Shown here piece after piece: positions 1 to 64,000 of a stretch of DNA of 64,000 nt. The DNA comes from Acidobacteriota bacterium (GTDB taxonomy: Bacteria > Acidobacteriota > Terriglobia > Terriglobales > Acidobacteriaceae). Positions within the stretch are counted from its first letter, which is position 1; every line of letters begins with the position of its first letter. Both the position numbers and the translations under genes were made by a program. The notes below the pieces were generated by a model that did not search any database, was not told where the DNA came from, and saw nothing but the letters and a program-made list of their open reading frames with translations. Where the stretch lies: positions 248,001 through 312,000 of the forward strand of contig JABCZH010000005.1 in the NCBI GenBank assembly GCA_013289795.1, in the 5' to 3' direction.

Positions 1-1095
1 GTCGCTGTAACTATAGAAGCGAGCCAGACGCTCCTCGTCTTCGGTTCCGTGGTAGTAAGAGCGCCAGTGAGTTGGATTGTGCAACATGGCTGCTTCGAGC
101 GCTTCTCTGACCTGAGAAATACGAACTGCCTTGCGACTTGCGAACAATTCCCGTTCGATTGCGCTGAGCGCGAAGACCGCCTCGCGAAACGCGAAGGTCA
201 GCCAGGGGCCCACTTTCAAGATTGCGAAATGGTCCTCCACCATTTGCTGAAGAGCTGTTGGCGACTGGTAATCGGTGGAATGAGCCTCGTAAGCCAGCGC
301 AGGATGCTCGGGCAAAGCAGACGAGAGCGCTGTTACTTTCTGACGGTCGTAATCGAAGATCACGCTGTCGCCGAACTCCACTCCGGGCTGCACCACCATC
401 CCGATCACCCTTTCCCAAGCCGGAGACACTCCCTGCTCTTCGAAGACCGCGCGGAAAGCCTCCAAGCTGTGCTGCACATTTGCGACCGGTGTGGCCACCG
501 GAGGCCGGCCTACGGCCGATTCGCCGCCGGGAACTGGAACTTCTGTACCGATGACGTAAAGAGGAGGCGCAGACCCCGCCGGCAGATCGGCGTGTGCACT
601 CTCCGCTGCCCGACATAGAATCGCTGCCCGGCGTGCGATGGTGCGCTCGTCCGGTCCGTCTTTTTCGTCATCGGCGCACGCCATGCTGGCGTCGAGATGA
701 ATCTTCCCGTATCCAGCCAGCACGCAGCAGCGAACCAGTTCACACGCCTTTTGCAGGGCCGCATCCGAGGCCTGTTCTCGCCAGGGGTACGGCCCCAGAT
801 GGTCACCGCCGAGCAGCACTCGCTCACTGGGCAGTCCAGCGCGCACTGCCGCAGAGTCAACAACCTTGGCGAATTGATCAGGCGTCTGCCCGGTGTAACC
901 GCCGAACTGATTCACCTGGCTCGACGTGGACTCAACCAGCAGGACGGATCCATCCTCGATGGCCTGCTGAATGGCCGCAGCGATGACACTGGGATGAGCC
1001 GAACACACGGCGTACACGCCCGCTCTTTCGCCGCGGCGATTGCGTTGGACAACTTGCCGCAATCGCTGGCTCGCATTGGCGCTCCGCGCTTCCAC
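1..1095 (-). CDS. gatZ: D-tagatose-1,6-bisphosphate aldolase subunit GatZ/KbaZ-like (partial, runs off left edge)
   Basis: I translated the reverse strand codon by codon from 1095 to 1 and found no stop. The protein opens with the family's N-terminal block (GVYAVCSAHPSVIAAAIQQA), then DGSVLLVESTSSQVNQFGGY, LLGGDHLGPYPW and the hallmark AYEAHSTDYQ. These are typical of the non-catalytic or chaperone-like subunit of class II tagatose-bisphosphate aldolase, normally about 420 residues, so roughly 55 residues lie beyond the window. The family acts with GatY/KbaY in cleavage of tagatose 1,6-bisphosphate during galactitol, N-acetylgalactosamine or galactose catabolism. The start is a GTG at 1095, chosen because it lies just ahead of the conserved N-terminus; no strong ribosome-binding site is visible. 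It follows the alpha-galactosidase remnant by 7 bases on the same strand, which fits a galactoside-use unit. Confidence 0.9.
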   Translation of the reverse strand, partial: MEARSANASQRLRQVVQRNRRGERAGVYAVCSAHPSVIAAAIQQAIEDGSVLLVESTSSQVNQFGGYTGQTPDQFAKVVDSAAVRAGLPSERVLLGGDHLGPYPWREQASDAALQKACELVRCCVLAGYGKIHLDASMACADDEKDGPDERTIARRAAILCRAAESAHADLPAGSAPPLYVIGTEVPVPGGESAVGRPPVATPVANVQHSLEAFRAVFEEQGVSPAWERVIGMVVQPGVEFGDSVIFDYDRQKVTALSSALPEHPALAYEAHSTDYQSPTALQQMVEDHFAILKVGPWLTFAFREAVFALSAIERELFASRKAVRISQVREALEAAMLHNPTHWRSYYHGTEDEERLARFYSYSD

Positions 1096-1102
1096 AGGTC
1101 GG

Positions 1103-2074
1103 TTACTCGGGCCGCGCCTCGAGCAGCAGATGTTGGTTGAACTCCACGGTAACGCTGGCCTTGGGACCGTGCACGCTCCCGAAATCTTTGTAGGTCACGT
1201 AATCGACGAGGTGATATGCGCGGTCCTCTAAACCGCGAAGTTCAACTCGTCCCGTCCAATGCCGGGCGAAGAACGCATAGTACATTTCCCCGCCTTTGCG
1301 GATCACGTGGGCCTCGGGACGGTCGAACCCGATGTCATAAAGACCGCCGAGATACTCTCCGCGCGAGAGCATTTTGTCTTTGTAAATGTGGACCCACTTC
1401 TCAAATAGCTTCTCCCGCTGCGGGGTCAGGTCTGAGGTGCTGCGCTTCTTCACCAGATTCGGCAGTACGAACTGGGTGCCGACCACTCCACCCACGCCCA
1501 CGGTGGAAGCGAAGTCGTTGGCGCCGTCGCTGAGCTCGACGTGGTCACCAAAATAGGGAACGTTGTCGCCCATAAGCGCTTTGAGGGTCTTTCCCTTGGA
1601 GCGAACCTGAAACGAACTCTCGGGATCGGAAGCCACTGACATATTGAAATGCGGCATAGTGAAGAAGGAATATGCAGTGCCGCAAGGGCAGAACTCAACC
1701 AAGGCGTCCGGTTTCACGCTCCGTGCCGTTTCGTACAACTCACGGAAGAAATCGGGCAGCGCTTCCAAAGAGTCTTCCGGCCGTTTGTGATGGTGCGCCG
1801 GGTTGTAGCAGGCCGGAACTCCATTCATGTGCTGGCCATCGAGCTTCAGGCCATCGAATCCCCACTCACCGAGGATCTTGCGCACCATCGCCTTGTGGTA
1901 CTCGACAACTTCGCGGTCTGCGGGGCACAGGTAGTCCGAGTTCCACCACGAAATCTTTCTCCTGTATCCGTCCTTGTTGAGCAACGCCCAATCGGGATGG
2001 TCTGGTTTACGTTGCACGGATTGGCGCTCTTTGGCCCAGATCGTCCTTGTCTTCCACCGAAAGAGTGTCTGGCT
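1103..2074 (-). pseudogene. alpha-galactosidase-like protein (clan GH-D), 5' truncated
   Basis: The frame is open from 2074 (just after an in-frame TAA at 2075-2077) to a TAA at 1103-1105. It reads like the C-terminal half to two thirds of a bacterial alpha-galactosidase. Visible features are WWNSDYLCPADREVV, the barrel strand GFDGLKLDGQ whose Asp is the likely nucleophile, FCPCGTA, and VASDPESS, a candidate acid/base region. Full-length relatives are usually 600-750 residues, but only about 320 codons are here, and the codons before the first possible start (GTG 2017) already look like coding sequence. The N-terminal domain is therefore missing, and the neighbouring plus-strand gene begins at 2114. 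It would hydrolyse terminal alpha-galactosides; as it stands it is probably inactive. The family is assigned from motifs; which GH family (36 or a relative) is uncertain. Confidence 0.65.
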
Positions 2075-2113
2075 TTAAAAGACCCTGCCGGGAACAATCG
2101 AGACTTTCTAAGA

Positions 2114-3241
2114 ATGTTCAGCCAGGAGGATGCTGCAGCAGGAATTGAGCAGGCTGCCATGCCCTTGAACGGGAAGATCGTTCCACTGGGAGTGGGTCTC
2201 TTTGCTCTGTTTTTGGTCGGAGCCCGCTGGATCGCGGGAGGGGTACCGGTACGCAGTTTGGGCGCCAGGAACTACGCCATCATTTTCCTCGTGCTCCTGG
2301 ACATTTGCTGCACCCTGGCGATAGTCGAGACCTGGCGGCTCTGCCAGGTATGGGAGGAGTTGCGACGACTCCTCGCGTTTCTCGATCGTCTGCCACTGAG
2401 GCGAACTTTGGCTGCACTCCGCGGCTTTTCCTGGGGAGGCGTGTGGAAGATGAGCGGGAATGTGCTGGAAGTGCGCTACAAAGTAATTTCTCGGCAAATG
2501 GAATGCATGAATCATACGATCGCCAGTCTGGAGGAAATCGCCAAGACGTCTTCCGATCCCGGTACCCACGATTCCCTGAAAGCTCTCACGAATATGCGCA
2601 ATGCAGGAACGACATTTGCCGGGTGGTATTCGACCAACTATGCGAATTCCCGCGCGGGAGATCTGAGCAGTTTTAGCAACTTTCAGGAGAGTATTGCATC
2701 CGCAAGCGGCACCCTGCTGACGAAATTACTCGTGCCGGCCTGGAAGATTGAGGAAGAGTCGTTGGTAGTCGGGATCACAAAGGAAGAGAAAGACGACGCT
2801 GCACAGAATCACCCGCCTCAGGCCAAGGAAAAGCACATTCAGAATGCTGAGGAATTTGTATGCTTGAACTACCTGGGTTTCATCCAGAATATCCTCGGTC
2901 GATTGCGAACGATGGCCGTGACCATCACACTGCTGTTAATAGTATCCACGGTTGCGACGTCCACGTATCCGTTTGACCCGCAACAGGCGCTGAGCGCAGT
3001 CTTGATCGTCCTTTTCGTTATTGTGGGTGTAGTAATTGTCAAGGTGTATGCGGATATGCACCGCGATGCCACGCTTAGCCATGTCACCAACACGAAGCCA
3101 GGAGAGTTGGGGACGGAATTCTGGTTCAAGATTCTTGGATTTGGTTTTGCCCCTCTGATTGGCCTGATGACTAGGATATTCCCAAGTATGACTGACTTTA
3201 TCTTCTCGTGGCTGCAGCCGGGCATCTCGTCCCTCAAGTAA
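2114..3241 (+). CDS. multi-pass membrane protein of unknown function, possibly missing its N-terminus
   Basis: I do not recognise a named family. From ATG 2114 (alternative ATG 2159) the product is about 375 residues. Two hydrophobic segments lie near the N-terminus (IVPLGVGLFALFLVGARW and YAIIFLVLLDICCTLAIVET), followed by a roughly 200-residue soluble, mainly helical region rich in charged residues. Two more membrane segments follow near residues 265-315 (TMAVTITLLLIVSTVAT and ALSAVLIVLFVIVGVVIV), then a short tail with another hydrophobic stretch. The first membrane segment begins almost at the start codon with no clear ribosome-binding site. The gene faces the truncated alpha-galactosidase across about 40 bases. 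Either the protein is short by nature, or its 5' end was lost in the same rearrangement that removed the alpha-galactosidase N-terminus. Confidence 0.6.
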   Translation: MFSQEDAAAGIEQAAMPLNGKIVPLGVGLFALFLVGARWIAGGVPVRSLGARNYAIIFLVLLDICCTLAIVETWRLCQVWEELRRLLAFLDRLPLRRTLAALRGFSWGGVWKMSGNVLEVRYKVISRQMECMNHTIASLEEIAKTSSDPGTHDSLKALTNMRNAGTTFAGWYSTNYANSRAGDLSSFSNFQESIASASGTLLTKLLVPAWKIEEESLVVGITKEEKDDAAQNHPPQAKEKHIQNAEEFVCLNYLGFIQNILGRLRTMAVTITLLLIVSTVATSTYPFDPQQALSAVLIVLFVIVGVVIVKVYADMHRDATLSHVTNTKPGELGTEFWFKILGFGFAPLIGLMTRIFPSMTDFIFSWLQPGISSLK

Positions 3242-3382
3242 CTGATCGATTTTGCCGGGCTGCCCTTCGAGGAAGCTATACCGAGAATGGTGCGGAGGGG
3301 AAGTTGCCACTGAAGCCGACAAATTGTCGTTGATTGCGCAGCGCGGATTGGCTGCCCAACACTAACCCGCCCGATCTGACTG

Positions 3383-5917
3383 TCACGATCCGCTATAGAG
3401 CTGAAAAGGGGCCCAGTAAAACGGTTTGCGGAACGAACTGCCGGAATGAAGCAAGGAAAGCTTGGCCTTGCGGAGCGCGACGTCGGGACTCTCTCCCTTG
3501 TTCAATTCTTCATAAAACTGATCCATCAGTTGCCCGGTGGAGACGTCACTCGCCTCCCACAGGGCAGCGATCACGTTGTGGGCGCCGGCTCGGAGGAACG
3601 CCCAGGAGAGCCCTACTAGGCCCTCGCCCGAATACGCGCGCGTGCCGGCGCCGTAGCAAGCCGAGATCGTAACCAAATCGGCTCGCACCGGGTGCTGAAT
3701 GATGTCACGGGCGTAGAGCTTGAAGGAGTCGCTACCGCTGCTGTTCTTGGACAACACAATGGCGGAGTCCAGAGGGCTTAACCGGCTGGCAATTCCATGC
3801 GCCACAAAATGGATGTAGGAGAACTGTTCCGGGTTGCTGGCCAGATACGCCACCGGGGTAGCCTGATCGCGCTGAAATGCCCGTTGCTGCGCAAGCGGGA
3901 AGTGTTTCGCGACACTTTCCATCTCGGCAGCAGCGTTCCGCAGCTCGGGATAATCCTGGCTGGGAGCGACGGTGTTGCCGAAGAGAAGCAGGCGGCGGGC
4001 GCGTTTCTCTTTCCCGGCATGCCACGCGCCCAGCAGCCGCAACGAACTGGCGTTCGCAATCGTGATGTCTTCAAGCCAGTAGTGCAACCTCGGTTCGGAG
4101 ACGAGCAGCGTCTCGAAATTCAAGCTGTTCATGCCACCATCGGGGATGATGAAGACCTTTCCATCCTTGGGCAGCAAAGTTCGCGCCGGCGCGATCAGCA
4201 TGCGATAAAGAGAGCACCCATCGTCATTGGCGGTGTCGAGAACGTCTTGCGGTCCGTTAAGAGCTTTACGATACCTTTGCATGGCCGCTTCAATTTCGAA
4301 GGCAGCAGGAAGCGAAAACAAACTGACCCTTTTCGGTGTGATCGCCCATAGGTACGACTGTTTGTCCCCCAGCCAATAGAAGAGGATTGTGCCTCCAGTT
4401 CGCCGCGCCACTGCGCGAGCGTCCAAGAGATCAGGTTTGAATGAGGTTCCTTTCTGAAGCAATCCCAATCCTTCGGCCAGAGTGCGGCCGCGGCTGTAGT
4501 CGGCAACCTGCAGTGCCTCGTGCTGCTTGCCCTGGGCCAGGAGGAATCGGATGTAGTCGTCGTAGATGCGGGAGGCATTACTAAGAAAAGGCAGCCGGGA
4601 GTCTTCGTGCCGGAGTTCGGAGCGGGCAGTCTCGAAGGTACTCAGGGCGGTGCGATATTCCCGATCCGCCAAGACCGACTGGGTTCTGTCTTCGTAGAGC
4701 CTGGCAAGAGATCGTTCCGCCTCCCACTTGAGAAACACTGGAGTATCTTGAGCCTGCGCCACTTGTCGGAATGCCCCCTCGGCAGCAACAGTATCGTGTT
4801 GTTGGGCGGCGACCCGTCCCTGCACCAACAGCGGATAGACCTCGTCACGTCCGTTGCGATCCTCTCGCGCTTTGGAAAGCGCCTCGTTCGCGTAGTGCAT
4901 CGCATCTTGTAGCTTGCCGGTTTGCTGGAAGACAAACGCCAGAGCAATCAGAGAGTTGATGACGTCTTCTCTGCTATTGATTGACTGTGCCTGCTTAAGC
5001 GACTGCTGGAAGGATTGCTCGGCAATGGCCAATTTGCCGGCGTCCATGTAAATGTACCCGGCGTTTGTGAGCCACTTAATTTGGTCGGTCATGTCCCCAA
5101 GCTTCTCCGCTTGCTTTTCCGCCTCGACGAACATGTCCTCAGCTTTTTCGGAGTCTCCGAGTTTGTAGTAGGCCCAGCCTATGTTGCCCAGTGCTTTTTG
5201 CGCGACATCAGGAGCGCCCCGCTCCCCAGCAATTCGACGAGCGGCATTAGACCAGTCCAGCGCCTCATCGAAGTGAGTCTGCTCGTTCGCCGACCAGCTC
5301 AGATCCAGCAATGCATCAGCTTCCCAGAGTTGATCGCCGCTGGCCCGCGCCGAAACCAGAACCCGCTCGAAGTAGACTTGGGCTTCGGAATAGTGACTTC
5401 GTGCCATCTCCAGCGTCCCCAGTGCTGTGTCTACATCTGCGCACCCCGGATAGTTCTTAGCGGCACACAGCCTTTCCGCTTCTTCGAGCTTCTGTGCTGC
5501 CTCGGAGAACCGGTGCAACGACGTGTAAGCGAGACCCTCCCAGCGCCGTTTTTCTACGGCCAGTTCGCCGGTGGGCAAGTCGACTGGCTCGGAAGCCAGC
5601 ACCTTTACCACTTCGTCGTACATGCCCCGCTGGTACAGAGCCCTTGCTTTCAGCACCGTGAACTTCGAGGCCCACTCTGGGCTGACGTTGTGGAACCGCT
5701 CGTAGCCTCTCTCTGCTTCTTTCCACCCCGCCACTAGATCGCCTTGGCTGACGGTCTGCTCCGCATGCTCGAACGCGGCCCGGGGATCGCCGCGGGTGCA
5801 GGCCGATAGGTAGGCGAAAATCAGAACTAGCGAAGTTCGTCTTAGCGCTGGCGATTTGGAGCAAGCTCCCCGTTCGACCTTCGGGTTGGTATCCCGGTTC
5901 TTGGGTCTGCAGAGCAT
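3383..5917 (-). CDS. TPR-CHAT caspase-like lipoprotein
   Basis: About 844 residues from ATG 5917. The chosen start gives a lipoprotein signal: basic residues, the hydrophobic run SLVLIFAYLSA and a lipobox with the lipidated Cys near residue 40 (LSAC). The longer frame upstream has no signal-like feature. Residues about 45-480 are tandem TPR helices (for example ALGNIGWAYYKLGDSEKAED). The last 250 residues are a CHAT domain, a caspase-like fold, with HFVAHG (His about 707) and VTISACYGAG (Cys about 754) as the predicted catalytic dyad, followed by GLVGLSWAFLRAGAHNVIAA. It is the last gene of a minus-strand run behind an ECF sigma factor, an anti-sigma factor and an unknown protein, with a 233-base gap holding a strong hairpin. 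The inferred role is an envelope-anchored protease triggered through the TPR region; its substrate is unknown. Confidence 0.85.
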   Translation of the reverse strand: MLCRPKNRDTNPKVERGACSKSPALRRTSLVLIFAYLSACTRGDPRAAFEHAEQTVSQGDLVAGWKEAERGYERFHNVSPEWASKFTVLKARALYQRGMYDEVVKVLASEPVDLPTGELAVEKRRWEGLAYTSLHRFSEAAQKLEEAERLCAAKNYPGCADVDTALGTLEMARSHYSEAQVYFERVLVSARASGDQLWEADALLDLSWSANEQTHFDEALDWSNAARRIAGERGAPDVAQKALGNIGWAYYKLGDSEKAEDMFVEAEKQAEKLGDMTDQIKWLTNAGYIYMDAGKLAIAEQSFQQSLKQAQSINSREDVINSLIALAFVFQQTGKLQDAMHYANEALSKAREDRNGRDEVYPLLVQGRVAAQQHDTVAAEGAFRQVAQAQDTPVFLKWEAERSLARLYEDRTQSVLADREYRTALSTFETARSELRHEDSRLPFLSNASRIYDDYIRFLLAQGKQHEALQVADYSRGRTLAEGLGLLQKGTSFKPDLLDARAVARRTGGTILFYWLGDKQSYLWAITPKRVSLFSLPAAFEIEAAMQRYRKALNGPQDVLDTANDDGCSLYRMLIAPARTLLPKDGKVFIIPDGGMNSLNFETLLVSEPRLHYWLEDITIANASSLRLLGAWHAGKEKRARRLLLFGNTVAPSQDYPELRNAAAEMESVAKHFPLAQQRAFQRDQATPVAYLASNPEQFSYIHFVAHGIASRLSPLDSAIVLSKNSSGSDSFKLYARDIIQHPVRADLVTISACYGAGTRAYSGEGLVGLSWAFLRAGAHNVIAALWEASDVSTGQLMDQFYEELNKGESPDVALRKAKLSLLHSGSSFRKPFYWAPFQLYSGS

Positions 5918-6080
5918 GGCCGGTCCGGTTGCTGATAGGATTTTAGCCTGAAAGGTGGGAAAAACGATTGCCACAATAGGGGACGATTGGACGTCGATGG
6001 GAAGCCGTATTAAACCGGATTCAGCGTGGCTGTTTTTTCCTGGATAGGGCGCACGAGGTGGCCTGTTTGCAGAGATTGCA

Positions 6081-6114
6081 GTGTGCGGGAACAGCCGAGG
6101 GCTGTTCCGCACAC
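6081..6114. repeat. long perfect-arm hairpin in the gap before the TPR-CHAT gene
   Basis: GTGTGCGG and AACAGCC pair with GGCTGTT and CCGCACAC around a GAG loop: 15 base pairs with a single bulged G. It lies in the 233-base gap between the 305-aa gene and the TPR-CHAT gene. No T-run follows on either strand, so it is not a standard intrinsic terminator. It could be an mRNA stability or processing element, an attenuator, or one copy of a dispersed palindromic repeat. Confidence 0.6.
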
Positions 6115-6150
6115 TTATCGGCTAGCGCGCGACCTTAGTGAAGCTCAGAT

Positions 6151-7068
6151 CTAAGGATGGTGCCCTCCCCCGCCGCTGCCTGTGCCGTTCGAATCCAGCG
6201 CGATAACATGGCCGCTTCCATGCGCGATGCACCCCAGTTCCATCCGGATCATGGTCAGATGGAACGAATACGTGTCGTGTTGTTGGGGGCCCGCCTGCGA
6301 AGCATGGTTCTGTGCCTGCTTACGATTCACTCTCAACTCGGCCAGGAAAATCCTCCCAAAGTTGGGAAGGTCGATCACGTGTCCGAACGAGATACCGGGA
6401 GCTCCCTCCACGCTGCTGACTAGTGAGCAGTTCGCGGTGTTCAAGCCGGGCTTGCTTTTATCCTGGAAGGCGGCAGCCTTGCTCCAACGGTATTGCTGGC
6501 TGGCCCACATGGGGAGGCCCTTTACCCCGTTTATGTTCTTATACTGGCCGGAGATCCTCCTGAAGACGCCGCTATCTTCAAAATACGATTTGTCGCCGGA
6601 GGGCTTGGGGCCGATAATGTCGAGACACGGTTCAATATCAACCTTGTGTCCAGCAATCCTCAGATTGTCGAAGCGAGTACCCAAGAACGTGACTGACGGC
6701 ACCTGGCCTTCGGGAAAAACAGGATGCTCGGTGGAAATCTGGCCCACCACGCGATCGGCGGTGATCACGTCAAGAATGTTAAGTCCCTCGACCACAGAGG
6801 TCGTCAGTGTCCTAAAGGCTTGGCCAGCCTTAGGGCTTTGGTGCCCCGCGACCTGCGTGTACCCCGACTCATAGGATATGATCCCTTCGAGGCGGAAAGG
6901 CAGTGCCGGTCTGAACTCGTATCCGCCGTCTTCGGGCAACTTCAGGACTTCGGGTTCGACTTCCTTTCTTAGCGGTTTTTCGATCTTCGCACTAAGAATC
7001 TCCGCCGCTGCGTGGAAGTGGTGGTGGAACAGATCGCTCACTGGCTGTGACTTCGGAAATGTTGCCAT
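6151..7068 (-). CDS. unknown 305-aa protein between anti-sigma factor and TPR-CHAT lipoprotein
   Basis: The start ATG 7068 is preceded by GAAGGAG at good spacing, which favours it over the upstream in-frame codon. No signal peptide, lipobox or membrane segment is visible. The N-terminus is rich in His (DLFHHHFHAAAEIL) and the C-terminus ends in a Gly/His tail (SGGGGHHP). The middle contains LPFRLEGIISYESGYTQVAG and VVEGLNILDVITADRVVGQI, and a patterned beta-rich body up to IFLAELRVNRKQ. I do not recognise a domain. It starts 23 bases after the anti-sigma gene and precedes the TPR-CHAT gene, so co-transcription with both is likely. A role as protease substrate, ligand sensor or third regulatory partner is inference from position only. 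Confidence 0.7.
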   Translation of the reverse strand: MATFPKSQPVSDLFHHHFHAAAEILSAKIEKPLRKEVEPEVLKLPEDGGYEFRPALPFRLEGIISYESGYTQVAGHQSPKAGQAFRTLTTSVVEGLNILDVITADRVVGQISTEHPVFPEGQVPSVTFLGTRFDNLRIAGHKVDIEPCLDIIGPKPSGDKSYFEDSGVFRRISGQYKNINGVKGLPMWASQQYRWSKAAAFQDKSKPGLNTANCSLVSSVEGAPGISFGHVIDLPNFGRIFLAELRVNRKQAQNHASQAGPQQHDTYSFHLTMIRMELGCIAHGSGHVIALDSNGTGSGGGGHHP

Positions 7069-7091
7069 ATCGATTGCTCCTTCGTTTGAGA

Positions 7092-7769
7092 TCACTTCTG
7101 GATCTTAAGTTCAACTGAAGTACGACCGATTTCCTGGTTTTCGCCCGTCGCAGAGGTTCCCCGTAGTGCCAAAATGTAAGTGCCCGATCCCCGATTCGTT
7201 CCTGGCACCTGGACTGGCCACGTATCTTCGGCCAAGTTTGCGGGGATCGTGAGCGACCACTCCAGCTTTCCCGCAGGGTTATACAGATCAGCGATGTAAC
7301 GTGCGTAGCGGCTGTCGGGAGGAATATTCAAAAAGAGCAGGAAACTCCCTCCTTGTGGTACCTCGATCACAGGAGCGTTCGTACCGCGGAGTCTCATCCT
7401 TAGCGATGCCCATGGCAAAACCCGTGGGCGATTGCCCGCCTGTTTCAGTCGCGGATACGTGACAAGATTCTGATAGCCCACCAGTGCCAAGAGTAAGGCC
7501 AATGCGGGCACTGCAAAACTGGGACGCAACCAAACGACCCATCCCGCCTTCACGGGAACCGGAGCAGGTAGTTGCGCAGCATTTGTCCCGCGGTTCTCCG
7601 CAAACAGGGTCTTGCTCTGCTCCACGAATATCGAGGCGGCTCGCACATCGAGTGCGCACTCCGGACAGCCAAAAAAGTGCTCTTCGAACTCATCCTGCTT
7701 CTCAGGATCCAGTTCATGGAGTAGATACCGCTCCGTCATTTCTCGCCGAACCACCTCATCGTGGTCCAT
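7092..7769 (-). CDS. zinc-finger anti-sigma factor (membrane anchored)
   Basis: 225 residues from ATG 7769, preceded by GGGAG. The cytoplasmic N-terminus carries a zf-HC2-type zinc site EEHFFGCPECA (His31, Cys35, Cys38), the hallmark of anti-sigma domains that hold ECF sigma factors. A single membrane segment follows (FAVPALALLLALVGYQNL, about residues 84-101). The remaining 120 residues are a beta-rich, probably extracytoplasmic domain (VPQGGSFLLFLNIPPDSRYA), as in many Acidobacteria anti-sigma proteins. It starts about 50 bases after the ECF sigma gene, the usual order for a sigma/anti-sigma pair. In the resting state it should tether the sigma factor at the membrane; release could be by proteolysis or by a signal sensed outside. 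Confidence 0.88.
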   Translation of the reverse strand: MDHDEVVRREMTERYLLHELDPEKQDEFEEHFFGCPECALDVRAASIFVEQSKTLFAENRGTNAAQLPAPVPVKAGWVVWLRPSFAVPALALLLALVGYQNLVTYPRLKQAGNRPRVLPWASLRMRLRGTNAPVIEVPQGGSFLLFLNIPPDSRYARYIADLYNPAGKLEWSLTIPANLAEDTWPVQVPGTNRGSGTYILALRGTSATGENQEIGRTSVELKIQK

Positions 7770-7817
7770 TCGCTAAATTCTCCCTCATAGAGTAGTGAGC
7801 CTTCGTACGCCAACGTT

Positions 7818-8453
7818 TCAAAGCAGTTGGGCTCTAGCCTCCGACGGCGGATCGCCATCCATGTGACTGAAATACAATGACTTGAATGATTGCTTCGCGC
7901 GATGCAGTAGCACTCGCAGATAGTCTCGGTCTACACCAAAGTCACGACATACCTCATCTTTATTTCGCTCCTCAAGAAAAACTTCGCGCAGCAATCGCTG
8001 GTCGCGTTCAGAAAGTTTCTCGAGGACCCGCCGGACCTTTTCACCCAATTCCTTTGCCGAGAGAGCGCCGAACAGATCAGCCGACTCATCGGGGAAATCC
8101 TTCTTTTTCTCATCTTCAAAGGAACTGGCGCGAGGGGTAGCTCGGTAGTGCTCCAGCAAGACGTTTCCACAAGTGGAGTTCACAAACGAGCCCAAGCGCT
8201 CCGGATGCAGAATCTTTCCATCCCGCAGAGACGTCAACACCCGCGCAAACGTTTCCTGACGCACATCCTGGAGTGCTTCCCGCGAGCGCAGCCGAGAGCG
8301 CAGTTTGATCTGCATGAGTTCGCCGAAATAGGCGACAAAGTGTTCCTGGGTACGAAAGTCGCCCGCCCGCAGGCGCTCGACATAGGCCTCGTCAAAGGAC
8401 TGAAATTGCAAGAGCTTGCCCCGCGGACTCGGAAACGGCAGACAGTATAGCAC
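7818..8453 (-). CDS. ECF-type RNA polymerase sigma factor
   Basis: About 211 residues from GTG 8453. A longer in-frame start at 8579 adds a Pro/Ser-rich leader that does not look like sigma factor sequence. Region 2 is visible as FVAYFGELMQIKLRSRLRSR with ALQDVRQETFARVL, the DxxQETFxRV helix that contacts the -10 element and core polymerase. Region 4 is visible as LEKLSERDQRLLREVFLEER then CRDFGVDRDYLRVLLHRAKQ, the helix-turn-helix that reads the -35 element. The C-terminus extends with FKSLYFSHMDGDPPSEARAQ. It heads the minus-strand cluster with the anti-sigma factor, unknown protein and TPR-CHAT lipoprotein, and probably directs their transcription. Start choice is the main uncertainty. Confidence 0.88.
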   Translation of the reverse strand: MLYCLPFPSPRGKLLQFQSFDEAYVERLRAGDFRTQEHFVAYFGELMQIKLRSRLRSREALQDVRQETFARVLTSLRDGKILHPERLGSFVNSTCGNVLLEHYRATPRASSFEDEKKKDFPDESADLFGALSAKELGEKVRRVLEKLSERDQRLLREVFLEERNKDEVCRDFGVDRDYLRVLLHRAKQSFKSLYFSHMDGDPPSEARAQLL

Positions 8454-9057
8454 TTCAGGTGAACTACGGACGCTATCCAGCGAGTGTGCGTGCGATGGTG
8501 GACGTCTGAGGACTTGGTGGCTGTTGCGAACGCCGCTGGACGGGATTGAGTGAGGTACACGCACTGGAAGAAGCGCCACACTCTGATTACCTCAGAGCAA
8601 GGATGGACTAACAGCCGGAAAAGGCAACGCGCCAGGAATGTACCGGAGCCGCTTCCCCTCAGCTCCGCTGCTTCAATCATCCTGGCTCAGAACCTCCGCG
8701 TTGGTCTTTGAATTGGCGACATCGCGTGGCGGCCTGATGTGTCCCCTCTTAGCTTGGATAGTGACAAAACTGCGCTTACCGTTTCATTCGATTAGTGAAC
8801 AACCCTCGCAGGCGGCAAGCGTCACCCAGCTCAGATAGGCCTCGGCTAACTGCCGCACCTCAGAGGAGGACTTGAAACGATATCGCTCCTGATCTCACTA
8901 TTCAGCGAACGGCAAGAGCAAACTTCCAGTTTGCGCTGAAAGCAGGCTGAATTCTTGTGCCAACATCCTTTATTCTCGTTATCGTTCCCGCGAGAAACCA
9001 TCCTCCCGGTTCTGGGGAAATTCGTTCGAGGGTAGTGCCTCGAAGCAAGGAGAACCT
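8454..9057. other. divergent intergenic region between sigma factor and phosphoesterase genes
   Basis: No convincing gene is seen in these 600 bases. There is a perfect 7-bp inverted repeat GCAAACT-TCC-AGTTTGC at 8918-8934, which could be an operator or small hairpin. The region should contain promoters for both the minus-strand sigma cluster and the plus-strand phosphoesterase. I could not pick -35/-10 elements with confidence, and the ECF consensus for this sigma factor is unknown. Confidence 0.5.
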
Positions 9058-10263
9058 ATGACCGCTCATCGATACGAACAACTCTTGAGAACCATACCCA
9101 TACCACCACACTCGGCGCCAGTCACCGCGCAACCGCACAAACCCATTGGCAAGGGCAGTCGGCCAGCTGGTGATCCATCATCACCACCGAAACCCTACCC
9201 GCGATTTATCCCGCTCCCACCTACAAATCTCAACAACCTGAGCCTTGGGTTGGACGTGATCCTTCCTGATGAGGCAAAGGCAGCCGAGAATGCGGGTGTG
9301 CTTATTTTTCACGCGGTGGGCGACACCGGAGGCATTCACGGTGACGATGTCGAGACGGCAATCTCCGCTGCGATGGACAATCAGATTTCCGCCGCCACGG
9401 CCAAGTATCCTGCTCCCGCCTTCTATTACAACCTGGGAGATGTAGTCTATTTCAACGGGCAGAGCAATCTTTATCCAAGTCAGTTCTACGAACCTTATCA
9501 GAACTACCATGCTGCCATTTTTGCCATCGCTGGCAACCACGACGGCGACACTTCAACTCGGCCAGGCGATCCAGTCGACAGCGAACCGTCGCTATTCGGT
9601 TTCATGCGAAACTTTTGCGATGCCGCCAGCCACCACGACAGCCCCTACCGTCCTACCATGACGCAGCCTTACGTGTACTGGACGCTTGAGACACCGTTTG
9701 CCACGATTGTCGGCCTTTATTCGAATGTTGACGGCACGCTTGATGCTAGAGGCACAAGTCAGCAGCAGCAGTGGCTTCAGGGTCAGGTATCCAATGCGGC
9801 CAAAGGCAAAGCACTGGTTATCACGGTGCACCATCCACCATACTCACTCGATACCACGCACGGAGGCTACCCGGACATTGAAATTGCTCTGGACCGTGTT
9901 ATTCAAGCCACCGGGCGCATCCCCACGGCAGTCCTTTCCGGCCATGTGCACTCCTATCAACGGTTCGAACGTGCGTTGGGAGACAAAAAGGTGCCCTACA
10001 TCGTCGCCGGTGCGGGAGGTTACGCCAACACGCATAACCTGCTGCATAAAATCGAAAAAGCGAATGGGAAAGCGTTGGGTCCAAGGCTTCAAACTACCCA
10101 TCAAGATCTGAAGTTAATGACATTCAATGATCAAGATCCCGGCTTCCTTCGGGTCACTGTGGACGGCAAGAAACAAACCGTGACCTTCGACTATTTCGTT
10201 GTTCCGTTTCCGCCGAGTTCACCCAGTGCGAGCCCAGCCGATACGGTCACAGTCCCCTGGTGA
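9058..10263 (+). CDS. calcineurin-like metallophosphoesterase
   Basis: 401 residues; ATG 9058 follows AAGGAGA at good spacing. The metal-binding motifs are in order: HAVGDTGG (first Asp, with the usual DxH replaced by DTG), YNLGDVVY, AIAGNHDGD, TVHHPPYS and LSGHVHSYQRFE, all consistent with a two-metal phosphoesterase of the purple acid phosphatase/3',5'-cAMP phosphodiesterase type. The first 60 residues are Pro-rich and contain no signal peptide, so the protein is probably cytoplasmic unless exported another way. It diverges from the sigma-factor cluster and lies 260 bases upstream of the EXORDIUM-like gene on the same strand. The substrate cannot be told from the sequence. Confidence 0.85.
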   Translation: MTAHRYEQLLRTIPIPPHSAPVTAQPHKPIGKGSRPAGDPSSPPKPYPRFIPLPPTNLNNLSLGLDVILPDEAKAAENAGVLIFHAVGDTGGIHGDDVETAISAAMDNQISAATAKYPAPAFYYNLGDVVYFNGQSNLYPSQFYEPYQNYHAAIFAIAGNHDGDTSTRPGDPVDSEPSLFGFMRNFCDAASHHDSPYRPTMTQPYVYWTLETPFATIVGLYSNVDGTLDARGTSQQQQWLQGQVSNAAKGKALVITVHHPPYSLDTTHGGYPDIEIALDRVIQATGRIPTAVLSGHVHSYQRFERALGDKKVPYIVAGAGGYANTHNLLHKIEKANGKALGPRLQTTHQDLKLMTFNDQDPGFLRVTVDGKKQTVTFDYFVVPFPPSSPSASPADTVTVPW

Positions 10264-10524
10264 AGCAGTGTGGTGGGTGCATTTTGGTCTTGCTTCTTAG
10301 ACGAAATCGAAACACGTCGTTGACTGCTTAAGACGGGTTTTGTGCCGTCCGCAAGCTGGGTCGAATTCGCGGGACACTGATGTCCTTCCTATTTGTCCTG
10401 GTGGAAACCAGGGCGCGGGGAAGAGCACGGGGTCATTCCTCGGGGAGCTTCCCCGAAGCGCCTATCCTCAGGTGGCAGGGATTGGCGTCTTCCATCCTTT
10501 GCCCCAACTCAGAGGAGGTACAAC

Positions 10525-11619
10525 ATGAAATCGAGAAAGAGCACTGACAATTACATCCGGGCCATGCGCGTATTTGTGGGCCACCGAACCAAAGCTGAGA
10601 AGGGTTTCCGATCGCGCGTGTCTATGCCTGAACTAACCGCAATTGCGCCGGGAGTGCCTCCGACCCCGGAACACGATCTGACCTTTCACGGAGGAAACAC
10701 TATTGTCAACTTGATCTTTACCAATTTCTACGTTGGGGGATCCGACGCGTGGGCAGCGAGCGACATCCAGTCCATCGACCAGGCGCTAGCGTCCGCGATG
10801 TCCGATCCGAACTTGAATAATGTGATGTGCCAGTACTATCCGTCGGGCCAGATCACCTCAACCTTTCGTGGTTCTCAAACGCTCGCCGGCCCGCCCCCGC
10901 AAACTGTCTCCCAAGGCGATGTCGAGAATTTGGTAGGCACGTTGTCCAGGGCCGGGACACTCAACGGTTTTGATCTGACCTCCACCGTTTTTAATTTCAT
11001 GCTTCCCAGCGGGACGATCCTCAATACCAACGAGTCACCTACCAGCAGTACGATCATTGCCCGTACCGAATCAGCTCGGCTTAGGCAACCGGCAACGCAC
11101 TCCGTCCAGGCGGCTGCTGTTCCGGTTGAAGAAGAGGAAGATTCCACGCAGGGACTGGGTGGCTATCACGGCTCTATCCATGTGGGCTCGGGGCCGAACC
11201 AGCAAACCATTTACTACGCGGTGGGTGTTTACTCGGAGAACCGTCCCGACGGCAGCGTCAATGGCATTCCAGTTTTCGATCAGGCCTGGAAGAATGTGGT
11301 GGCTACCTTCTATCACGAATTGAACGAAGCCCGAACTGACCCGGACGTTGAGGACGCGGTCCGCGCAGGAAACGACCCGAACGCCGTCAATTTCTTGGGT
11401 TGGACTTCGTCACAGGGGGAGGAATGTGGTGATTTTCCTGTCTTTGAAGCGAATCCACTGAGTCAGGTCTTTCAGGAGGTCGAATTAACTGACAACAGTG
11501 GTACTGTTCCCATTCAATTCCAGTACTCTGACGCTGATCATGGCCCCGGTGAACCGCGAGACAAACCGACGCCGTTCGCCGGTCAAGCTAGTCAGGCAAG
11601 ACGTCAGAAAGCGGTCTGA
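10525..11619 (+). CDS. EXORDIUM/phi-1-like protein with an HExxE motif
   Basis: 364 residues from ATG 10525, which follows AGAGGAGGT. The first domain (HDLTFHGGNTIVNLIFTNFY ... IQSIDQALASAM ... VMCQYYPSGQ) matches the layout of the plant phosphate-induced/EXORDIUM family and its bacterial relatives. The second half has GGYHGSIHV, IYYAVGVYSE and then FYHELNEARTDPD followed by WTSSQGEECGDF. This HELxEAxTDP plus GExxGD pair is the conserved core of that family and resembles a zinc-binding HExxE site. No N-terminal signal peptide is visible, which is odd because plant members are extracellular. A linker of acidic residues (EEEED) separates the halves. Function is unknown in bacteria; the family call rests on motif order. 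Confidence 0.6.
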   Translation: MKSRKSTDNYIRAMRVFVGHRTKAEKGFRSRVSMPELTAIAPGVPPTPEHDLTFHGGNTIVNLIFTNFYVGGSDAWAASDIQSIDQALASAMSDPNLNNVMCQYYPSGQITSTFRGSQTLAGPPPQTVSQGDVENLVGTLSRAGTLNGFDLTSTVFNFMLPSGTILNTNESPTSSTIIARTESARLRQPATHSVQAAAVPVEEEEDSTQGLGGYHGSIHVGSGPNQQTIYYAVGVYSENRPDGSVNGIPVFDQAWKNVVATFYHELNEARTDPDVEDAVRAGNDPNAVNFLGWTSSQGEECGDFPVFEANPLSQVFQEVELTDNSGTVPIQFQYSDADHGPGEPRDKPTPFAGQASQARRQKAV

Positions 11620-11679
11620 CACCGCTGCGAAGGAATTTTGCAGCTGCCTAAGGCACGCAACAGGGCGGTCGCTGCTGAG

Positions 11680-11900
11680 CATCAACCAAGATTCAGCGAT
11701 CGCCCAAGCGGCACGCTGAGCACGATCTACACCTTTTGTGTGCGACTCGGCTGCCTCGGCGCAAAACCCTTCGCGGGACTGGTCCAGGCCACTGGCGGGA
11801 GTTTGTACGAACGACTGAGGTTGGCGGGACCAACTTCAGCTGCCAAGATCGCTGTGGGACGGTCTTCACAATCACCCCAAGCGCCATCACCCTCTCGTAG
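11680..11900 (+). pseudogene. GloVer-type tandem-repeat protein remnant (frameshifted)
   Basis: Two frames together rebuild one GloVer repeat. GTLSTIYTFC and GAKPFAGLVQATGGSLYE are read in one frame up to about 11812. After a one-base shift, TTEVGGTNFSCQDRCGTVF TITPS follows and ends at TAG 11898-11900. These are the signature pieces of secreted choice-of-anchor GloVer proteins (TLYSF ... DGxxPxAGLVQATDGxFYGTT ... GTVFKITPSG). Nothing else of the parent gene remains, so this is a decayed fragment in the 535-base gap after the EXORDIUM-like gene. Confidence 0.6.
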
Positions 11901-11969
11901 CCCACTTCGTATGCCGCAGGATCGTTCCTGGAGATTAATAACGATTCCGATCAAGAGCATGTTCCTGCG

Positions 11970-12050
11970 GTGCTGAGCCGGCGTGAGGCTCTGAAAGCAG
12001 CTGCAGCGATCATGTCTTTCCTCGGAGGAGCGAACTCAGGATTTACTTAG
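11970..12050 (+). other. 26-codon reading frame resembling a Tat signal peptide
   Basis: GTG 11970 to TAG 12048-12050 encodes a peptide containing SRREALKAAAAIMSFLGG, which has the SRRxxLK core and hydrophobic run of a twin-arginine signal. No ribosome-binding site is clear and no mature domain follows. It may be the front end of a lost Tat-exported protein, or chance. Confidence 0.2.
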
Positions 12051-12154
12051 CCCAGCCCTAGTGGGCACGAGGACAACCCTAAGCCTTCGGTGCCGGGCCG
12101 CAATTCCGACTAGCGAACCTAGACGTTACGGTACTCGGAACTGCGAGCGCCAGT

Positions 12155-15100
12155 TTAGTCGCCCCGAGGCTTGAAGTGGACCGGTGGCCTGTGCACAGCA
12201 ACGGCCAACGGCCTGTGCGGCTCGTCGCGCTCCGCGTAGACAGTTACGTGCAGCCGCTCCGACCACACTCGCTCCGCCAACTCCTTCATGTCTCTCTCGC
12301 GGTTGAAGAATTTGTGGTAGCGCTCTTCAGTCTCGAGCGCGAAGCCTTCAAAGTCTCCGAACTGGTCGAAGATCAGGCTCGAGATCTTTCCTGTGTACTC
12401 AACCCGTTGCTCGTGCCGGGGATGCGGGTGGATTGTCGGAGTCGGCTCCAACTCTCCGGTTGGCGACGGTCCAATCTCGCTCGGGTCGCCGCCGAGACCA
12501 GCCACGCGTTCCGCAATCTGCTCCACATAGCGATTGAACACGGCGTACCACCGATCTTGCGGCGGAACCGACAGCTGGATCCAGCGCAAGATCGCCAGCA
12601 GCCGCTCTTCCGGTTCGAGCATCACTTCCTTGACTGAGACCGGAATCCCTACTTGGAATGATCCGATCACGCGTCGCTCGTTCAGCCGCACTGCGGCCTC
12701 AGCGTCAATCGTTGGTTGCCCGGCGAAGCGCTCGCCGATGGGTGCTACCTGACGCACCAGCACATCGAATCGTTGCCCTTTCTTCACGCCCGGCGGCAAA
12801 TCGACTGTGAGCAGCCCGGTATGGTTCACTATCGCTCCGGGCGGAATGGGTAAATACGTGATGCCTTGCACGCGACACTCTAGGGTGTGCGCGTCGGTCC
12901 GCTTGAAGAGTGACGGGCCGTATCGTTTTGCGAGCAGCTCCAGGATCTCGTCCGCGCTTACTGTGGGCAGATAGATTCGCGCGAAGCTGCCGGGAGGCAC
13001 GTTGCCCCAGTCGATCATTAATTCATCAGCTGCCCGCCCTTTCAGTGTCGGTGTCGGCTTCAGTTCGAATGCACTTGGAATCCGCCGTGAAGCTACGTCA
13101 CCCGGGTTGGCTGAGGGTACCAGAGTCAGGTTGCGCTGCGCCAGCTTGTCGGAGCTCGCCGGCGTAGCCCCGGTAGGTATCGTCTCCAGATCGTACGAGA
13201 TTTCGGCGAGCAGGCACTGGTGCTGGTTGCGCACCAACTCCAGGATCGACTTGGTTCCGGAATATGGCCCGTCGTTGGTTGGATTCAGCGGGAATTGCTG
13301 CATCCCCGGCTGATTGATATCCAGCCAACAACCGAAATATCGGACCACTTCGTTGCCGCTCGCATCATGTGGCATGGTGATGACGTTGGTCGGGTCGGGC
13401 TGCGTGTCCATTTTGGCACCGGGAGTTACGCGTGCCGCGGCGAAGAACGGTATGGTCAGAATATTGTTGTTTTCCAAGCCTAGACGCGGGATCTTGTGCC
13501 CGAACTGCACACCATCAGAAAATGTCCTGTATGTAGTGTTTGGGTCGAAGGCAGTAGATACCGTTAGCGCCGGGCACAGACGGAAGAACACACGTGTGGC
13601 AGTTGCATCTTGGGAGAGCGCGCGATAGCGCACCTTGGCGATCGCAAAATTGAAGATCGCGTTTCCGCCGCCGTCGAACTGGTTGAGTGCAACATCGGTG
13701 CCGGTTGGATCAAGATCGTTCTCAAACGTCTGCCCGCCGCTGTTGCCACCCGGGTTGAGATTGTTGAGGACGGCGTTGATGAAGTTGATAGCATCGGTCG
13801 GAGTACCCCCGTTCAGCGGAACATTGAATTTCGATTGCCCCTGCTTAACAAAGAACACCCTGAGGTCGGTACTCAGCCACGAAGTCGCGCCGTCTACCTC
13901 GTAAGGATTCTCCTGCTGGACCAACTGAATCACCGCGCTGCCGGAGGCCGTGGCGATCGAAGCATTCAGCGTTACGTTCAACGTCGGCTGTGTGAAACCG
14001 TTCGAACTGCTGAAGTTGACGGCGTAGACCCACGTGAAACGCTGAGGGGTCGGCGGCAGCGACGGGTCTTCGGCAATCAGCGCATTAGGGACCCCAGCGG
14101 TTGGCCATCCCAGCGTCATGCCGGTCACGGCCGGGGACGAAGTTAGGACCGGCCTCACGCTCGGCGTTCCCACCAGGTCCGCTGCTGTAATGCCGAGGTC
14201 GGATGCTTTGAACCCGTCGACTACCACGTAGAATGCGGCATTTACAGTGGGCTGACCGGCTGTGAGCATGGCCTTGACTTCGTCCTGCCCGAACGTGCTC
14301 CTGTCGAGAATGAAGAAACACTGCTGCTGAATGATCGAAACGTTGGTGCTCCAGATCTCCTCCGCTCCGCCGCTTCGCCGATCCGTCCAGGCGGGAAAGA
14401 ACGACCCGAAGAAACCGGAAAGACCATCGTAATCGCCATATTGATTGGGGTTCGCTCCGGCCGTGGTCTCATCGCTCGCGGCGGAGCTTACCTGCACCGC
14501 TGGAGTCCAGGTTTGCCCATCATCTGTAGAAGTCTGCATGAAAACGTTGGTCTGGAGCCGGTTGGGATCGTTGACCGTATCGCGATACGTTACGATCAAG
14601 TTGCCGTTGCTCTCGTCGACACAGAGTTTCGAGTGGAATTGATCATTCAACGACGCTTGATTGTTCAACATCACTGGGGCAGACCAGCTATTGCCGCCGT
14701 CGGTGGAGCGCGAGAACCACACTCGTGTTTTGCAAGTTGAAGCCGCATTGCTACCCGGGCCTCCTCCGCTGTTGCATCCGGCAGCGCCGCTGAGATCGCT
14801 CCAAATCACGTACGCCAAGTCCTTCGTCGCCGTCTTGTAGGCGCCCCCCGATGTGTAGACCCGCGCCCTCCGGTTGTTGTCCGACGGAATCGCGAGTTTG
14901 CGCGTGGTGGCAAAAGTCTGAGCGATGATCTTTCGCGCCGAAGCCGGGAACGTCACTCCGCCATCGGTCGATTTGGCCACGACGATATTCCGGCTTCCGT
15001 CCGCGTCGGGCCAGAACACGTAGACATCGCCGAACGCGTTGGTTTTGATGTCGCCGCCGATGCCTTGAACCATAGTCTCGCTGCCGCTCACCTGAAGCGC

Positions 15101-15595
15101 GGGTTGCCATGCGGAGCCTGCGCCCGCTGTCTTCCGCGCAAAAAACACAGGCGTGCCATTGTGCCAGGTTGCGTACACCTGATCTTTGAACGGCGATATC
15201 GCACTTTTGTCCACCCAGATAATCTCGCGATCCGTGCCGGTTTGAGCGCCCGAAGGAGTTGCATCCAAAGTCCACGTCTGCCCGTTGTCCGTGGACTGGT
15301 AGGCGCGAACGCTGGTGTTGACGCTGGGGTCGATCCCGATGCACAAGGCGTGCGCTACTCCGTCGGAAGTCCAATCCACGGCCGGGTCGCTCTGCAGCGT
15401 GTCGGCGCCAGCGAGGGGCAACCCCAACGCGGATTGTCCCCAGCTACCACCACCGTTCGTGGAAAAGAACACGGCTTCCTGGCCGCCCGAGTCGTTGGCC
15501 GCCGCAATGATTCTGCTCGGGTCGCCGTAGTTAAGCCGAATATCGGTTTCCGTGCGCGCCGTTGCAGATGCGCCTGAGATTCTAGAATCGCTCAT
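12155..15595 (-). CDS. large Asp-box (BNR/sialidase-like) repeat protein
   Basis: 1146 residues from ATG 15595, which overlaps the stop of the preceding gene as ATGA and follows a G-rich ribosome-binding site. The N-terminal third is a beta-propeller with at least five Asp boxes: STNGGGSWG, STDNGQTWT, STDGGVTFP, STDGGNSWS and STDDGQTWT, the fold of sialidases and photosystem assembly factors. Catalytic Arg-triad residues of true sialidases cannot be assigned. The middle is an Ig/beta-rich region (WVYAVNFSSSNGF ... LRVFFVKQGQSKF). The C-terminus is distinct: a proline-rich spacer, then ISSLIFDQFGDFEGFALE and an alpha-helical end (MKELAERVWSERLHVTVYAE). No signal peptide is seen. It is coupled to the small gene upstream, so the two probably act together; function unknown. 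Confidence 0.8.
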   Translation of the reverse strand: MSDSRISGASATARTETDIRLNYGDPSRIIAAANDSGGQEAVFFSTNGGGSWGQSALGLPLAGADTLQSDPAVDWTSDGVAHALCIGIDPSVNTSVRAYQSTDNGQTWTLDATPSGAQTGTDREIIWVDKSAISPFKDQVYATWHNGTPVFFARKTAGAGSAWQPALQVSGSETMVQGIGGDIKTNAFGDVYVFWPDADGSRNIVVAKSTDGGVTFPASARKIIAQTFATTRKLAIPSDNNRRARVYTSGGAYKTATKDLAYVIWSDLSGAAGCNSGGGPGSNAASTCKTRVWFSRSTDGGNSWSAPVMLNNQASLNDQFHSKLCVDESNGNLIVTYRDTVNDPNRLQTNVFMQTSTDDGQTWTPAVQVSSAASDETTAGANPNQYGDYDGLSGFFGSFFPAWTDRRSGGAEEIWSTNVSIIQQQCFFILDRSTFGQDEVKAMLTAGQPTVNAAFYVVVDGFKASDLGITAADLVGTPSVRPVLTSSPAVTGMTLGWPTAGVPNALIAEDPSLPPTPQRFTWVYAVNFSSSNGFTQPTLNVTLNASIATASGSAVIQLVQQENPYEVDGATSWLSTDLRVFFVKQGQSKFNVPLNGGTPTDAINFINAVLNNLNPGGNSGGQTFENDLDPTGTDVALNQFDGGGNAIFNFAIAKVRYRALSQDATATRVFFRLCPALTVSTAFDPNTTYRTFSDGVQFGHKIPRLGLENNNILTIPFFAAARVTPGAKMDTQPDPTNVITMPHDASGNEVVRYFGCWLDINQPGMQQFPLNPTNDGPYSGTKSILELVRNQHQCLLAEISYDLETIPTGATPASSDKLAQRNLTLVPSANPGDVASRRIPSAFELKPTPTLKGRAADELMIDWGNVPPGSFARIYLPTVSADEILELLAKRYGPSLFKRTDAHTLECRVQGITYLPIPPGAIVNHTGLLTVDLPPGVKKGQRFDVLVRQVAPIGERFAGQPTIDAEAAVRLNERRVIGSFQVGIPVSVKEVMLEPEERLLAILRWIQLSVPPQDRWYAVFNRYVEQIAERVAGLGGDPSEIGPSPTGELEPTPTIHPHPRHEQRVEYTGKISSLIFDQFGDFEGFALETEERYHKFFNRERDMKELAERVWSERLHVTVYAERDEPHRPLAVAVHRPPVHFKPRGD

Positions 15596-15921
15596 CGCTG
15601 GCCCCCTTTCTTGCGCGTCGGATCGCCTGCAGATCCCCACGGCAGGTCGGGGTGAATGAGCATCCAGTTGTGAATCGTGTGCAGCACATCCGGATACCCG
15701 GCGCCCGGATTTGTCTTTGGATGCGGCACATCAGGATGATTCTTCCGCCAGTACACCCGCAACCACAACGGCAATCCGGCCTCATCGTTGGCTTCCTCCG
15801 GTGCCAGCAGTTGAAAGTCCTGATTGGCCTTGATCAACTTTTCAAGAGCACTTCCCGATGGTGATTTCGCCGCAGTTAGTTGCTTTTCGAGAGAGGGCCA
15901 CGCTGGCTTGTCCGGAGTCAT
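15592..15921 (-). CDS. small conserved-looking protein translationally coupled to the BNR protein
   Basis: 109 residues from ATG 15921, which follows GGAGGTGTCGG; a further start 18 bases upstream has no better site. The sequence is hydrophilic, with LEKLIKANQDFQLLAPEEAN, LPLWLRVYWRKNHPDVPHP and a C-terminal HTIHNWMLIHPDLPWG. I recognise no domain. Its stop overlaps the start of the 1146-residue Asp-box protein by the ATGA arrangement, so both should be made from one mRNA in fixed proportion, suggesting a partner or chaperone role (inference). Confidence 0.75.
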   Translation of the reverse strand: MTPDKPAWPSLEKQLTAAKSPSGSALEKLIKANQDFQLLAPEEANDEAGLPLWLRVYWRKNHPDVPHPKTNPGAGYPDVLHTIHNWMLIHPDLPWGSAGDPTRKKGGQR

Positions 15922-16325
15922 TCCGACACCTCCATGCACCGTTTAAATAGTGTAGAAATTTCGCAAACCGTTTCAGCTCGCCGAGGTCCCATTTTTGGTC
16001 GCCCCGTGGAGGCCTTCCCCCAGAATCAGCTTATTGCTTCTCGATCTGCTGCCGCGATTTGTAATGGTAAGTCGGCTTCTGGGAAGTTAACGACTGCTCC
16101 GGAGCAATCCGGAGGACAAAGACAAATTGTCCGCTGTAGGTTCAACGAGCGGACCAACCAAGCGAGGGTGACCCGTCGGGGCCAGATGGGCCACACTAAA
16201 GGCGTCGAGAATTTCGCAACTGTTATCGACAAGGAACTGTGCACGAAAATTGTAGTGACAGAAAACGGAGGACGGCGCGGCCCGGCCTCATTTTCCGATT
16301 TCGCGCCCTGTTCGCCAGGTCTGCA
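15922..16325. other. intergenic region, no gene seen
   Basis: About 400 bases between two minus-strand genes. It contains a 7-bp inverted repeat GTCCGCT ... AGCGGAC near 16128-16155 but no coding pattern. The promoter of the small gene/BNR pair should lie at its left end. Confidence 0.4.
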
Positions 16326-17453
16326 CTAGCGAGTGTTGGGATACACGCTCAATGAAAGCAGAGCGACACCCTGCGGATCACTGGTGGGATTTATGAATGT
16401 CAGCGAGCCGTTCGAGTTGATCTTGAAGGTGTCGATGGTGTTTGGGTACACAGCTACGTACATCAAGTTGCCATGCGACCGAATCGCGCCCTGAAGACCA
16501 TCCGGAGTGCTGATCGTCGTCGAGTTGACGACGACGATGTTCAAGGGAAACTCAGTGAACTTGGCAGTTACTTCGCCACCCGGAGCGCCTGGGCCGAAGC
16601 CGGACATGCCAAAATAGAGAAAGCCGTTTCCACTTGCACCTGGCCTGCTGAACCATGGCACTTCATCATTTTGTACGCCAGCGGAGTTGCTTAGGTCCCA
16701 GAATTGGGGGTTCGATAGCCCCCCGGCGCCGATGGCTGCAGATAAAGCGCTTGGCAAGTTTAATGTGCCGTTGCCGAAGACAGCCACTTTGCTGTCAGCA
16801 GTTATGTCTATCCCTGAGGGGAAGCACCCCACAGTCGGGCACATGCCCACACCTGCCCACGATACACTATTCAGATCAGTGAGGGTGCCATTGGCATTGA
16901 TCCTGAACACTTCGGCTGCTTCCAGGTCCGGCGCGGAGACAATTAACGACATACCATTCGGCGTCACCGCTAGGGGAGAGAAGAAGTCAGCGCCTATTGA
17001 GGGGACGTAGGCAGCGATGAACGTTAAGGAGCAGTTCGAGTTGACTGCCCAAGCTCCGATGTTCGAGGAACCGCTGTAGCCGCCATACAGGAACTTGCTG
17101 TTAGGAGCCAACGCAATGCTACCGCCCAGGCCATTCGCGCTGAAATTCAGTGCGGGATTGGAAAAACGGCCGACTAAGCCGTAGGCAGGAGCTACGAACG
17201 ACGCGATATCGTCCGAGCCAGTGTCGGCCACGAAAACGCAATGGGCATTCGAGGAAATCGCTGTACCGGTATTGGCGAGGTAACCGCCCCCCAGACCCTT
17301 GCCGCCAGTATGCAGCACCACGTCGCCAGGAAATGAGGTGGCAGTGTTGCCGGATGGGTTGTCATCGTTGGTTAGAATGTGCTGCGCAACGCTCGTCGAG
17401 CAGAGTGCAGCAACCAAAGCGACGAGTTGAAGAAGCAAAAGAATTCGGCTCAT
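16326..17453 (-). CDS. secreted beta-propeller protein (lactonase/YVTN-like)
   Basis: 375 residues from ATG 17453, which follows AAAAGGAGA at good spacing. The N-terminus is a clear Sec signal (MSRILLLLQLVALVAALCST, cleavage after SVAQ). The mature part is a set of propeller blades typical of the 6-phosphogluconolactonase/YVTN group: HCVFVADTGSDDIASFV, GSIALAPNSKFLYGGYSGS, PLAVTPNGMSLIVSAPD, DITADSKVAVFG and NLMYVAVYPNTIDTFKINSN. There is no cytochrome or catalytic motif. It stands alone on the minus strand. Role unknown; such proteins are abundant in Acidobacteria secretomes. Confidence 0.75.
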   Translation of the reverse strand: MSRILLLLQLVALVAALCSTSVAQHILTNDDNPSGNTATSFPGDVVLHTGGKGLGGGYLANTGTAISSNAHCVFVADTGSDDIASFVAPAYGLVGRFSNPALNFSANGLGGSIALAPNSKFLYGGYSGSSNIGAWAVNSNCSLTFIAAYVPSIGADFFSPLAVTPNGMSLIVSAPDLEAAEVFRINANGTLTDLNSVSWAGVGMCPTVGCFPSGIDITADSKVAVFGNGTLNLPSALSAAIGAGGLSNPQFWDLSNSAGVQNDEVPWFSRPGASGNGFLYFGMSGFGPGAPGGEVTAKFTEFPLNIVVVNSTTISTPDGLQGAIRSHGNLMYVAVYPNTIDTFKINSNGSLTFINPTSDPQGVALLSLSVYPNTR

Positions 17454-17777
17454 CTGGTTGTTCTCCTTTTGGTTAGTCACAGGCTGGCATGACAGCCCGC
17501 CCTCCTCGTTGGACATTACTTTCTCTTCTCCAGAAACTTGAGGAGCACATACACCCGGTGCTGATGGCCACCCCAAATACCTTGTACATACCTAACGTGA
17601 AATGGGACGGCTAATCGTTTCACTGACGAAGCCGAGTTGGGCAGGACCTGTCATGTTTTTGGCTTTGTTGCCATTGAACACTAGGAAACCCTAAAGTTCC
17701 GTGAAACGTTCATAGCAATATTCTCACTATCTTCCTAATCCTTACATCAAACTGCTATTGATTCTTGGCAGAGGCGC
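17454..17777. other. divergent intergenic region
   Basis: AT-richer DNA between the minus-strand propeller gene and a plus-strand gene remnant. I see no reading frame with coding character. It should hold the promoter of the propeller gene, but no confident -35/-10 pair was found. Confidence 0.4.
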
Positions 17778-18784
17778 ATGTATGTCTCAGCAGACTCGGC
17801 TACTTCGATTGCAAATTCGATAAACTGCTGGGTCAGAGCCTGTCAGCTCAGGCTCATTCCGGACGCGAACGAGTACCTCACCGCATGCTCGAACAGGAAT
17901 GGGTCGCGAAGGGCTCAAACCAGTCGAGGTCGGGTCTGCGCTCCAATCTCCCGCAGACCGTTCGCGCCCCTATCCTGAATCAGCCAATGGACCTGATCAA
18001 TGGAACCCGCGACGACATTTACGCGTTTACTCATGCTCTGATGTACGTCAGGGACTTTGGTCTAGACCCCGCGCCGCTGCCCCGGCGGCGCCCCGTCGTA
18101 CTGGCGGAAGCTGAAGCGGTTCTGGCTCGTTGCCTCGACGAGCAGGACTACGACCTCTGCGGTGAAATCTTGCTAAGTTGGCCGCTCACCGGGAAGTCAT
18201 GGAGCTGTGCTGCGGCGTTTGCTTTTCGTGTTTTGGCCCACGTCGAAGACCGAGCAAACTTCCTCCCAACAGCGTCCACACGTATCAGTGAGATCCAGGC
18301 CCTGGAGGGTTCTGAACGCACGCGATACTTGCTCGCAACTGCCTACCACACGGCGTTTGTTATGGGACTCGTGTGCGCCGCCTCGCTGCGGAAGGGAAGC
18401 GCTCCACCTGCTACGATATCGACCGCCAATGCTAAGCGCGGCACGACAAAACAGGTTCTGCAAATCCTCGACGCCGACGGCCACTGTCCGCACTGGCGCG
18501 ACGAATTTCGTCAACTCGCCGATTCCGAAGCCGATGCACTGGCCGGTTTCCTCATCAACATCGCATTGGGTAGACGGGTCGTCAGCCGCGATTTCGAAGG
18601 ACTTCGCCGAATTCTTGAGCTGGCTTACGATCTGACTTTGGCCAACAGACCTGCAGCCAGTCAGACAGCAGAACTGCTAACACCCGTCGCTACCTACGCT
18701 GAGATTGCGGGTGACCCGCAATCAAGGATAGGTCCCGCTCCGTCGACGCGGCGGTTGCATCATCGCTACACCGTCGCAGCGTAG
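17778..18784 (+). pseudogene. DUF6895-like protein gene with two probable frameshifts
   Basis: The 3' three quarters are open from about 17990 to TAG 18782-18784. They encode NGTRDDIYAFTHALMYVRDF, LPRRRPVVLAEAEAVLARCL, EQDYDLCGEILLSWPL and RYLLATAYHTAFVMGLVCAA, the layout I associate with DUF6895 proteins (helical, often near natural-product genes in Actinobacteria). The expected N-terminal part (a WV helix and a KPxxE helix) is split over two other frames: SIANSINCWVRACQLRLIPD in the frame of 17778, then GREGLKPVEVGSALQS in the frame of 17899, before returning at about 17990. Two indels therefore seem to have broken the gene, or the assembly contains indel errors. A shortened start at ATG 17990 is the alternative. 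The family name is from memory of the pattern, not a search. Confidence 0.45.
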
Positions 18785-18916
18785 ATTCCGACAACTGTAT
18801 CGATTCGGGATCGTGGACCGTGAAGTTAATTTCAACCGGGTCACTGTCGTTGGCCGTAAGGTTGGCGCAGGGACCTACGGTCTGCCCAGCGATCAGGAAC
18901 GAGAAGATGTTGCAGT

Positions 18917-19290
18917 ATGAGACTCTTTAGTGCGAAGAGAACATATGTTTACGTGTTCTGTGCATATGTATTGGTGTTACTGCTATTGCTTTCTCATAGT
19001 AGGACGAGTGTGGACGGCCGTGCACAAAACACCTCCGCTCGCAATTATAGTGCCCCAAGTGATCGGCATGTTGCTTGTTACTTTGTTGGCGCTACTCGCG
19101 ATCCGAAAAACAACGAGTGCAATCGAGAAATGTTGGCCTGTTCTTGACAAGCATTATCAGTCTATTATCTGCTATAGGCGTCTTACCTAAAATCGGCTAC
19201 GACATACTTGGGTTCTTGGTGGGTAATGCAACATTTCTCATCCTTACTTGCAGAGCGGCATTGTTAGCAGGGTGGCGAATGCTCCAAGTT
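18917..19290 (+). pseudogene. fragmented membrane-protein gene (three frames)
   Basis: Three consecutive stretches in different frames each look like membrane helices. The first is RTYVYVFCAYVLVLLLLL (frame of 18917). The second is PPLAIIVPQVIGMLLVTLLA plus IRKTTSAIEK (frame of 18930). The third is LFLTSIISLLSAIGVLPKIG plus ILGFLVGNATFLILTCRAAL (frame of 19075). Joined, they would make a roughly 120-residue protein with four membrane segments. No single frame carries more than part of it. I recognise no family. Confidence 0.3.
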
Positions 19291-19332
19291 GTCAGCGTGT
19301 GCGGGCCGAAGGCAAGGGAGGAGCGCATACGA

Positions 19333-20364
19333 TCATTTTGTTCGGCTCGGCTCCATTATCCGCAACAGAGGAAGGCCATCGATATTCTGTAGAGGAAAAT
19401 AGACCAGATGAGTATCCGAGTCGACGGAAACCGTGTGCGCGTGCGGCATGGAAAGCGAGCCCACGGTGACAAGCGTCTTCCCATCCGCACGAAAGACGGT
19501 CACGTTTCCGGATTCTGCCGAGACATACAACTGCTTGAGGCTAGCATCGAACGCGAGTACATCCGGATCTTTTCCGACTGGGTATGTGGCCAGCACGTGC
19601 ATGTTTGTGAGATCGACCACTGCAAGCTTGTTATTCTCCTCTCCTGCTACGAAAGCCAGTCTATCAGTCACGTCGAGGGCAATCCCGTGGGGGCTCTCGA
19701 TTCCAGTGACTGGATAGCGCCCGATAAGTTTGGCGGTAGCCGGTTCAATCGCTACGAGCTCGTTCTTTTCGTGGACCGCAACGACGATGCGATCGGAGCC
19801 AGGGTCATAGATGGTGTTGCCCGCACCGCCGCCGAGCGGGATTGTGGTGACAAGAGAGTTGGTCGTAGCATCGATTACCACATCCGCGTCTCCCTGCTCG
19901 TCGGACACGAAGACTCGCTTCGCACCTGGAGCGTATGCGATGCCGTCAGGGTACTTGACCGGTCCAGCCTTGGCGATGGTCTTGAGGGTCTGCATATCGA
20001 CAACGGCGACTTTGTGTTCCCCTGTCACCGATGCGTAGACCCTGCCCAACTCCGGAACCGCCCAAACACCGTGAACGTTGGGAAAGCCGTCGAGATTCGC
20101 CACAACTTCCCGTTTCTTCGTATCGAAAACGACGAGTTGGTCGGCGTTCATGTGAGCGATGTAAAGCCGCCCATGGGAGGAGTCAAGGCTCTGGTAATCG
20201 AAGCGGACTGCTGGGCCCGGCAGGGGAATGTCCGCGACTTTCTTGAGTGGGGCATGATCTGTATTTTCGGAGGCGGCTTTCGGGCGGGCAGCCTCCAGGC
20301 CCATTGCTAGGATCAAAAGTGCTAGGGTCAAAACCTCGCTCATGTGGACCGCTCGTGTTCGCAT
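19333..20364 (-). CDS. secreted YVTN/NHL beta-propeller protein
   Basis: 343 residues; ATG 20364 follows GGAGGCATCC. The N-terminus has a signal-like segment (MSEVLTLALLILAMGLEAAR), and the body is YVTN-type blades: GRLYIAHMNADQLVVFDT, GRVYASVTGEHKVAVVDM, KRVFVSDEQGDADVVIDA, RLAFVAGEENNKLAVVDL and KQLYVSAESGNVTVFRA. Proteins of this type are periplasmic or extracellular scaffolds; no enzymatic residues are evident. It lies upstream of the DUF5916 gene's 3' end on the same strand but is separated from that gene by a 77-base gap. A decayed paralogue sits at 24990-25490, on the other side of the two-component genes, so the locus may once have held two copies. Confidence 0.8.
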   Translation of the reverse strand: MRTRAVHMSEVLTLALLILAMGLEAARPKAASENTDHAPLKKVADIPLPGPAVRFDYQSLDSSHGRLYIAHMNADQLVVFDTKKREVVANLDGFPNVHGVWAVPELGRVYASVTGEHKVAVVDMQTLKTIAKAGPVKYPDGIAYAPGAKRVFVSDEQGDADVVIDATTNSLVTTIPLGGGAGNTIYDPGSDRIVVAVHEKNELVAIEPATAKLIGRYPVTGIESPHGIALDVTDRLAFVAGEENNKLAVVDLTNMHVLATYPVGKDPDVLAFDASLKQLYVSAESGNVTVFRADGKTLVTVGSLSMPHAHTVSVDSDTHLVYFPLQNIDGLPLLRIMEPSRTK

Positions 20365-20441
20365 TGGATGCCTCCAGAGGATGACTGCAGCTTATAAATT
20401 GATCACTATAGTCGGTGGACTTGCAATTCCTCATCTTGACC

Positions 20442-22748
20442 TCATGGTCGCCATGAATATGTGAATTTGATGGCGAAACGGTTCTCGTAAAACTGTGGCG
20501 GGTTCACTGCTACCAAACTGGCAAAGCGCTGGCCTGCGGTGTAGATCACATACAGATCGCTGTCAGGCCGATAGTTCCAACGCAGGCGAATGTTGGCGCT
20601 GGCGCCCTGATTATTCGCGGTGTCCATTTGCAGTAGCGTCGAGAGCGTCAGGAAGCGGGAAAAGGAATAATTCGTCTGAAAGCTGCCGAAGACGACCGAG
20701 AAGTCTCCAGATCCCAGGGAAAGCGGATTTCCCGCGGGATCGCTCGTTGCTCCCAGGCGGAAGCGGTTCCACTGTTCGGCAAAATTGAAAGATAGGCGCT
20801 CGTTGGTCCTGTAGGTTGCAACTACTTGCGCTTCATTCAAGTGTCCGTTGTAGTAGCTGCCGAAACGATCGTTGAAATTGAGTGTCAACCGTCGGTCCTG
20901 CGGTGATCCATAGATCAACAGATGGCGCGTCCAGTGATATTCCCCAACAGGAATGGAAACCTTCTTGTACAGGTTGAACGGAATGATCAGGCGCTGGGTG
21001 AAGACGTCCGCAATGTCGTCGTCGCTATAGGAGCCATTGTTGAAGAAGATGCGAAATGTGCTCTGCCATTCTTGCGTTTGCAGCACATGGTGAGTATCGA
21101 GGGCATGAAGGATGAAGCCGGCAAAGTTTACTTCACGCACATGCTCGATCCGGGGTCGAACTTTGAAGTTAGGGTTGAGAAAGTCGCAAATGCAGTCCTG
21201 ACGTTCAAGGAATCCCACCTCGGGATTAAAGTGCGGCCCAATTTTTCGATGTTCACCGATCAACTCCAGCCAGTTGCGCTGGTAGTGGAAACCACCGCCG
21301 AAATCAGTCTGGCCCGACGAGAAACCCGCCGTCCGGGTCTGGGCGGCGAACATGTCCACCGCCAAGTCTTTGAAGAAGACTAGCCTGGTGTCGGCACCTT
21401 CGGTCTGGTTGAAACTGTCCAGAGGATTGCCGGAGTGCTTATCAATGCCTATCACCCCAACGTAGGATCCTCCCCACAGTGCGCGCTTCACGCGAACAAT
21501 TGCGAAATTCGCGCCGGGATTGGGCCCGGAGCCCCGCGTGTCCACATCCATGATGCCGAGTTCGAATTTGCCAAGCGAACCTGTGATCTTGGCCCCAACG
21601 TTAATGGGAACCTCTTGGCCTGTGACGGGATCAATCCCGATTTGACGGCTGAAGAACAACGAATCTACGTCGCCACCGAGCGGAAAATTAAAGACACCCT
21701 CATTCTCCAGAAAGAACTGTCTCTTCTCCGGAAAGAATAGCTTGTAGGGCGTGAGATTGAACTGTTGTGTATCAACGTCGGCGTCGGCGAAGTCGGTGTT
21801 GACGGTGAAATTGGCCACTAAGTTCGAGCGCAGGCCAAGCTTGACGTCAACGCCTCCCGTGTAAAGAGGGCTCGTCCCGGGAGTGAATCCACTACCAGCA
21901 GCGATCGGGGGAAAATGGCTGAATCCCGCCAGTCCGTAAGGCTTGACGATGAGTAGACGTCCACTGCCGATATCGGAAATTCCTTGTAATTCGCCAGCAC
22001 GGCTGACCCGTGGGGCACCATCGACACGCCGCCAGGCCGACCATAGGTCCTCTTCATTTTTGCGGCGGATGAATCGCTTGAAGTTGATCCCCCAGATCAC
22101 ATCGCTCGACTGCATGAAGTTCAAGGTCGAAAACGGAATCGCGAGGTTGGCGGTCCAGCCTTGTGTCGTCCGGCGAGCCTCCGAGGTCCACACACCGTCC
22201 CAGCCGGGATCGCCATCGCCAGTGCCAGGATCCGTGCGCGTTTCTTCGGTGATCAGTGCATCGCGTTGTGTCCCCAATGGATTGATTTGAAACACGTAAG
22301 CGTTGCGCCGGTCGTGAGACGAGTCGATGATGATTTCAAAGTAGTCGTCCAATTCCTGAGGGACATCACGGCGCAACTCGGTTGCAACGATTCCATCTGG
22401 GTAGGAGTCGAAACAGGTGATACCGAAATAGACCTCATGCTTGGTGTATAGGATACGGACTTCAGTTTTTTCGGTAGGAGGCTGGCCTTCGTAAGGCTCT
22501 CGTTGCAAGAAGTTTGAGATCGGAGCAGCCTGCAGCCAGAGCGGATCATCGAGCGTGCCGTCCAACCTCGGGGCTCGATCAGCTCGGGTTGCCTTCGCAA
22601 TGCGGAGTGCATCTTGCGCCCCAACTTGTCGCGGAGGCGCTTGCGAATTCGACCCCGACTGCCCCTGAATGGCCGCCGACGCGCCCAGAAGCGCTGCAAG
22701 GAACACACACGTTGTACTTCGCCGTGGCTCAGTGAGGGAGAGTCTCAT
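20442..22748 (-). CDS. DUF5916 outer-membrane-type protein with N-terminal CBM9-like domain
   Basis: 768 residues with a signal peptide (STTCVFLAALLGASAAIQGQ). Residues about 50-240 form a carbohydrate-binding family 9-like sandwich, marked by APRLDGTLDDPLWLQA and DDYFEIIIDSSHDRRNAYVF. The rest fits the DUF5916 pattern of long amphipathic strands with aromatic turns (KLFFPEKRQFFLENEGVFNF, then YHWTRHLLIYGSPQDRRLTL) and ends in an aromatic C-terminus (NRFAIKFTYSWRP), as in outer-membrane beta-barrels. Probable role: surface or outer-membrane binding or passage of glycans or peptides; no direct function is known. It diverges from the two-component system at 22863, which may regulate it. Confidence 0.8.
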   Translation of the reverse strand: MRLSLTEPRRSTTCVFLAALLGASAAIQGQSGSNSQAPPRQVGAQDALRIAKATRADRAPRLDGTLDDPLWLQAAPISNFLQREPYEGQPPTEKTEVRILYTKHEVYFGITCFDSYPDGIVATELRRDVPQELDDYFEIIIDSSHDRRNAYVFQINPLGTQRDALITEETRTDPGTGDGDPGWDGVWTSEARRTTQGWTANLAIPFSTLNFMQSSDVIWGINFKRFIRRKNEEDLWSAWRRVDGAPRVSRAGELQGISDIGSGRLLIVKPYGLAGFSHFPPIAAGSGFTPGTSPLYTGGVDVKLGLRSNLVANFTVNTDFADADVDTQQFNLTPYKLFFPEKRQFFLENEGVFNFPLGGDVDSLFFSRQIGIDPVTGQEVPINVGAKITGSLGKFELGIMDVDTRGSGPNPGANFAIVRVKRALWGGSYVGVIGIDKHSGNPLDSFNQTEGADTRLVFFKDLAVDMFAAQTRTAGFSSGQTDFGGGFHYQRNWLELIGEHRKIGPHFNPEVGFLERQDCICDFLNPNFKVRPRIEHVREVNFAGFILHALDTHHVLQTQEWQSTFRIFFNNGSYSDDDIADVFTQRLIIPFNLYKKVSIPVGEYHWTRHLLIYGSPQDRRLTLNFNDRFGSYYNGHLNEAQVVATYRTNERLSFNFAEQWNRFRLGATSDPAGNPLSLGSGDFSVVFGSFQTNYSFSRFLTLSTLLQMDTANNQGASANIRLRWNYRPDSDLYVIYTAGQRFASLVAVNPPQFYENRFAIKFTYSWRP

Positions 22749-22862
22749 TCCGCTGTCCAGGAACAGGAGAATAGCTCCGTAAAATGAAGATTTGCCGAAA
22801 AGCGATGTTTTTGTCAGAATTTCAGGTTGACTCGTTAAGATCGGGATAATTGATGGGTTTTC

Positions 22863-23531
22863 ATGCGCGTATTGATTGTCGAGGACGAAAAGGACATGGC
22901 GGAAGTCCTGAAAGAGGGCTTGGAGGAGGAGGACTACTTCGTGAGCTTGGCCTTTGACGGGCTCAGCGGTTTGGAGGTAGCGCGCTCATGCGAGTTCGAC
23001 GTGATCGTTCTAGATGTAATGCTTCCGAAGCTCGATGGCTTTGAGGTCGCACGGCGACTCCGTAACAGAGGAAATCGCACGCCAATCTTGATGCTGACCG
23101 CCCGCGATACTGTGCCAGATGTCGTAAAGGGGCTCGATCTCGGAGCCGATGACTACCTAACGAAACCATTTTCCTTCGCGGTCCTGTTGGCACGATTGAG
23201 GGCCGCGAGCCGACGACAATATGCCCAGCCAACGAGCCTTCTTCGAGTGGCTGATTTAGTTGTCAACCGCGCCACCAGGGAAGTGTTTCGGGCTAAGCGT
23301 GAAATCAATTTAACTGCGACGGAATTTCGGCTGCTGGAGTTTCTTATGCGTCGCCCCGGAGTAGTGGTTTCGCGCAACGCGATCGTGGAAGCTGTCTGGG
23401 GGTTCGACGACGAAGTGAACGACAACACAGTAGACGCGTTTATCCGGCTGGTGCGGCGAAAAGTCGATGATCCTCACGAAGAAAAGTTAATTAAGACGGT
23501 GCGGGGAGCTGGCTACACGCTGCGAGCTTGA
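22863..23531 (+). CDS. OmpR-family response regulator (CusR/PcoR-like)
   Basis: 222 residues. The receiver domain has VEDEKD (acidic pocket), the phospho-acceptor Asp51 in VIVLDVMLP, the Thr in LMLTARD and the Lys in LTKPFSF. The DNA-binding domain is a winged helix: NRATREVFRAKREINLTATE, RRPGVVVSRNAIVEAVWG, then NTVDAFIRLVRRKVDDP and KTVRGAGYTLR. This profile is closest to heavy-metal type regulators such as CusR. It overlaps or abuts the kinase gene start (stop TGA 23529-23531, kinase ATG 23534), so the pair is co-translated. It is divergent to the DUF5916 gene, a plausible target. Confidence 0.92.
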   Translation: MRVLIVEDEKDMAEVLKEGLEEEDYFVSLAFDGLSGLEVARSCEFDVIVLDVMLPKLDGFEVARRLRNRGNRTPILMLTARDTVPDVVKGLDLGADDYLTKPFSFAVLLARLRAASRRQYAQPTSLLRVADLVVNRATREVFRAKREINLTATEFRLLEFLMRRPGVVVSRNAIVEAVWGFDDEVNDNTVDAFIRLVRRKVDDPHEEKLIKTVRGAGYTLRA

Positions 23532-23533
23532 AT

Positions 23534-24919
23534 ATGCGTGCGCTTCCATTGCGGATACGGCTAACTGCTTGGTATTTCCTGGTGCTCTGCATTGCCTTCG
23601 GGGCATTTTCTTTGCTTGCCTTCTTCGAAGTGCGTGGAAGCATTCATTCAGCGGTAGACGAAGGGCTCCGCGATCGCGAGGCAGAGATTCAGGAACTTCT
23701 GGAGCAGCATTTGCCTGGAGAACAAATCAAGCGCGAATTGATGGCAGGTTCGAGAGTCCGGGGAGAGGACGACATACTTCAACTCGCCGATACCCGTGGG
23801 GAGTGGTCGTATAGTTCTGCTTCCGCTGTCCGGTATAGTTTGACATTCCCGACCCAAACGAACTCGAACGAGAAGTTCAGGGTTTCGACAATTTATTCCA
23901 AAGGCATGCCGCTTCGAATACTGACCGGGCAAATCCACGCGGCCGACCAAGTTTACGAGGTGCAAATTGCTGCTCCCATGGACGATTTCTACGACGCAGT
24001 GAATCGTTTCAGACTCGTGCTTCTCTTTTCGGTGCCCATCTTGCTGCTGATAGCATCAGCCGGTGGCTACTGGTTAAGCAAGAAAGCTGTCGCCCCTGTT
24101 ACGGAAATTGCCCGAGCCGCGCAGTTAATCAGTGAGCGTGAATTGTCCAGACGGCTCCCAAACCCTCAAACGGGAGATGAGCTGCAAACCCTTTCGGAAG
24201 CGTTGAACGAAATGTTTGGCAGATTGGAGCGTGCGTTCAAGCGCGTCACACAGTTTACGGCCGACGCTTCACACGAGCTGAGGACACCGGTTGCTCTGAT
24301 GCGCACCAGGACTGAAGTTGCATTGCGGAAGCAGCGCTCTGAGGCCGAGTACCGGGAAACGCTCTTCCGTATCCACCAAGAATTGGAAAGGACTTCCGCT
24401 CTCATTGAGAATTTGATGACTCTCGCCCGTGCTGACTCTGGCAGTGAGCCTCTGCAGGTTGCTCCGATAAATCTAAATGCAATTCTTCTTGAAATATGGG
24501 AACCGGCCAGCCTTCTGGCCGAAGGAAAGTCCATTCAGTACGATCAGCGACTCCCGGAGATGCCGGTTTGTGTCAGCGGGAACCCTCCATCACTGCGAAG
24601 ATTGTTTCTGATTCTGATCGACAATGCGGTGAAGTACACATCTCGAGAAGGGCGTATTTCAGTTGTACTAAACGCCAACGATGGCGCGGCTGTGATAGAG
24701 ATTCGGGATACCGGAGTAGGGATTGCACCCACGGATATCCCTCACATTTTTGAGAGATTTTATCGGGCCGACGAGTCACGTTCGCGGGAGTCCGGCGGAA
24801 CTGGTCTCGGCTTAGCTATTGCGAAATGGATTACGGAAGCACATCAGGGCAAGATTTCAGTTGTCAGCAAGGTTGGTGAAGGGTCCGTCTTTAGAGTTCA
24901 AATGCCTTTGGCGGAGTAA
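23534..24919 (+). CDS. heavy-metal-type sensor histidine kinase
   Basis: 461 residues from ATG 23534 (an in-frame TTG two codons earlier overlaps the regulator stop). Membrane segment 1 is near residues 10-30 (WYFLVLCIAFGAFSLLAFF), followed by a periplasmic domain of about 130 residues. Membrane segment 2 is LLFSVPILLLIASAGGYWL, then a HAMP domain. The dimerisation box is TADASHELRTPVAL with the phospho-acceptor His. The catalytic domain has LILIDNAVKYT (N box), IEIRDTGVGIAP (G1), FERFYRADESRSRESGG (F/G2 region) and GLGLAIAKWI. It partners the response regulator upstream. The periplasmic domain has no obvious metal-ligand cluster, so the signal is not evident. Confidence 0.92.
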   Translation: MRALPLRIRLTAWYFLVLCIAFGAFSLLAFFEVRGSIHSAVDEGLRDREAEIQELLEQHLPGEQIKRELMAGSRVRGEDDILQLADTRGEWSYSSASAVRYSLTFPTQTNSNEKFRVSTIYSKGMPLRILTGQIHAADQVYEVQIAAPMDDFYDAVNRFRLVLLFSVPILLLIASAGGYWLSKKAVAPVTEIARAAQLISERELSRRLPNPQTGDELQTLSEALNEMFGRLERAFKRVTQFTADASHELRTPVALMRTRTEVALRKQRSEAEYRETLFRIHQELERTSALIENLMTLARADSGSEPLQVAPINLNAILLEIWEPASLLAEGKSIQYDQRLPEMPVCVSGNPPSLRRLFLILIDNAVKYTSREGRISVVLNANDGAAVIEIRDTGVGIAPTDIPHIFERFYRADESRSRESGGTGLGLAIAKWITEAHQGKISVVSKVGEGSVFRVQMPLAE

Positions 24920-24989
24920 GCTCATTCACGGAGCCAGGCCCAAACGACTGACCGAATCAATACTTTGAAGTCGACAAGACTCGGAGAGA

Positions 24990-25490
24990 AACACGATGAT
25001 GCTCGCAGCATTTTGTATTCGCAGTATTGATTGCGGGATCTTACGCACTTTCGCAAGACCAGCCTGGGCGTCTGAGAAAGCACTCTTGCTGCGTGTCCAG
25101 GAAATCACACTACCGAACGCTGAAGGCGTCATAGATCATTTCGCGTTCGACGCAAAGCGCAAACGCGTAACTGGTGCCGCTCTCGGCAACACTACCGTCG
25201 AAGCCGTGGACACGTCTGCAGGCCGGGATTTACACGGCATCGCTGGCGGAGCCGCACCGCAGGGAGTGGTGTTCGTGGGAGATCCCAACAGGTTGTTCGT
25301 CGCCAACGCAGTCAGCCAATTCTGTGCAGTTTGGGCAATGGCTTCATCCAGTACGCTCGGTCCGGTGAAAGGCTTGGATTTACAGAGGGAGTCCGACTGG
25401 TTCTTGAACAATCTTGAGGAGACTGTGCGCGATAGCGATTCGCTGGCCATCATGAAGAACCTCGACGATCTCTTGCAAGCTCGGCAATGA
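24990..25490 (+). pseudogene. YVTN-type propeller gene remnant (frameshifted and truncated)
   Basis: One frame (ATG 24996) contains the family opening LLLRVQEITLPNAEGVIDHF, AFDAKRKR, VTGAALGNTTVEAVDTSAG and APQGVVFVGDPNRLFVAN, which is the first two blades of a YVTN propeller. A signal peptide (HFVFAVLIAGSYALSQDQPG) lies in a different frame just upstream, so a frameshift near 25070 separates it from its mature part. After NRLFVANA the propeller stops, and an unrelated tail (LQRESDWFLNNLEETVRDS) runs into the 3' end of the convergent gene. The reading frame to 25490 is therefore not a real protein. Confidence 0.55.
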
Positions 25491-26811
25491 GTTGATCGAC
25501 CTCTTCGACCGTCGTGTAAGCATAACAGGAGGCGCGAACCGCCACCGTGACGCCCATCCTTGTCAATAGCGGAAGAGACGCGAGATCTCCACCTCGAACG
25601 GCAAAACCCATTGCGTCGAGAGCCTTGACTATGTCGAGCACCTCCCTCTTCTCGAGCACGAAGGAAAAGACAGATATTCGATTGGTCGGCTCCGTTGGGC
25701 CAAGAATCCTCAGCCCTTTCACTTCCCTGAGCGCAGACAAGGTATGTCGCGTGAGCTCCTGCTCACGGATCCAAAGATCCTTGCGGCCCCATGATTCAAG
25801 AAATTCAATAGCTGCAGCGAGTCCCACCGCTCCGGGCACGTTCGGCGTCCCTGCTTCGAACTTCCATGCACCCTCGGCAAAATGAGTCGATCTAGACTCA
25901 AAGTCTACCTCGTGCGCCATGTTGCTTCCGGCCTGATACGGGGGCATGTTTTCGAGAATTTCGCGGCGCGCCCACAGGACGCCGGTTCCCATGGGACCGA
26001 GCATTTTGTGAGCGGAGAAAACAAAGAAATCGCAGCCGAGTTCCTGCACGTTGACGGGAAAATGCGGGGCGGATTGTGCGCCATCTACAAGAACGAGCGC
26101 ACCGACGCGGTGAGCTCGTTCGCATATTTCCTTTACAGGATTGATCAAACCTAACACGTTCGACACATGGGAAAACGCAACCAGTCTCGTACGCTCCGAC
26201 AGCAGCTTTTCCAGTTGATCGAGGCGCAACCGGCCGTCCTCTTCCATATCCACTACTAGTATGCGGGCGTTTGCCCGCCGGGCAGCAAGTTGCCAAGGCA
26301 CAAGATTGGAATAGTGTTCTGTAACAGTCAAGATGATCTCGTCGCTTGGGTGCAGGTTCACGCTTCCCCAGGACGAAGCAACGAGATTGATGGCTTCCGT
26401 TGTCCCGCGGGTCCACACAATTTCGTCTGGTCCACGTGCATTCAAGAATTTCGCAACTGTACCCCTTGCGTTCTCATAGAGCGTTGCGGACTGACGAGCG
26501 AGTGTGTGTAGAGACTTTGATGGATTCGCGTTCTCTCGCAGATAATAATGCGTGAGGGCGTCGGTCACTGCGCGGGGCCGCTGGGTCGTGGCTGCGCTGT
26601 CGAGGTACACCAAGGGATGGTCATTTACACGTTCTCCGAGGGCCGGGAACTGTGCGCGCAGCGACTCCAACTGCCCAAGGGCGCGGTTTCCGGCGGGGCG
26701 CGAATAATGACTCAAAGTCGATCCTCCGTCGCCTCTGAAAATCCCGGCTGACGCAGCGAATGCGCCAAAACCCGAAACCCTTTTCAGGAATTCCCTTCGG
26801 TACGTTTCCAA
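25450..26811 (-). CDS. SufS-like PLP enzyme (class V aminotransferase fold) with Tat signal, lacking the usual catalytic Cys
   Basis: 453 residues from TTG 26811; an in-frame stop lies just upstream. The N-terminus has a twin-arginine signal (YRREFLKRVSGFGAFAAS). The body is group-II cysteine desulfurase-like: VYLDSAATTQRP, NPSKSLHTLARQSATLYENA, VWTRGTTEAINLVASSWG, TEHYSNLVPWQ, DGAQSAPHFPVNV and the PLP lysine in FSAHKMLGPMGTG. In SufS the persulfide Cys sits in an RTGHHC loop; here the aligned residues are RGGDLA, so that Cys is absent. A Cys does occur in VRASCYAYTTVEEVD, where SufS has RASLAMYNT. Either that Cys substitutes, or the enzyme does another PLP reaction. An exported cysteine-desulfurase-like enzyme is unusual. 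It lies 96 bases downstream-facing from the M28 peptidase gene on the same strand. Confidence 0.8.
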   Translation of the reverse strand: METYRREFLKRVSGFGAFAASAGIFRGDGGSTLSHYSRPAGNRALGQLESLRAQFPALGERVNDHPLVYLDSAATTQRPRAVTDALTHYYLRENANPSKSLHTLARQSATLYENARGTVAKFLNARGPDEIVWTRGTTEAINLVASSWGSVNLHPSDEIILTVTEHYSNLVPWQLAARRANARILVVDMEEDGRLRLDQLEKLLSERTRLVAFSHVSNVLGLINPVKEICERAHRVGALVLVDGAQSAPHFPVNVQELGCDFFVFSAHKMLGPMGTGVLWARREILENMPPYQAGSNMAHEVDFESRSTHFAEGAWKFEAGTPNVPGAVGLAAAIEFLESWGRKDLWIREQELTRHTLSALREVKGLRILGPTEPTNRISVFSFVLEKREVLDIVKALDAMGFAVRGGDLASLPLLTRMGVTVAVRASCYAYTTVEEVDQLIAELARDRRGSS

Positions 26812-26907
26812 GGCTTTTCACATCCTCGATGCTGACTTTGAACTCAAAGGACTCGCGACGACCAGCTACTCTTGATACAAGTACAGCCTTCCCGGTTTCT
26901 CCAATCA

Positions 26908-28377
26908 TCAATGCGGAAGGGGTTGCGATAGATTTGCAAGCGCATAGGCAAGCACTGCCATAATCGCAACGTTCTCCGCCAGTTCTTTTGGAACGACCTT
27001 ATCTAACGTATCGGCAGCCGTATGATGGTAGTTGAAATACGTGCGCCCATCTTGCCAAAGACCGAAGCATGGAACTCCGGCCTCGGCCAGAGGAGAGATA
27101 TCTGTTTCAATCTCCTCGGTGAATCGGGTCAGGCCCGCGCCTGAGCCCTGCAAAACGAGTGATACGGGTTCCAGCATCGGTCGCACGGTCTGGCTAGCCT
27201 TGATGCTGAAGCCTAACGGATGACCGGCACCGTGATCGCTTTCAATTGCCGCGATGTGGTTGGCGATTTCCGCTTGATGAGACTTAGCATAAGCATTTCC
27301 GCCTATACCCCCGAACTCCTCACTCATCCATGCGATGACCCTGATACTGCGCTTTGGGTGTAAATTCAGCTCCCGAAGCACCTGCACCGTGTGCATGGCC
27401 ATTACTACACCGGCCCCGTCATCAATGGCACCAGTTCCCAAGTCCCAGGAATCGAGGTGTCCCGAGACGATAACAATCTGTTCCGGGTGTTCGCTGCCTT
27501 TGAGGTCGGCGACGACGTTGTAGCTCTCGGCGTCAGGCAGCGTTTGTGGCGTAAGAGTCAGGTACAAGCGCACGGGCCCTTGTTTACTCAGCCCTGCGAT
27601 CAGATCCGCATCTTCTCCCGTCAGAGCAGCTGCCGGGATTCGCGCCGCATCGTTTGAATATCGCATGAAACCTGCATGCGGCAACCGGTAATTCGAACCG
27701 CCCGCCGACCGCACCAGCGCGGCTACCGCCCCTAATCGAGCCGCAGCACTTGGCCCGCGGGTTCGATACGGCACCATCTGCCTGTAGGCTTCGACACCGA
27801 ACCCTTGTGCTGCCATTTGTTCGTCGAAGCGGCGATTGAACAGCACAATCTTCCCTTCCACATTTGCGCGTCCCAACGCTTCAAGCTCTTCGAAGCTATT
27901 GACAGTAACGACCTCTGCCGTCAATCCAGTAGGCGGAGTTGCTATGCTTCCGCCGAGCGTCGTCAGAACAATTCTCTGGGCCATACCTGACATCTGCCCC
28001 GGGAACTTAACTAACTCTGCCTTCTCTTCACCGCGGATCCAGTGCGGTACAAGGACTTTTTCCAATCGAACATCAAGGCCGAGCCGCCGCAGTTCGCTTG
28101 CGACGTAGTTGACAGCATTCTGCGCTTGCACGGAGCCACTCAGGCGCGGACCGATCCCCGCGGTCAGGACAGCAAGCTGTCTAAATGCATAATCGCTCCC
28201 GAGAGCAGCCTGCTGAATCTGCTTGAGTTCAACTAGCAGTTGCGGTGAATGGACAACTGGCGCCTCCTCGTAAGGCTCTTGCCTTGGCACCGCCACACTG
28301 CGGCTATTCCCCGTTAGAAGGATCAGAATTGCGACGCTAATAATTTGAAAGTTCTTAATCCAGTAGGATGTGCACAC
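26908..28377 (-). CDS. M28-family zinc aminopeptidase/carboxypeptidase with PA domain
   Basis: 489 residues from GTG 28377, supported by GGGAGGT seven bases upstream and an in-frame stop just before. A signal peptide is present (FQIISVAILILLTGNSRSVA). Residues about 110-270 form a protease-associated insert (ANVEGKIVLFNRR ... GPSAAARLGAVAALV). The co-catalytic zinc site is seen in the C-terminal half in order: VSGHLDSWD, AIDDGAG, WMSEEFGG, ESDHG and FNYHHTAADTLDKV. This is the plasma glutamate carboxypeptidase-like subgroup of M28. It should degrade peptides in the periplasm or outside. It shares strand with the CapA-like gene upstream and the SufS-like gene downstream, with gaps near 90-100 bases, a possible operon. 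Confidence 0.9.
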   Translation of the reverse strand: MCTSYWIKNFQIISVAILILLTGNSRSVAVPRQEPYEEAPVVHSPQLLVELKQIQQAALGSDYAFRQLAVLTAGIGPRLSGSVQAQNAVNYVASELRRLGLDVRLEKVLVPHWIRGEEKAELVKFPGQMSGMAQRIVLTTLGGSIATPPTGLTAEVVTVNSFEELEALGRANVEGKIVLFNRRFDEQMAAQGFGVEAYRQMVPYRTRGPSAAARLGAVAALVRSAGGSNYRLPHAGFMRYSNDAARIPAAALTGEDADLIAGLSKQGPVRLYLTLTPQTLPDAESYNVVADLKGSEHPEQIVIVSGHLDSWDLGTGAIDDGAGVVMAMHTVQVLRELNLHPKRSIRVIAWMSEEFGGIGGNAYAKSHQAEIANHIAAIESDHGAGHPLGFSIKASQTVRPMLEPVSLVLQGSGAGLTRFTEEIETDISPLAEAGVPCFGLWQDGRTYFNYHHTAADTLDKVVPKELAENVAIMAVLAYALANLSQPLPH

Positions 28378-28469
28378 AATTCATGACCTCCCAAAGCAAT
28401 ATGTCCGCGACGAAACAGGTGTTCGCACGCTTCAAGGGGACAGGCTATAACCTGCCTACGAACCGAGTA

Positions 28470-29867
28470 CTACTTTCGTTGCCAGATACCCAGCCCATCT
28501 TCAAAGGTTATTTTCGTTTCGAACGGAGCGGAAAGCGCCGCCAGCCGCTGAATTATCTGTTGCGCTAACTCTTTATTCGCTAGCCGAGGTGTACCTCGCT
28601 GAGACCTAGGCGCTTTCTGGCCAAGATCTATGGGATAGAGTCGAAGCTCGCTGAGTTGGTGCCCTTTAAAGTAGAGGACGGCCACGACGCTTTCATACCA
28701 TATCGAACTGGCGGGGAAGCCGACTGTTCCATTCTTATAGCGTGCATTCATCAAATCAGCTGGCAGTGCTTCTTCACCCAGTGCGTAGGACTCGTAGAGA
28801 TCTGACGGCAGGTTATCACTCGTTTCGTTTTGAAATATGAAGTTGCCTAAACTATAAAAAACGGGCTTACCCTTATAAATCTCGATCCCTCTGAGTTGAT
28901 GGGGACCGTGGACAATGAAAGCATCGGCCCCCGCATCAATACATTTCTTGCTGAACTCGACTAAGAAAGAGGGGGCTGTCAGCGCTTCTTCACTCGGTTC
29001 GTGAGAATGGCTTGTGACGATCACAAAGTCTGATTGTTTACTGGCATTGCGGACGGAGCGTAAAATACGCTCCTCGTCTCTCGGGTCAACCCTCTCCACC
29101 ACCCTGGTGGCGTTGCCAGGGGCAAACTTCGTATCGGCAAATTCCAGAGCGGCGCCTTCAGCCTGTGGAACCTGCTCTCCGAGATCTTTCATGATTTGTC
29201 GAAGTTCTTTCATATCTTGCGGATCAAGTTCGTATTTTCGCTCAACGCGCAGTGTGTTGATCCCAGGCCGCCCTTTCGCGCCAGGTCGTGGGTCGGCGGC
29301 CCTCGACATCGGTGTGAACGTTGTAGCTAAACCGATTAGAGCGAAGCGCCCCTTGCTCGTATCAAGGTATCTCGCCTGAGTCGCATCACCCAGAGTCATG
29401 CCGCTCCCGGCGTGGACTAAGCTCAGTGAATCTAAGAGACGATCCGTCTCAATCATGCCTTCGACACCATATTCGGTCGCGTGATTGTTCGCTCTGTTAA
29501 AAAGATTAAAACCCATCCATTTGAGATCCTGCGCAGCCTCAGGCGGACCGATGAACCATATACCGCCGCTTTCGGCCTGCGGATACCCCTGAAAACTTGC
29601 CATTCGAAAAAGCGAAATTTCCAGGTTGGTGAACCCCGCATCAGCTGCGCGGATCACATTGACCAAGCTCTTGAAGGCAGGATCGCTTTCATAGACAGAG
29701 ACACGACGCGTGCTGACTGTGTCACCAGTAGCAGCTAGCGACCAAGTCACACCGGACGAGCCTGGCTGGTCAGGCGCGGCCTGTTGTGCTACCCCACCGC
29801 TCACCACCTGGCAGAGCGTTGGCGACACTAGCCGAGACAGAATTAGCAGTGCCAAAAATGGTCTCAT
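28470..29867 (-). CDS. CapA/PgsA-like metallophosphatase-fold protein (secreted)
   Basis: 465 residues from ATG 29867, which gives a signal peptide (MRPFLALLILSRLVSPTLCQ); the longer frame upstream has no support. CapA (poly-gamma-glutamate synthesis) fold motifs are present: LAATGDT at the start, ADAGFTNLEISLF, NLFNRANNHATEYG, SHSHEPSEE, ADAFIVHGPHQLRGIEIYKG and FYSLGNFIFQNE. CapA-like proteins are calcineurin-fold proteins; several occur outside capsule loci, and no capB/capC is here. It precedes the M28 peptidase on the same strand by about 90 bases. A role in cell-wall peptide turnover with that peptidase is inference. Confidence 0.82.
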   Translation of the reverse strand: MRPFLALLILSRLVSPTLCQVVSGGVAQQAAPDQPGSSGVTWSLAATGDTVSTRRVSVYESDPAFKSLVNVIRAADAGFTNLEISLFRMASFQGYPQAESGGIWFIGPPEAAQDLKWMGFNLFNRANNHATEYGVEGMIETDRLLDSLSLVHAGSGMTLGDATQARYLDTSKGRFALIGLATTFTPMSRAADPRPGAKGRPGINTLRVERKYELDPQDMKELRQIMKDLGEQVPQAEGAALEFADTKFAPGNATRVVERVDPRDEERILRSVRNASKQSDFVIVTSHSHEPSEEALTAPSFLVEFSKKCIDAGADAFIVHGPHQLRGIEIYKGKPVFYSLGNFIFQNETSDNLPSDLYESYALGEEALPADLMNARYKNGTVGFPASSIWYESVVAVLYFKGHQLSELRLYPIDLGQKAPRSQRGTPRLANKELAQQIIQRLAALSAPFETKITFEDGLGIWQRK

Positions 29868-30168
29868 GTCGATGTTTGATTCCAGACGCAGCCCATTGTT
29901 AGAAAGATTGGCGTATCCATCCAAATGAGCTGTACGCAATACCCTTCGGTTTCTCCTTGCGCTTGCCTCGGTTAAGACCGCCCTGCACCGCTCAACGTCA
30001 ATCGATAAGCCGATTGATCGGTCGGACACCGCGGGGAGCTGGGTCCGATACGTTGAGTAATAGAACTGAAAGCAACGCTTTCCTGTCCATCAGTAAGTCC
30101 TCTGGGCGCCTATGTTAAGACAGAGGAAAGTGTGACGTCTTGGAGTATTGTTGCCCTATTGTATGGAG

Positions 30169-31026
30169 CTAGTCGGACAGAAAATCCTTGCACTTCGCCT
30201 GAATGGGAGTTCGTCTCGCTCTTAAGCCCGCCCGAAAGACGCCCGGGGTGACGCCAAACCGAAGCTTGAAAAGGTGGGCAAAATGACTTTGATCGTAGAA
30301 CCCGGCAGCGAGCGCAATGGTGGCGAGAGTCTTATCCGACCGAGCCAGGAGCTGCGAGGCGTAGTTCAAGCGCAGCTTACGGACGTAGTCTCCAAGTGTG
30401 CATCCATAGTGCTTCCGGAACATCTTTGCCAGGTGGACAGCATGTACGCCCACTCCTCCGGCGACGCTGGATAGGCTCAATGACTCCGCAAATTGCTCGT
30501 GAACAACTTCTCTCGCTTGCCGAAGCCACTGCGGTGGTTCTCGCTCTGTCCTCGAACTCAATCGTGTGGCTTCAGCCAATATCTCGAGAGTTAGCGACTC
30601 GATGGCAAGTGGAGCAACCGTATCCAACATCCGAAACTCTCGGGACATCGCCAGTACTAAATGGGATAACAGTCCCGGTCCTAGATAAGAAGCGTGGTCC
30701 AGGATCTGAGTGAATCGGCGTACTTCAGCAAGACGTTGCGGGCGCACCTCGATGATCAAGCAATGAGCCGCAGTCTTCCCGTACTGATTGGAATGCGGTT
30801 CTCCGGCCGGTCGAAATATCACACTGCAGGGATGCACCTCGTAGGGCTTCGAGCCAACGGTCTCAATAAAGGACCCATCGAGGGCAAGCGCAATATTCGC
30901 GTACTCATGGAAGTGTGAAGGCAAGGCGAAGCCCGGGGGGCGATACGTTTCCGTTAGGACAAATCCGGGAACTTCTACTCGCTTATCTTGACCACTGAGA
31001 ACAATGGGACTCGATGTGGGATTCAT
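30169..31026 (-). CDS. AraC-family transcriptional regulator
   Basis: About 285 residues from ATG 31026 (a GTG seven codons earlier is possible; neither has a good ribosome-binding site). The N-terminal cupin-like ligand domain has LPSHFHEYANIALALDG and VIFRPAGEPHSNQYG. The C-terminal domain has both helix-turn-helix units: LSLSSVAGGVGVHAVHLAKM and TLATIALAAGFYDQSHFAHL, followed by KLRFGVTPGVFR. Ligand unknown. It sits downstream of chrA on the same strand with a 175-base gap, so regulation of the chromate operon is possible but not shown. Confidence 0.88.
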   Translation of the reverse strand: MNPTSSPIVLSGQDKRVEVPGFVLTETYRPPGFALPSHFHEYANIALALDGSFIETVGSKPYEVHPCSVIFRPAGEPHSNQYGKTAAHCLIIEVRPQRLAEVRRFTQILDHASYLGPGLLSHLVLAMSREFRMLDTVAPLAIESLTLEILAEATRLSSRTEREPPQWLRQAREVVHEQFAESLSLSSVAGGVGVHAVHLAKMFRKHYGCTLGDYVRKLRLNYASQLLARSDKTLATIALAAGFYDQSHFAHLFKLRFGVTPGVFRAGLRARRTPIQAKCKDFLSD

Positions 31027-31200
31027 AAATCGGCGTTCACGGTCCACTCGAAACGTCCGCCGAGGCTCGGTCGGTAGTAGTTCGCCTCGCCAGAAGTCGG
31101 CTTTTCAGAAACTGAGCCGAAACCATGACCCGTGCGTTGAGTGCGTGTTCTTGCGCGTCGCTCAACGCGGAAATTGTGACAGCGACCGCATTGTCTTTGG

Positions 31201-32364
31201 TCATGCGTGGTGCAGCATCAGACCAATAACGGCGGCACAGGCAATCAGAATCGGTTCAGGAACTTTCCAACGGAACAGTACAGCAATGCTGATGGAACAA
31301 ATTAATATCGTTGGCACATCGTAAATGGAGCGTCGAGCTAGAACGATCACTGCACCCGCAATCGCACCCGTCGCTGCTGCTGTTACACCTCGAACAAACG
31401 CATTCAACTGTGGATGTTTCGCCCAGCGTTTGTACGAAGGGGCAAGCAATACGACCACGAGATAGACCGGCAGAAAAATTCCAAGCGTAGCGGCCGCAGC
31501 TCCCGCAACGCCTGCAACGAGGTATCCTATGAAGGCTACGGTGATCACCACCGGTCCAGGCGTGATCATGGCCACTGCAACGGCGTCGACAAACTGATGG
31601 TCGGTTAGCCAGTGATGTCCTTGCACAACCCCGCCGTAGAGGAATGGCACGACTGCCAGTCCACTCCCGAATACGAAAAGCCCTGCCTTAGCGAAATAAA
31701 GAAATATTTCGACTAGCACTCCGCTTGTTGCCAGCTTTAAGAGTGCCCCCGGCGTAATGAACAGAGAGACTGCGCTTCGTGCCGGGAGTCTTGTGGGTAA
31801 AGCTCTCGCTACCAGATTCACAATTCCACCAAGCAAGAAGAGCCACACGATTTCCCGCGAAGTCCACGCTGTTGAAACCGCAAGGACGAGGAAGATTCCC
31901 CAAAGGAGCTTGTCTTTCCCCAGAGTTAGCTTGGTTAGTTTGAACGCAGATCTTGTAATGATACCGATCACGGTAGCACCAATCCCGTAGAACATGCCTT
32001 GCATCCACGGCAGTCCACCGAAACGCACGTAAGCCACAGAAATGGCCAACACCATCAAGAATGATGGCAAGATGAAGGCGACACCTACTGCTGTTGCGCC
32101 CAAGGTGCCGGCTTGGATGTATCCCAAGTAGATTGCGAGTTGGGCTGCAAGCGGGCCGGGAGCAAGCTGCGCCAGCACCAGACCCTCAAGATAGTCATCT
32201 TTACGAACCCAGCCTCGACCATCGACAAGGTCTTGTTGCATAAGCCCTGCAAGCGCAATCGGGCCACCGAACCCCACCGTTCCAAGCCACAGGAAATATC
32301 CAACGAATTGGACAAGCGATGCCCGGTTCGTCTCACGTGACACCAGCTTTGCTTCAGGATTCAT
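31201..32364 (-). CDS. chrA: chromate transporter ChrA
   Basis: 387 residues, the usual length of the long (bidomain) CHR family. Each half carries the family's signature: LWLGTVGFGGPIAL, LAQLAPGPLAAQLAIYLGY in the first half and FAKAGLFVFGSGLAVVPFL, VAVAMITPGPVVITVAFIGY in the second, with about ten hydrophobic segments. It exports chromate across the inner membrane and lowers uptake-driven toxicity. Its ATG overlaps the stop of the DUF1259 gene by four bases (ATGA), so the two are translationally coupled. It is the last gene of the chrB-led operon. Confidence 0.93.
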   Translation of the reverse strand: MNPEAKLVSRETNRASLVQFVGYFLWLGTVGFGGPIALAGLMQQDLVDGRGWVRKDDYLEGLVLAQLAPGPLAAQLAIYLGYIQAGTLGATAVGVAFILPSFLMVLAISVAYVRFGGLPWMQGMFYGIGATVIGIITRSAFKLTKLTLGKDKLLWGIFLVLAVSTAWTSREIVWLFLLGGIVNLVARALPTRLPARSAVSLFITPGALLKLATSGVLVEIFLYFAKAGLFVFGSGLAVVPFLYGGVVQGHHWLTDHQFVDAVAVAMITPGPVVITVAFIGYLVAGVAGAAAATLGIFLPVYLVVVLLAPSYKRWAKHPQLNAFVRGVTAAATGAIAGAVIVLARRSIYDVPTILICSISIAVLFRWKVPEPILIACAAVIGLMLHHA

Positions 32365-33296
32365 TTTGATGAATTGGTTTTGTCCAGGGCGGATCGCAAA
32401 CCTCTTGCGAGTTTCACCGCGTCGTCATTTGCCCAAAAATGCATGAAGAACAGACGTGGCTCCTCCATCAGCATGTGACTGTGCAACGCGGTTACCGCAA
32501 TTCCGTTGGTTCGGAGCGCCTTGATGACGGGATTGACCTCACTGCCCAGTAGCACGAAATCTCCAGTGATCACGGCCTTGCCATTGCCGGTAGGTTGGAA
32601 GTTCAAAGCGGTGGCTACGCCCATTGACGATGGAACGGTCATACCCGAGTCAGTGATCGCTTCTGCTCTCGGTACTCCAATCTGAAGAATGCCGCCGTTA
32701 ACCTTCCCCGAGTGACCGAGAACCTGTTCAACTTGTTTCTGATCGAAGCCCAACTCAGGTGCAGCCTGGCTTGCGGCTGGTGGATCTGGTCCCGGAGTCT
32801 TGGTTAACGAAAGTGCGTCGTGAATCGCCTTCGCCATTTGCACCGCGTCACCCTGGCTGGCGATGTGCATGTAAAGAACATGCGGCGATTCCCCGATTAA
32901 ATGATTGTGAATAGCGGATTCGTGAATCCCTGATTCCTGAAGCTTCATCATCGCGGGTTCGACTTCGTCCTCAGTGAGAACCAAATCGCCCATGACCATT
33001 GCGACGTTGCCGTCCCGTTTGAATGCTGCCCACGAACCAAGCGCGAGTCCTGGCTGGATAACGACGCCATCGAGCACGACATGGAGGTCTTTCCGTGGCA
33101 TTGCGAACTTGATGACCTCTCCGGGCTGCATCTGACCGGGGCGCCCCATCGCGTCTTCGACCTGCTTCCAATTGCTAGCAAGCGATGGGGCGGAGGAGTT
33201 AGTCGTTTGGGCAGCGCCGAAGACTGGCGCAAGTAGAAAGGCCAACGCAAGCAAGAGTGAAGTACGAAATGGGACATTTTGATGATAGAGAGGCAT
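32361..33296 (-). CDS. DUF1259 (LppY/LpqO-like) duplicated-domain protein
   Basis: 311 residues with a signal peptide (TSLLLALAFLLAPVFGAAQT). The mature protein is two copies of one domain. The first copy has KFAMPRKDLHVVLDGVVI and AIHNHLIGESPHVLYMHI; the second has GVPRAEAITDSGMTVPSSMG and ALHSHMLMEEPRLFFMHFWA. The conserved His pairs (HNH, HSH and MHI/MHF) may bind metal. DUF1259 genes often accompany chrA. Here the gene overlaps chrA by four bases and starts 15 bases after the ornithine-cyclodeaminase-like gene. A periplasmic role in chromate handling is inferred from context. Confidence 0.85.
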   Translation of the reverse strand: MPLYHQNVPFRTSLLLALAFLLAPVFGAAQTTNSSAPSLASNWKQVEDAMGRPGQMQPGEVIKFAMPRKDLHVVLDGVVIQPGLALGSWAAFKRDGNVAMVMGDLVLTEDEVEPAMMKLQESGIHESAIHNHLIGESPHVLYMHIASQGDAVQMAKAIHDALSLTKTPGPDPPAASQAAPELGFDQKQVEQVLGHSGKVNGGILQIGVPRAEAITDSGMTVPSSMGVATALNFQPTGNGKAVITGDFVLLGSEVNPVIKALRTNGIAVTALHSHMLMEEPRLFFMHFWANDDAVKLARGLRSALDKTNSSK

Positions 33297-33311
33297 GATC
33301 GGTTATCCTTG

Positions 33312-34307
33312 TTAGGCTGCGAAATCCAGACGAACTCCCGTTCCGGAACGTTCGGCTTTTTCATACAGGAAGGCAGCTGCGGCTACGTCTTGCAAAGCCA
33401 TCCCAGTGCTGTCGAAAATCGTGATCTCGTGATTGGATTCGCGGCCTGGACGTTTGCCAGCGACAATTTCACCCAACTCCGCGTGAACGTCGTTCCGGTT
33501 CACCGTTGCGGCGGTCAGAGAGTGATGCAAGTCTCCCATCACGGCACACTGTTCAAGGATGTCGCAGACAATTTTATTTCCTGCCATCAAGTTTGGGTGT
33601 AGTTCTTGCTTTTCGGGATTGTCCGCCCCGACAGCGGCGATAAACGTTCCCGGCTGAACGTCATTTCGTTGTAGTATTGGGATCCGGGAAGGAGTACATG
33701 TGACGCAAATATCACTCTGCCGTGTAGCTGAGGTCAAATCGGTTACAACATTCACTGGGACGTTCAAAGCTGAAGTCATTTCAACCGCAAATTGCGCGGC
33801 GCGTTCTTTACTGCTGTCGTGGGCAAATACAGTTTGCAATCGGAAGACACGTGAAATCGCCCGGAGTTGTACTCGTCCTTGATTGCCGCAACCGCAAATG
33901 GTGATAGCGCGTGAGTCCCGCCGTGCCAAGTGTTTTGCCGCTACCGCAGTCGCCGCGCCAGTACGAAGTGAAGTCACCTCCCGGGAGTCCATGACCGCCA
34001 ACGGGGTTCCATTCTCATAGTCACACAGAACGATCACTCCCTGAATTGTGGGGAGGCCACACCGTGTTCTGTTCGTCGGAAAGTTCCCATTCACTTTTGC
34101 GGCGAAATACGACCGCTGGAGTCGTAGCAGTCCAGCCTTCACGTGGAATCCGCCGTTGGCCGCGTGGACGCTCAACACGGCAGGAGGTTCCGCCTTGCCT
34201 TCTCCGTATAACCTGAACGCTTGTTCAACAGCGTCAATGCATTCATCGAGGCTTAGCAAGCTGCGGATTTCTGCCGATGTAAGGAACAACATCTTTTCTG
34301 ACTTCAT
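33312..34307 (-). CDS. ornithine cyclodeaminase / mu-crystallin family dehydrogenase
   Basis: 331 residues from ATG 34307 (an alternative start lies 39 bases upstream). The N-terminal substrate domain has LSLDECIDAVEQAFRLYGEG and FHVKAGLL with the conserved Lys. The Rossmann core follows: VMDSREVTSLRTGAATAVAA, ITICGCGNQGRVQLRAI (GxGxxG), DICVTCTPSRIPIL and FIAAVGADNPEKQEL. These NAD-dependent enzymes act on ornithine, alanine, lysine or ketimines; the substrate cannot be read from sequence. Its presence inside a chromate operon, between pepE and the DUF1259 gene, is unusual. It might regenerate or divert amino acids, or act on a cysteine- or glutathione-derived product. Confidence 0.88.
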   Translation of the reverse strand: MKSEKMLFLTSAEIRSLLSLDECIDAVEQAFRLYGEGKAEPPAVLSVHAANGGFHVKAGLLRLQRSYFAAKVNGNFPTNRTRCGLPTIQGVIVLCDYENGTPLAVMDSREVTSLRTGAATAVAAKHLARRDSRAITICGCGNQGRVQLRAISRVFRLQTVFAHDSSKERAAQFAVEMTSALNVPVNVVTDLTSATRQSDICVTCTPSRIPILQRNDVQPGTFIAAVGADNPEKQELHPNLMAGNKIVCDILEQCAVMGDLHHSLTAATVNRNDVHAELGEIVAGKRPGRESNHEITIFDSTGMALQDVAAAAFLYEKAERSGTGVRLDFAA

Positions 34308-34386
34308 GCGGCTTGTCCTTACTAAAGAACTCGCTGTTTCGAGCAACCGACGGAGATCAGAACCTGACAGTGCCTCTATCGGCTGT

Positions 34387-35055
34387 TCACCACGTCTGAA
34401 GATTCGCGCAGTTATGTGGTCCTTTCAACGAGACCACTCCCTCCCGCAAAAGTAGGATTGATCCTTCCCTCAGACCAATCACAGATTCTTCGTTCTCCTC
34501 TAGGAACTGCATGATCCGTTCCTCTTGGGTTTCGCCCATATGTGTGGATGACGGGTCAGGGTCGAGATAGTGTGGGCTTATCTGAAACGGTATTAGGTTC
34601 AATGCTTCAAACGAGCGCGGTTGCACGACTGGCATATCCTTAGTGGTTTTCAGCGATGGACAAGCGACAATGGCCCCCGCGCTCGATCCGATATAAGGGA
34701 GACCGGCTGCGACCCGTTTCCGAATTGGAGCAATCAGGTCCATCTCATGGAGTTCTTTCACAAGCCGAAACGTGTTACCGCCACCGACAAAGATCGCGTC
34801 CGTATCTTCAATAGCTCTCGACATGTTGGAAACATCGTGGGCTGACTGCACAACAAAACCCATGTCATGAAGGCGGTCTTGAGCCTTATTGGCATATGCA
34901 CCTCGGTCGTGCAGATCGTAAGGAATTAATACAACCTTGCTTCCATTGGGCAGGAACTCTCGAATCTCTTTTTCTGCGTGATCCAAATAGCCGCCGCCGT
35001 GGAGTGTCGAGTTGCTGATGAGGAGAAGTTTCCTTGTGCTGTCAAAGCTTGTCAT
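34387..35055 (-). CDS. pepE: dipeptidase E-like peptidase (S51)
   Basis: 222 residues from ATG 35055. The S51 features are clear: RKLLLISNSTLHGGGYLDHA, IFVGGGNTFRLV, the nucleophile elbow YIGSSAGAIVA with the catalytic Ser, and QISPHYLDPDP with the catalytic His. PepE hydrolyses Asp-X dipeptides; family members also include cyanophycinases. It starts 16 bases after chrB and precedes the ornithine-cyclodeaminase-like gene by 79 bases, so it belongs to the chromate operon by position. How a cytoplasmic dipeptidase would serve chromate resistance is not known. Confidence 0.87.
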   Translation of the reverse strand: MTSFDSTRKLLLISNSTLHGGGYLDHAEKEIREFLPNGSKVVLIPYDLHDRGAYANKAQDRLHDMGFVVQSAHDVSNMSRAIEDTDAIFVGGGNTFRLVKELHEMDLIAPIRKRVAAGLPYIGSSAGAIVACPSLKTTKDMPVVQPRSFEALNLIPFQISPHYLDPDPSSTHMGETQEERIMQFLEENEESVIGLREGSILLLREGVVSLKGPHNCANLQTW

Positions 35056-35071
35056 TCGTACCGCCCGTACC

Positions 35072-35998
35072 TCACATGGCCGCATGTAAGCCCTCGATCA
35101 AATCCATGCCCCGTTGCAGCAGATCGTCGTCGGGCAAGTCCTGTTTTGACCAGCCATTGAGCACCCTGTCCAGGCCCAAGCCCTCGGGCCGACCGAATTT
35201 GTCGTCGTCGAGGTCAGCATCGTGAATGATATGGGCAATTCGTTTCACCCTGCCGTCCCGTATCGAAAACTCCTTGCACAGTGTCTCGAAAGTGCAATCC
35301 TCTCCCCGATGCCCAAACCCTCGTTCACAGAACATGTCAAAAGGGATCGCTTCGAGATGGCTGTTCGGATCAGGATGGAAAATGAACTTGGCTTTGGGGT
35401 CAATAAACCGGCGAATCAGCCAAGCGGACGACACACGGTCAATTCCGGGACGAGGGCGAGTCATCCAGAGGCGATTTGTGAACTCGCCGGATTTTGTTTT
35501 GCCTTGGCGATTGGACTTTAGCGACTCAGACTTATCGGCGTGCGCAAGCAGGTTCTCAATTTTTGCCCGTAACGGACTTCCAAAGAAGTCGATTTCCTGA
35601 AGCTCGCGCAGTCTGCGGTGAACCCTGTTCAACCTCCCAGCGGACCGACGAGAGGAAGACAGACCGAGGAGCTTTTTCGTCTCGTGCAGCAGCTTCTGGT
35701 AGTCCCGCGATCTCGTTTCGATGAAAAGCTCTTTCAGTCTTTCGGCAGGTAAATCATCGAAGCCCCTGACCTGTGCAACAGATGCCTCGCCTTTGTAAGT
35801 GCGAATCGCTGTCGCCAGCCATTCCATTCGTTCTTGGTTGGTAGCAGTGTTGGGAAGAACGTGTCCAGCACTGCGAAGTGGCAGCATTCCGTAGCGCTGA
35901 ACCTTGCGCCATATCTCGACTCTCTGACTGGCACTTCTCGCGGGCAGACTAAACACGAGCAAAAGCCAGGGAGCTTCGGATGACGAGGATAGACTCAT
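35072..35998 (-). CDS. chrB: chromate resistance regulator/protein ChrB
   Basis: 308 residues. The N-terminal half has WLLLVFSLPARSASQRVEIW and RYGMLPLRSAGHVLPNT, the ChrB N-terminal domain. The C-terminal half has LWMTRPRPGIDRVSSAWLIR, RFIDPKAKFIFHPD, FCERGFGHRGEDCTFETL and IIHDADLDDDKFGRPEG, the ChrB/rhodanese-like C-terminal domain of about 150 residues. ChrB acts as a chromate-responsive regulator of chrBA operons. It is the first gene of the operon, and its ATG lies about where transcription from the promoter at 36006-36035 should start. Confidence 0.92.
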   Translation of the reverse strand: MSLSSSSEAPWLLLVFSLPARSASQRVEIWRKVQRYGMLPLRSAGHVLPNTATNQERMEWLATAIRTYKGEASVAQVRGFDDLPAERLKELFIETRSRDYQKLLHETKKLLGLSSSRRSAGRLNRVHRRLRELQEIDFFGSPLRAKIENLLAHADKSESLKSNRQGKTKSGEFTNRLWMTRPRPGIDRVSSAWLIRRFIDPKAKFIFHPDPNSHLEAIPFDMFCERGFGHRGEDCTFETLCKEFSIRDGRVKRIAHIIHDADLDDDKFGRPEGLGLDRVLNGWSKQDLPDDDLLQRGMDLIEGLHAAM

Positions 35999-36035
35999 AT
36001 CATTTATAGTACATATATAACATACAAATAATCAA
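35999..36035 (-). promoter_or_regulatory. predicted promoter of the chrB operon, probably leaderless
   Basis: Reading the minus strand, TTGATT (36035-36030) and TACTAT (36011-36006) are separated by 18 bases. The expected start of transcription, 6-9 bases after the -10 hexamer, coincides with the chrB ATG at 35998, leaving no room for a ribosome-binding site. The same 28 bases form an imperfect AT-rich dyad (ATTT..TA....ATATAT....TA..AAAT), a candidate site for ChrB or another repressor. Confidence 0.5.
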
Positions 36036-36101
36036 GGAGTTTCTTATGCCTGTGACCTAACCGGGGATTTGTGCACCAGGTGGAGCGGGCTGTCAGTCAC
36101 G

Positions 36102-36476
36102 TTATTCTTGGTGGAGAACCAGTGAAGGATCGATGGTTGCCGCTCGGAATGCAGGAATGAACGATGCTGCGAGCGCCACGAGAATGAGTAAGCAACTCGC
36201 GATCGCATACGTGGGAATATCTAAGTTCGAAATGCCGAAAAGCAGACGCGACATCGCTCGTGTAAAAACAATCGCTATAATCAAGCCGATGACGATACCT
36301 ATTGCCGTCGTGGCCAGTCCTTTGTGTAAAACGAGACGGACTACTTGCTGGCGGCTGGCGCCGAGAGCCATGCGAATGCCGATTTCCTGTGCACGCCGGC
36401 TCGGCGGTACATTGTGCCTGAGACCGAACATAACCCGCTCAGAAGCGTTGTTTATTGCTTCCGTCTGGACGATCAA
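36102..36476 (-). pseudogene. C-terminal relic of a MacB-like (ADOP) permease
   Basis: About 100 codons match the end of an FtsX/MacB permease: [60 protein letters not shown] and SFIPAFRAATIDPSLVL. The part before RRAQEIG does not continue the family, and the upstream neighbour is an unrelated gene ending at 36531, so only the last domain's tail survives. Confidence 0.75.
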
Positions 36477-36530
36477 GTTCCAGAGAACCTGTTCCTCGTC
36501 AAAATCTCGTGCACTCGCAAAAGCCTGACA

Positions 36531-38081
36531 TCATCTAGTTCCGCCGATTGCCGTGGGCCCGAGACTCTGATGAAGGATGCTTTCCAGCACTGGATCGCGG
36601 TTGGCAAAGTAATCGGTATGCGAGATCGAAATTTCGAGGGCCGGTTCGTGTGCCCGCCGAGCGTCTGCGGCATCGCCCCACTGGTGGTAGCGAGATGCAA
36701 GGAATACCACGAGTTTTGATTGGGGAAGAATGTATTTGTGCGGATCTCCGAAGTGATTCGGTCCCGCTCCAGCCGGCTCCCCCACAAACAGCGTCTGAGT
36801 CTCCCGTTCTAATGCGCTGGTGAAGTTCACCGCAGCCGAGAACGTATGCCGCCCGATAATCGTGTACAGCCGCCCTCGCTGGTTAAGAGGACTCTGCGCC
36901 AGGTCACGGATAAACGGACGGAAAATTGTGTTGTCTCCACCGCTGTTATTGCGAATGTCGATAATCAGACGATCTACCGGATGCGCGCGGCAAAACGCCA
37001 GCAGCCTCGTGCCGAATGTCTCGAAAGTCTCTCCTGAATCATCGCGGACCTGATTGAAGGCGAAGTAGACGGTTCGTTCCGATCCCAAGTACCGAAACCA
37101 ATAGTTCTGCCATGTCTGCTGGCGATAAAGAGGCAAGGTGGATTCGTTGGGCTTGTGTTTCCATGCCTGAAGCGGCTGAAAATACCAATAGAGGTATCTG
37201 ACGAGACCAACGGGTTCGATATTCGCATCAGAAGCGTTACCGTTGGGACCGGCCACTATAAACACCACCGTGTTTGTCGCGGACGGGCTAATGCCCTCGG
37301 CCTGTAGCACCTCGGGACAGATCATATACAACGGAATGCGGTCCTTTACGGTTGACTCATTGTCAGCGCCCACGAACGGATGCAAGATGGCGTAGACCTC
37401 CTCTACACTCTTGGCTCCAATCCGCATGACCCGCTGCCCCACCAAGTATTGATAGCGAGGGCTGGCCTCGGTGATATACCAGCCGTCGGAAAACCTATAG
37501 AGCTGGATCGGCAGCATATGAAATCCTGTCGCGGGCTGAAACGGAAACAGTGTGGAATGTCCATCCTGGAGCAAGGCGACGAGCCGAACCATGCTCATCT
37601 CGATCTGGCTTTCGCTATCGGAAGCAAGTTGAGTCTTTATATCGCTGAATTCCCGATTGAACTGTTCGCGAGAAATGTGTGCAAAGGCATTGGGGTGGTC
37701 GCGAGGAATAGTAGCTCCTAGAATTGCCAGATCCTGGCGCCACTCGTCGATGCCTAGTCGCGGTTGGACGACAAGACGGTAGTGCACCGAAAAGAAGACC
37801 AGGAGCGCGCCAAAGAGCACGACGAACGTGCCACCGACCAGTCCGCCAATGCGAAACATTAGCCTGCGCGAGCGGGCAAGGGCGAGCAACGCAGATACCA
37901 CACCCAGCATCAAGCCCGCAATGATCAAACCGAGGCCGATAACAAACGACATTCGAAATGGGTTGTCAGACCAATAGAACATGAAGGCGCCAGCCGACGC
38001 TACGGACCCAGTCAGTGTGGCATATCGAAGTTTGAGTGCAGGCGACCTCACAATTGATTGGTAACTCCTGTTAATGTTCAT
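36531..38081 (-). CDS. membrane-anchored S41-like (tail-specific) peptidase homologue
   Basis: 516 residues. Three N-terminal membrane segments are visible (ATLTGSVASAGAFMFYW, MSFVIGLGLIIAGLMLGVVS and LVGGTFVVLFGALLVFFS), then an extracytoplasmic S41-type domain: WRQDLAILGATIPRDHPNAF, LQDGHSTLFPFQP, RLIIDIRNNSGGDNTI and TIIGRHTFSAAVNFTSALE. The Ser in TFSAA aligns with the S41 nucleophile, and the D-R-N-x-GG strand is the usual oxyanion/core strand; the general-base Lys cannot be placed with confidence. The end carries HTDYFANRDPVLESIL. A paralogue with TPRs is encoded divergently at 39189-40832, on the other side of an IS110 remnant. Substrate unknown. Confidence 0.75.
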   Translation of the reverse strand: MNINRSYQSIVRSPALKLRYATLTGSVASAGAFMFYWSDNPFRMSFVIGLGLIIAGLMLGVVSALLALARSRRLMFRIGGLVGGTFVVLFGALLVFFSVHYRLVVQPRLGIDEWRQDLAILGATIPRDHPNAFAHISREQFNREFSDIKTQLASDSESQIEMSMVRLVALLQDGHSTLFPFQPATGFHMLPIQLYRFSDGWYITEASPRYQYLVGQRVMRIGAKSVEEVYAILHPFVGADNESTVKDRIPLYMICPEVLQAEGISPSATNTVVFIVAGPNGNASDANIEPVGLVRYLYWYFQPLQAWKHKPNESTLPLYRQQTWQNYWFRYLGSERTVYFAFNQVRDDSGETFETFGTRLLAFCRAHPVDRLIIDIRNNSGGDNTIFRPFIRDLAQSPLNQRGRLYTIIGRHTFSAAVNFTSALERETQTLFVGEPAGAGPNHFGDPHKYILPQSKLVVFLASRYHQWGDAADARRAHEPALEISISHTDYFANRDPVLESILHQSLGPTAIGGTR

Positions 38082-38209
38082 TGCGATTTGTACGCAATCC
38101 GTCGCTTCATAGTTCCGGGGCTCTCGCGAGGCACTGTCGTTAACAGATGTTGCTGTACGCTCCCAAGTTATCAGCGTCCTAGCAACACAAGAGATAAAGG
38201 AAACCGGCA

Positions 38210-38870
38210 GTGAAGAAGGTTAGCACCGCTGCGGCAAAGACGACGAGAAATTTTACCGAACAAGCGCTGACGATCGGTTTGGACCTGGGCGATCGGGCGA
38301 TCGATTGAGTTGGTACTGCCTACTAGACGAAGTTGGCGAAGTGCTATTGGAACAGAACCTGAGCACGACTCCGAAAGCGATGCGAGCAGTGTTGGGTGGC
38401 ATGCGGCACAGTCGGACTGCCTTGGAAACGCGCATGCACTCGCCCTGGGTGAGCCGGGTGCCGAGCGAGTTGGGACATGAAGTGATCGTGGCGCATGCGC
38501 GCAACGTGCGCTTGACCGGGGAGGGAGAGCACCGGAAGAAGGACGATCGCCTGGATGCTCAGACGTTGGCTCGGTTAGCCAGGATCGATCCGCAGTTCTT
38601 GTGTCCGGTGAAACATCGTAGCACCAGAGTGCTGGCGGATCTGACGGTGATCCGGGCGCGAGCCGGGCTGGTGCGAGGGCACACGGCGCTGGTGAGCATT
38701 TGTGGGTGAGCGTAGAAGTGTACGAACCGTTGCGGAACAGCAGCCAAATGACGATGCCGGCAGCGGCGCAATCAAGACATCCTGGGAAAGGGAAGATAAG
38801 AGCTCAAAGCCGAGCTTCGGTGACTGTGTCTAACGCCTGGCCCCAACCATCGCAAGGCGGGAGTGAGGTC
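38210..38870 (+). mobile_element. IS110-family element with internal deletion of the transposase gene
   Basis: The transposase starts at GTG 38210 with the first DEDD Asp in LTIGLDLGDR. A frameshift near 38300 moves the frame to SSWYCLLDEVGEVLLEQNLS, ALETRMHSPWVSR and KKDDRLDAQTLARLARIDPQ, the rest of the RuvC-like DEDD domain. At about 38697 the reading jumps, in another frame, straight to LWVSVEVYEPLRN, the C-terminal end typical of IS110 transposases. The region between, including the C-terminal domain with its catalytic Ser, is gone. The element is thus a deletion derivative that cannot move by itself. IS110 elements lack long terminal repeats, so outer ends are not defined; the limits given are the coding remnants. 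Confidence 0.75.
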
Positions 38871-39188
38871 GCTTAACACGTGGCAGCACCGGCTGAAACG
38901 AGAGCACCCAACTTGCCCCGAGCGAAAAAACCGCTCATCGAAGAGTGCGGATGGAAGGGTGGTGACAGTGGTGGCGACTCGGCGGGAGAAAAATCTTGTC
39001 TACAAGAACAAAAGAGCCCACTTGACGCCGACCGGCCTTCTCATGGAAGGCGTTAGCGCTCAAAACCCTCAAACCCGTACTTCCTGCCAACCTTTGACCA
39101 AGCGGTGCATCTCCGCAACCCAAAGGAACCCTCAACCGGTTTGCTAACATTTTCCGGAACTTCCCGTCCATTGCTTGGGGTAACAGCC
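38871..39188. other. region between the IS110 remnant and the S41-TPR gene
   Basis: About 320 bases with no convincing gene. Part may be the right flank of the IS110 element (its non-coding end can encode the guide RNA in intact members), and the right end must carry the promoter of the S41-TPR gene. Nothing definite was identified. Confidence 0.35.
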
Positions 39189-40832
39189 ATGCAGGGCCGT
39201 TGTCGCGCGCTCCGAGCAATTCCGGGCTGCCTCGTTGTCTTTGTTGCCCTGTTATGTCATGCGTCGCCAGTCTCTCCGGCAGAGGCCGCCAGGTGGCGTG
39301 AGGATCTTCACTACTTCGCCAAGCAGGCGCCGCAGGTCCATAAGAACCTCTTCCATTCCATGACGCGAGGGCAGTTCGAGACGGCGGTGCAGCGCCTCGA
39401 TGGCCGTCTTCCCACCCTGTCTCACAATCAGATCATTGTGGAGATCATGCGCATCGTCGCCATGATTGGCGATGGACATACCTATGTCCCTACCCAGGAG
39501 TCTCCAACCAACTTCAGGCACTATCCGCTGAAGCTCTATTGGTTCCCCGATGGTGTTTACGTGTTGCAGGCTGACGCAAAATACGCCGCGGCCGTTGGCG
39601 GTCGAGTCATCAACTTGGGCAAAGTCTCAGAGCAGGATGCTTACGCGGCGGTAAGCAAGGTGGTTCCGCACGACAACGAATCCCAGATCAAATGGATGAC
39701 GCCGGTGTACATGTCCCTTGCAGAGGTCCTCGACGGACTCGGATTGGTGAACAACCTGGAGCGTGTTCCGCTCACCGTGGAAAAGGATGGAAAGCAAACC
39801 ACCATTATTCTGACGCCTGAAGAGGGGGAGTTGTCACCGCATACGTTTGCCCTACCCGAACACTGGGTGGACGCCCGCGACCCGGCTTCGCCCCCACCTC
39901 TGTGGCAAAAAGATCCCGCCAACAACTACTGGTTCGAGTACTTAGGCGATTCTCGGACGATCTACGTTCAGTTCAACGCCGTGGCCCAGAAGCTTGACGA
40001 GACCATCGAGATGTTCATCAAGCGAGTGATGGCGTTCGCGGACACCCATCCGGTGGATCGATTTGTGTTCGATGAGCGCCTCAATGGTGGAGGAAACAAT
40101 TACCTCTTGCGCCCGATCATCCATGCCTTTATCCGCTCTGACACTGTGAACCAGCCGGGGAAATTATTCACCATCATCGGACGGCAGACTTTTTCCGCAG
40201 CCATGAACTGCGTCAATCGCATGAAGTTGAACACGAATACTCTTTTCGTCGGAGAGCCAACCGGTTCCAGCCCCAACCAGTACGGTGACAACGCGCCCGT
40301 GGTCCTGCCGAACAGCAAATTGACGGTACGTCTTTCGACCCTGTGGTGGCAGGACATGGACCCCCGCGACCAACGCGTCTGGCAAGCGCCAGATCTTTCG
40401 ACTGAGCTTACCTTCGCCGATTACCACGCCGGCCGCGATCCTGCCATGGAGGCGATCCTCAACTACAAACCCGAGCTCAGTATCGCGGAACTCGTGGGCG
40501 CGGCGGCAAAGAAAAACGACTACACTGGGGCCAAACAAGCTTTGCTGGAGTTCACCCAGGACCCACTCCACAAGTATGGTACCGCGGAAGCAGACATCAA
40601 CCGTTTGGGTTACGAGTTCATCAACGATAAGAAGTTCGATCAGGCAATTCTGGTATTGAAACTCAACGTGGAGGTTTTTCCTGGCTCTTTCAATACGTGG
40701 GACAGTCTGGCCGAAGCCTACATGGACCGGGGCGATAAGCAGCTCGCAATTGAGAACTACAGCAAATCACTCGAATTAAATCCCAACAACAGTGGGGCTC
40801 GGATCCAGTTGGAAAGATTGCGAGCACGGTAG
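39189..40832 (+). CDS. secreted S41-like peptidase homologue with C-terminal TPRs
   Basis: 547 residues from ATG 39189, which gives a signal peptide (AIPGCLVVFVALLCHASPVS). The S41-type domain has WREDLHYFAKQAPQVHKNLF, MIGDGHTYVPTQ, VDRFVFDERLNGGGNNYLLR and TIIGRQTFSAAMNCVNRMKL. The nucleophile Ser in TFSAA is kept, but the core strand reads DERLNGGG where the paralogue has DIRNNSGG. The last 120 residues are TPR-like (FDQAILVLKLNVEVFPGSFN, DSLAEAYMDRGDKQLAIENY). It is a divergent paralogue of the gene at 36531-38081, which has membrane segments instead of TPRs. Periplasmic or exported location is likely; substrate unknown. Confidence 0.78.
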   Translation: MQGRCRALRAIPGCLVVFVALLCHASPVSPAEAARWREDLHYFAKQAPQVHKNLFHSMTRGQFETAVQRLDGRLPTLSHNQIIVEIMRIVAMIGDGHTYVPTQESPTNFRHYPLKLYWFPDGVYVLQADAKYAAAVGGRVINLGKVSEQDAYAAVSKVVPHDNESQIKWMTPVYMSLAEVLDGLGLVNNLERVPLTVEKDGKQTTIILTPEEGELSPHTFALPEHWVDARDPASPPPLWQKDPANNYWFEYLGDSRTIYVQFNAVAQKLDETIEMFIKRVMAFADTHPVDRFVFDERLNGGGNNYLLRPIIHAFIRSDTVNQPGKLFTIIGRQTFSAAMNCVNRMKLNTNTLFVGEPTGSSPNQYGDNAPVVLPNSKLTVRLSTLWWQDMDPRDQRVWQAPDLSTELTFADYHAGRDPAMEAILNYKPELSIAELVGAAAKKNDYTGAKQALLEFTQDPLHKYGTAEADINRLGYEFINDKKFDQAILVLKLNVEVFPGSFNTWDSLAEAYMDRGDKQLAIENYSKSLELNPNNSGARIQLERLRAR

Positions 40833-41210
40833 CGGAAAGTCCGCCACGGGCACCCCATGTGATTAAAGGTCTGCAAACCATTTTGCAACGCACGCGTAAG
40901 GTCCGTGGGAATCTTTTTGCCCCTATTTCCAGGCCGGGCGGAGTTCCCGCCACCATGACATGGAGCGGCCTGCCTTGCGGGTGAGCTCTTGGCAAACTGC
41001 CGATAACCGGCGTGAGCACTCACAACCCGGTCAATGAGTGCAACGGCAAATTTTTCGCCAACTGGGTCGACGGTTTGCCAAAGACGCTTCGACTGCTGAC
41101 CCAAGACTTGCCCAAGGAATGCATTACACTGCATCCTTGGCAACACCCGGCTTGCTACCAACTAACCAATTTCCAGAATATTTCGTCTGAATCGTGAGAA
41201 GGTATCGATT
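40833..41210. other. intergenic region, no gene seen
   Basis: About 380 bases between two plus-strand genes. A short inverted repeat (GAGCACTCA ... TGAGTGC) lies near 41011-41041. No coding pattern or T-tailed terminator was recognised. Confidence 0.35.
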
Positions 41211-41783
41211 ATGCCTAGGCACCCGCTGGTCTTGGCGGTAGTTTTGGTGTTGGCGACGTGGGCGCGCTCGCTGCGCGCACAAGCGTCGAGTGACTGCGAA
41301 GCGGCCCGCGTACGACAGGAATTAGACGGGCGCTACGCACAGTTGGCCGACGCTAACAGACGCAAGGATCTCGACTCTCTTCTCGCTCTGCGAGCCCGCG
41401 ACTATGTCGCCGATCTCCCCGATGGAACACAGTCGAACTACTCAGCGGGCCGCGAACTACTCGCGTGCTCTGTTCGAGCAGGTGCGGAAAATCGCGAACC
41501 TCAGCAATACAATTCTAAAGCTGAATCTCAAAGGCGATGAAGCGACGGCCACCGTGTTCCAGCACTTCTTGCGTACGCAGACGAAAGCCGGCGCATTACG
41601 CAACATTGATACTTCAGTGATACAGGATGAAACATGGGCGCGCACACCGCAGGGTTGGGAACTTCGTCGCGTTTCCCACATTCACGCCCGTAAGTGGTAC
41701 GTCGACGGTAAGCGGTCGATCCGAACAAACCATACGATGCCCAAGCGCCGCCGTACAACCCGCCCATTGACGCTGACGCGTGA
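41211..41783 (+). pseudogene. secreted NTF2/SnoaL-like protein gene with two compensating frameshifts
   Basis: The gene starts at ATG 41211 with a signal peptide (LVLAVVLVLATWARSLRAQA) and continues VRQELDGRYAQLADANRRKD and YVADLPDGTQSNYS, typical of NTF2-like nuclear-transport-factor-fold proteins. At about 41445 the sensible reading moves to the +1 frame: SRALFEQVRKIANLSNTILK, GDEATATVFQHFLRTQTKA, DTSVIQDETWARTPQGWELR and KWYVDGKR. At about 41715 it returns to the first frame with VDPNKPYDAQAPPYNPPIDA and stops at TGA 41781-41783. The total length is divisible by three, so one base gained and one lost would restore a 190-residue protein. Either a twice-mutated gene or two indel errors. Confidence 0.65.
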
Positions 41784-42138
41784 AAGGCCCCACCCGCTGA
41801 CCGGATTGATCCGAACCACGCCGTCTTGCTATCCGGTTGCTCTGCCTCGTAACTGTCCAGAACAGGCGATAGCACTCGGAACTCCCGTCGATGAGTGAAA
41901 TCGCGTTCAGGTCCTGTCCCTGGTCAAAACCTCGCGCACGCGCAGAATGAATGACCTGGACGAGCCTGATGTGGGGTGTTTCGTCGCGTCCACGCCAATG
42001 GCATTTCGTCGCCTGGCAAAGCCGTCACCGTAAACTAGTAATTTGTGATCGCCCCGTCATTCTTGGGAGAACGAGAAAGGGCGGGGCGCTACAAAAAAGG
42101 ACCCATCTTCGAAGTATTTGGCGCAAGCTTAGATTCGT
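41784..42138. other. intergenic region between convergent genes
   Basis: About 350 bases between a plus-strand pseudogene and the 3' end of a minus-strand regulator. No gene, terminator hairpin with T-run, or repeat was recognised. Confidence 0.35.
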
Positions 42139-45100
42139 TCACTTCGCGAGGATTGCAGTCTCAGTCGCAGCATTTCTTGCGATAAGGCCGAATCCTCTGG
42201 CGCTCGCTCTTGCATTGAGCTCTTCAAAGCAAACGGCGCCACGGGCCGTATCTTCTTTTGCATTCAGGTTGCATCGGGAAAACTGGACCTTAAGCTCGCA
42301 AGCCACGCAACCCGATTGCGAGGCACGCAGCGAGGCGGACTTAATCACTCGCTCGGCCTGCGTCCAGTCGCGAGATGCCGCAGCGGCTTGAGCCATTACC
42401 TCGGCCGCTGATAGTTGCAGTTCGAGCCTCTCACTTCGCAGCGAAAGCGCCTGGGCCCGCGTAGAAGTCTTCAGGGCTGCATCGTTGCGATGGTCGAAGA
42501 GTTCCAGTTCCGCTTGCAAGATCAAACACTCTAGTTCGGTATCGATGTCGTGCGTGTGCTCCAGGTCGTCTTGCAACTGGCGCAGCATCTCCTTCGCCTC
42601 TGGAAGGCGAGTTTCCTCAATGGCAAGCTCCCCCAAAAGGTAACGCGTCTCCTTCCGCTCGATCCTTGCGTCGGCGCTTCCCTCCAGCGCCAGGGCCTGC
42701 TGGTAGTTTTCGCGCGCCTTCGTGGTGTCTCCTTGCTTCATTAGAATCAGGCCGAGCAGGATACGGCTTCCGGCTTGAAGACTCTTCGCCGCAAGAGCGT
42801 CTGCGTTGGTGATGGCTTTCTGCGCAATCGATGCCCCTTCCTTGAGAGCACCTTGTGCGGCCAGAACCTGACCGAGATAGATGAGCACACTGGTCTCGGT
42901 AGGCTTATCGCCGCTGGCTTGGGCCACAGTTAAAGATTCCTCTGCAACCTGTTTGGCCTGCGCCAGATCCCCCATGTCGACCAGGACTCCGGCCATGGCT
43001 TCCAGGGCTTCTCCCTTGACCTCCTGGTTCGCGATTTCGGTCGACAATTGCAAAGACTGCCTATAGTAACTCTGCGCTCGCGACAAGTGGCATTCCGCTT
43101 GATACGCGTCACCGATGGTCAGCAGGGAAACGGCCTGGGTTATCTTGTCATCGACTTCCCGCGACAAATCGTAGGAGCGTTGGTACATGGCTCTGGCTTT
43201 TTCTGCTTCCCCTCGTGTCAGAAAAACATTTCCCAGGTTACCGGACACAACGGCTTCCTTTCGCTTATTTCCAGTGCTGCGCGCCAGGGCCAAAGACCTG
43301 GCCCACTTATTTTCAGCCTCGTTCATGTCTCCGAGATCACTGAATATATTTCCTTCATCAAGCAAAGTGTCGGCCAGGCTCCCTGGATCATTCAAGGTTT
43401 CAAATGTCTTCTCGGCCGCTTGGAGTTGATTAAGGGCTTGTGAGTTATTGCCAAGATGCTGGAGCGCTATTCCTTCTGCACGCAGAGTTCTGGCGACCAA
43501 CAGCGGAGCATCGGCGATTTTCCCCTTTGCCGCGGCCGCCTTTGCCGCGGCGAATTCCTTTTTGAAATCTCCAGAGCGGTCATCTGCTGATGCCTCCGCC
43601 AGGTCTATGCGGGCACCATCGCGGGCCGAGCGGGAAATCAGGCGAAGCCTATCGAGGGTTGCGATCGCTTCAGCCGGCTTACCCTCCATCGCCTGAACGT
43701 GTGCCAAGTGTATGGAGTGGTCGATAGTTTGCGGTGAGAGGCTGCAAAGTCTGCGGTATATCTCCTCGGCTCGAACCCACTCGTGTTTAGTTTCGTAGTA
43801 ACCGGCTTCGACTTGTAACCCCTGTTCATAAGTCAGGCCCTTGGCCAGCTCAAAAGCCAACTTAGCCTCCCGCGCCGCCTCCGTCTCAAAACCGCTGGCG
43901 TTATAAGCCGCGCTCAAAGCTTCGTGAGTGAGAGAGTCGTGAGGGTCGGCAGCCACAGCCTGCAAGAGGTCCTGCTTGGCGTGCAAATAGTCAAACCCGC
44001 GAAGTTTATCGATACCGGAGAAGTAACGACGCTGAGCCGTGCTGTTGCCCGGCATTGCATGCCGTATCTCCGCTTCTATAGAGTTGGAAAGGGGCGCGAC
44101 ACCCAATTGGTTTCGTAACTGCACACCCGCGTCAGAGATGAGATCGAAAAGCTCCCCGACCGTACCGGTCTCTGACAGAGATGCCAGAGTTTGACCAGTG
44201 TTTGCATCCTGAAGATGGATGTCGAATCGAACCCGGTCTTTGGTGCCGCCGGCCCCGATCCGCGTCAACGTTCCCGCGACCACCAACTCCGCCCCCACAC
44301 TTTGCTGAATTCTTCGCAGAGTCGGTTGAGCATAGGAGTCAGCATCGGCAATCGCCAACTCCCGTTTCATCTGCGCCAAGTCCTCTCCTGAGACGGGTTG
44401 AAGACCGGCACTTGTTCCCAGTTCCGTCGACAACATTTCAGCGAAAGCGGTGGAAAGCCAAGCGCTGTCATTGCGACTGGACAGATCCTTGAAGCCAACG
44501 ATGGCGATCCCCCGCGGAAGCGAGGATAGAAGCGGTGAAGGGGCGCTCGCCGTCGTCCGCGACTTGCTCCTGGACTTGAAGTGAAGGGTTCCGACTGCCA
44601 AAGTCACCAGCGTCAAGAGCAGAGTTGCACCTAACAACAGTCCGGGTCTTCTGCGCCAAAGAGGTGGTGCGGCACGACTTGAGATGGCAGCAAAATGTTC
44701 GTTGCCAGATCCGGGTTGGGCAGATACGACTGACGGCGTCACTGGAGTGACTGGTGCCAGAAGCCTGTAACCGCGACGAGGGATGGTTTCGATGAACTGT
44801 GACTGCCCCGATGACTCGCCCAGCGCTCGTCGCAGTTTGTTGATCGCCGCATGAATACTGTGGTTGAACTCGACGTTGGTATCGTCGGGCCATAGTCTTG
44901 CTCTCAGCTCCTCTTGGCTGACGAGTTCCCCTGGTTTCTCTAGCAATGCCAGCAGCAGGCGGGTAGGCTGGTCCGGTATCCGCACACTTCGGCCGTTTTT
45001 CTGAACTTCACCACTCGACAGATCAATTACGAGAGAGCCGAGCCGCACAAGCCTTCCATGAGAGGAAGCGTCACTGGAGATGTCCATGTTCTTGCTGACC

Positions 45101-45159
45101 CTCCCAACGTGGCCGTCGTTCTTGTCTGAGTGCGGAAGCAGACGCACTGCGACTTCCAT
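42139..45159 (-). CDS. membrane-bound winged-helix/TPR regulator (CadC/ToxR-like), copy 1
   Basis: About 1006 residues from ATG 45159, preceded by GAGGTATAT (ATG 45087 is an alternative). Residues about 37-134 are an OmpR/CadC-type winged helix (RIPDQPTRLLLALLEKPGEL, VEFNHSIHAAINKLRRALGE, FIETIPRRGYRL). One membrane segment follows near 173-194. The periplasmic part begins with a small alpha/beta domain (GIAIVGFKDLSSRNDSAWLS, VGAELVVAGTLTRIG, RVRFDIHLQDANTGQTLASL), as in many Acidobacteria regulators, then about twelve TPR units to the C-terminus. The last 60 residues carry SGCVACELKVQFSRC and FEELNARASARGFGLIARNA. A close paralogue is at 51271-54261. Targets are unknown. Confidence 0.85.
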   Translation of the reverse strand: MEVAVRLLPHSDKNDGHVGRVSKNMDISSDASSHGRLVRLGSLVIDLSSGEVQKNGRSVRIPDQPTRLLLALLEKPGELVSQEELRARLWPDDTNVEFNHSIHAAINKLRRALGESSGQSQFIETIPRRGYRLLAPVTPVTPSVVSAQPGSGNEHFAAISSRAAPPLWRRRPGLLLGATLLLTLVTLAVGTLHFKSRSKSRTTASAPSPLLSSLPRGIAIVGFKDLSSRNDSAWLSTAFAEMLSTELGTSAGLQPVSGEDLAQMKRELAIADADSYAQPTLRRIQQSVGAELVVAGTLTRIGAGGTKDRVRFDIHLQDANTGQTLASLSETGTVGELFDLISDAGVQLRNQLGVAPLSNSIEAEIRHAMPGNSTAQRRYFSGIDKLRGFDYLHAKQDLLQAVAADPHDSLTHEALSAAYNASGFETEAAREAKLAFELAKGLTYEQGLQVEAGYYETKHEWVRAEEIYRRLCSLSPQTIDHSIHLAHVQAMEGKPAEAIATLDRLRLISRSARDGARIDLAEASADDRSGDFKKEFAAAKAAAAKGKIADAPLLVARTLRAEGIALQHLGNNSQALNQLQAAEKTFETLNDPGSLADTLLDEGNIFSDLGDMNEAENKWARSLALARSTGNKRKEAVVSGNLGNVFLTRGEAEKARAMYQRSYDLSREVDDKITQAVSLLTIGDAYQAECHLSRAQSYYRQSLQLSTEIANQEVKGEALEAMAGVLVDMGDLAQAKQVAEESLTVAQASGDKPTETSVLIYLGQVLAAQGALKEGASIAQKAITNADALAAKSLQAGSRILLGLILMKQGDTTKARENYQQALALEGSADARIERKETRYLLGELAIEETRLPEAKEMLRQLQDDLEHTHDIDTELECLILQAELELFDHRNDAALKTSTRAQALSLRSERLELQLSAAEVMAQAAAASRDWTQAERVIKSASLRASQSGCVACELKVQFSRCNLNAKEDTARGAVCFEELNARASARGFGLIARNAATETAILAK

Positions 45160-45484
45160 ATATACCTCAAATGTTGCCCAAAAGGGGTTTAAAACGCCGC
45201 TTTTTGTGAGGTGATTTTTCCTGGATTTCTCCCAAGGTTCGAGTTTCTGACCAAGTTCTGACAATTGCGCCATTATTTTTGACAAACCATTGCCAATCAG
45301 TCATTTCACGACGCCTGGATGAGCAAAAAGGTAAGACACAAAATGAGCCTCCGATTTTTGACGCGGCGCGGCAATTCGGCCATGGTAGCGCCGTACCGTC
45401 CCGGCGGAGGTCCTTCTGGCACCGGGAGTGGTGTTCAAGCTCACTTCGTAAACACGCACGAGCGAGTTGGGTAGGAGAGTCAAG

Positions 45485-46020
45485 ATGAAACAACCTGGCA
45501 AGACAAACACGCCACGGGTTTGCCTCTCATTTTGGCGTCTCGGCATCACGCTGATGGCGGTGGCTTGGGCAACCGTCGGCATGGCCCAGTCGCCTATGCA
45601 GGTGCAATCAGACACGTCGGAGCGAAGGGTAACTATTATGGCGTTGCGACCTCGGGAGGCACTTTCGGGTTCGGTGCAGAATTCAAGCTGGAAGAGACCG
45701 GCACGTTAACTGTCTTGCACCCCTTCACCGGAGGATCAGACGGCGCTTATCCACTGGCAGCTTTGGTGCGGGATGCGGCCGGCAATCTGTACGGACGACC
45801 ATGGGTTGCGTCAACCTGTGCGCCGACCCTTGGGGAAGGTCTTCAAGTTGGACACGACCGGCAAGGAGACTGTGCTGCACACTTTCTCGGGAGGCGCGGA
45901 CGAGGCTCTAGCCAGGGCTGGTCTGATCAGGATTGCTGCGGGGAATCTTTATGGCACTACCAGCAGCGGCGCCATGGAATTGAAGAAACCGTGGCCTTGC
46001 GAGAGTCGAGGTCCCGATAG
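45485..46020 (+). pseudogene. GloVer tandem-repeat secreted protein, broken by frameshifts
   Basis: A signal peptide (RLGITLMAVAWATVGMAQSP) starts at ATG 45485. The first repeat is in another frame: YYGVATSGGTFGFGAEFKLE, TGTLTVLHPFTGGSDGAYPL, AALVRDAAGNLYG. The second returns to the first frame: KVFKLDTTGKETVLHTFSGG, ARAGLIRIAAGNLYGTTSSG. These are the GloVer-type repeats (GTVFKLDxxGxExVLHxFTGG ... DAxGNLYGTT). Intact proteins of this type have about ten repeats; here only two remain before unrelated sequence. Confidence 0.7.
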
Positions 46021-46310
46021 CGCCGGGCTTCCTCATGAGTACAAGACTTCAGGTGAGCAAGAGAGAACAAAGTGTCATTTAGAGAAAAATGAGGCAAAAG
46101 CGAGAATTTATTGGCAAGGGCAGTGTTACATTCCCGCATGGAAGCCGGTTCGTCATGTCCGACGCAGCTTCCAGATGTACAAGATCGTTTCGTGCGCTCG
46201 TACCAGCCTCAGCATAAGGAACCTGGCTGACAGCCGAGCCGCCGCTGTTCCTGGCAGCCAGGGCAGTCGACCGAGCATAAAAGTATTTGAGTTAACCTCA
46301 GGGAGATAGT
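46021..46310. other. short intergenic region after the GloVer remnant
   Basis: About 290 bases. Open reading continues in the remnant's second frame but without repeat character, so it is taken as non-coding. The promoter of the FG-GAP gene should be near 46270; AGGGAG at 46300-46305 is its likely ribosome-binding site. Confidence 0.35.
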
Positions 46311-47612
46311 ATGAAAATCTGTAGCGTCCGCTGTATCGTTATGCTTGCGATCCTGTCGGCTCTTTGTGCCGCGTCGGATCAACCAGCGTATAGAACCATA
46401 AACCAATCGGCCTACCTAAAGATTTCTAATAACAGCGGAGACTCGTTTTTCGGGACCTCCGTGGCGGTCGCCGGCGATGTAATCGTTGTCGGCGCTGAGA
46501 ACCAAGGAACAGACAGGCAGGGTGCGGCGTTCGTGTTTACCAAGTCGGGCAACAGTTGGAAGCAAGTAGCGGAGCTGGTTGCGTCGGACCGGTTGGCTCA
46601 GGAATTCGTCGGATACTCGCTGGCGATTACTAGCGACGGGAACACCATCTTCGCCGGGGCGCCGGAACTGCCCTCTACCAAACAGACCGCCGGGTCTGTC
46701 TATGTGTTTGTCAAACCCGCTGGTGGCTGGACCAACATGACTGAAACTGCAAAGCTGACGGCCGCCCATAGCAGTTTCCTGGGCACGGCTCTTTCTGTCA
46801 GCGGCGATGGAACGACCCTGGCCGTAGGCTCAGGCGGGACATCGGCACATGTGTTCGTTGAGCCAACGGGCGGCTGGGCTAACACCACCGAAGCGACCGC
46901 CACCTTGACGGATTCGCAGCAAGGAGCAGCGTGGCGCTATCCCGCTATCAGCGGTGATGGCAGCACCATAGCTGACGGCGCGGTCGATGGAAAGACCCAG
47001 AACGGACTCGCGTTCGTCTACCTGCGGCCTGGGTCGCAATGGCAGGGCACGGTGCAACCCACTGCTGATCTGACTCCGTCCGTTATCAGTTCACCGCCGG
47101 GGTACGGCGACGACTTTGGTGCCGGTATAGCCACTGACGGCAACATCGTCGCCATTGGTGCCACCAATCAGAACAATCTCCAAGGGGAGGCGTATATCTA
47201 TGTCAAGCCGACCAGCGGTTGGACTAACATGACCGAGACGGCGACCATTGCCGCCCCACAAGTCGCGGCACCCTCGGACTTCTTCGGTTGGCCGGTGGTC
47301 ATCAGCGGTACAGCGGTGCTAGTCGGCTACGAGGCAGCCATCACGGACGAAAACGGCACGCAGGATCTGTCTGGCGAGGTCTTTGGATATGTGGAACCAA
47401 AGGGAGGTTGGGTCAACACCAACATCCCAAACTTTTCCCTTCTGCCGAACCCGACCCTGAAATCCAACTTAGTTCAGGTTTTTCTTTTCTGTAACGGCTT
47501 AGCAATCGATGGGAACACGAACACCGTGGTCGTCGGGGCTCCTGGCACTTGGTATAAGGGGCAACCCCAACAAGGCTTTCCGGGCTTAGGTTTCGTGTTT
47601 AACCTGCCGTAG
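46311..47612 (+). CDS. secreted FG-GAP (integrin-like) repeat propeller protein
   Basis: 433 residues. ATG 46311 follows CAGGGAG, and a signal peptide is present (IVMLAILSALCAASDQPA). At least six FG-GAP blades are visible: FFGTSVAVAGDVIVVGAENQ, FVGYSLAITSDGNTIFAGAP, FLGTALSVSGDGTTLAVGSG, YPAISGDGSTIADGAV, DFGAGIATDGNIVAIGATNQ and FFGWPVVISGTAVLVGY. Each blade has a following aromatic motif such as GSVYVFVKPAGGWTN. The fold is a beta-propeller with calcium-binding loops in many relatives. It stands alone; role unknown, probably surface or extracellular binding. Confidence 0.8.
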   Translation: MKICSVRCIVMLAILSALCAASDQPAYRTINQSAYLKISNNSGDSFFGTSVAVAGDVIVVGAENQGTDRQGAAFVFTKSGNSWKQVAELVASDRLAQEFVGYSLAITSDGNTIFAGAPELPSTKQTAGSVYVFVKPAGGWTNMTETAKLTAAHSSFLGTALSVSGDGTTLAVGSGGTSAHVFVEPTGGWANTTEATATLTDSQQGAAWRYPAISGDGSTIADGAVDGKTQNGLAFVYLRPGSQWQGTVQPTADLTPSVISSPPGYGDDFGAGIATDGNIVAIGATNQNNLQGEAYIYVKPTSGWTNMTETATIAAPQVAAPSDFFGWPVVISGTAVLVGYEAAITDENGTQDLSGEVFGYVEPKGGWVNTNIPNFSLLPNPTLKSNLVQVFLFCNGLAIDGNTNTVVVGAPGTWYKGQPQQGFPGLGFVFNLP

Positions 47613-47760
47613 AACTGACAGTTAGGGCATAGTTCCGCCCTTTGCAGACGGCCATGCCCAGGCCTTCTCAGCGGCGGGCAGCCGACGAACATCGGCAAGA
47701 CGGGCCTGTGCGTCTGCTTGGGCGGCCGATGATGCGCGCATCCAGAAAAATTCTCTCAAG

Positions 47761-47946
47761 GTGACCGACCCAAAGCAGGCCAAAGAGCTGACCCGGGAGG
47801 AGCGGGAAGAAGTCTTCCGACGCTCGCTGAAGACAATGGGCCTGAAGGACCATGGCCCCATGACACCGCAACAGAAAGGCCTGGTCCAGCGCATGTACCG
47901 GACCGTGGTTTTAGGTGAATCCGGCAACCGGCCAGCAAATCAGTAA
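47761..47946 (+). CDS. possible 61-aa protein
   Basis: GTG 47761 to TAA encodes a hydrophilic helical peptide (KQAKELTREEREEVFRRSLK then PMTPQQKGLVQRMYRTVVLG) with coding-like composition. The same frame is open upstream to about 47650 with less typical sequence, so this may be the tail of a decayed larger gene. No convincing ribosome-binding site. Low confidence. Confidence 0.25.
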   Translation: MTDPKQAKELTREEREEVFRRSLKTMGLKDHGPMTPQQKGLVQRMYRTVVLGESGNRPANQ

Positions 47947-48256
47947 CTCGAGCCTGCAATACATCGCATTGCGATCCGCCAGGGACTACGTCGCCATCGA
48001 GCGCACTGGGAAGATCTGTTTGACCTCGAGCCGCGTACATGAGCCCGTCAGGGACCCTGTCTCTACGCCCGACGGTTTCACTGCTGGCTGCCCCGCAAGT
48101 TGCTTAAGTACAGGGATTTACAGACAACGTCCTTCCAGTTTCGTGCCGATGTGGGGTGCGGCGTACGAGCGGTACGTCAAAGGAAGTGGCGAAACGTCCT
48201 CGTCTCGTCGTCTCGACTTCTGTCCCAGTCCTGCGATTCGTGATGTCTCTAAACCG

Positions 48257-49348
48257 TCATTCACCACACGGATCGTGCCCCAGGCGGAGAAGGAACCCGT
48301 GGTCGTGGTTGTGGGCGTCAGTGTACCAGCCGGCAATGTCGCCGTTCGCGTTGATCTTCGTGAGCCACGTTCCCTGGCCGCCTGCAGCGTTCGGGTCATC
48401 GTGTGTCGTAAAGATGCCCTTGCAGTAGACCATGCCGTGCCCAACCCCGTTGCCATCGTACCACCCGCCGACGATGACGCCCGCCCCGTTGATCCCGAGG
48501 ACGTCGGTGCCAGACACGCCTTGGGGATCATTGATCCGCAGAAACCGTCCGTCGTGCAACAGGTAACCTTTGGAGTTTGTTTGTGGGCTGGGCTCCGTGA
48601 AGAGCACGATGTCGCCATGGTCATTGATGCCGAAGGCGTGCGTCCCTAGGCCTGGTCCGTGCTCGGCATGGGGCGCATCGATCGTCGTGTAGGTTCCATC
48701 GTGCAGCACGAATCCGTGAACCGAGAAGTCCTCGTCCGTGAAATCTCCCACGATGACGCCCGCGTCGTTGATGCCGTCGGCTTGCGTTCCGTAAAAACGC
48801 CCGCGGGGAGAGGCAGGGTCGTCGATCGGCGTGAATGTTCTGGCCCGCAACACGAACGAGTGCGCTTCGTAATTGCTGTTGATGTAGCGCCCGGTGATGT
48901 CACCAAACCCGTTGATATCATACAGAGTTGTGCCTTGCGGTTCGCCTTGAAGGGGCCGTCCGTGACCGGCCTTGGGGTCATCGATCGTCGTGAATTGACC
49001 GTCGTGCCAGAAGAATCCGTGCCGAACCTGTTTGGCATCGTCGTAGCTTCCGATGACGTCGCCTTGGGCATCGAGGCTCCAGGCGCGCGTGCCCATGACG
49101 CCCTTTGGATCGTCGATTTCGATGAAGGTGTCGTTGTCCGATGCTTGGACCTGAGGAACCTGGAGACCTCTGGTCGGGCTCGTGAGCGCAGCGACATGAC
49201 CATGCCCGACGAGCGCAGCTCCGATCAGAGAAAGCGTAACGAAGGTCGTCCGCATTGTCCACTTCGTTTCCAGCGCCGCGTCGTTTGCACAGCGAACGAA
49301 AGCGAATGAAAGTAAATCAGCAATTGGTTTCGCTAGAATCTTTTTCAT
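48257..49348 (-). CDS. HAF-repeat secreted protein
   Basis: 363 residues from ATG 49348, preceded by GGAG seven bases upstream. A second start at 49255 would put the signal peptide (TTFVTLSLIGAALVGHGHVA) at the N-terminus and may be the true one. The mature part is seven to eight HAF-type repeats: YDINGFGDITGRYINSNYEA, GINDAGVIVGDFTDE, GINDHGDIVLFTE, GINGAGVIVGGWYDGNG and KINANGDIAGWYTDAHN, each followed by HGFxxxxGxFTTIDDP-like strands. Such proteins are common in Acidobacteria and of unknown role. Confidence 0.78.
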   Translation of the reverse strand: MKKILAKPIADLLSFAFVRCANDAALETKWTMRTTFVTLSLIGAALVGHGHVAALTSPTRGLQVPQVQASDNDTFIEIDDPKGVMGTRAWSLDAQGDVIGSYDDAKQVRHGFFWHDGQFTTIDDPKAGHGRPLQGEPQGTTLYDINGFGDITGRYINSNYEAHSFVLRARTFTPIDDPASPRGRFYGTQADGINDAGVIVGDFTDEDFSVHGFVLHDGTYTTIDAPHAEHGPGLGTHAFGINDHGDIVLFTEPSPQTNSKGYLLHDGRFLRINDPQGVSGTDVLGINGAGVIVGGWYDGNGVGHGMVYCKGIFTTHDDPNAAGGQGTWLTKINANGDIAGWYTDAHNHDHGFLLRLGHDPCGE

Positions 49349-49431
49349 ACGAATTCTCCATTCAGGTAATCGCGATTTCGCTGCTGCTTCCCCTGTCTAA
49401 CTCGCTGCTTGGCGACTGATTTTTGAGGACG

Positions 49432-49521
49432 CTAGGCCTCCACCACCGATGGCCATTCTCTCCGCCAGCCAGATTCGGCTTGCAAGAATAGCAACACATG
49501 GATTTTGCTAAGGTCTTTCAT
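49432..49521 (-). CDS. possible 29-aa leader-type peptide upstream of the HAF gene
   Basis: ATG 49521 is preceded by GAGGAG at seven bases and the frame stops at TAG 49432-49434. The peptide is MKDLSKIHVLLFLQAES followed by GWRREWPSVVEA. It lies 84 bases ahead of the HAF-repeat gene on the same strand. It may be a small regulatory or leader peptide, or chance. Confidence 0.3.
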   Translation of the reverse strand: MKDLSKIHVLLFLQAESGWRREWPSVVEA

Positions 49522-49913
49522 GTATCGGCTCCTCGCGCTGCTTCTTTACCACCTATAACTGCGACATCTCCACCCACCTTGCGCCACCCGTGAAACAACG
49601 TCAATGCCCTATAAGCTCATTTTTCCCTCACCATTCGAGTGGCTTGCACCGGCAGCGTCAACACAAGGAACACCGCGTTGCGTGAGCCACCCACCCGCCT
49701 CAAATTATTCACAACAAAGCCAGGTCGATGCGGATTGTCGACAAATCTCTGACATCCTTGACAACTCCGTGACAATCAGCCGCCACGCCCGCAGTCCAGC
49801 GGTCGAAGCATGAGGGAAAAATGAGGCTACAAGCCATTGACTTAGAGCAACCATCTGGGCAAAAGTGGCGTGGTTGTGCTGGGTTCGCGCTCTGAAAGGG
49901 GGAGGTCCTCGCC
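49522..49913. other. divergent intergenic region
   Basis: About 390 bases between the minus-strand HAF locus and the plus-strand thioredoxin-like gene. Several TTGACA-like hexamers occur (for example near 49761 and 49837), but none has a matching -10 at good spacing. No gene seen. Confidence 0.35.
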
Positions 49914-50519
49914 GTGTCTCATCCGCGTCTGCGCAAGTCCTTAAGTTTTGTCCTGCTGCTTTTGGTCATTGCCCTCATCGCGGAAGACGTTATCTTGTTG
50001 CGCCAGAATCATCGCCTCAAGAATGAGTTGCCCTTGCCGTCTGCCTTGGCCGTGCACCGCGAGGAACCGCTCCATGACATCGGCGGTATTGGTTTTGATG
50101 GCAGGTTTCATACTGTCGGAGTGCCGACATCGTCCGCCGACCACTTGCTCATCTTTACCTTCGCACCACGATGTCCAGAGTGCACGTTGAGCCAGCCTCT
50201 CGACGTAGCCCTTAGCGCGCAAGCCAAGAAGCTCGGATGGCGCACGGTGTGGATCAGCCGGGGCAATCCCGAAGAAACCCGTGCCTTCTGCGAGGGCAGC
50301 GGTGTTCCTCCGGAAGAAACCCTCGTAAATCCTCCGTATTCTACGTATCTCAGGCTCGGACTCGCCGCCGTTCCACAAATCGTGGCCGTGGGTGAAAATG
50401 GCAAGGTTGACGAAGTCTGGTTAGGACGCCTCACTGACGAGTCAGCAAAATCGGTGGCCCAGTTTTTGTCGGACCACCCCGTACAAGCCAGCAACAGCGC
50501 ACCGGCGGTCTCGCGGTGA
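49914..50519 (+). CDS. membrane-tethered thioredoxin-like protein (TlpA/MauD-type)
   Basis: 201 residues from GTG 49914, preceded by GGGGGAGG. One N-terminal membrane anchor (SFVLLLLVIALIAEDVILL) exposes the rest to the periplasm. The thioredoxin-fold domain has HLLIFTFAPRCPECTLSQPL, with a redox motif CPEC in place of CGPC, then RTVWISRGNPEE, and the cis-proline strand AAVPQIVAVGENGKVDEVWL. A third Cys (RAFCEGSG) lies between them. It is 60 bases upstream of the cysteine-rich secreted peptide on the same strand, ahead of one terminator. The likely job is thiol-disulfide exchange in the envelope, perhaps on that peptide (inference). Confidence 0.8.
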   Translation: MSHPRLRKSLSFVLLLLVIALIAEDVILLRQNHRLKNELPLPSALAVHREEPLHDIGGIGFDGRFHTVGVPTSSADHLLIFTFAPRCPECTLSQPLDVALSAQAKKLGWRTVWISRGNPEETRAFCEGSGVPPEETLVNPPYSTYLRLGLAAVPQIVAVGENGKVDEVWLGRLTDESAKSVAQFLSDHPVQASNSAPAVSR

Positions 50520-50579
50520 CCATTATTTGACATATCGATGAAGCTCTGGTCGAAAATTCACACAAAGGAGGAACGAACA

Positions 50580-50771
50580 ATGCAAACAATCACAAGGGCA
50601 GTGCTGGCGGTGGGGCTGTTTACCTGCGTCGTCGTGAGCGCAATGCAGGCCATGTCCGAACCGTCCGCGGCTCGCGGGGCATGCCAACGCAGTAACGGAA
50701 CATGCGTGTCGCTGAGCTGCACCGGCGAGTGTGGCCCAGCGTTTCCAAGCCTCTGTACATGTTTACACTAG
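50580..50771 (+). CDS. small secreted cysteine-rich peptide (63 aa)
   Basis: ATG 50580 is preceded by AAAGGAGG, an excellent ribosome-binding site. An upstream in-frame ATG at 50538 is not needed. Residues 1-30 are a signal peptide (RAVLAVGLFTCVVVSAMQAM, cleavage near SEPSA-A). The mature 33 residues hold six Cys (35, 42, 47, 51, 59, 61) spaced C-x6-C-x4-C-x3-C-x7-C-x-C, with a GEC and a final CTC motif. The spacing recalls disulfide-knotted (defensin- or knottin-like) peptides without matching one exactly. It follows a membrane thioredoxin-like protein and is closed by a strong terminator. It could be an antimicrobial or signal peptide, or a metal-binding one; no similarity is claimed. Confidence 0.75.
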   Translation: MQTITRAVLAVGLFTCVVVSAMQAMSEPSAARGACQRSNGTCVSLSCTGECGPAFPSLCTCLH

Positions 50772-50783
50772 GCAGAAACCAGC

Positions 50784-50814
50784 AAGGCCCCGCTGCAAAG
50801 GCGGGGCTTTTTTT
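50784..50814 (+). terminator. intrinsic terminator after the cysteine-rich peptide gene
   Basis: A GC-rich stem GCCCCGC/GCGGGGC (50787-50793 with 50801-50807), extended by A-T pairs, has a seven-base loop and is followed by seven T residues. It lies 13 bases after the peptide's stop codon. Confidence 0.9.
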
Positions 50815-51270
50815 ACTGACGACTAACGACTGAGGACGGACGACTAGCTCATGCAGCAGCCCATGCCTTTGCCGGCACACGCTCTTGTGAGGTTTCAGTT
50901 AACTTCTCATAAGTAGACGAAGAGTCCACTCCCAAACACGTTGATAAACACAAGCATATGCGACCTCTAACCAGAAACTGACACCCTGCCGTCAAGAGTG
51001 CTTCGATCTCTCCACGAAGTAACGGGTGACGTGCAAATCAGAATCCGCTGGGGGGCAATCGACGCGGGAGGTGAACTTCTCGCCCGTCAGTGTTCAATCA
51101 GAGCGCTCAAGGGCAAGCATTAACCTATTGAATTTGCCCAAGTTATATTTGCTCACAAGCTTTTTGCGGAGCACACCTCTGACAAAACGGTGAAGAAACT
51201 ATGGATAGCCCGTTTCCGCTGCAAAATCTCCCACCACCGAACGCCTTTTCGACGCTAATCCAAGATCAAA
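50815..51270. other. intergenic region between convergent transcription units
   Basis: About 455 bases after the terminator. I see no gene with coding character, and no repeat or RNA motif that I recognise. Confidence 0.35.
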
Positions 51271-54261
51271 TTAGTCCGTCGACATCCGGGAGATAAACGG
51301 CACCCTGTCAATTCGTAAGGCGGTGAGTCTGGAAGCAGCGTTTCTGGCGATCAGCCCAAAACCCCGAGCCTCTGCCTCTCGTTGCAGCTTCTCGAAACAG
51401 AGAAAGCCGTTGCGTGCGGAAGTTCCTGCTATTACGCCGCACTGGGAAAGTTGAACCTTCAACACACAAGCCACGCAGTGCGATTTTGATGCCAGTTGCA
51501 TTGCGGAACTTAGGATTAGATCTGCCCGGGCCCAGTCGCCCGATGCTCCAACTGATTGAGCAGAGACTTCCGCCGTAGAAATTTTGAGCGCGAACAGCTC
51601 CTGTTTTGCCGAAACAACTTGAGCCCGCAGCGCAGCCTTCTGGGCTTCTCCTGCGTGATTAGCGAGCAGCGCCAGCCTCGCCCGTAGAATCAAGCACATC
51701 AATTGCGTATGGAGATTGTTGTCGGGGCGCGCTTCGATCTCGAGCAGGCGCAGCATTTCCTGGGCTTGTGCGGACTGACCTTCCTCAAGTGCCAACTCTG
51801 CCATGGCATAGTGAGTTTTCTCTTCCTCATTTCGTTCGTGGAGAGCGTGCTCAAGCAAGAGCGCTTGTCCATAGTTGGTGTGTGCCTCGGAGATCTTGCC
51901 CTGCAAAAAGAATGTATCTCCCAACGCTCTTTGAGCGGCCGCTTGCAACATTTTGTTTGCAATGCTGTTGGCGTTATCAATTGCCTTTTGCTGCAGTTGT
52001 TCGGCTTCTCGCAGACTGCCTTGAACCGCTGTCACACTTCCCATATCGATCAAACTGCCGATGGCAACGGCTTGCGCACCGCTGGATCGGGCCGTCGCTT
52101 CGGCGGCTTCCAGGCACTTCTTTGCGCTCTCTAAATCACCCGCATACAGCAGAGTCCGTCCCAAACCAGCTAAAGCGTCTGCCTTCACATCTCCCTTAGA
52201 GATGTTCTCAGATAATTGCAATGATTTGCCATAGTATTCCTTTGCCTGCGAGAGGAGACCCTCTGCCAGGAAACTATCACCCATACCCAGCAAAGACGTC
52301 GCTTCTCCTGTCTTGTAATCGATTTCACGAAAGACGTCGTAAGCGTGGCGGTAGGTAGTTAGCGCCTTGGCGGAATCCCCCCGGTTCTGGAAGATCGTCG
52401 CGAGGTTGGAAGTGGCGATGGCTTCTCCTCGCTTGTAGCCGATAGTCCGTGCGATTTGCTGAGACTTCTCATACGCCGATTCAGCGTTGATAACGTCTCC
52501 CTCGTCGTCCAAAACCGTCCCTTCACCGTTTAGTGTGTCTGCCAGGCCGCCGGAGTCCTTGAATGTTTCGAATATGGTTGCGGCTTCGCGCTGATGACTT
52601 AGCGCCTGAAGGTAGTCTCCAAGATGGCGCAGCGCTACGGCCTGCTGCAGTCGGGCTCTGGCAATGACGAGGGGCGCACCTGCCTGGACACCCTCGTTGA
52701 CCGCGGCTTCAGCGGCCGCGAATTCCTCTTTGAAGTCTCCTACGCCTTGCATGGCCCTAGCCTGTGCGAGATCGATGCTCGCATCGTCTCGTACCGATCG
52801 CGGCAGAGCTCGCATCTGGCGAAGTGTGGCCATCGAGTCGTTCGGTTTCCCTCCGGAATACTGCACATATGCGAGACGATTCAGGCAATAGAGGTCGCCT
52901 GGCAACAAATTTGAAAGTCTTCGGTAGGTTTCCTCTGCTCGCGGCCAGTCATGCTTAGATTCGTAGTAGCGAGCTTCAACCTTCAAACCTTGCTCATATG
53001 TCAGACCGTGCGCGAGATCAAAAGCAGCCTTCGCTTGCTGCAATGCATGCAACTCGTGGCCGCCAGAGGTATCCGCTGCACTGAGCGCCCAGTGTACCAG
53101 CGCGTTGTTGGGATCGGCGATAGCAGCTCGCGTGAGAACTTCCTGTGCGCCCATGTAGTTGCCGCTGCGAAGCTTGTCGAGTCCGGAAAAATAGAGACTT
53201 TGGACGACGCTGTTGGCCGGCATTGCATGTCGTATCTCAGCTTCTTCTGAACTGGAAAGAGGAGTTACACCCAGTTGCTGCCGAAGGCGAACGCCAGCTT
53301 CTGCAATCAAATCAAAAATCTGCGCCACTGTGCCTGTTTCAGATAGTGATGCCACGGTTTGACCCGTGTTCGTATTCTGCAAATGGATGTCAAGCCGAAT
53401 ACGGTCGGCGGGGCTGCCGCTGCCGATTCTTGTGAAAGATCCTGTTACGACCGTCTCCGCGCCTAAGTTCGCTTGAATTCGCTTGAGGGTTGGACGAGAG
53501 AACAAGCCATCATCCTGGATGGAAAGTTCACGCTTCATCTGCGCGACATCCTCCCCTGAAACTGGAGACAAATCTGTACCCGTTCCTATTTCGGTCGATA
53601 GCATCTCCGCAACTGCTGTAGAAAGCCATGCACTGTCAGGTCGACGGCTGAGATTCTCGAAGCCGACAACGGCCACTCTGCGTGGCATTGATTGCATCGG
53701 GCTGGACGAGGAAACTTCGGTGATTTGGGATTTTGCCTTGGGCCTGAAGCGCGAAATGGAATTAAAAGCCAACACGGCGAGTGCTAAGGCCGCTGCAACG
53801 AAAAGCCCGCTCCCGCGGCGCCAAAGCACGGTGCTGCTTGTTGAGATCCGCCGGGACTCACTGACGGTTGTTACGGTCTTTGGAGTCTCCTGAAGCGGCG
53901 AATCCGGCGGCATTTCAAGCTTCGCGATGAGTCGGTAGCCGCGGCGTGGCACCGTCTCTATGAATCTTGGTTTCTCCGGTGAGTCTTCCAGCGTCTGCCT
54001 CAGCCTGTTAACTACGGCGTGAATGCTGTGGTTGAACTCGACGTTAATGTCGTCCGGCCAGAGTTTCTGCCGCAGTTCTTCCTGCGTAACGACCTCTCCA
54101 GGTCGTTCCAACAACGCAATTAGCAGTCGGACCGGTTGGTCGGGTATCCGCAACCGCACTCCATCTTTGGTTAGCTCACGTGTGACGGTATCGACCAGGA
54201 ATGAACCCAGCTGTACCAAATGCCTCTGGGGCACAGGTTTCATATCCGCCGTTACTCCCAT
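51271..54261 (-). CDS. membrane-bound winged-helix/TPR regulator (CadC/ToxR-like), copy 2
   Basis: About 996 residues from ATG 54261 (ATG 54243 also possible). The longer frame to 54339 runs into an IS remnant and is not taken. The winged helix spans residues about 16-113 (RIPDQPVRLLIALLERPGEV, VEFNHSIHAVVNRLRQTLED, FIETVPRRGYRLIAK), with one membrane segment near 151-168. The same alpha/beta periplasmic domain as copy 1 follows (VAVVGFENLSRRPDSAWLST, ETVVTGSFTRIG), then a long TPR array. The C-terminus has SHCVACVLKVQLSQC and REAEARGFGLIARNA, matching copy 1. It is a clear paralogue of the gene at 42139-45159. Its upstream region is occupied by a transposase remnant, so its promoter may be altered. 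Confidence 0.85.
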   Translation of the reverse strand: MGVTADMKPVPQRHLVQLGSFLVDTVTRELTKDGVRLRIPDQPVRLLIALLERPGEVVTQEELRQKLWPDDINVEFNHSIHAVVNRLRQTLEDSPEKPRFIETVPRRGYRLIAKLEMPPDSPLQETPKTVTTVSESRRISTSSTVLWRRGSGLFVAAALALAVLAFNSISRFRPKAKSQITEVSSSSPMQSMPRRVAVVGFENLSRRPDSAWLSTAVAEMLSTEIGTGTDLSPVSGEDVAQMKRELSIQDDGLFSRPTLKRIQANLGAETVVTGSFTRIGSGSPADRIRLDIHLQNTNTGQTVASLSETGTVAQIFDLIAEAGVRLRQQLGVTPLSSSEEAEIRHAMPANSVVQSLYFSGLDKLRSGNYMGAQEVLTRAAIADPNNALVHWALSAADTSGGHELHALQQAKAAFDLAHGLTYEQGLKVEARYYESKHDWPRAEETYRRLSNLLPGDLYCLNRLAYVQYSGGKPNDSMATLRQMRALPRSVRDDASIDLAQARAMQGVGDFKEEFAAAEAAVNEGVQAGAPLVIARARLQQAVALRHLGDYLQALSHQREAATIFETFKDSGGLADTLNGEGTVLDDEGDVINAESAYEKSQQIARTIGYKRGEAIATSNLATIFQNRGDSAKALTTYRHAYDVFREIDYKTGEATSLLGMGDSFLAEGLLSQAKEYYGKSLQLSENISKGDVKADALAGLGRTLLYAGDLESAKKCLEAAEATARSSGAQAVAIGSLIDMGSVTAVQGSLREAEQLQQKAIDNANSIANKMLQAAAQRALGDTFFLQGKISEAHTNYGQALLLEHALHERNEEEKTHYAMAELALEEGQSAQAQEMLRLLEIEARPDNNLHTQLMCLILRARLALLANHAGEAQKAALRAQVVSAKQELFALKISTAEVSAQSVGASGDWARADLILSSAMQLASKSHCVACVLKVQLSQCGVIAGTSARNGFLCFEKLQREAEARGFGLIARNAASRLTALRIDRVPFISRMSTD

Positions 54262-54379
54262 CTGCTTGCGTGCCAGACGCTTCCCCGGTTGCGGGAGGTC
54301 CGACTGGCGACATGCAGAATTGCCACAGATTCTACACATCGAGCTCGAATACGAAAAGAGACGAAATACTCCATTTTCG

Positions 54380-54588
54380 ACTTGCCTTCCGAGGCCGCTA
54401 ATCCTTGGCAGATCTCGCGCAAGCTGTGGGCTCGACCCAATTGACAGAACAGCATGGCCACGAACTGGCCCCAGTAGGTGAACCCACGAGCGTGACGCTC
54501 GGCCTTATGCGTACGAAACTGCCGCCTCAAACTCCACTCGCGAAAACACCTGCAACAACTGGCTGAAAATGCTGCATACTCGATTCAT
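54380..54588 (-). mobile_element. remnant of an IS4-type (DUF4372) transposase gene
   Basis: From ATG 54588 the minus strand reads MNRVCSIFSQLLQVFSRVEF then EAAV. After a frameshift it reads HKAERHARGFTYWGQFVAML and FCQLGRAHSLREICQGLAAS, the conserved N-terminal DUF4372 domain of a common IS4-family transposase. The reading loses family character after AASEGKSK, near 54385, and no DDE catalytic domain follows. The remnant lies between the YceI-TPR gene's 3' end and the second winged-helix/TPR gene. Confidence 0.75.
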
Positions 54589-54597
54589 GGTGGTCCC

Positions 54598-55632
54598 CTA
54601 TCGGACCGGCGGCCATAGCACGGCTGCTCGACCACACCTTGCGCCGCTGGTGAATCCGATCGTAGTGGGCCGCAGTCTGCGAAGGCTCTCGATGGCACTG
54701 GTATCTCCAGGGTCGAGAGCTAGGGACTTCTTGAAACTCTCGGTGGCATTTTCGTTGTCCCCGACCGCTAGATACGCGTCTCCCAAAGTGTCGAAGATCG
54801 CTGCGGCCTCCTTTGGAAACATCTCCGCATTCAGCTTGAGAATCTCCAACGCTTCCTTGTTCTTTCCATGCTGCAGAAGCTTCCGGCCCACCAGATTGAG
54901 CTGGCCGGAGCCGAAGGCATAAGCATCTGGCTCATGCTGTTTCAACTCCTTGTATTGGCGAAGTGCAGCCTCCAGTCCCTCGCTGCCGATGGCGTCGTAA
55001 ACCACGGCTCCAATCGACTTCTTGCCTTGCGGTGCCTGGAAGTTCCACCGATCAAAATTGGGGTTCTGTGCTGTGATGCGCAGTTCGATTTCTACCTCGT
55101 CGCTGATCGCGTTGTTCCAGAAGGTGGGACCGATCACCCCATAGTCCTTCCGTTGCAACTTAAGCCGTCCCTCAAAACCGATGCGGGTGTTGTGCCAAGG
55201 GTCGGGCGTCTTATGCTGCCGCCACACTAAAGGAATGACGACATCGCGCGTCACGTCGCGGATCGTGAGCGTCCCGGTCATGACGTAGTCGTTGCCTTGC
55301 CTCTGGATGGATTTGCTTTGAAATCTGATCGTCGGGTACTTGTTGGCATCGAAGAAGTTTGGACCTCTGAGATCGCTGTCACGATCCGAATTGCCAGTAT
55401 CGATGCTAGACGTTTTGATGATTGCTGTGACGGACGACTGGGTGAGATCGGCTTCATCGTAGCTGATGGTTCCGTCGAAGTCGGGAAATCTGCCATCCAC
55501 GTCCGCCACACCAGCTAAAGTGACCGTAAACCCAATCTTTGAGTGGCCCGAATCCACCGGAAACTTCTCGGCCGCAAAGCTTACGGTCGCAACCAATGAC
55601 AGCAACCAAACGATCGTTAGAAGCCGAAGCAT
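54598..55632 (-). CDS. YceI-family protein fused to C-terminal TPRs
   Basis: 344 residues from ATG 55632, preceded by GGAGG at seven bases. A signal peptide is present (LLTIVWLLSLVATVSFAAEK). Residues about 22-185 are a YceI lipocalin-like barrel: FPVDSGHSKIGFTVTLAGVA, VDGRFPDFDGTISYDEADL, DSDLRGPNFFDANKYPTIRF, TGTLTIRDVTRDVVIPL. YceI proteins bind polyisoprenoids or similar amphiphiles. Residues about 210-320 are TPR-like (HGKNKEALEILKLNAEMFPK, DTLGDAYLAVGDNENATESF). The last 20 residues (TIGFTSGARCGRAAVLWPPV) do not fit a TPR and abut the transposase remnant, so the true C-terminus may have been replaced by IS-derived sequence. Confidence 0.82.
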   Translation of the reverse strand: MLRLLTIVWLLSLVATVSFAAEKFPVDSGHSKIGFTVTLAGVADVDGRFPDFDGTISYDEADLTQSSVTAIIKTSSIDTGNSDRDSDLRGPNFFDANKYPTIRFQSKSIQRQGNDYVMTGTLTIRDVTRDVVIPLVWRQHKTPDPWHNTRIGFEGRLKLQRKDYGVIGPTFWNNAISDEVEIELRITAQNPNFDRWNFQAPQGKKSIGAVVYDAIGSEGLEAALRQYKELKQHEPDAYAFGSGQLNLVGRKLLQHGKNKEALEILKLNAEMFPKEAAAIFDTLGDAYLAVGDNENATESFKKSLALDPGDTSAIESLRRLRPTTIGFTSGARCGRAAVLWPPVR

Positions 55633-55833
55633 AAACAACCTCCATGAAGCTATACAGATAGTGGTGCTCCACCTATTGCCAAACCGCGAAGGTCAAAAAA
55701 ACGAGCAGCTACGCCCTCTTTCTGTTTAGGCTGTACAGAGTGCCTGCTGGATCAGCGGTCAGGCTTCCGTAACAAAAATTCTGTGCGTGCCCCTGTGTTG
55801 CATGCAAATCTTGCGACGGTATTCTTGATACGT

Positions 55834-58266
55834 CTACTCGTACCGCAGCGCCACCATGGGATCGATCTTCGTGGCACGGCGGGCCGGAACCAAACAAGCA
55901 GCCAGGACTACCACCGCGATCAGAACAGCCACGGTGGCGAATACCCACGGATCGTTCGGGTTCACGCCAAACAACAAGTCTGTCAATAGATGCACCGCGC
56001 CCACTGCCGCCAGCAAACCGACGACGATGCCGATTGCAGCTAAACCCAATCCCTGGTTTAGCAACATGTGCAGGATTTGGACAGGTCGGGCGCCCAGAGC
56101 CATACGGACGCCAATCTCACGTGTGCGCTGGGCGACCAGATAAGAAAGGACGCCGTAGATGCCAATGGCCGAAAGCAGCACAGCCAGCCCGGCAAATGCA
56201 CCAATCAGGAGTGCCGGAAAACGACGCACAAATACGGACGGTGAATCCGCGATGATCTTCTTGACCGTTACTGCCGAGTTCACTACGACGTCAGGGTCAA
56301 GTCTGGCGACTTCTGTTCTTATCGCGGTGGTCAGGTTCTGAGGATCGAGGTTGGAGCGAACCACTAGTGTCAGATTGGTGTCGTTACTTTGCAAACTGGG
56401 ACTGTAGACAACGGACGTCGTTTTCTGATCCAGCGATCCTAACTTCTCGTCGCCCACGACCCCGACGATTTCCGTGATCAACGGAGGGGTCATAAAACTG
56501 AAGACCAGCCGTTTGCCAACTGCGTCTTCTCCAGGAAAGGTTTTATCTGCCAAGGTCTTATTGATAAGGAGACGCGGAGGTGCATCTGCCCGATCTTGAT
56601 CGTTGAAGAATCGCCCGCGCAGGAGCGGGATTTCCATCACGTGAAAGTAGCCGGAGCTGACGTCGCGGGTATTGGCTTCGGGGTGCTGTCCGGGCGGAAG
56701 TGCGGGCCTTCCTTCGACGGTAAAGCTCAGCGTGTTACCCCCTCGGAGCGGGGTAATGTCGATCAAGGCGGCTCCCCTCACGCCTGGCAGGTTTTGCACG
56801 CCGTCGACAAGCTGACGAACCAGATTCTGATTGCGCTGCTGATCGGAGTAGCGGGCCGGCGGCGCAGAGATCTCGACGGTTAGCAAGTTCTCCGCCTGAA
56901 ATCCCGGGTCAACCTGGAGAAGCCGCACCAGACTCTTCATCAGCAGGCCCGCGCTGGTCAGCAGAACTAAAGAAAGGGCGATCTCGCCCACGACCAGCAC
57001 ATTGCGGAGGCGATGCTCTGCGCCTGCGCCAGTTGCGCGAGTGCCTTCCGTGAGTGCGGTCTGCAGATTCAAAGCCGACGCCCGGAGTGCCGGCACGATC
57101 CCAAAGACGATACCTGTGACCAGCGATATGGCCGCCGTGAAGCCGAGGACTGCAAGGTTGAGAGACGATGCACGCAGGTAGGGCGCTTGCGCCAGAAGCT
57201 GTGCGGGAACACACGAAATGATGAACTCCACACCCCAGCGTGCCCCCATTAGCCCCAATCCTCCTCCGAGGAGGGCCAGGATCACCGATTCCGTCAACAC
57301 TTGGCGCAGCAGACGCCAGCGGGTTGCTCCCAACGCCAGCCGCACCGCGATTTCCTTCTGGCGGCCCTGGGCGCGCGCGAGCAGTAGGTTTGCCACGTTT
57401 ACGCATGCGATCAGCAGCACCAGTCCGACCGCGCCTAGGAGCGCCAGCAACACCGGCTGCACCGGGCCGACTATCTCCTCTTGCAGAGGAACGACACGGA
57501 TGCCGCCACCCGTATTGGCGTCTGGATACTCCGCGGCGAGCCGTTGGGCTAGGCGCGTCATCTCAGCCTGAGCCTGCTCGATGGTCACGTCGGGACGGAG
57601 CCGGCCGATTACGTTCTCCCAATGACGCGTGCGTCGGCTGATCTCGTCCGGATTGGGATTCAGTGGCACCCAGAGTTGCGCGCTGCCTCGCTTGGCAAAC
57701 TGGAACTCGCGAGGAAGAACACCGACAACGGCATACGCCTCACCATCGAGAGTAAGCGCTTGCCCGATGACGCCGGCATCGCCACCGAACTGGGCCTGCC
57801 ACAGGCCATAGGTAAGGAGCACAACCCGGGCAGCGCTTGGATCATCTTCTCCAGCACGAAATGATCGCCCAAGGACTGGCGATACCCCGAGTAGGTCAAA
57901 GAAATTTGCGGTGACACGCCCGGCAAACAGTCTTTGCGGAGTACCGTGGCCGGTTAGAGAAAAATTCTTCCCGGTGTATCCGGCCAAACCCGAGAACACG
58001 TGGTTCGAAGCCCGCCACTCCGCAAGGTTCGGATACGAAGCTTCCATCTGGGTGAACTCGTGTTGGGGCCGCGTCTCCCAAAGGTGCACCAGACCAGCGG
58101 CAGAGCGATAAGGCAAAGCGTGAAACAGTGCCGCACCAATCATGCTGACGATTGCCGTATTGGCGCCAATCCCCAAGGCGAGAGTAATCACGGCGACAGC
58201 CGCGAACCCCGGGCTCTTGATTAGCATGCGCCAGCCGTAGCGAATATCTTGGACCAAGGTTTCCAT
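55834..58266 (-). CDS. MacB-like orphan permease (ADOP), copy 1
   Basis: 810 residues from ATG 58266, which overlaps the stop of copy 2 as TGATG; the genes are translationally coupled. The N-terminus has the acidobacterial signature DIRYGWRMLIKSPGFAAVAV and [11 protein letters not shown], followed by a MacB-type periplasmic core (NFFDLLGVSPVLGRSF, GEAYAVVGVLPREFQF). Two FtsX domains follow: LLIACVNVANLLLARAQGRQ with EIAVRLALGATRWRLLRQVL in the middle, and LSAIGIYGVLSYLVAQRTRE with IGVRMALGARPVQILHMLL near the end. The protein is thus a duplicated permease without an ATPase gene nearby. The class is thought to export small molecules or peptides, or to transmit force across the envelope, but individual functions are unknown. 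Confidence 0.9.
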   Translation of the reverse strand: METLVQDIRYGWRMLIKSPGFAAVAVITLALGIGANTAIVSMIGAALFHALPYRSAAGLVHLWETRPQHEFTQMEASYPNLAEWRASNHVFSGLAGYTGKNFSLTGHGTPQRLFAGRVTANFFDLLGVSPVLGRSFRAGEDDPSAARVVLLTYGLWQAQFGGDAGVIGQALTLDGEAYAVVGVLPREFQFAKRGSAQLWVPLNPNPDEISRRTRHWENVIGRLRPDVTIEQAQAEMTRLAQRLAAEYPDANTGGGIRVVPLQEEIVGPVQPVLLALLGAVGLVLLIACVNVANLLLARAQGRQKEIAVRLALGATRWRLLRQVLTESVILALLGGGLGLMGARWGVEFIISCVPAQLLAQAPYLRASSLNLAVLGFTAAISLVTGIVFGIVPALRASALNLQTALTEGTRATGAGAEHRLRNVLVVGEIALSLVLLTSAGLLMKSLVRLLQVDPGFQAENLLTVEISAPPARYSDQQRNQNLVRQLVDGVQNLPGVRGAALIDITPLRGGNTLSFTVEGRPALPPGQHPEANTRDVSSGYFHVMEIPLLRGRFFNDQDRADAPPRLLINKTLADKTFPGEDAVGKRLVFSFMTPPLITEIVGVVGDEKLGSLDQKTTSVVYSPSLQSNDTNLTLVVRSNLDPQNLTTAIRTEVARLDPDVVVNSAVTVKKIIADSPSVFVRRFPALLIGAFAGLAVLLSAIGIYGVLSYLVAQRTREIGVRMALGARPVQILHMLLNQGLGLAAIGIVVGLLAAVGAVHLLTDLLFGVNPNDPWVFATVAVLIAVVVLAACLVPARRATKIDPMVALRYE

Positions 58267-60692
58267 CACTCGTCCCTCAGCGCGACCATGGGATCGACCT
58301 TTGCCGCGCGCCGCGCCGGAATGTAACTAGCGATCAATGCAACGCCGCTCAAGCCCGCAGCAACAGCTATGAATGTGATCGGATCGTTCGGCCGAACCCC
58401 ATAGAGCAGACCTGACATCAGCCGCGTAACCGCAAGCGCACCAATCAGTCCTGCAACGACTCCGACAGTGGCAAGAATTCCTCCCTGCCCAACCACCATC
58501 CTGATAACTTGCACAGGTTGCGCGCCCAGCGCCATGCGGATGCCAATCTCCTGAGTGCGCCGCGAAACCGAATAACTCATGACGCCATAAATGCCCACCC
58601 CAGCAAGCGTCAGGGCGACTGCCGCGAAAGTCGCCAGAAGTAGAAGATAGAAACGTGGCTCAGCTGTGGCTTCTCCTACCACCTGATCCATGGTTTGAAC
58701 TTCCGACAGCGCAACGTTTTTATCGAGCGACCCGACCATGCCTCGAATCACCGGCACCAAAGCCGCCGGATTGCTGCTGCGAACTACCAAGGTTAAATAC
58801 GCAAATTGGGATGCCGGGTTTTCGAGATAGTCACGGTTCTGCAGGTAAGGCAAAAATACCTCTTCTTCCTGCGCTGCTGTCCACTCGGCCCGCAGCGTGT
58901 TCTTCGCAACTCCCACCACGGTCACCCACTTCGGGCCTTTCTTGAGGTCGTCGAAGGTGAAGTGTTTCCCGATCGCATCTTCATTGGGCCAATAACGCCG
59001 TGCGAAAAACTCATTCACGACAACCACGCCAGGCGCAGTCAACGCGTCGTAGTCGCTGATGTCGCGGCCATTAAGCAACGGTATGTTCATAGTCCTGAAG
59101 TAGCCTGGAAGAACCACGCGATAGGCCGCGGTCGGGGTTTCGCTGGGAAGAGGTATGGGCTGACCGTCAACATGAAATGGCCAGCCCCAGATGTCACCCC
59201 CCAAGGGCAGATGGTTGATGGCGCTGGCCGACTGAACGCCGGGTACTTGCGAAATTCGCTCCACCAGTTCCTGATAGAAACGCGGACGTTCTCCCGGTGC
59301 CGCTTCTTTCGTGCCGCTTACCGATACCACCACCGACAACAAATTGCGAGGATTGAACCCCGGATCGATGTTCTGCATTGCGAAAAAGCTGCGAATCATC
59401 AATCCCGCTCCGACCAGTAACACCAGCGCAAACGCAAACTCGGATGCAACCAGCAGGCTACGTAAGCGATTGTGGCGAATGCCTTCACTCGACCCGCGAC
59501 CGCCTTCTTTCAGAGTGTTACTGAGGTTTGGAGCCGATGCCCGCAAAGCTGGTGCCAGTCCGAATGCCAGGCCGGAAACAAGAGTTATTCCCAGCACGAA
59601 CATGAACACATGCGAATCCAGCGTGACAGTCTCGACTCGGGGAAGATCGGCTGGACTCATCGCCACCAGGGCTCGGATGCCCCAGAACGAGAGCAGCAGG
59701 CCGGAGCCGCTGCCGACCAGGGCCAGACACAAGCTCTCAGTCAAGAACTGCTGAATCACGCGGGCACGCGCGGCGCCCAGTGCTGTCCGAATGGCAATTT
59801 CTTTGTGTCGCGCGGCAGAACGCGCCAGCAGCATGTGAGCGACGTTAGCGCAGGCAATCAGCAACACGAATCCGACCGCGATCAGCAGCACCAGCAATGC
59901 AGGACGAACATTGCCGACGACTTTCTCTTTCAACGAAAGAACTCTTATATTGTCATTTGTGCCGGGATAGGCCTGCTCGAGGCGGGCCGTAATCGTCGCC
60001 ATCTCAGCCTGCGCCTGTGCCAAGCTGACACCTGGCCTAAGTCGAGCGAAGATGCGAAGGCTCCTGCCATGCCGGTCCTCGATCCTGTCGCCCAGAGCCA
60101 ATGGCGCCCATAACTGAGCTCTCGTTGCCCAGAAAGGCGTGAACTTGAAGCCGCGGGGCATGACTCCGATAACGGAGTAGGTTTCACCATTCAAGGTGAT
60201 GGACTGGCCAATGACCTGAGCATTGCCGGCAAAGTGGCTCTGCCAGAACTCATAGCCGATGACCGCTTCGTGCTCTCTCCCGGGCTCTTGCTCTTGCGGT
60301 GTGAAGAATCGCCCCAGGATCGGCTGCACTCCCAGCATGGGAAGAACTTCGGAGGTAATACGCAGCGCCCAAAGTTTTTCAGCGTTGCCAGTCCCGCTAA
60401 CATTAGGAGTCCAGTACTCCGCAGCACCCATACTTTCGAAACTATGGTTTTGTTTTTGCCAGTCGAAGAGATTCGCCGGTGCCACGGGGTTGCGGCCGTC
60501 GTGCAGAATCACGGTGAGCCGGTCGGAATTCTTATAGGGCAAAGGTCGCAGGAGGACAGCGTTGATCACGCTAAAAATCGCAGTGTTGGCGCCGATTCCC
60601 AGGGCAAGGGTAATTACGGCAACAGCAGTGAATCCCGGCGACTTTACTAGCATGTGACAGCCATAGCGAATATCTTGAATCAGGGTCTCCAT
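58266..60692 (-). CDS. MacB-like orphan permease (ADOP), copy 2
   Basis: 808 residues from ATG 60692, preceded by GGAG. It has the same architecture as copy 1: [80 protein letters not shown] with [20 protein letters not shown], then [20 protein letters not shown] with [15 protein letters not shown] and a final [17 protein letters not shown]. It is the first gene of the two-permease operon. A 335-base upstream region contains an inverted repeat at 60832-60847, and a 50-codon gene lies further upstream on the same strand. No ATPase partner is found in the window. Confidence 0.9.
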
Positions 60693-60831
60693 TGGCGCGT
60701 CTCCAGCGACACAGTCCGATCACAACGGGCGCTGCAATTGCTGTTCCCGCAGCCCCATCGGTCAACTCATACATTTGACGGGAGAGTACATTCTTGGTTA
60801 TGGATCATCGTGTCCGATCGCGCGAATCCGA

Positions 60832-60847
60832 TGTCCAATACCGGACA
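60832..60847. promoter_or_regulatory. inverted repeat TGTCC-N6-GGACA upstream of the permease operon
   Basis: A perfect 5-bp dyad with a six-base spacer lies 140 bases before the start of the copy 2 permease gene. A related half-site TGTCCGAT is at 60811-60818. It may be an operator; the regulator is not identified. The rest of 60693-61027 shows no gene. Confidence 0.35.
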
Positions 60848-61027
60848 GTTCCGGAGTGGTACGAACAACGTCTCAACCAACTCGCACACTGCCCGCGATG
60901 GAACCAAGCGAGCTTTACCGTGATCTCGATAAGATTCGGGGTTGACGAGTCTCTTCCCCTATAAGATCATCGTTCCTTTTGTCAGTTCAATTCGAGTTAT
61001 TGATAGGGACACCCGAAAACCCGCGAT

Positions 61028-61180
61028 CTAGTTTTGGCGAACGACAGGTTTCAGCCGTTGCTCTTGAGCATCGAGCAGGTCCTTGAATTCACGGACAAGC
61101 CTAACCATCTGGGTGTAGTTTTTCTCTACCGCGATCTGCATGCACAATTCATGCATCCGCCGTTGCTCCTTGTCGGTCAT
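61028..61180 (-). CDS. small 50-aa hydrophilic helical protein
   Basis: Found by translating the minus strand by hand: ATG 61180 to TAG 61028-61030. It begins MTDKEQRRMHELCMQIAVEK, continues with a helical stretch YTQMVRLVREFKDLLDA and ends EQRLKPVVRQN. Charged helical peptides of this length, with an LxxLxxEFxxLLD-like core, are familiar as small unnamed genes in Acidobacteria genomes. It lies 335 bases upstream of the permease operon on the same strand. The coding pattern is convincing, although the ribosome-binding site is weak. Function unknown. Confidence 0.6.
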   Translation of the reverse strand: MTDKEQRRMHELCMQIAVEKNYTQMVRLVREFKDLLDAQEQRLKPVVRQN

Positions 61181-61200
61181 CGCCACCCTAGAATGGAGAC

Positions 61201-61233
61201 CCTATACCCACAACAGGGCATACCCGTTGTCAA
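61201..61233 (-). promoter_or_regulatory. possible promoter of the 50-aa gene
   Basis: On the minus strand TTGACA (61233-61228) is followed after 17 bases by TGGGTA and an overlapping GGTATA. ATACCC occurs twice as a direct repeat in the spacer region on the plus strand (61204-61209 and 61220-61225). The -35 is perfect; the -10 is poor. Confidence 0.35.
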
Positions 61234-61967
61234 ATTGCGCTCCTGGTCACTTTGCCTAGACGGCACAAATGAGTCAATACTTCCGGCCTCGTTTTTCTCT
61301 CACCATTAGCTCATTTCGCCATCACCAAACCGCCGAATGGTCGTGACAAAAGGTGACGACGATTTAACCGCCTGTCCCTAGCAAGAACTCGATCATGCTG
61401 AAAGAGAGGGTGACCTTCTAAGGGGAGCGGACTCGCAGGGCCTGAATCTTTGTCCAGACTGCAGGGACGGTCAGTTCATCGGCATTGCGATTGCTTCGAA
61501 AGGCATGCTTGTCCGTTTAGAGATCGAGCATATGAAAGAGCGAGGCGGAGGCTCAGGCGGCTCGTCGGTAGTATCGCGGTGTTGAAGTCCGTCCACCTGG
61601 GGCAACCCCACAACTCGACCGAGTTCACGCGATTGGATGGTGCGTGGGAGACCGGATCGAGTAAACCCGGACTCATAGACCCAGTGGATTGGTGGTTACC
61701 TGTTCGCTTGTGGACATCAAAGGCCAGGCGGTGGACACCTTTGAACACTCTGGTCCGACGGCGGCATTCTCTTGCCCCGTCCAGTCAAGGGGTTACGCGT
61801 TGCATCGGTTGGTAATAGTCTTGCACGGAGAGAATCGCATGCCTGGTGAGGAATAGCCTTACTGAGGTTCCTCACGACTCAGGCTCGTGACCGTGGCAAG
61901 GGATTGAATCAGTGCTCACCTCCTGCTTCAGTCCGTCCATGTAGCAATCACTGACGGAGATTCGCCT
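61234..61967. other. long intergenic region between divergent permease loci
   Basis: About 730 bases. No gene is supported. One short frame (61382-61585) reads GLNLCPDCRDGQFIGIAIAS but lacks a start codon and ribosome-binding site. The promoter of the third permease must lie at the right end. Confidence 0.35.
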
Positions 61968-64000
61968 ATGCAAAGTGGTCTGAGAGATCTGAGATTCGGC
62001 GCGCGAACCCTCATCAAGAACCCTGCTTTCAGCGCAATCGCGATTTTGGTAATTGCACTGGGGGTAGGGGCCAACACGGCAATTTTCAGCATTGTCAACG
62101 CGGTTTTGCTGCAGCCCCTCCCGTTCGCTGATCCTGATCGCTTGATAGTGCTTTCCGAACAAATGGCCGACACGGGCGAAAGAATGTCAATCTCCCTTCC
62201 CAGCTTCCTCGACTGGCGAGCCGAGGCTCGCAGCTTCGACGGACTGGCGGGCTATCGTGCGTATGCCGGCACGATCACTGGTATCGATCCCCCGACACGT
62301 CTTAACGGTCGCCTGGTTTCAGCCGGTTTTTTCGAAATCCTGGGCGTGAAGGCGATCCTCGGCCGGTCCATTGGCCCTGACGACGACAAGCCTAGCTCCG
62401 AGCCTGTAGTCGTGGTTAGCTACGCCTGCTGGCAATCTCGCTTTGGCGCCGATCCTCACATTGTGGGGCGTAAGCTGATACTCGATGACCAGCCGCGCAC
62501 TATCATCGGTGTCCTTCCTCCAGGGTTTCAGTTTGGCGATCGTACCGATGAGGTCTTCGTGCCTTTGGTGGCAACCATGAGCAGCAATCAGAGCGCGCTG
62601 GAGCGCGGAAACCACCAGGGAATTTACGGGCTAGCGCGAATGAAGAAAGGCGTCTTTGTTGAGACGGCCAGGACCGAAATCAAGACCATCGCCAGCCAAC
62701 TCGAAAAGCAGTACCCGCTTTCGAACAGCGGCGTCGGCGCCAACGCCGTTTCCTTGTACGAGCAATGGGTTGGACAGACGGTCCGAACCGCGCTTTTCAT
62801 GCTGCTGGCAGCCGTAAATTTTGTCCTGCTGATTGCGTGTACAAACGTTGCCAATCTCTTGCTCTCCCGTGGTACGGTCCGGCAGAGAGAAATCGCAATC
62901 CGGACGGCATTAGGTGCAAGCCGCTGGCGAATCTTCCGTCAACTTCTGACCGAAAGTGTTTTGTTGTCCGGCGTCGGTGGCGTCCTCGGATTCCTCCTTG
63001 CGTTTTGGGGCACTCGGTTTCTTCTGAAGATGGTTCCCACTAACGTTCCGCGGATTCACGAGGTTCACATCGATGCTAGGGTGCTCGCATTCGCGCTGGC
63101 GTTGTCGGGTATGACAGGAATCGTTTTTGGATTGGTTCCCGCGTTGGAAGGGAGCCGAACAGATGTGAACCAATCTCTCAAGGCCATGAGCCGCAGTCTG
63201 TCCAGGGGTTCTTCTCGCTTCCGCCAGATTCTCCTTGCTTCCGAGGTCGCATTAGCTCTGGTCCTATCGGTTGGGGCAGGATTGTTGATTCACAGCATCG
63301 TGAAGCTGGGAAAGGTGGATCCGGGTTTTCAGACAAGGAATTTGTTGACCTTTTCCGTTCGCCTCACAAACCGATACAAGACCGATCCCGAGCAGACCGC
63401 TTTCTTCCGGCAAGCGACGGAGCAAATTCGCGTCCTACCCGGGGTCAAGAACGCTGCAACTATAGGCTGCTTGCCAATCGACGGAACCTGCTGGGGATCC
63501 GTGTTCCTTATAGAAGGCCGAACGATTCCAGAACGTTCCAAATTACCTACTTCGCAATGGAACGTAGCCAGTGAACAATACTTTGAAACGATGGGGATCC
63601 GGTTATTGCGAGGCCGGACATTTCAAAAGAATGATACCGACACGTCTCCCGCGGTCGCTGTGATCAGCGAGACGACTGCGCGCCGTTTCTTTCCTAATGA
63701 AGACCCCATCGGGAAACAACTCAAACAAGGTTGGCCCGAAAGCAAAAGTGCGTGGCGTCAAATTGTCGGCGTCGTTGGCGATGTACGAGAAGACGGTCTG
63801 GACACCGGCCCGGTTTCAGAAATCTACGTGCCGGAATCGCAAGATGCTTGGAATCAGCTCTTCGTCGTCATCCGCACGGCCATTCCTTCGGAGTCGTTAC
63901 TGCCAGCAGCGATGAAGACTATCCGCGATCTTGATAAAGACCAGCCTGTTTTTTCTGTTCAGACCATGGACAAGGTACTGTCTGATTCGATGGCGTCACG
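61968..64000 (+). CDS. MacB-like orphan permease (ADOP), copy 3 (partial, runs off right edge)
   Basis: ATG 61968 follows GGAG at eight bases, and the frame is open to the end of the window (about 677 codons of an expected 800 or so). Signature pieces are [100 protein letters not shown] and FRQILLASEVALALVLSVGA, then the second periplasmic core with YFETMGIRLLRGRTFQ. The C-terminal FtsX domain lies beyond the window. It is on the opposite strand from copies 1 and 2 and is not part of their operon. Confidence 0.9.
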   Translation, partial: MQSGLRDLRFGARTLIKNPAFSAIAILVIALGVGANTAIFSIVNAVLLQPLPFADPDRLIVLSEQMADTGERMSISLPSFLDWRAEARSFDGLAGYRAYAGTITGIDPPTRLNGRLVSAGFFEILGVKAILGRSIGPDDDKPSSEPVVVVSYACWQSRFGADPHIVGRKLILDDQPRTIIGVLPPGFQFGDRTDEVFVPLVATMSSNQSALERGNHQGIYGLARMKKGVFVETARTEIKTIASQLEKQYPLSNSGVGANAVSLYEQWVGQTVRTALFMLLAAVNFVLLIACTNVANLLLSRGTVRQREIAIRTALGASRWRIFRQLLTESVLLSGVGGVLGFLLAFWGTRFLLKMVPTNVPRIHEVHIDARVLAFALALSGMTGIVFGLVPALEGSRTDVNQSLKAMSRSLSRGSSRFRQILLASEVALALVLSVGAGLLIHSIVKLGKVDPGFQTRNLLTFSVRLTNRYKTDPEQTAFFRQATEQIRVLPGVKNAATIGCLPIDGTCWGSVFLIEGRTIPERSKLPTSQWNVASEQYFETMGIRLLRGRTFQKNDTDTSPAVAVISETTARRFFPNEDPIGKQLKQGWPESKSAWRQIVGVVGDVREDGLDTGPVSEIYVPESQDAWNQLFVVIRTAIPSESLLPAAMKTIRDLDKDQPVFSVQTMDKVLSDSMAS

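Follow-up and report, generated by a model that had tools for sequence, protein, structure and literature searches.

In type III-E CRISPR systems, CASP-sigma is inhibited by Csx30, which the TPR-CHAT protease Csx29 cleaves; this cleavage has been proposed to free the sigma factor (PMC10028731). The four-gene unit described here, found in a 64-kb stretch of acidobacterial DNA (in the following, the window), resembles this arrangement in that the genes for a TPR-CHAT protease, an ECF sigma factor and its inhibitor are linked, but it differs in several respects. The CHAT protein is predicted to be exported and lipid-anchored, the inhibitor is a ZAS membrane anti-sigma factor, a 305-aa beta protein stands in place of Csx30/Csx31, and no CRISPR array was found in the 64-kb window, which lacks CRISPR-like direct repeats of at least 21 nt with copies within 200 nt.

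A second point of comparison is the RseA/DegS/RseP system, with which the unit shares an ECF sigma factor, a single-pass anti-sigma factor with an outer domain and a protease outside, the latter being predicted in our case. Unlike in that system, the part of the protease would here fall to a caspase-like TPR-CHAT lipoprotein encoded in the same operon.

Among the described sigma factors, the ECF54 group has CHAT, subtilase and carboxypeptidase neighbours and is listed among the sigmas that lack an anti-sigma factor (PMC8999054). The unit is similar to this group in that a CHAT protein adjoins an ECF sigma gene, but a ZAS membrane anti-sigma factor is present in every complete locus (88/88), a distinction that is drawn from the gene neighbours. 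We found no earlier description of the four-gene unit, or of the fusions discussed below, in the literature searched; the main ECF reclassification lay outside this search, and the gene context of the unit may therefore have been noticed before.

The earlier note on this DNA had suggested a CRISPR-free relative of the TPR-CHAT/sigma module. What stands of this is a conserved, CRISPR-independent unit of sigma factor, anti-sigma factor and TPR-CHAT protein, whereas membership in type III-E is not supported: in none of 13 module-bearing genomes did any sigma factor reach the cut-off of the III-E sigma model NF041236, and the module sigma was not among the matches listed. It is thus very improbable that the unit belongs to the type III-E protease module or is its direct relative. 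The two have TPR-CHAT and ECF sigma parts in common, but, apart from the sigma model and the lack of a short-range repeat array in the window, Cas1 was unmatched in four module-bearing genomes (G015, G019, G022 and G029), and the acidobacterial unit has an additional membrane anti-sigma factor and a CHAT protein with predicted export. No evidence emerged for a role as a defence switch, which had also been raised, and this reading was discarded: PADLOC returned a generic TPR match alone, and conserved flanking genes are absent.

A four-gene unit conserved in the Acidobacteriota

All four open reading frames are on the minus strand, the sigma gene coming first and being followed by the anti-sigma, 305-aa and TPR-CHAT genes, as first described; the gaps among the first three are short. 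The ECF sigma factor (7818..8411, 197 aa) probably begins at the TTG codon at 8411, a start suggested by a conserved leader, though the longest open reading frame reaches 8579. It scores 47.2 bits against TIGR02937 (cut-off 42.9) and has the sigma2/sigma4 architecture of ECF factors, with Pfam sigma regions 2 and 4 each staying below their cut-offs; close orthologues are present in 17 of 100 relatives. Upstream of it, on the same strand, lies an extended -10 promoter element of the operon, TGCTATACT (8444..8452), which follows the pattern TGN(1-2)TA[ACT]A[ACG]T. This pattern recurs at a near-fixed position before the sigma gene in 49 of 88 loci, compared with 0-1 in control segments, and the element looks like one of the housekeeping type.

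The earlier note had proposed a search for the gene order in other Acidobacteriota, and the order, whose lack of conservation would have counted against the note's idea, proved to be clearly conserved. Our sample comprised 100 relatives, in which the 305-aa, sigma and CHAT proteins were searched, a scan of named genomes and further genomes of the phylum; when loci with identical C-terminal 300 CHAT residues are counted once, it contains 104 distinct TPR-CHAT loci, in 88 of which the four genes are all present and follow one another in this order on a single strand. Among the 16 incomplete loci, 11 are truncated by contig edges and five are true exceptions (L123, L150, L169, L210 and L217), two of which (L123 and L150, both with full context) have retained the CHAT gene alone. 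Among the 100 relatives, 17 regions besides the window hold the full set in the window's gene order, and when named genomes were scanned with the CHAT alignment, 80 loci emerged, each named as belonging to Acidobacteriota or a group within this phylum. The carriers are soil Acidobacteria and include cultured strains, for instance Edaphobacter lichenicola, Silvibacterium bohemicum and Paracidobacterium acidisoli.

No other flanking gene family recurs in more than 13 of the 104 loci, such that the unit consists of these four genes. Since the four proteins are well diverged, with mean identities of 36-51%, selection has very likely maintained the gene order, whose conservation far exceeds chance.

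Anti-sigma factor and predicted TPR-CHAT lipoprotein

The membrane-anchored anti-sigma factor of the ZAS/zf-HC2 kind (7092..7769, minus strand, 225 aa) matches PF13490 with 26.8 bits (cut-off 22.2). Its zinc anti-sigma motif, H31-x3-C35-x2-C38 (codons at 7656..7679), is invariant at the three named residues in 60 anti-sigma sequences. The protein has one strong hydrophobic segment, and its AlphaFold2 model (mean pLDDT 84) combines a helical N-terminal part, a long helix (77-113) that spans the membrane segment, and an all-beta part from residue 118 to 225. This last part (7095..7418) is predicted to be an extracytoplasmic Ig-like domain, as it aligns with Ig-like and other beta-sandwich structures with VIA-align Z scores of up to 9.2 (rmsd 3.1, 103 aligned residues) and Foldseek E values down to 2e-6. 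Between helix and domain lies a juxtamembrane segment (Y99-Q100-N101 ... P106 ... P115; 7425..7475), which is among the best-conserved parts of the protein beyond the ZAS part: Q100 is invariant in the 60 sequences, and Y99, N101, P106 and P115 are nearly so. We infer that this segment is a candidate protease site.

The TPR-CHAT protein (3383..5917, minus strand) has 844 residues when read from the ATG at 5917, the longest open reading frame reaching 6112, and matches TPR families as well as PF12770. Its TPR region (4502..5194) was recognized by a MalT-like TPR model of Pfam, and its caspase-like CHAT domain (3395..4213) by PF12770 with 167 bits (E 7e-49); a search by sequence for a solved relative of the CHAT part returned 8rot_B alone, at E 0.013. 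The catalytic residues are His707 (codon 3797..3799), which is histidine in 103 of 103 sequences with a letter at that position, and Cys754 (3656..3658), which is cysteine in 104 of 104. The dyad is intact, and the protein is a candidate protease. With the likely start at 5917, the N-terminus carries RRTSLVLIFAYLSAC-T as a predicted lipoprotein signal, whose lipobox LSAC (codons 5798-5809) ends at Cys40, so that the earlier reading of a TPR-CHAT protein with lipobox and intact dyad is borne out. A lipobox was called in 68 of 105 loci by a simple, unbenchmarked rule and with several starts taken from the longest open reading frame; most of the other loci have an N-terminal hydrophobic segment.

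TPR-CHAT genes outside the four-gene unit give further information on the topology. We considered 51 such genes in Acidobacteriota, a number that excludes the unit itself, fragments, duplicates and four loci that had been found via their sigma gene. An ECF gene lies on the same strand within about 300 nt of 19 of them (including L284, whose ECF-like gene is below the model cut-off), whereas by our own estimate, with a few tens of ECF genes in each genome, such proximity would arise by chance in about one per cent. Three arrangements occur. In the first, which includes a locus in the window's own genome (L245), the ECF gene directly precedes a TPR-CHAT gene whose product lacks an N-terminal membrane helix. 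In the second, the ECF gene is followed by a single chain composed of an HxxxCxxC motif, a membrane helix, TPR repeats and a CHAT domain; there are seven such chains (L064/L295, L253, L255, L259, L284, L286 and L308), each directly after an ECF gene (ECF-like in L284), and they conserve the motif HAAxCxxCGPxL and the dyad. In the third, the CHAT gene comes first and is followed by the sigma gene and a gene matching an anti-sigma profile (L069, L218, L219 and L070).

The fused N-termini of the second arrangement do not reach the cut-off of Pfam or NCBIfam anti-sigma models, and hence it is the motif, the helix and the neighbouring ECF gene that support their designation as anti-sigma parts. If correctly read, a ZAS-like part joined through a membrane helix to TPR-CHAT would put the CHAT domain outside, just as predicted for the separate lipoprotein, and would tie CHAT to anti-sigma function. 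The topology that the earlier note had called odd, with the protease outside and the sigma factor inside, is thus backed both by the conserved lipoboxes or N-terminal hydrophobic segments and by the fusions beside other ECF genes.

These fusions could also work without proteolysis, as the presence of an anti-sigma part and TPR-CHAT in one chain makes allostery possible. By extension, the TPR-CHAT lipoprotein might be a non-proteolytic sensor or scaffold that binds the ectodomain of the anti-sigma factor. We regard this as quite improbable, because a dyad that shows no variation wherever the sequences have letters at these positions is hard to explain without catalysis.

A different possibility is that the TPR-CHAT and 305-aa proteins are outputs or passengers of the operon, with the anti-sigma factor sensing by a conformational change or through another protease. 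Genes adjoining an ECF sigma gene are often its targets, and this general pattern would fit such an arrangement. Furthermore, in the window about 230 nt separate the 305-aa gene from the likely CHAT start, and this gap contains a strong hairpin (6080..6115, minus strand; -31.9 kcal/mol for a 71-nt stretch, z -3.7), such that CHAT may have a separate transcript there. The palindrome before the CHAT gene occurs as a single copy in the genome, and no known RNA elements were found in positions 1-16000 of the window. Against a mere output role speak the housekeeping look of the conserved promoter element before the sigma gene, the existence of fusions of a ZAS-like part, membrane helix and TPR-CHAT, and the fact that CHAT and ECF genes adjoin in several different gene orders, and we therefore hold it to be unlikely, though still worth considering.

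The 305-aa beta protein

The product of the third gene (6151..7068, minus strand) had been called unknown. It does have relatives, in that the choice-of-anchor P model NF040603 is matched by 53 of 63 orthologues (best E 2e-10), but it remains uncharacterised. The match covers the N-terminal half of the protein family; the window protein itself reaches 19.3 bits with a cut-off of 27, and orthologues in six relatives exceed this cut-off. Choice-of-anchor P proteins are typically secreted and carry a signal peptide. The 305-aa protein shares sequence similarity with them in its N-terminal half but, unlike them, has neither a signal peptide nor an anchor and is encoded inside a sigma operon. An N-terminal hydrophobic segment or signal peptide was absent from all members examined, and since the upstream gene ends at a median of 24 nt before the 305-aa gene, there is no room for a missed one.

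The AlphaFold2 model of the 305-aa protein (pLDDT 90.8) is all-beta with long strands. Comparison with solved structures gave no usable relative (best VIA Z 4.5 with an rmsd of 6.3, best Foldseek E 0.008), but a missing PDB match does not prove a new fold. The C-terminal end is unusual in composition: in 86 of 96 members, the final 18 residues include the dipeptide NG, and 66 of the 96 end in proline, as opposed to 3-5 of 90-105 for the sigma factor, the anti-sigma factor and the TPR-CHAT protein alike. As this end has low confidence in the model of the window protein, it may serve as a docking peptide.

We compared distance matrices over 73 loci after removing the sigma distance; since the sequences share ancestry, the resulting correlations can do no more than hint at contacts. 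The divergence of the 305-aa protein follows that of the TPR region (r 0.51, with 5-95% of subsamples at 0.41-0.59) but neither that of the CHAT domain (r 0.12) nor that of the anti-sigma ectodomain (r 0.18). For the ectodomain and CHAT, r was 0.36, which is not clearly different from the 0.32 obtained for the ASD and CHAT.

These data bear on whether CHAT might cut the 305-aa protein, with this cleavage rather than that of the anti-sigma factor being the signal, in a role like that of Csx30. The 305-aa gene was found solely beside the CHAT gene of the four-gene unit, every locus found through the former also having the latter, and a cut could fall in the middle of the protein, where residues 141-210 are less conserved. 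However, no member has a signal peptide while CHAT is predicted to be exported, the divergence of the protein tracks TPR and not CHAT, and the separate ZAS anti-sigma factor already supplies an inhibitor. This makes cleavage of the 305-aa protein as the signal improbable, and the lack of a signal peptide together with the co-divergence makes a role as partner likelier than one as substrate. With the TPR region predicted to lie outside, its contact with the 305-aa protein would need an unexplained export route or a meeting before the lipoprotein is exported.

A possible CHAT-operated anti-sigma switch

We propose, with a probability of about 0.5, that the four genes form an envelope-facing switch operated by CHAT, which would link an event at the envelope to the ECF sigma factor by way of the anti-sigma factor. 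In the resting state, the anti-sigma factor would hold the sigma factor. The TPR repeats, which would probably have the 305-aa beta protein as their partner, would sense a signal and thereby activate CHAT, and CHAT would then make the site-1 cleavage in the anti-sigma factor, in either its outer or its juxtamembrane part. Housekeeping intramembrane and cytoplasmic proteases would remove the remaining fragment, as they do for RseA, and the sigma factor would be freed. Several observations speak against this proposal: the 305-aa protein has no signal peptide, L123 and L150 keep a lone CHAT gene, the correlation of ectodomain and CHAT does not clearly stand out, the fused N-termini stay below the anti-sigma model cut-offs, and the fusions could work non-proteolytically. 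The architecture of the unit, together with the related fusions of inhibitor-like finger, membrane helix and protease, suggests that this is probably an undescribed route by which an outside signal is turned into gene expression through protein cutting.

It is conceivable, and we put it forward tentatively, that exported TPR-CHAT proteins constitute a general class of dedicated, operon-encoded proteases for the release of anti-sigma factors in Acidobacteriota. They would occur either as separate lipoproteins or as single chains with a ZAS-like part and a membrane helix, and a choice-of-anchor-P-like protein would dock on the TPR repeats as sensory input.

In the literature searched, the control of a sigma factor by a CHAT protease has been shown for one CRISPR subtype only. 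If a unit that is encoded on the chromosome, independent of CRISPR and present in cultured strains has its protease outside the cell, it would offer a tractable general case. Furthermore, the unit gives the choice-of-anchor-P-like protein a genetic setting, and it may suggest a source for the parts of the CRISPR version.

Departures from the gene order

L210 and L123 are among the TPR-CHAT loci that depart from the order of the unit. At L210, the genes stand in the order 305-aa protein, CHAT and anti-sigma, and the sigma gene is absent, while at L123 the CHAT gene is present by itself, with none of the other genes of the unit. Despite standing alone, the L123 CHAT is the closest relative of the window's CHAT among those found.

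Other pairings of ECF sigma and TPR-CHAT

ECF genes are also adjoined by genes for single-chain TPR-CHAT proteins that additionally carry a membrane helix and either one or two copies of the HxxxCxxC motif (L064:15205-18912, L253:4389-8135, L255:5213-8620, L259:3757-7227, L284:4129-7770 and L286:5102-8716). Furthermore, the window's own genome carries a second pair (L245, contig C17:44000-58000), in which another ECF sigma gene immediately precedes a TPR-CHAT gene. This pair has no anti-sigma, and its TPR-CHAT protein lacks an N-terminal membrane segment. This layout was seen again in eight further loci.

Hairpins, an RNA element and a conserved tail

The 305-aa gene is separated from the CHAT gene by a stretch with a strong, near-perfect hairpin (window 6080-6115), which occurs once in the genome and is not followed by a T run. 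A hairpin-like sequence, GTGCCGGAGCCGA...GCGGCTCCGGCAC, recurs upstream of sigma, 150-250 nt ahead of the operon, in several loci (L051, L055, L133, L134, L137, L142 and L157), and no Rfam match was found there; the window retains a remnant of it near 8640. At L142, an Acido-Lenti-1 RNA (RF01687; L142:10313-10358, 58 bits) sits a short way downstream of the operon copy.

The 305-aa protein itself ends in a conserved NGxTxP-like tail (window about 6151-6200), which is modelled with low confidence and is possibly a docking peptide.
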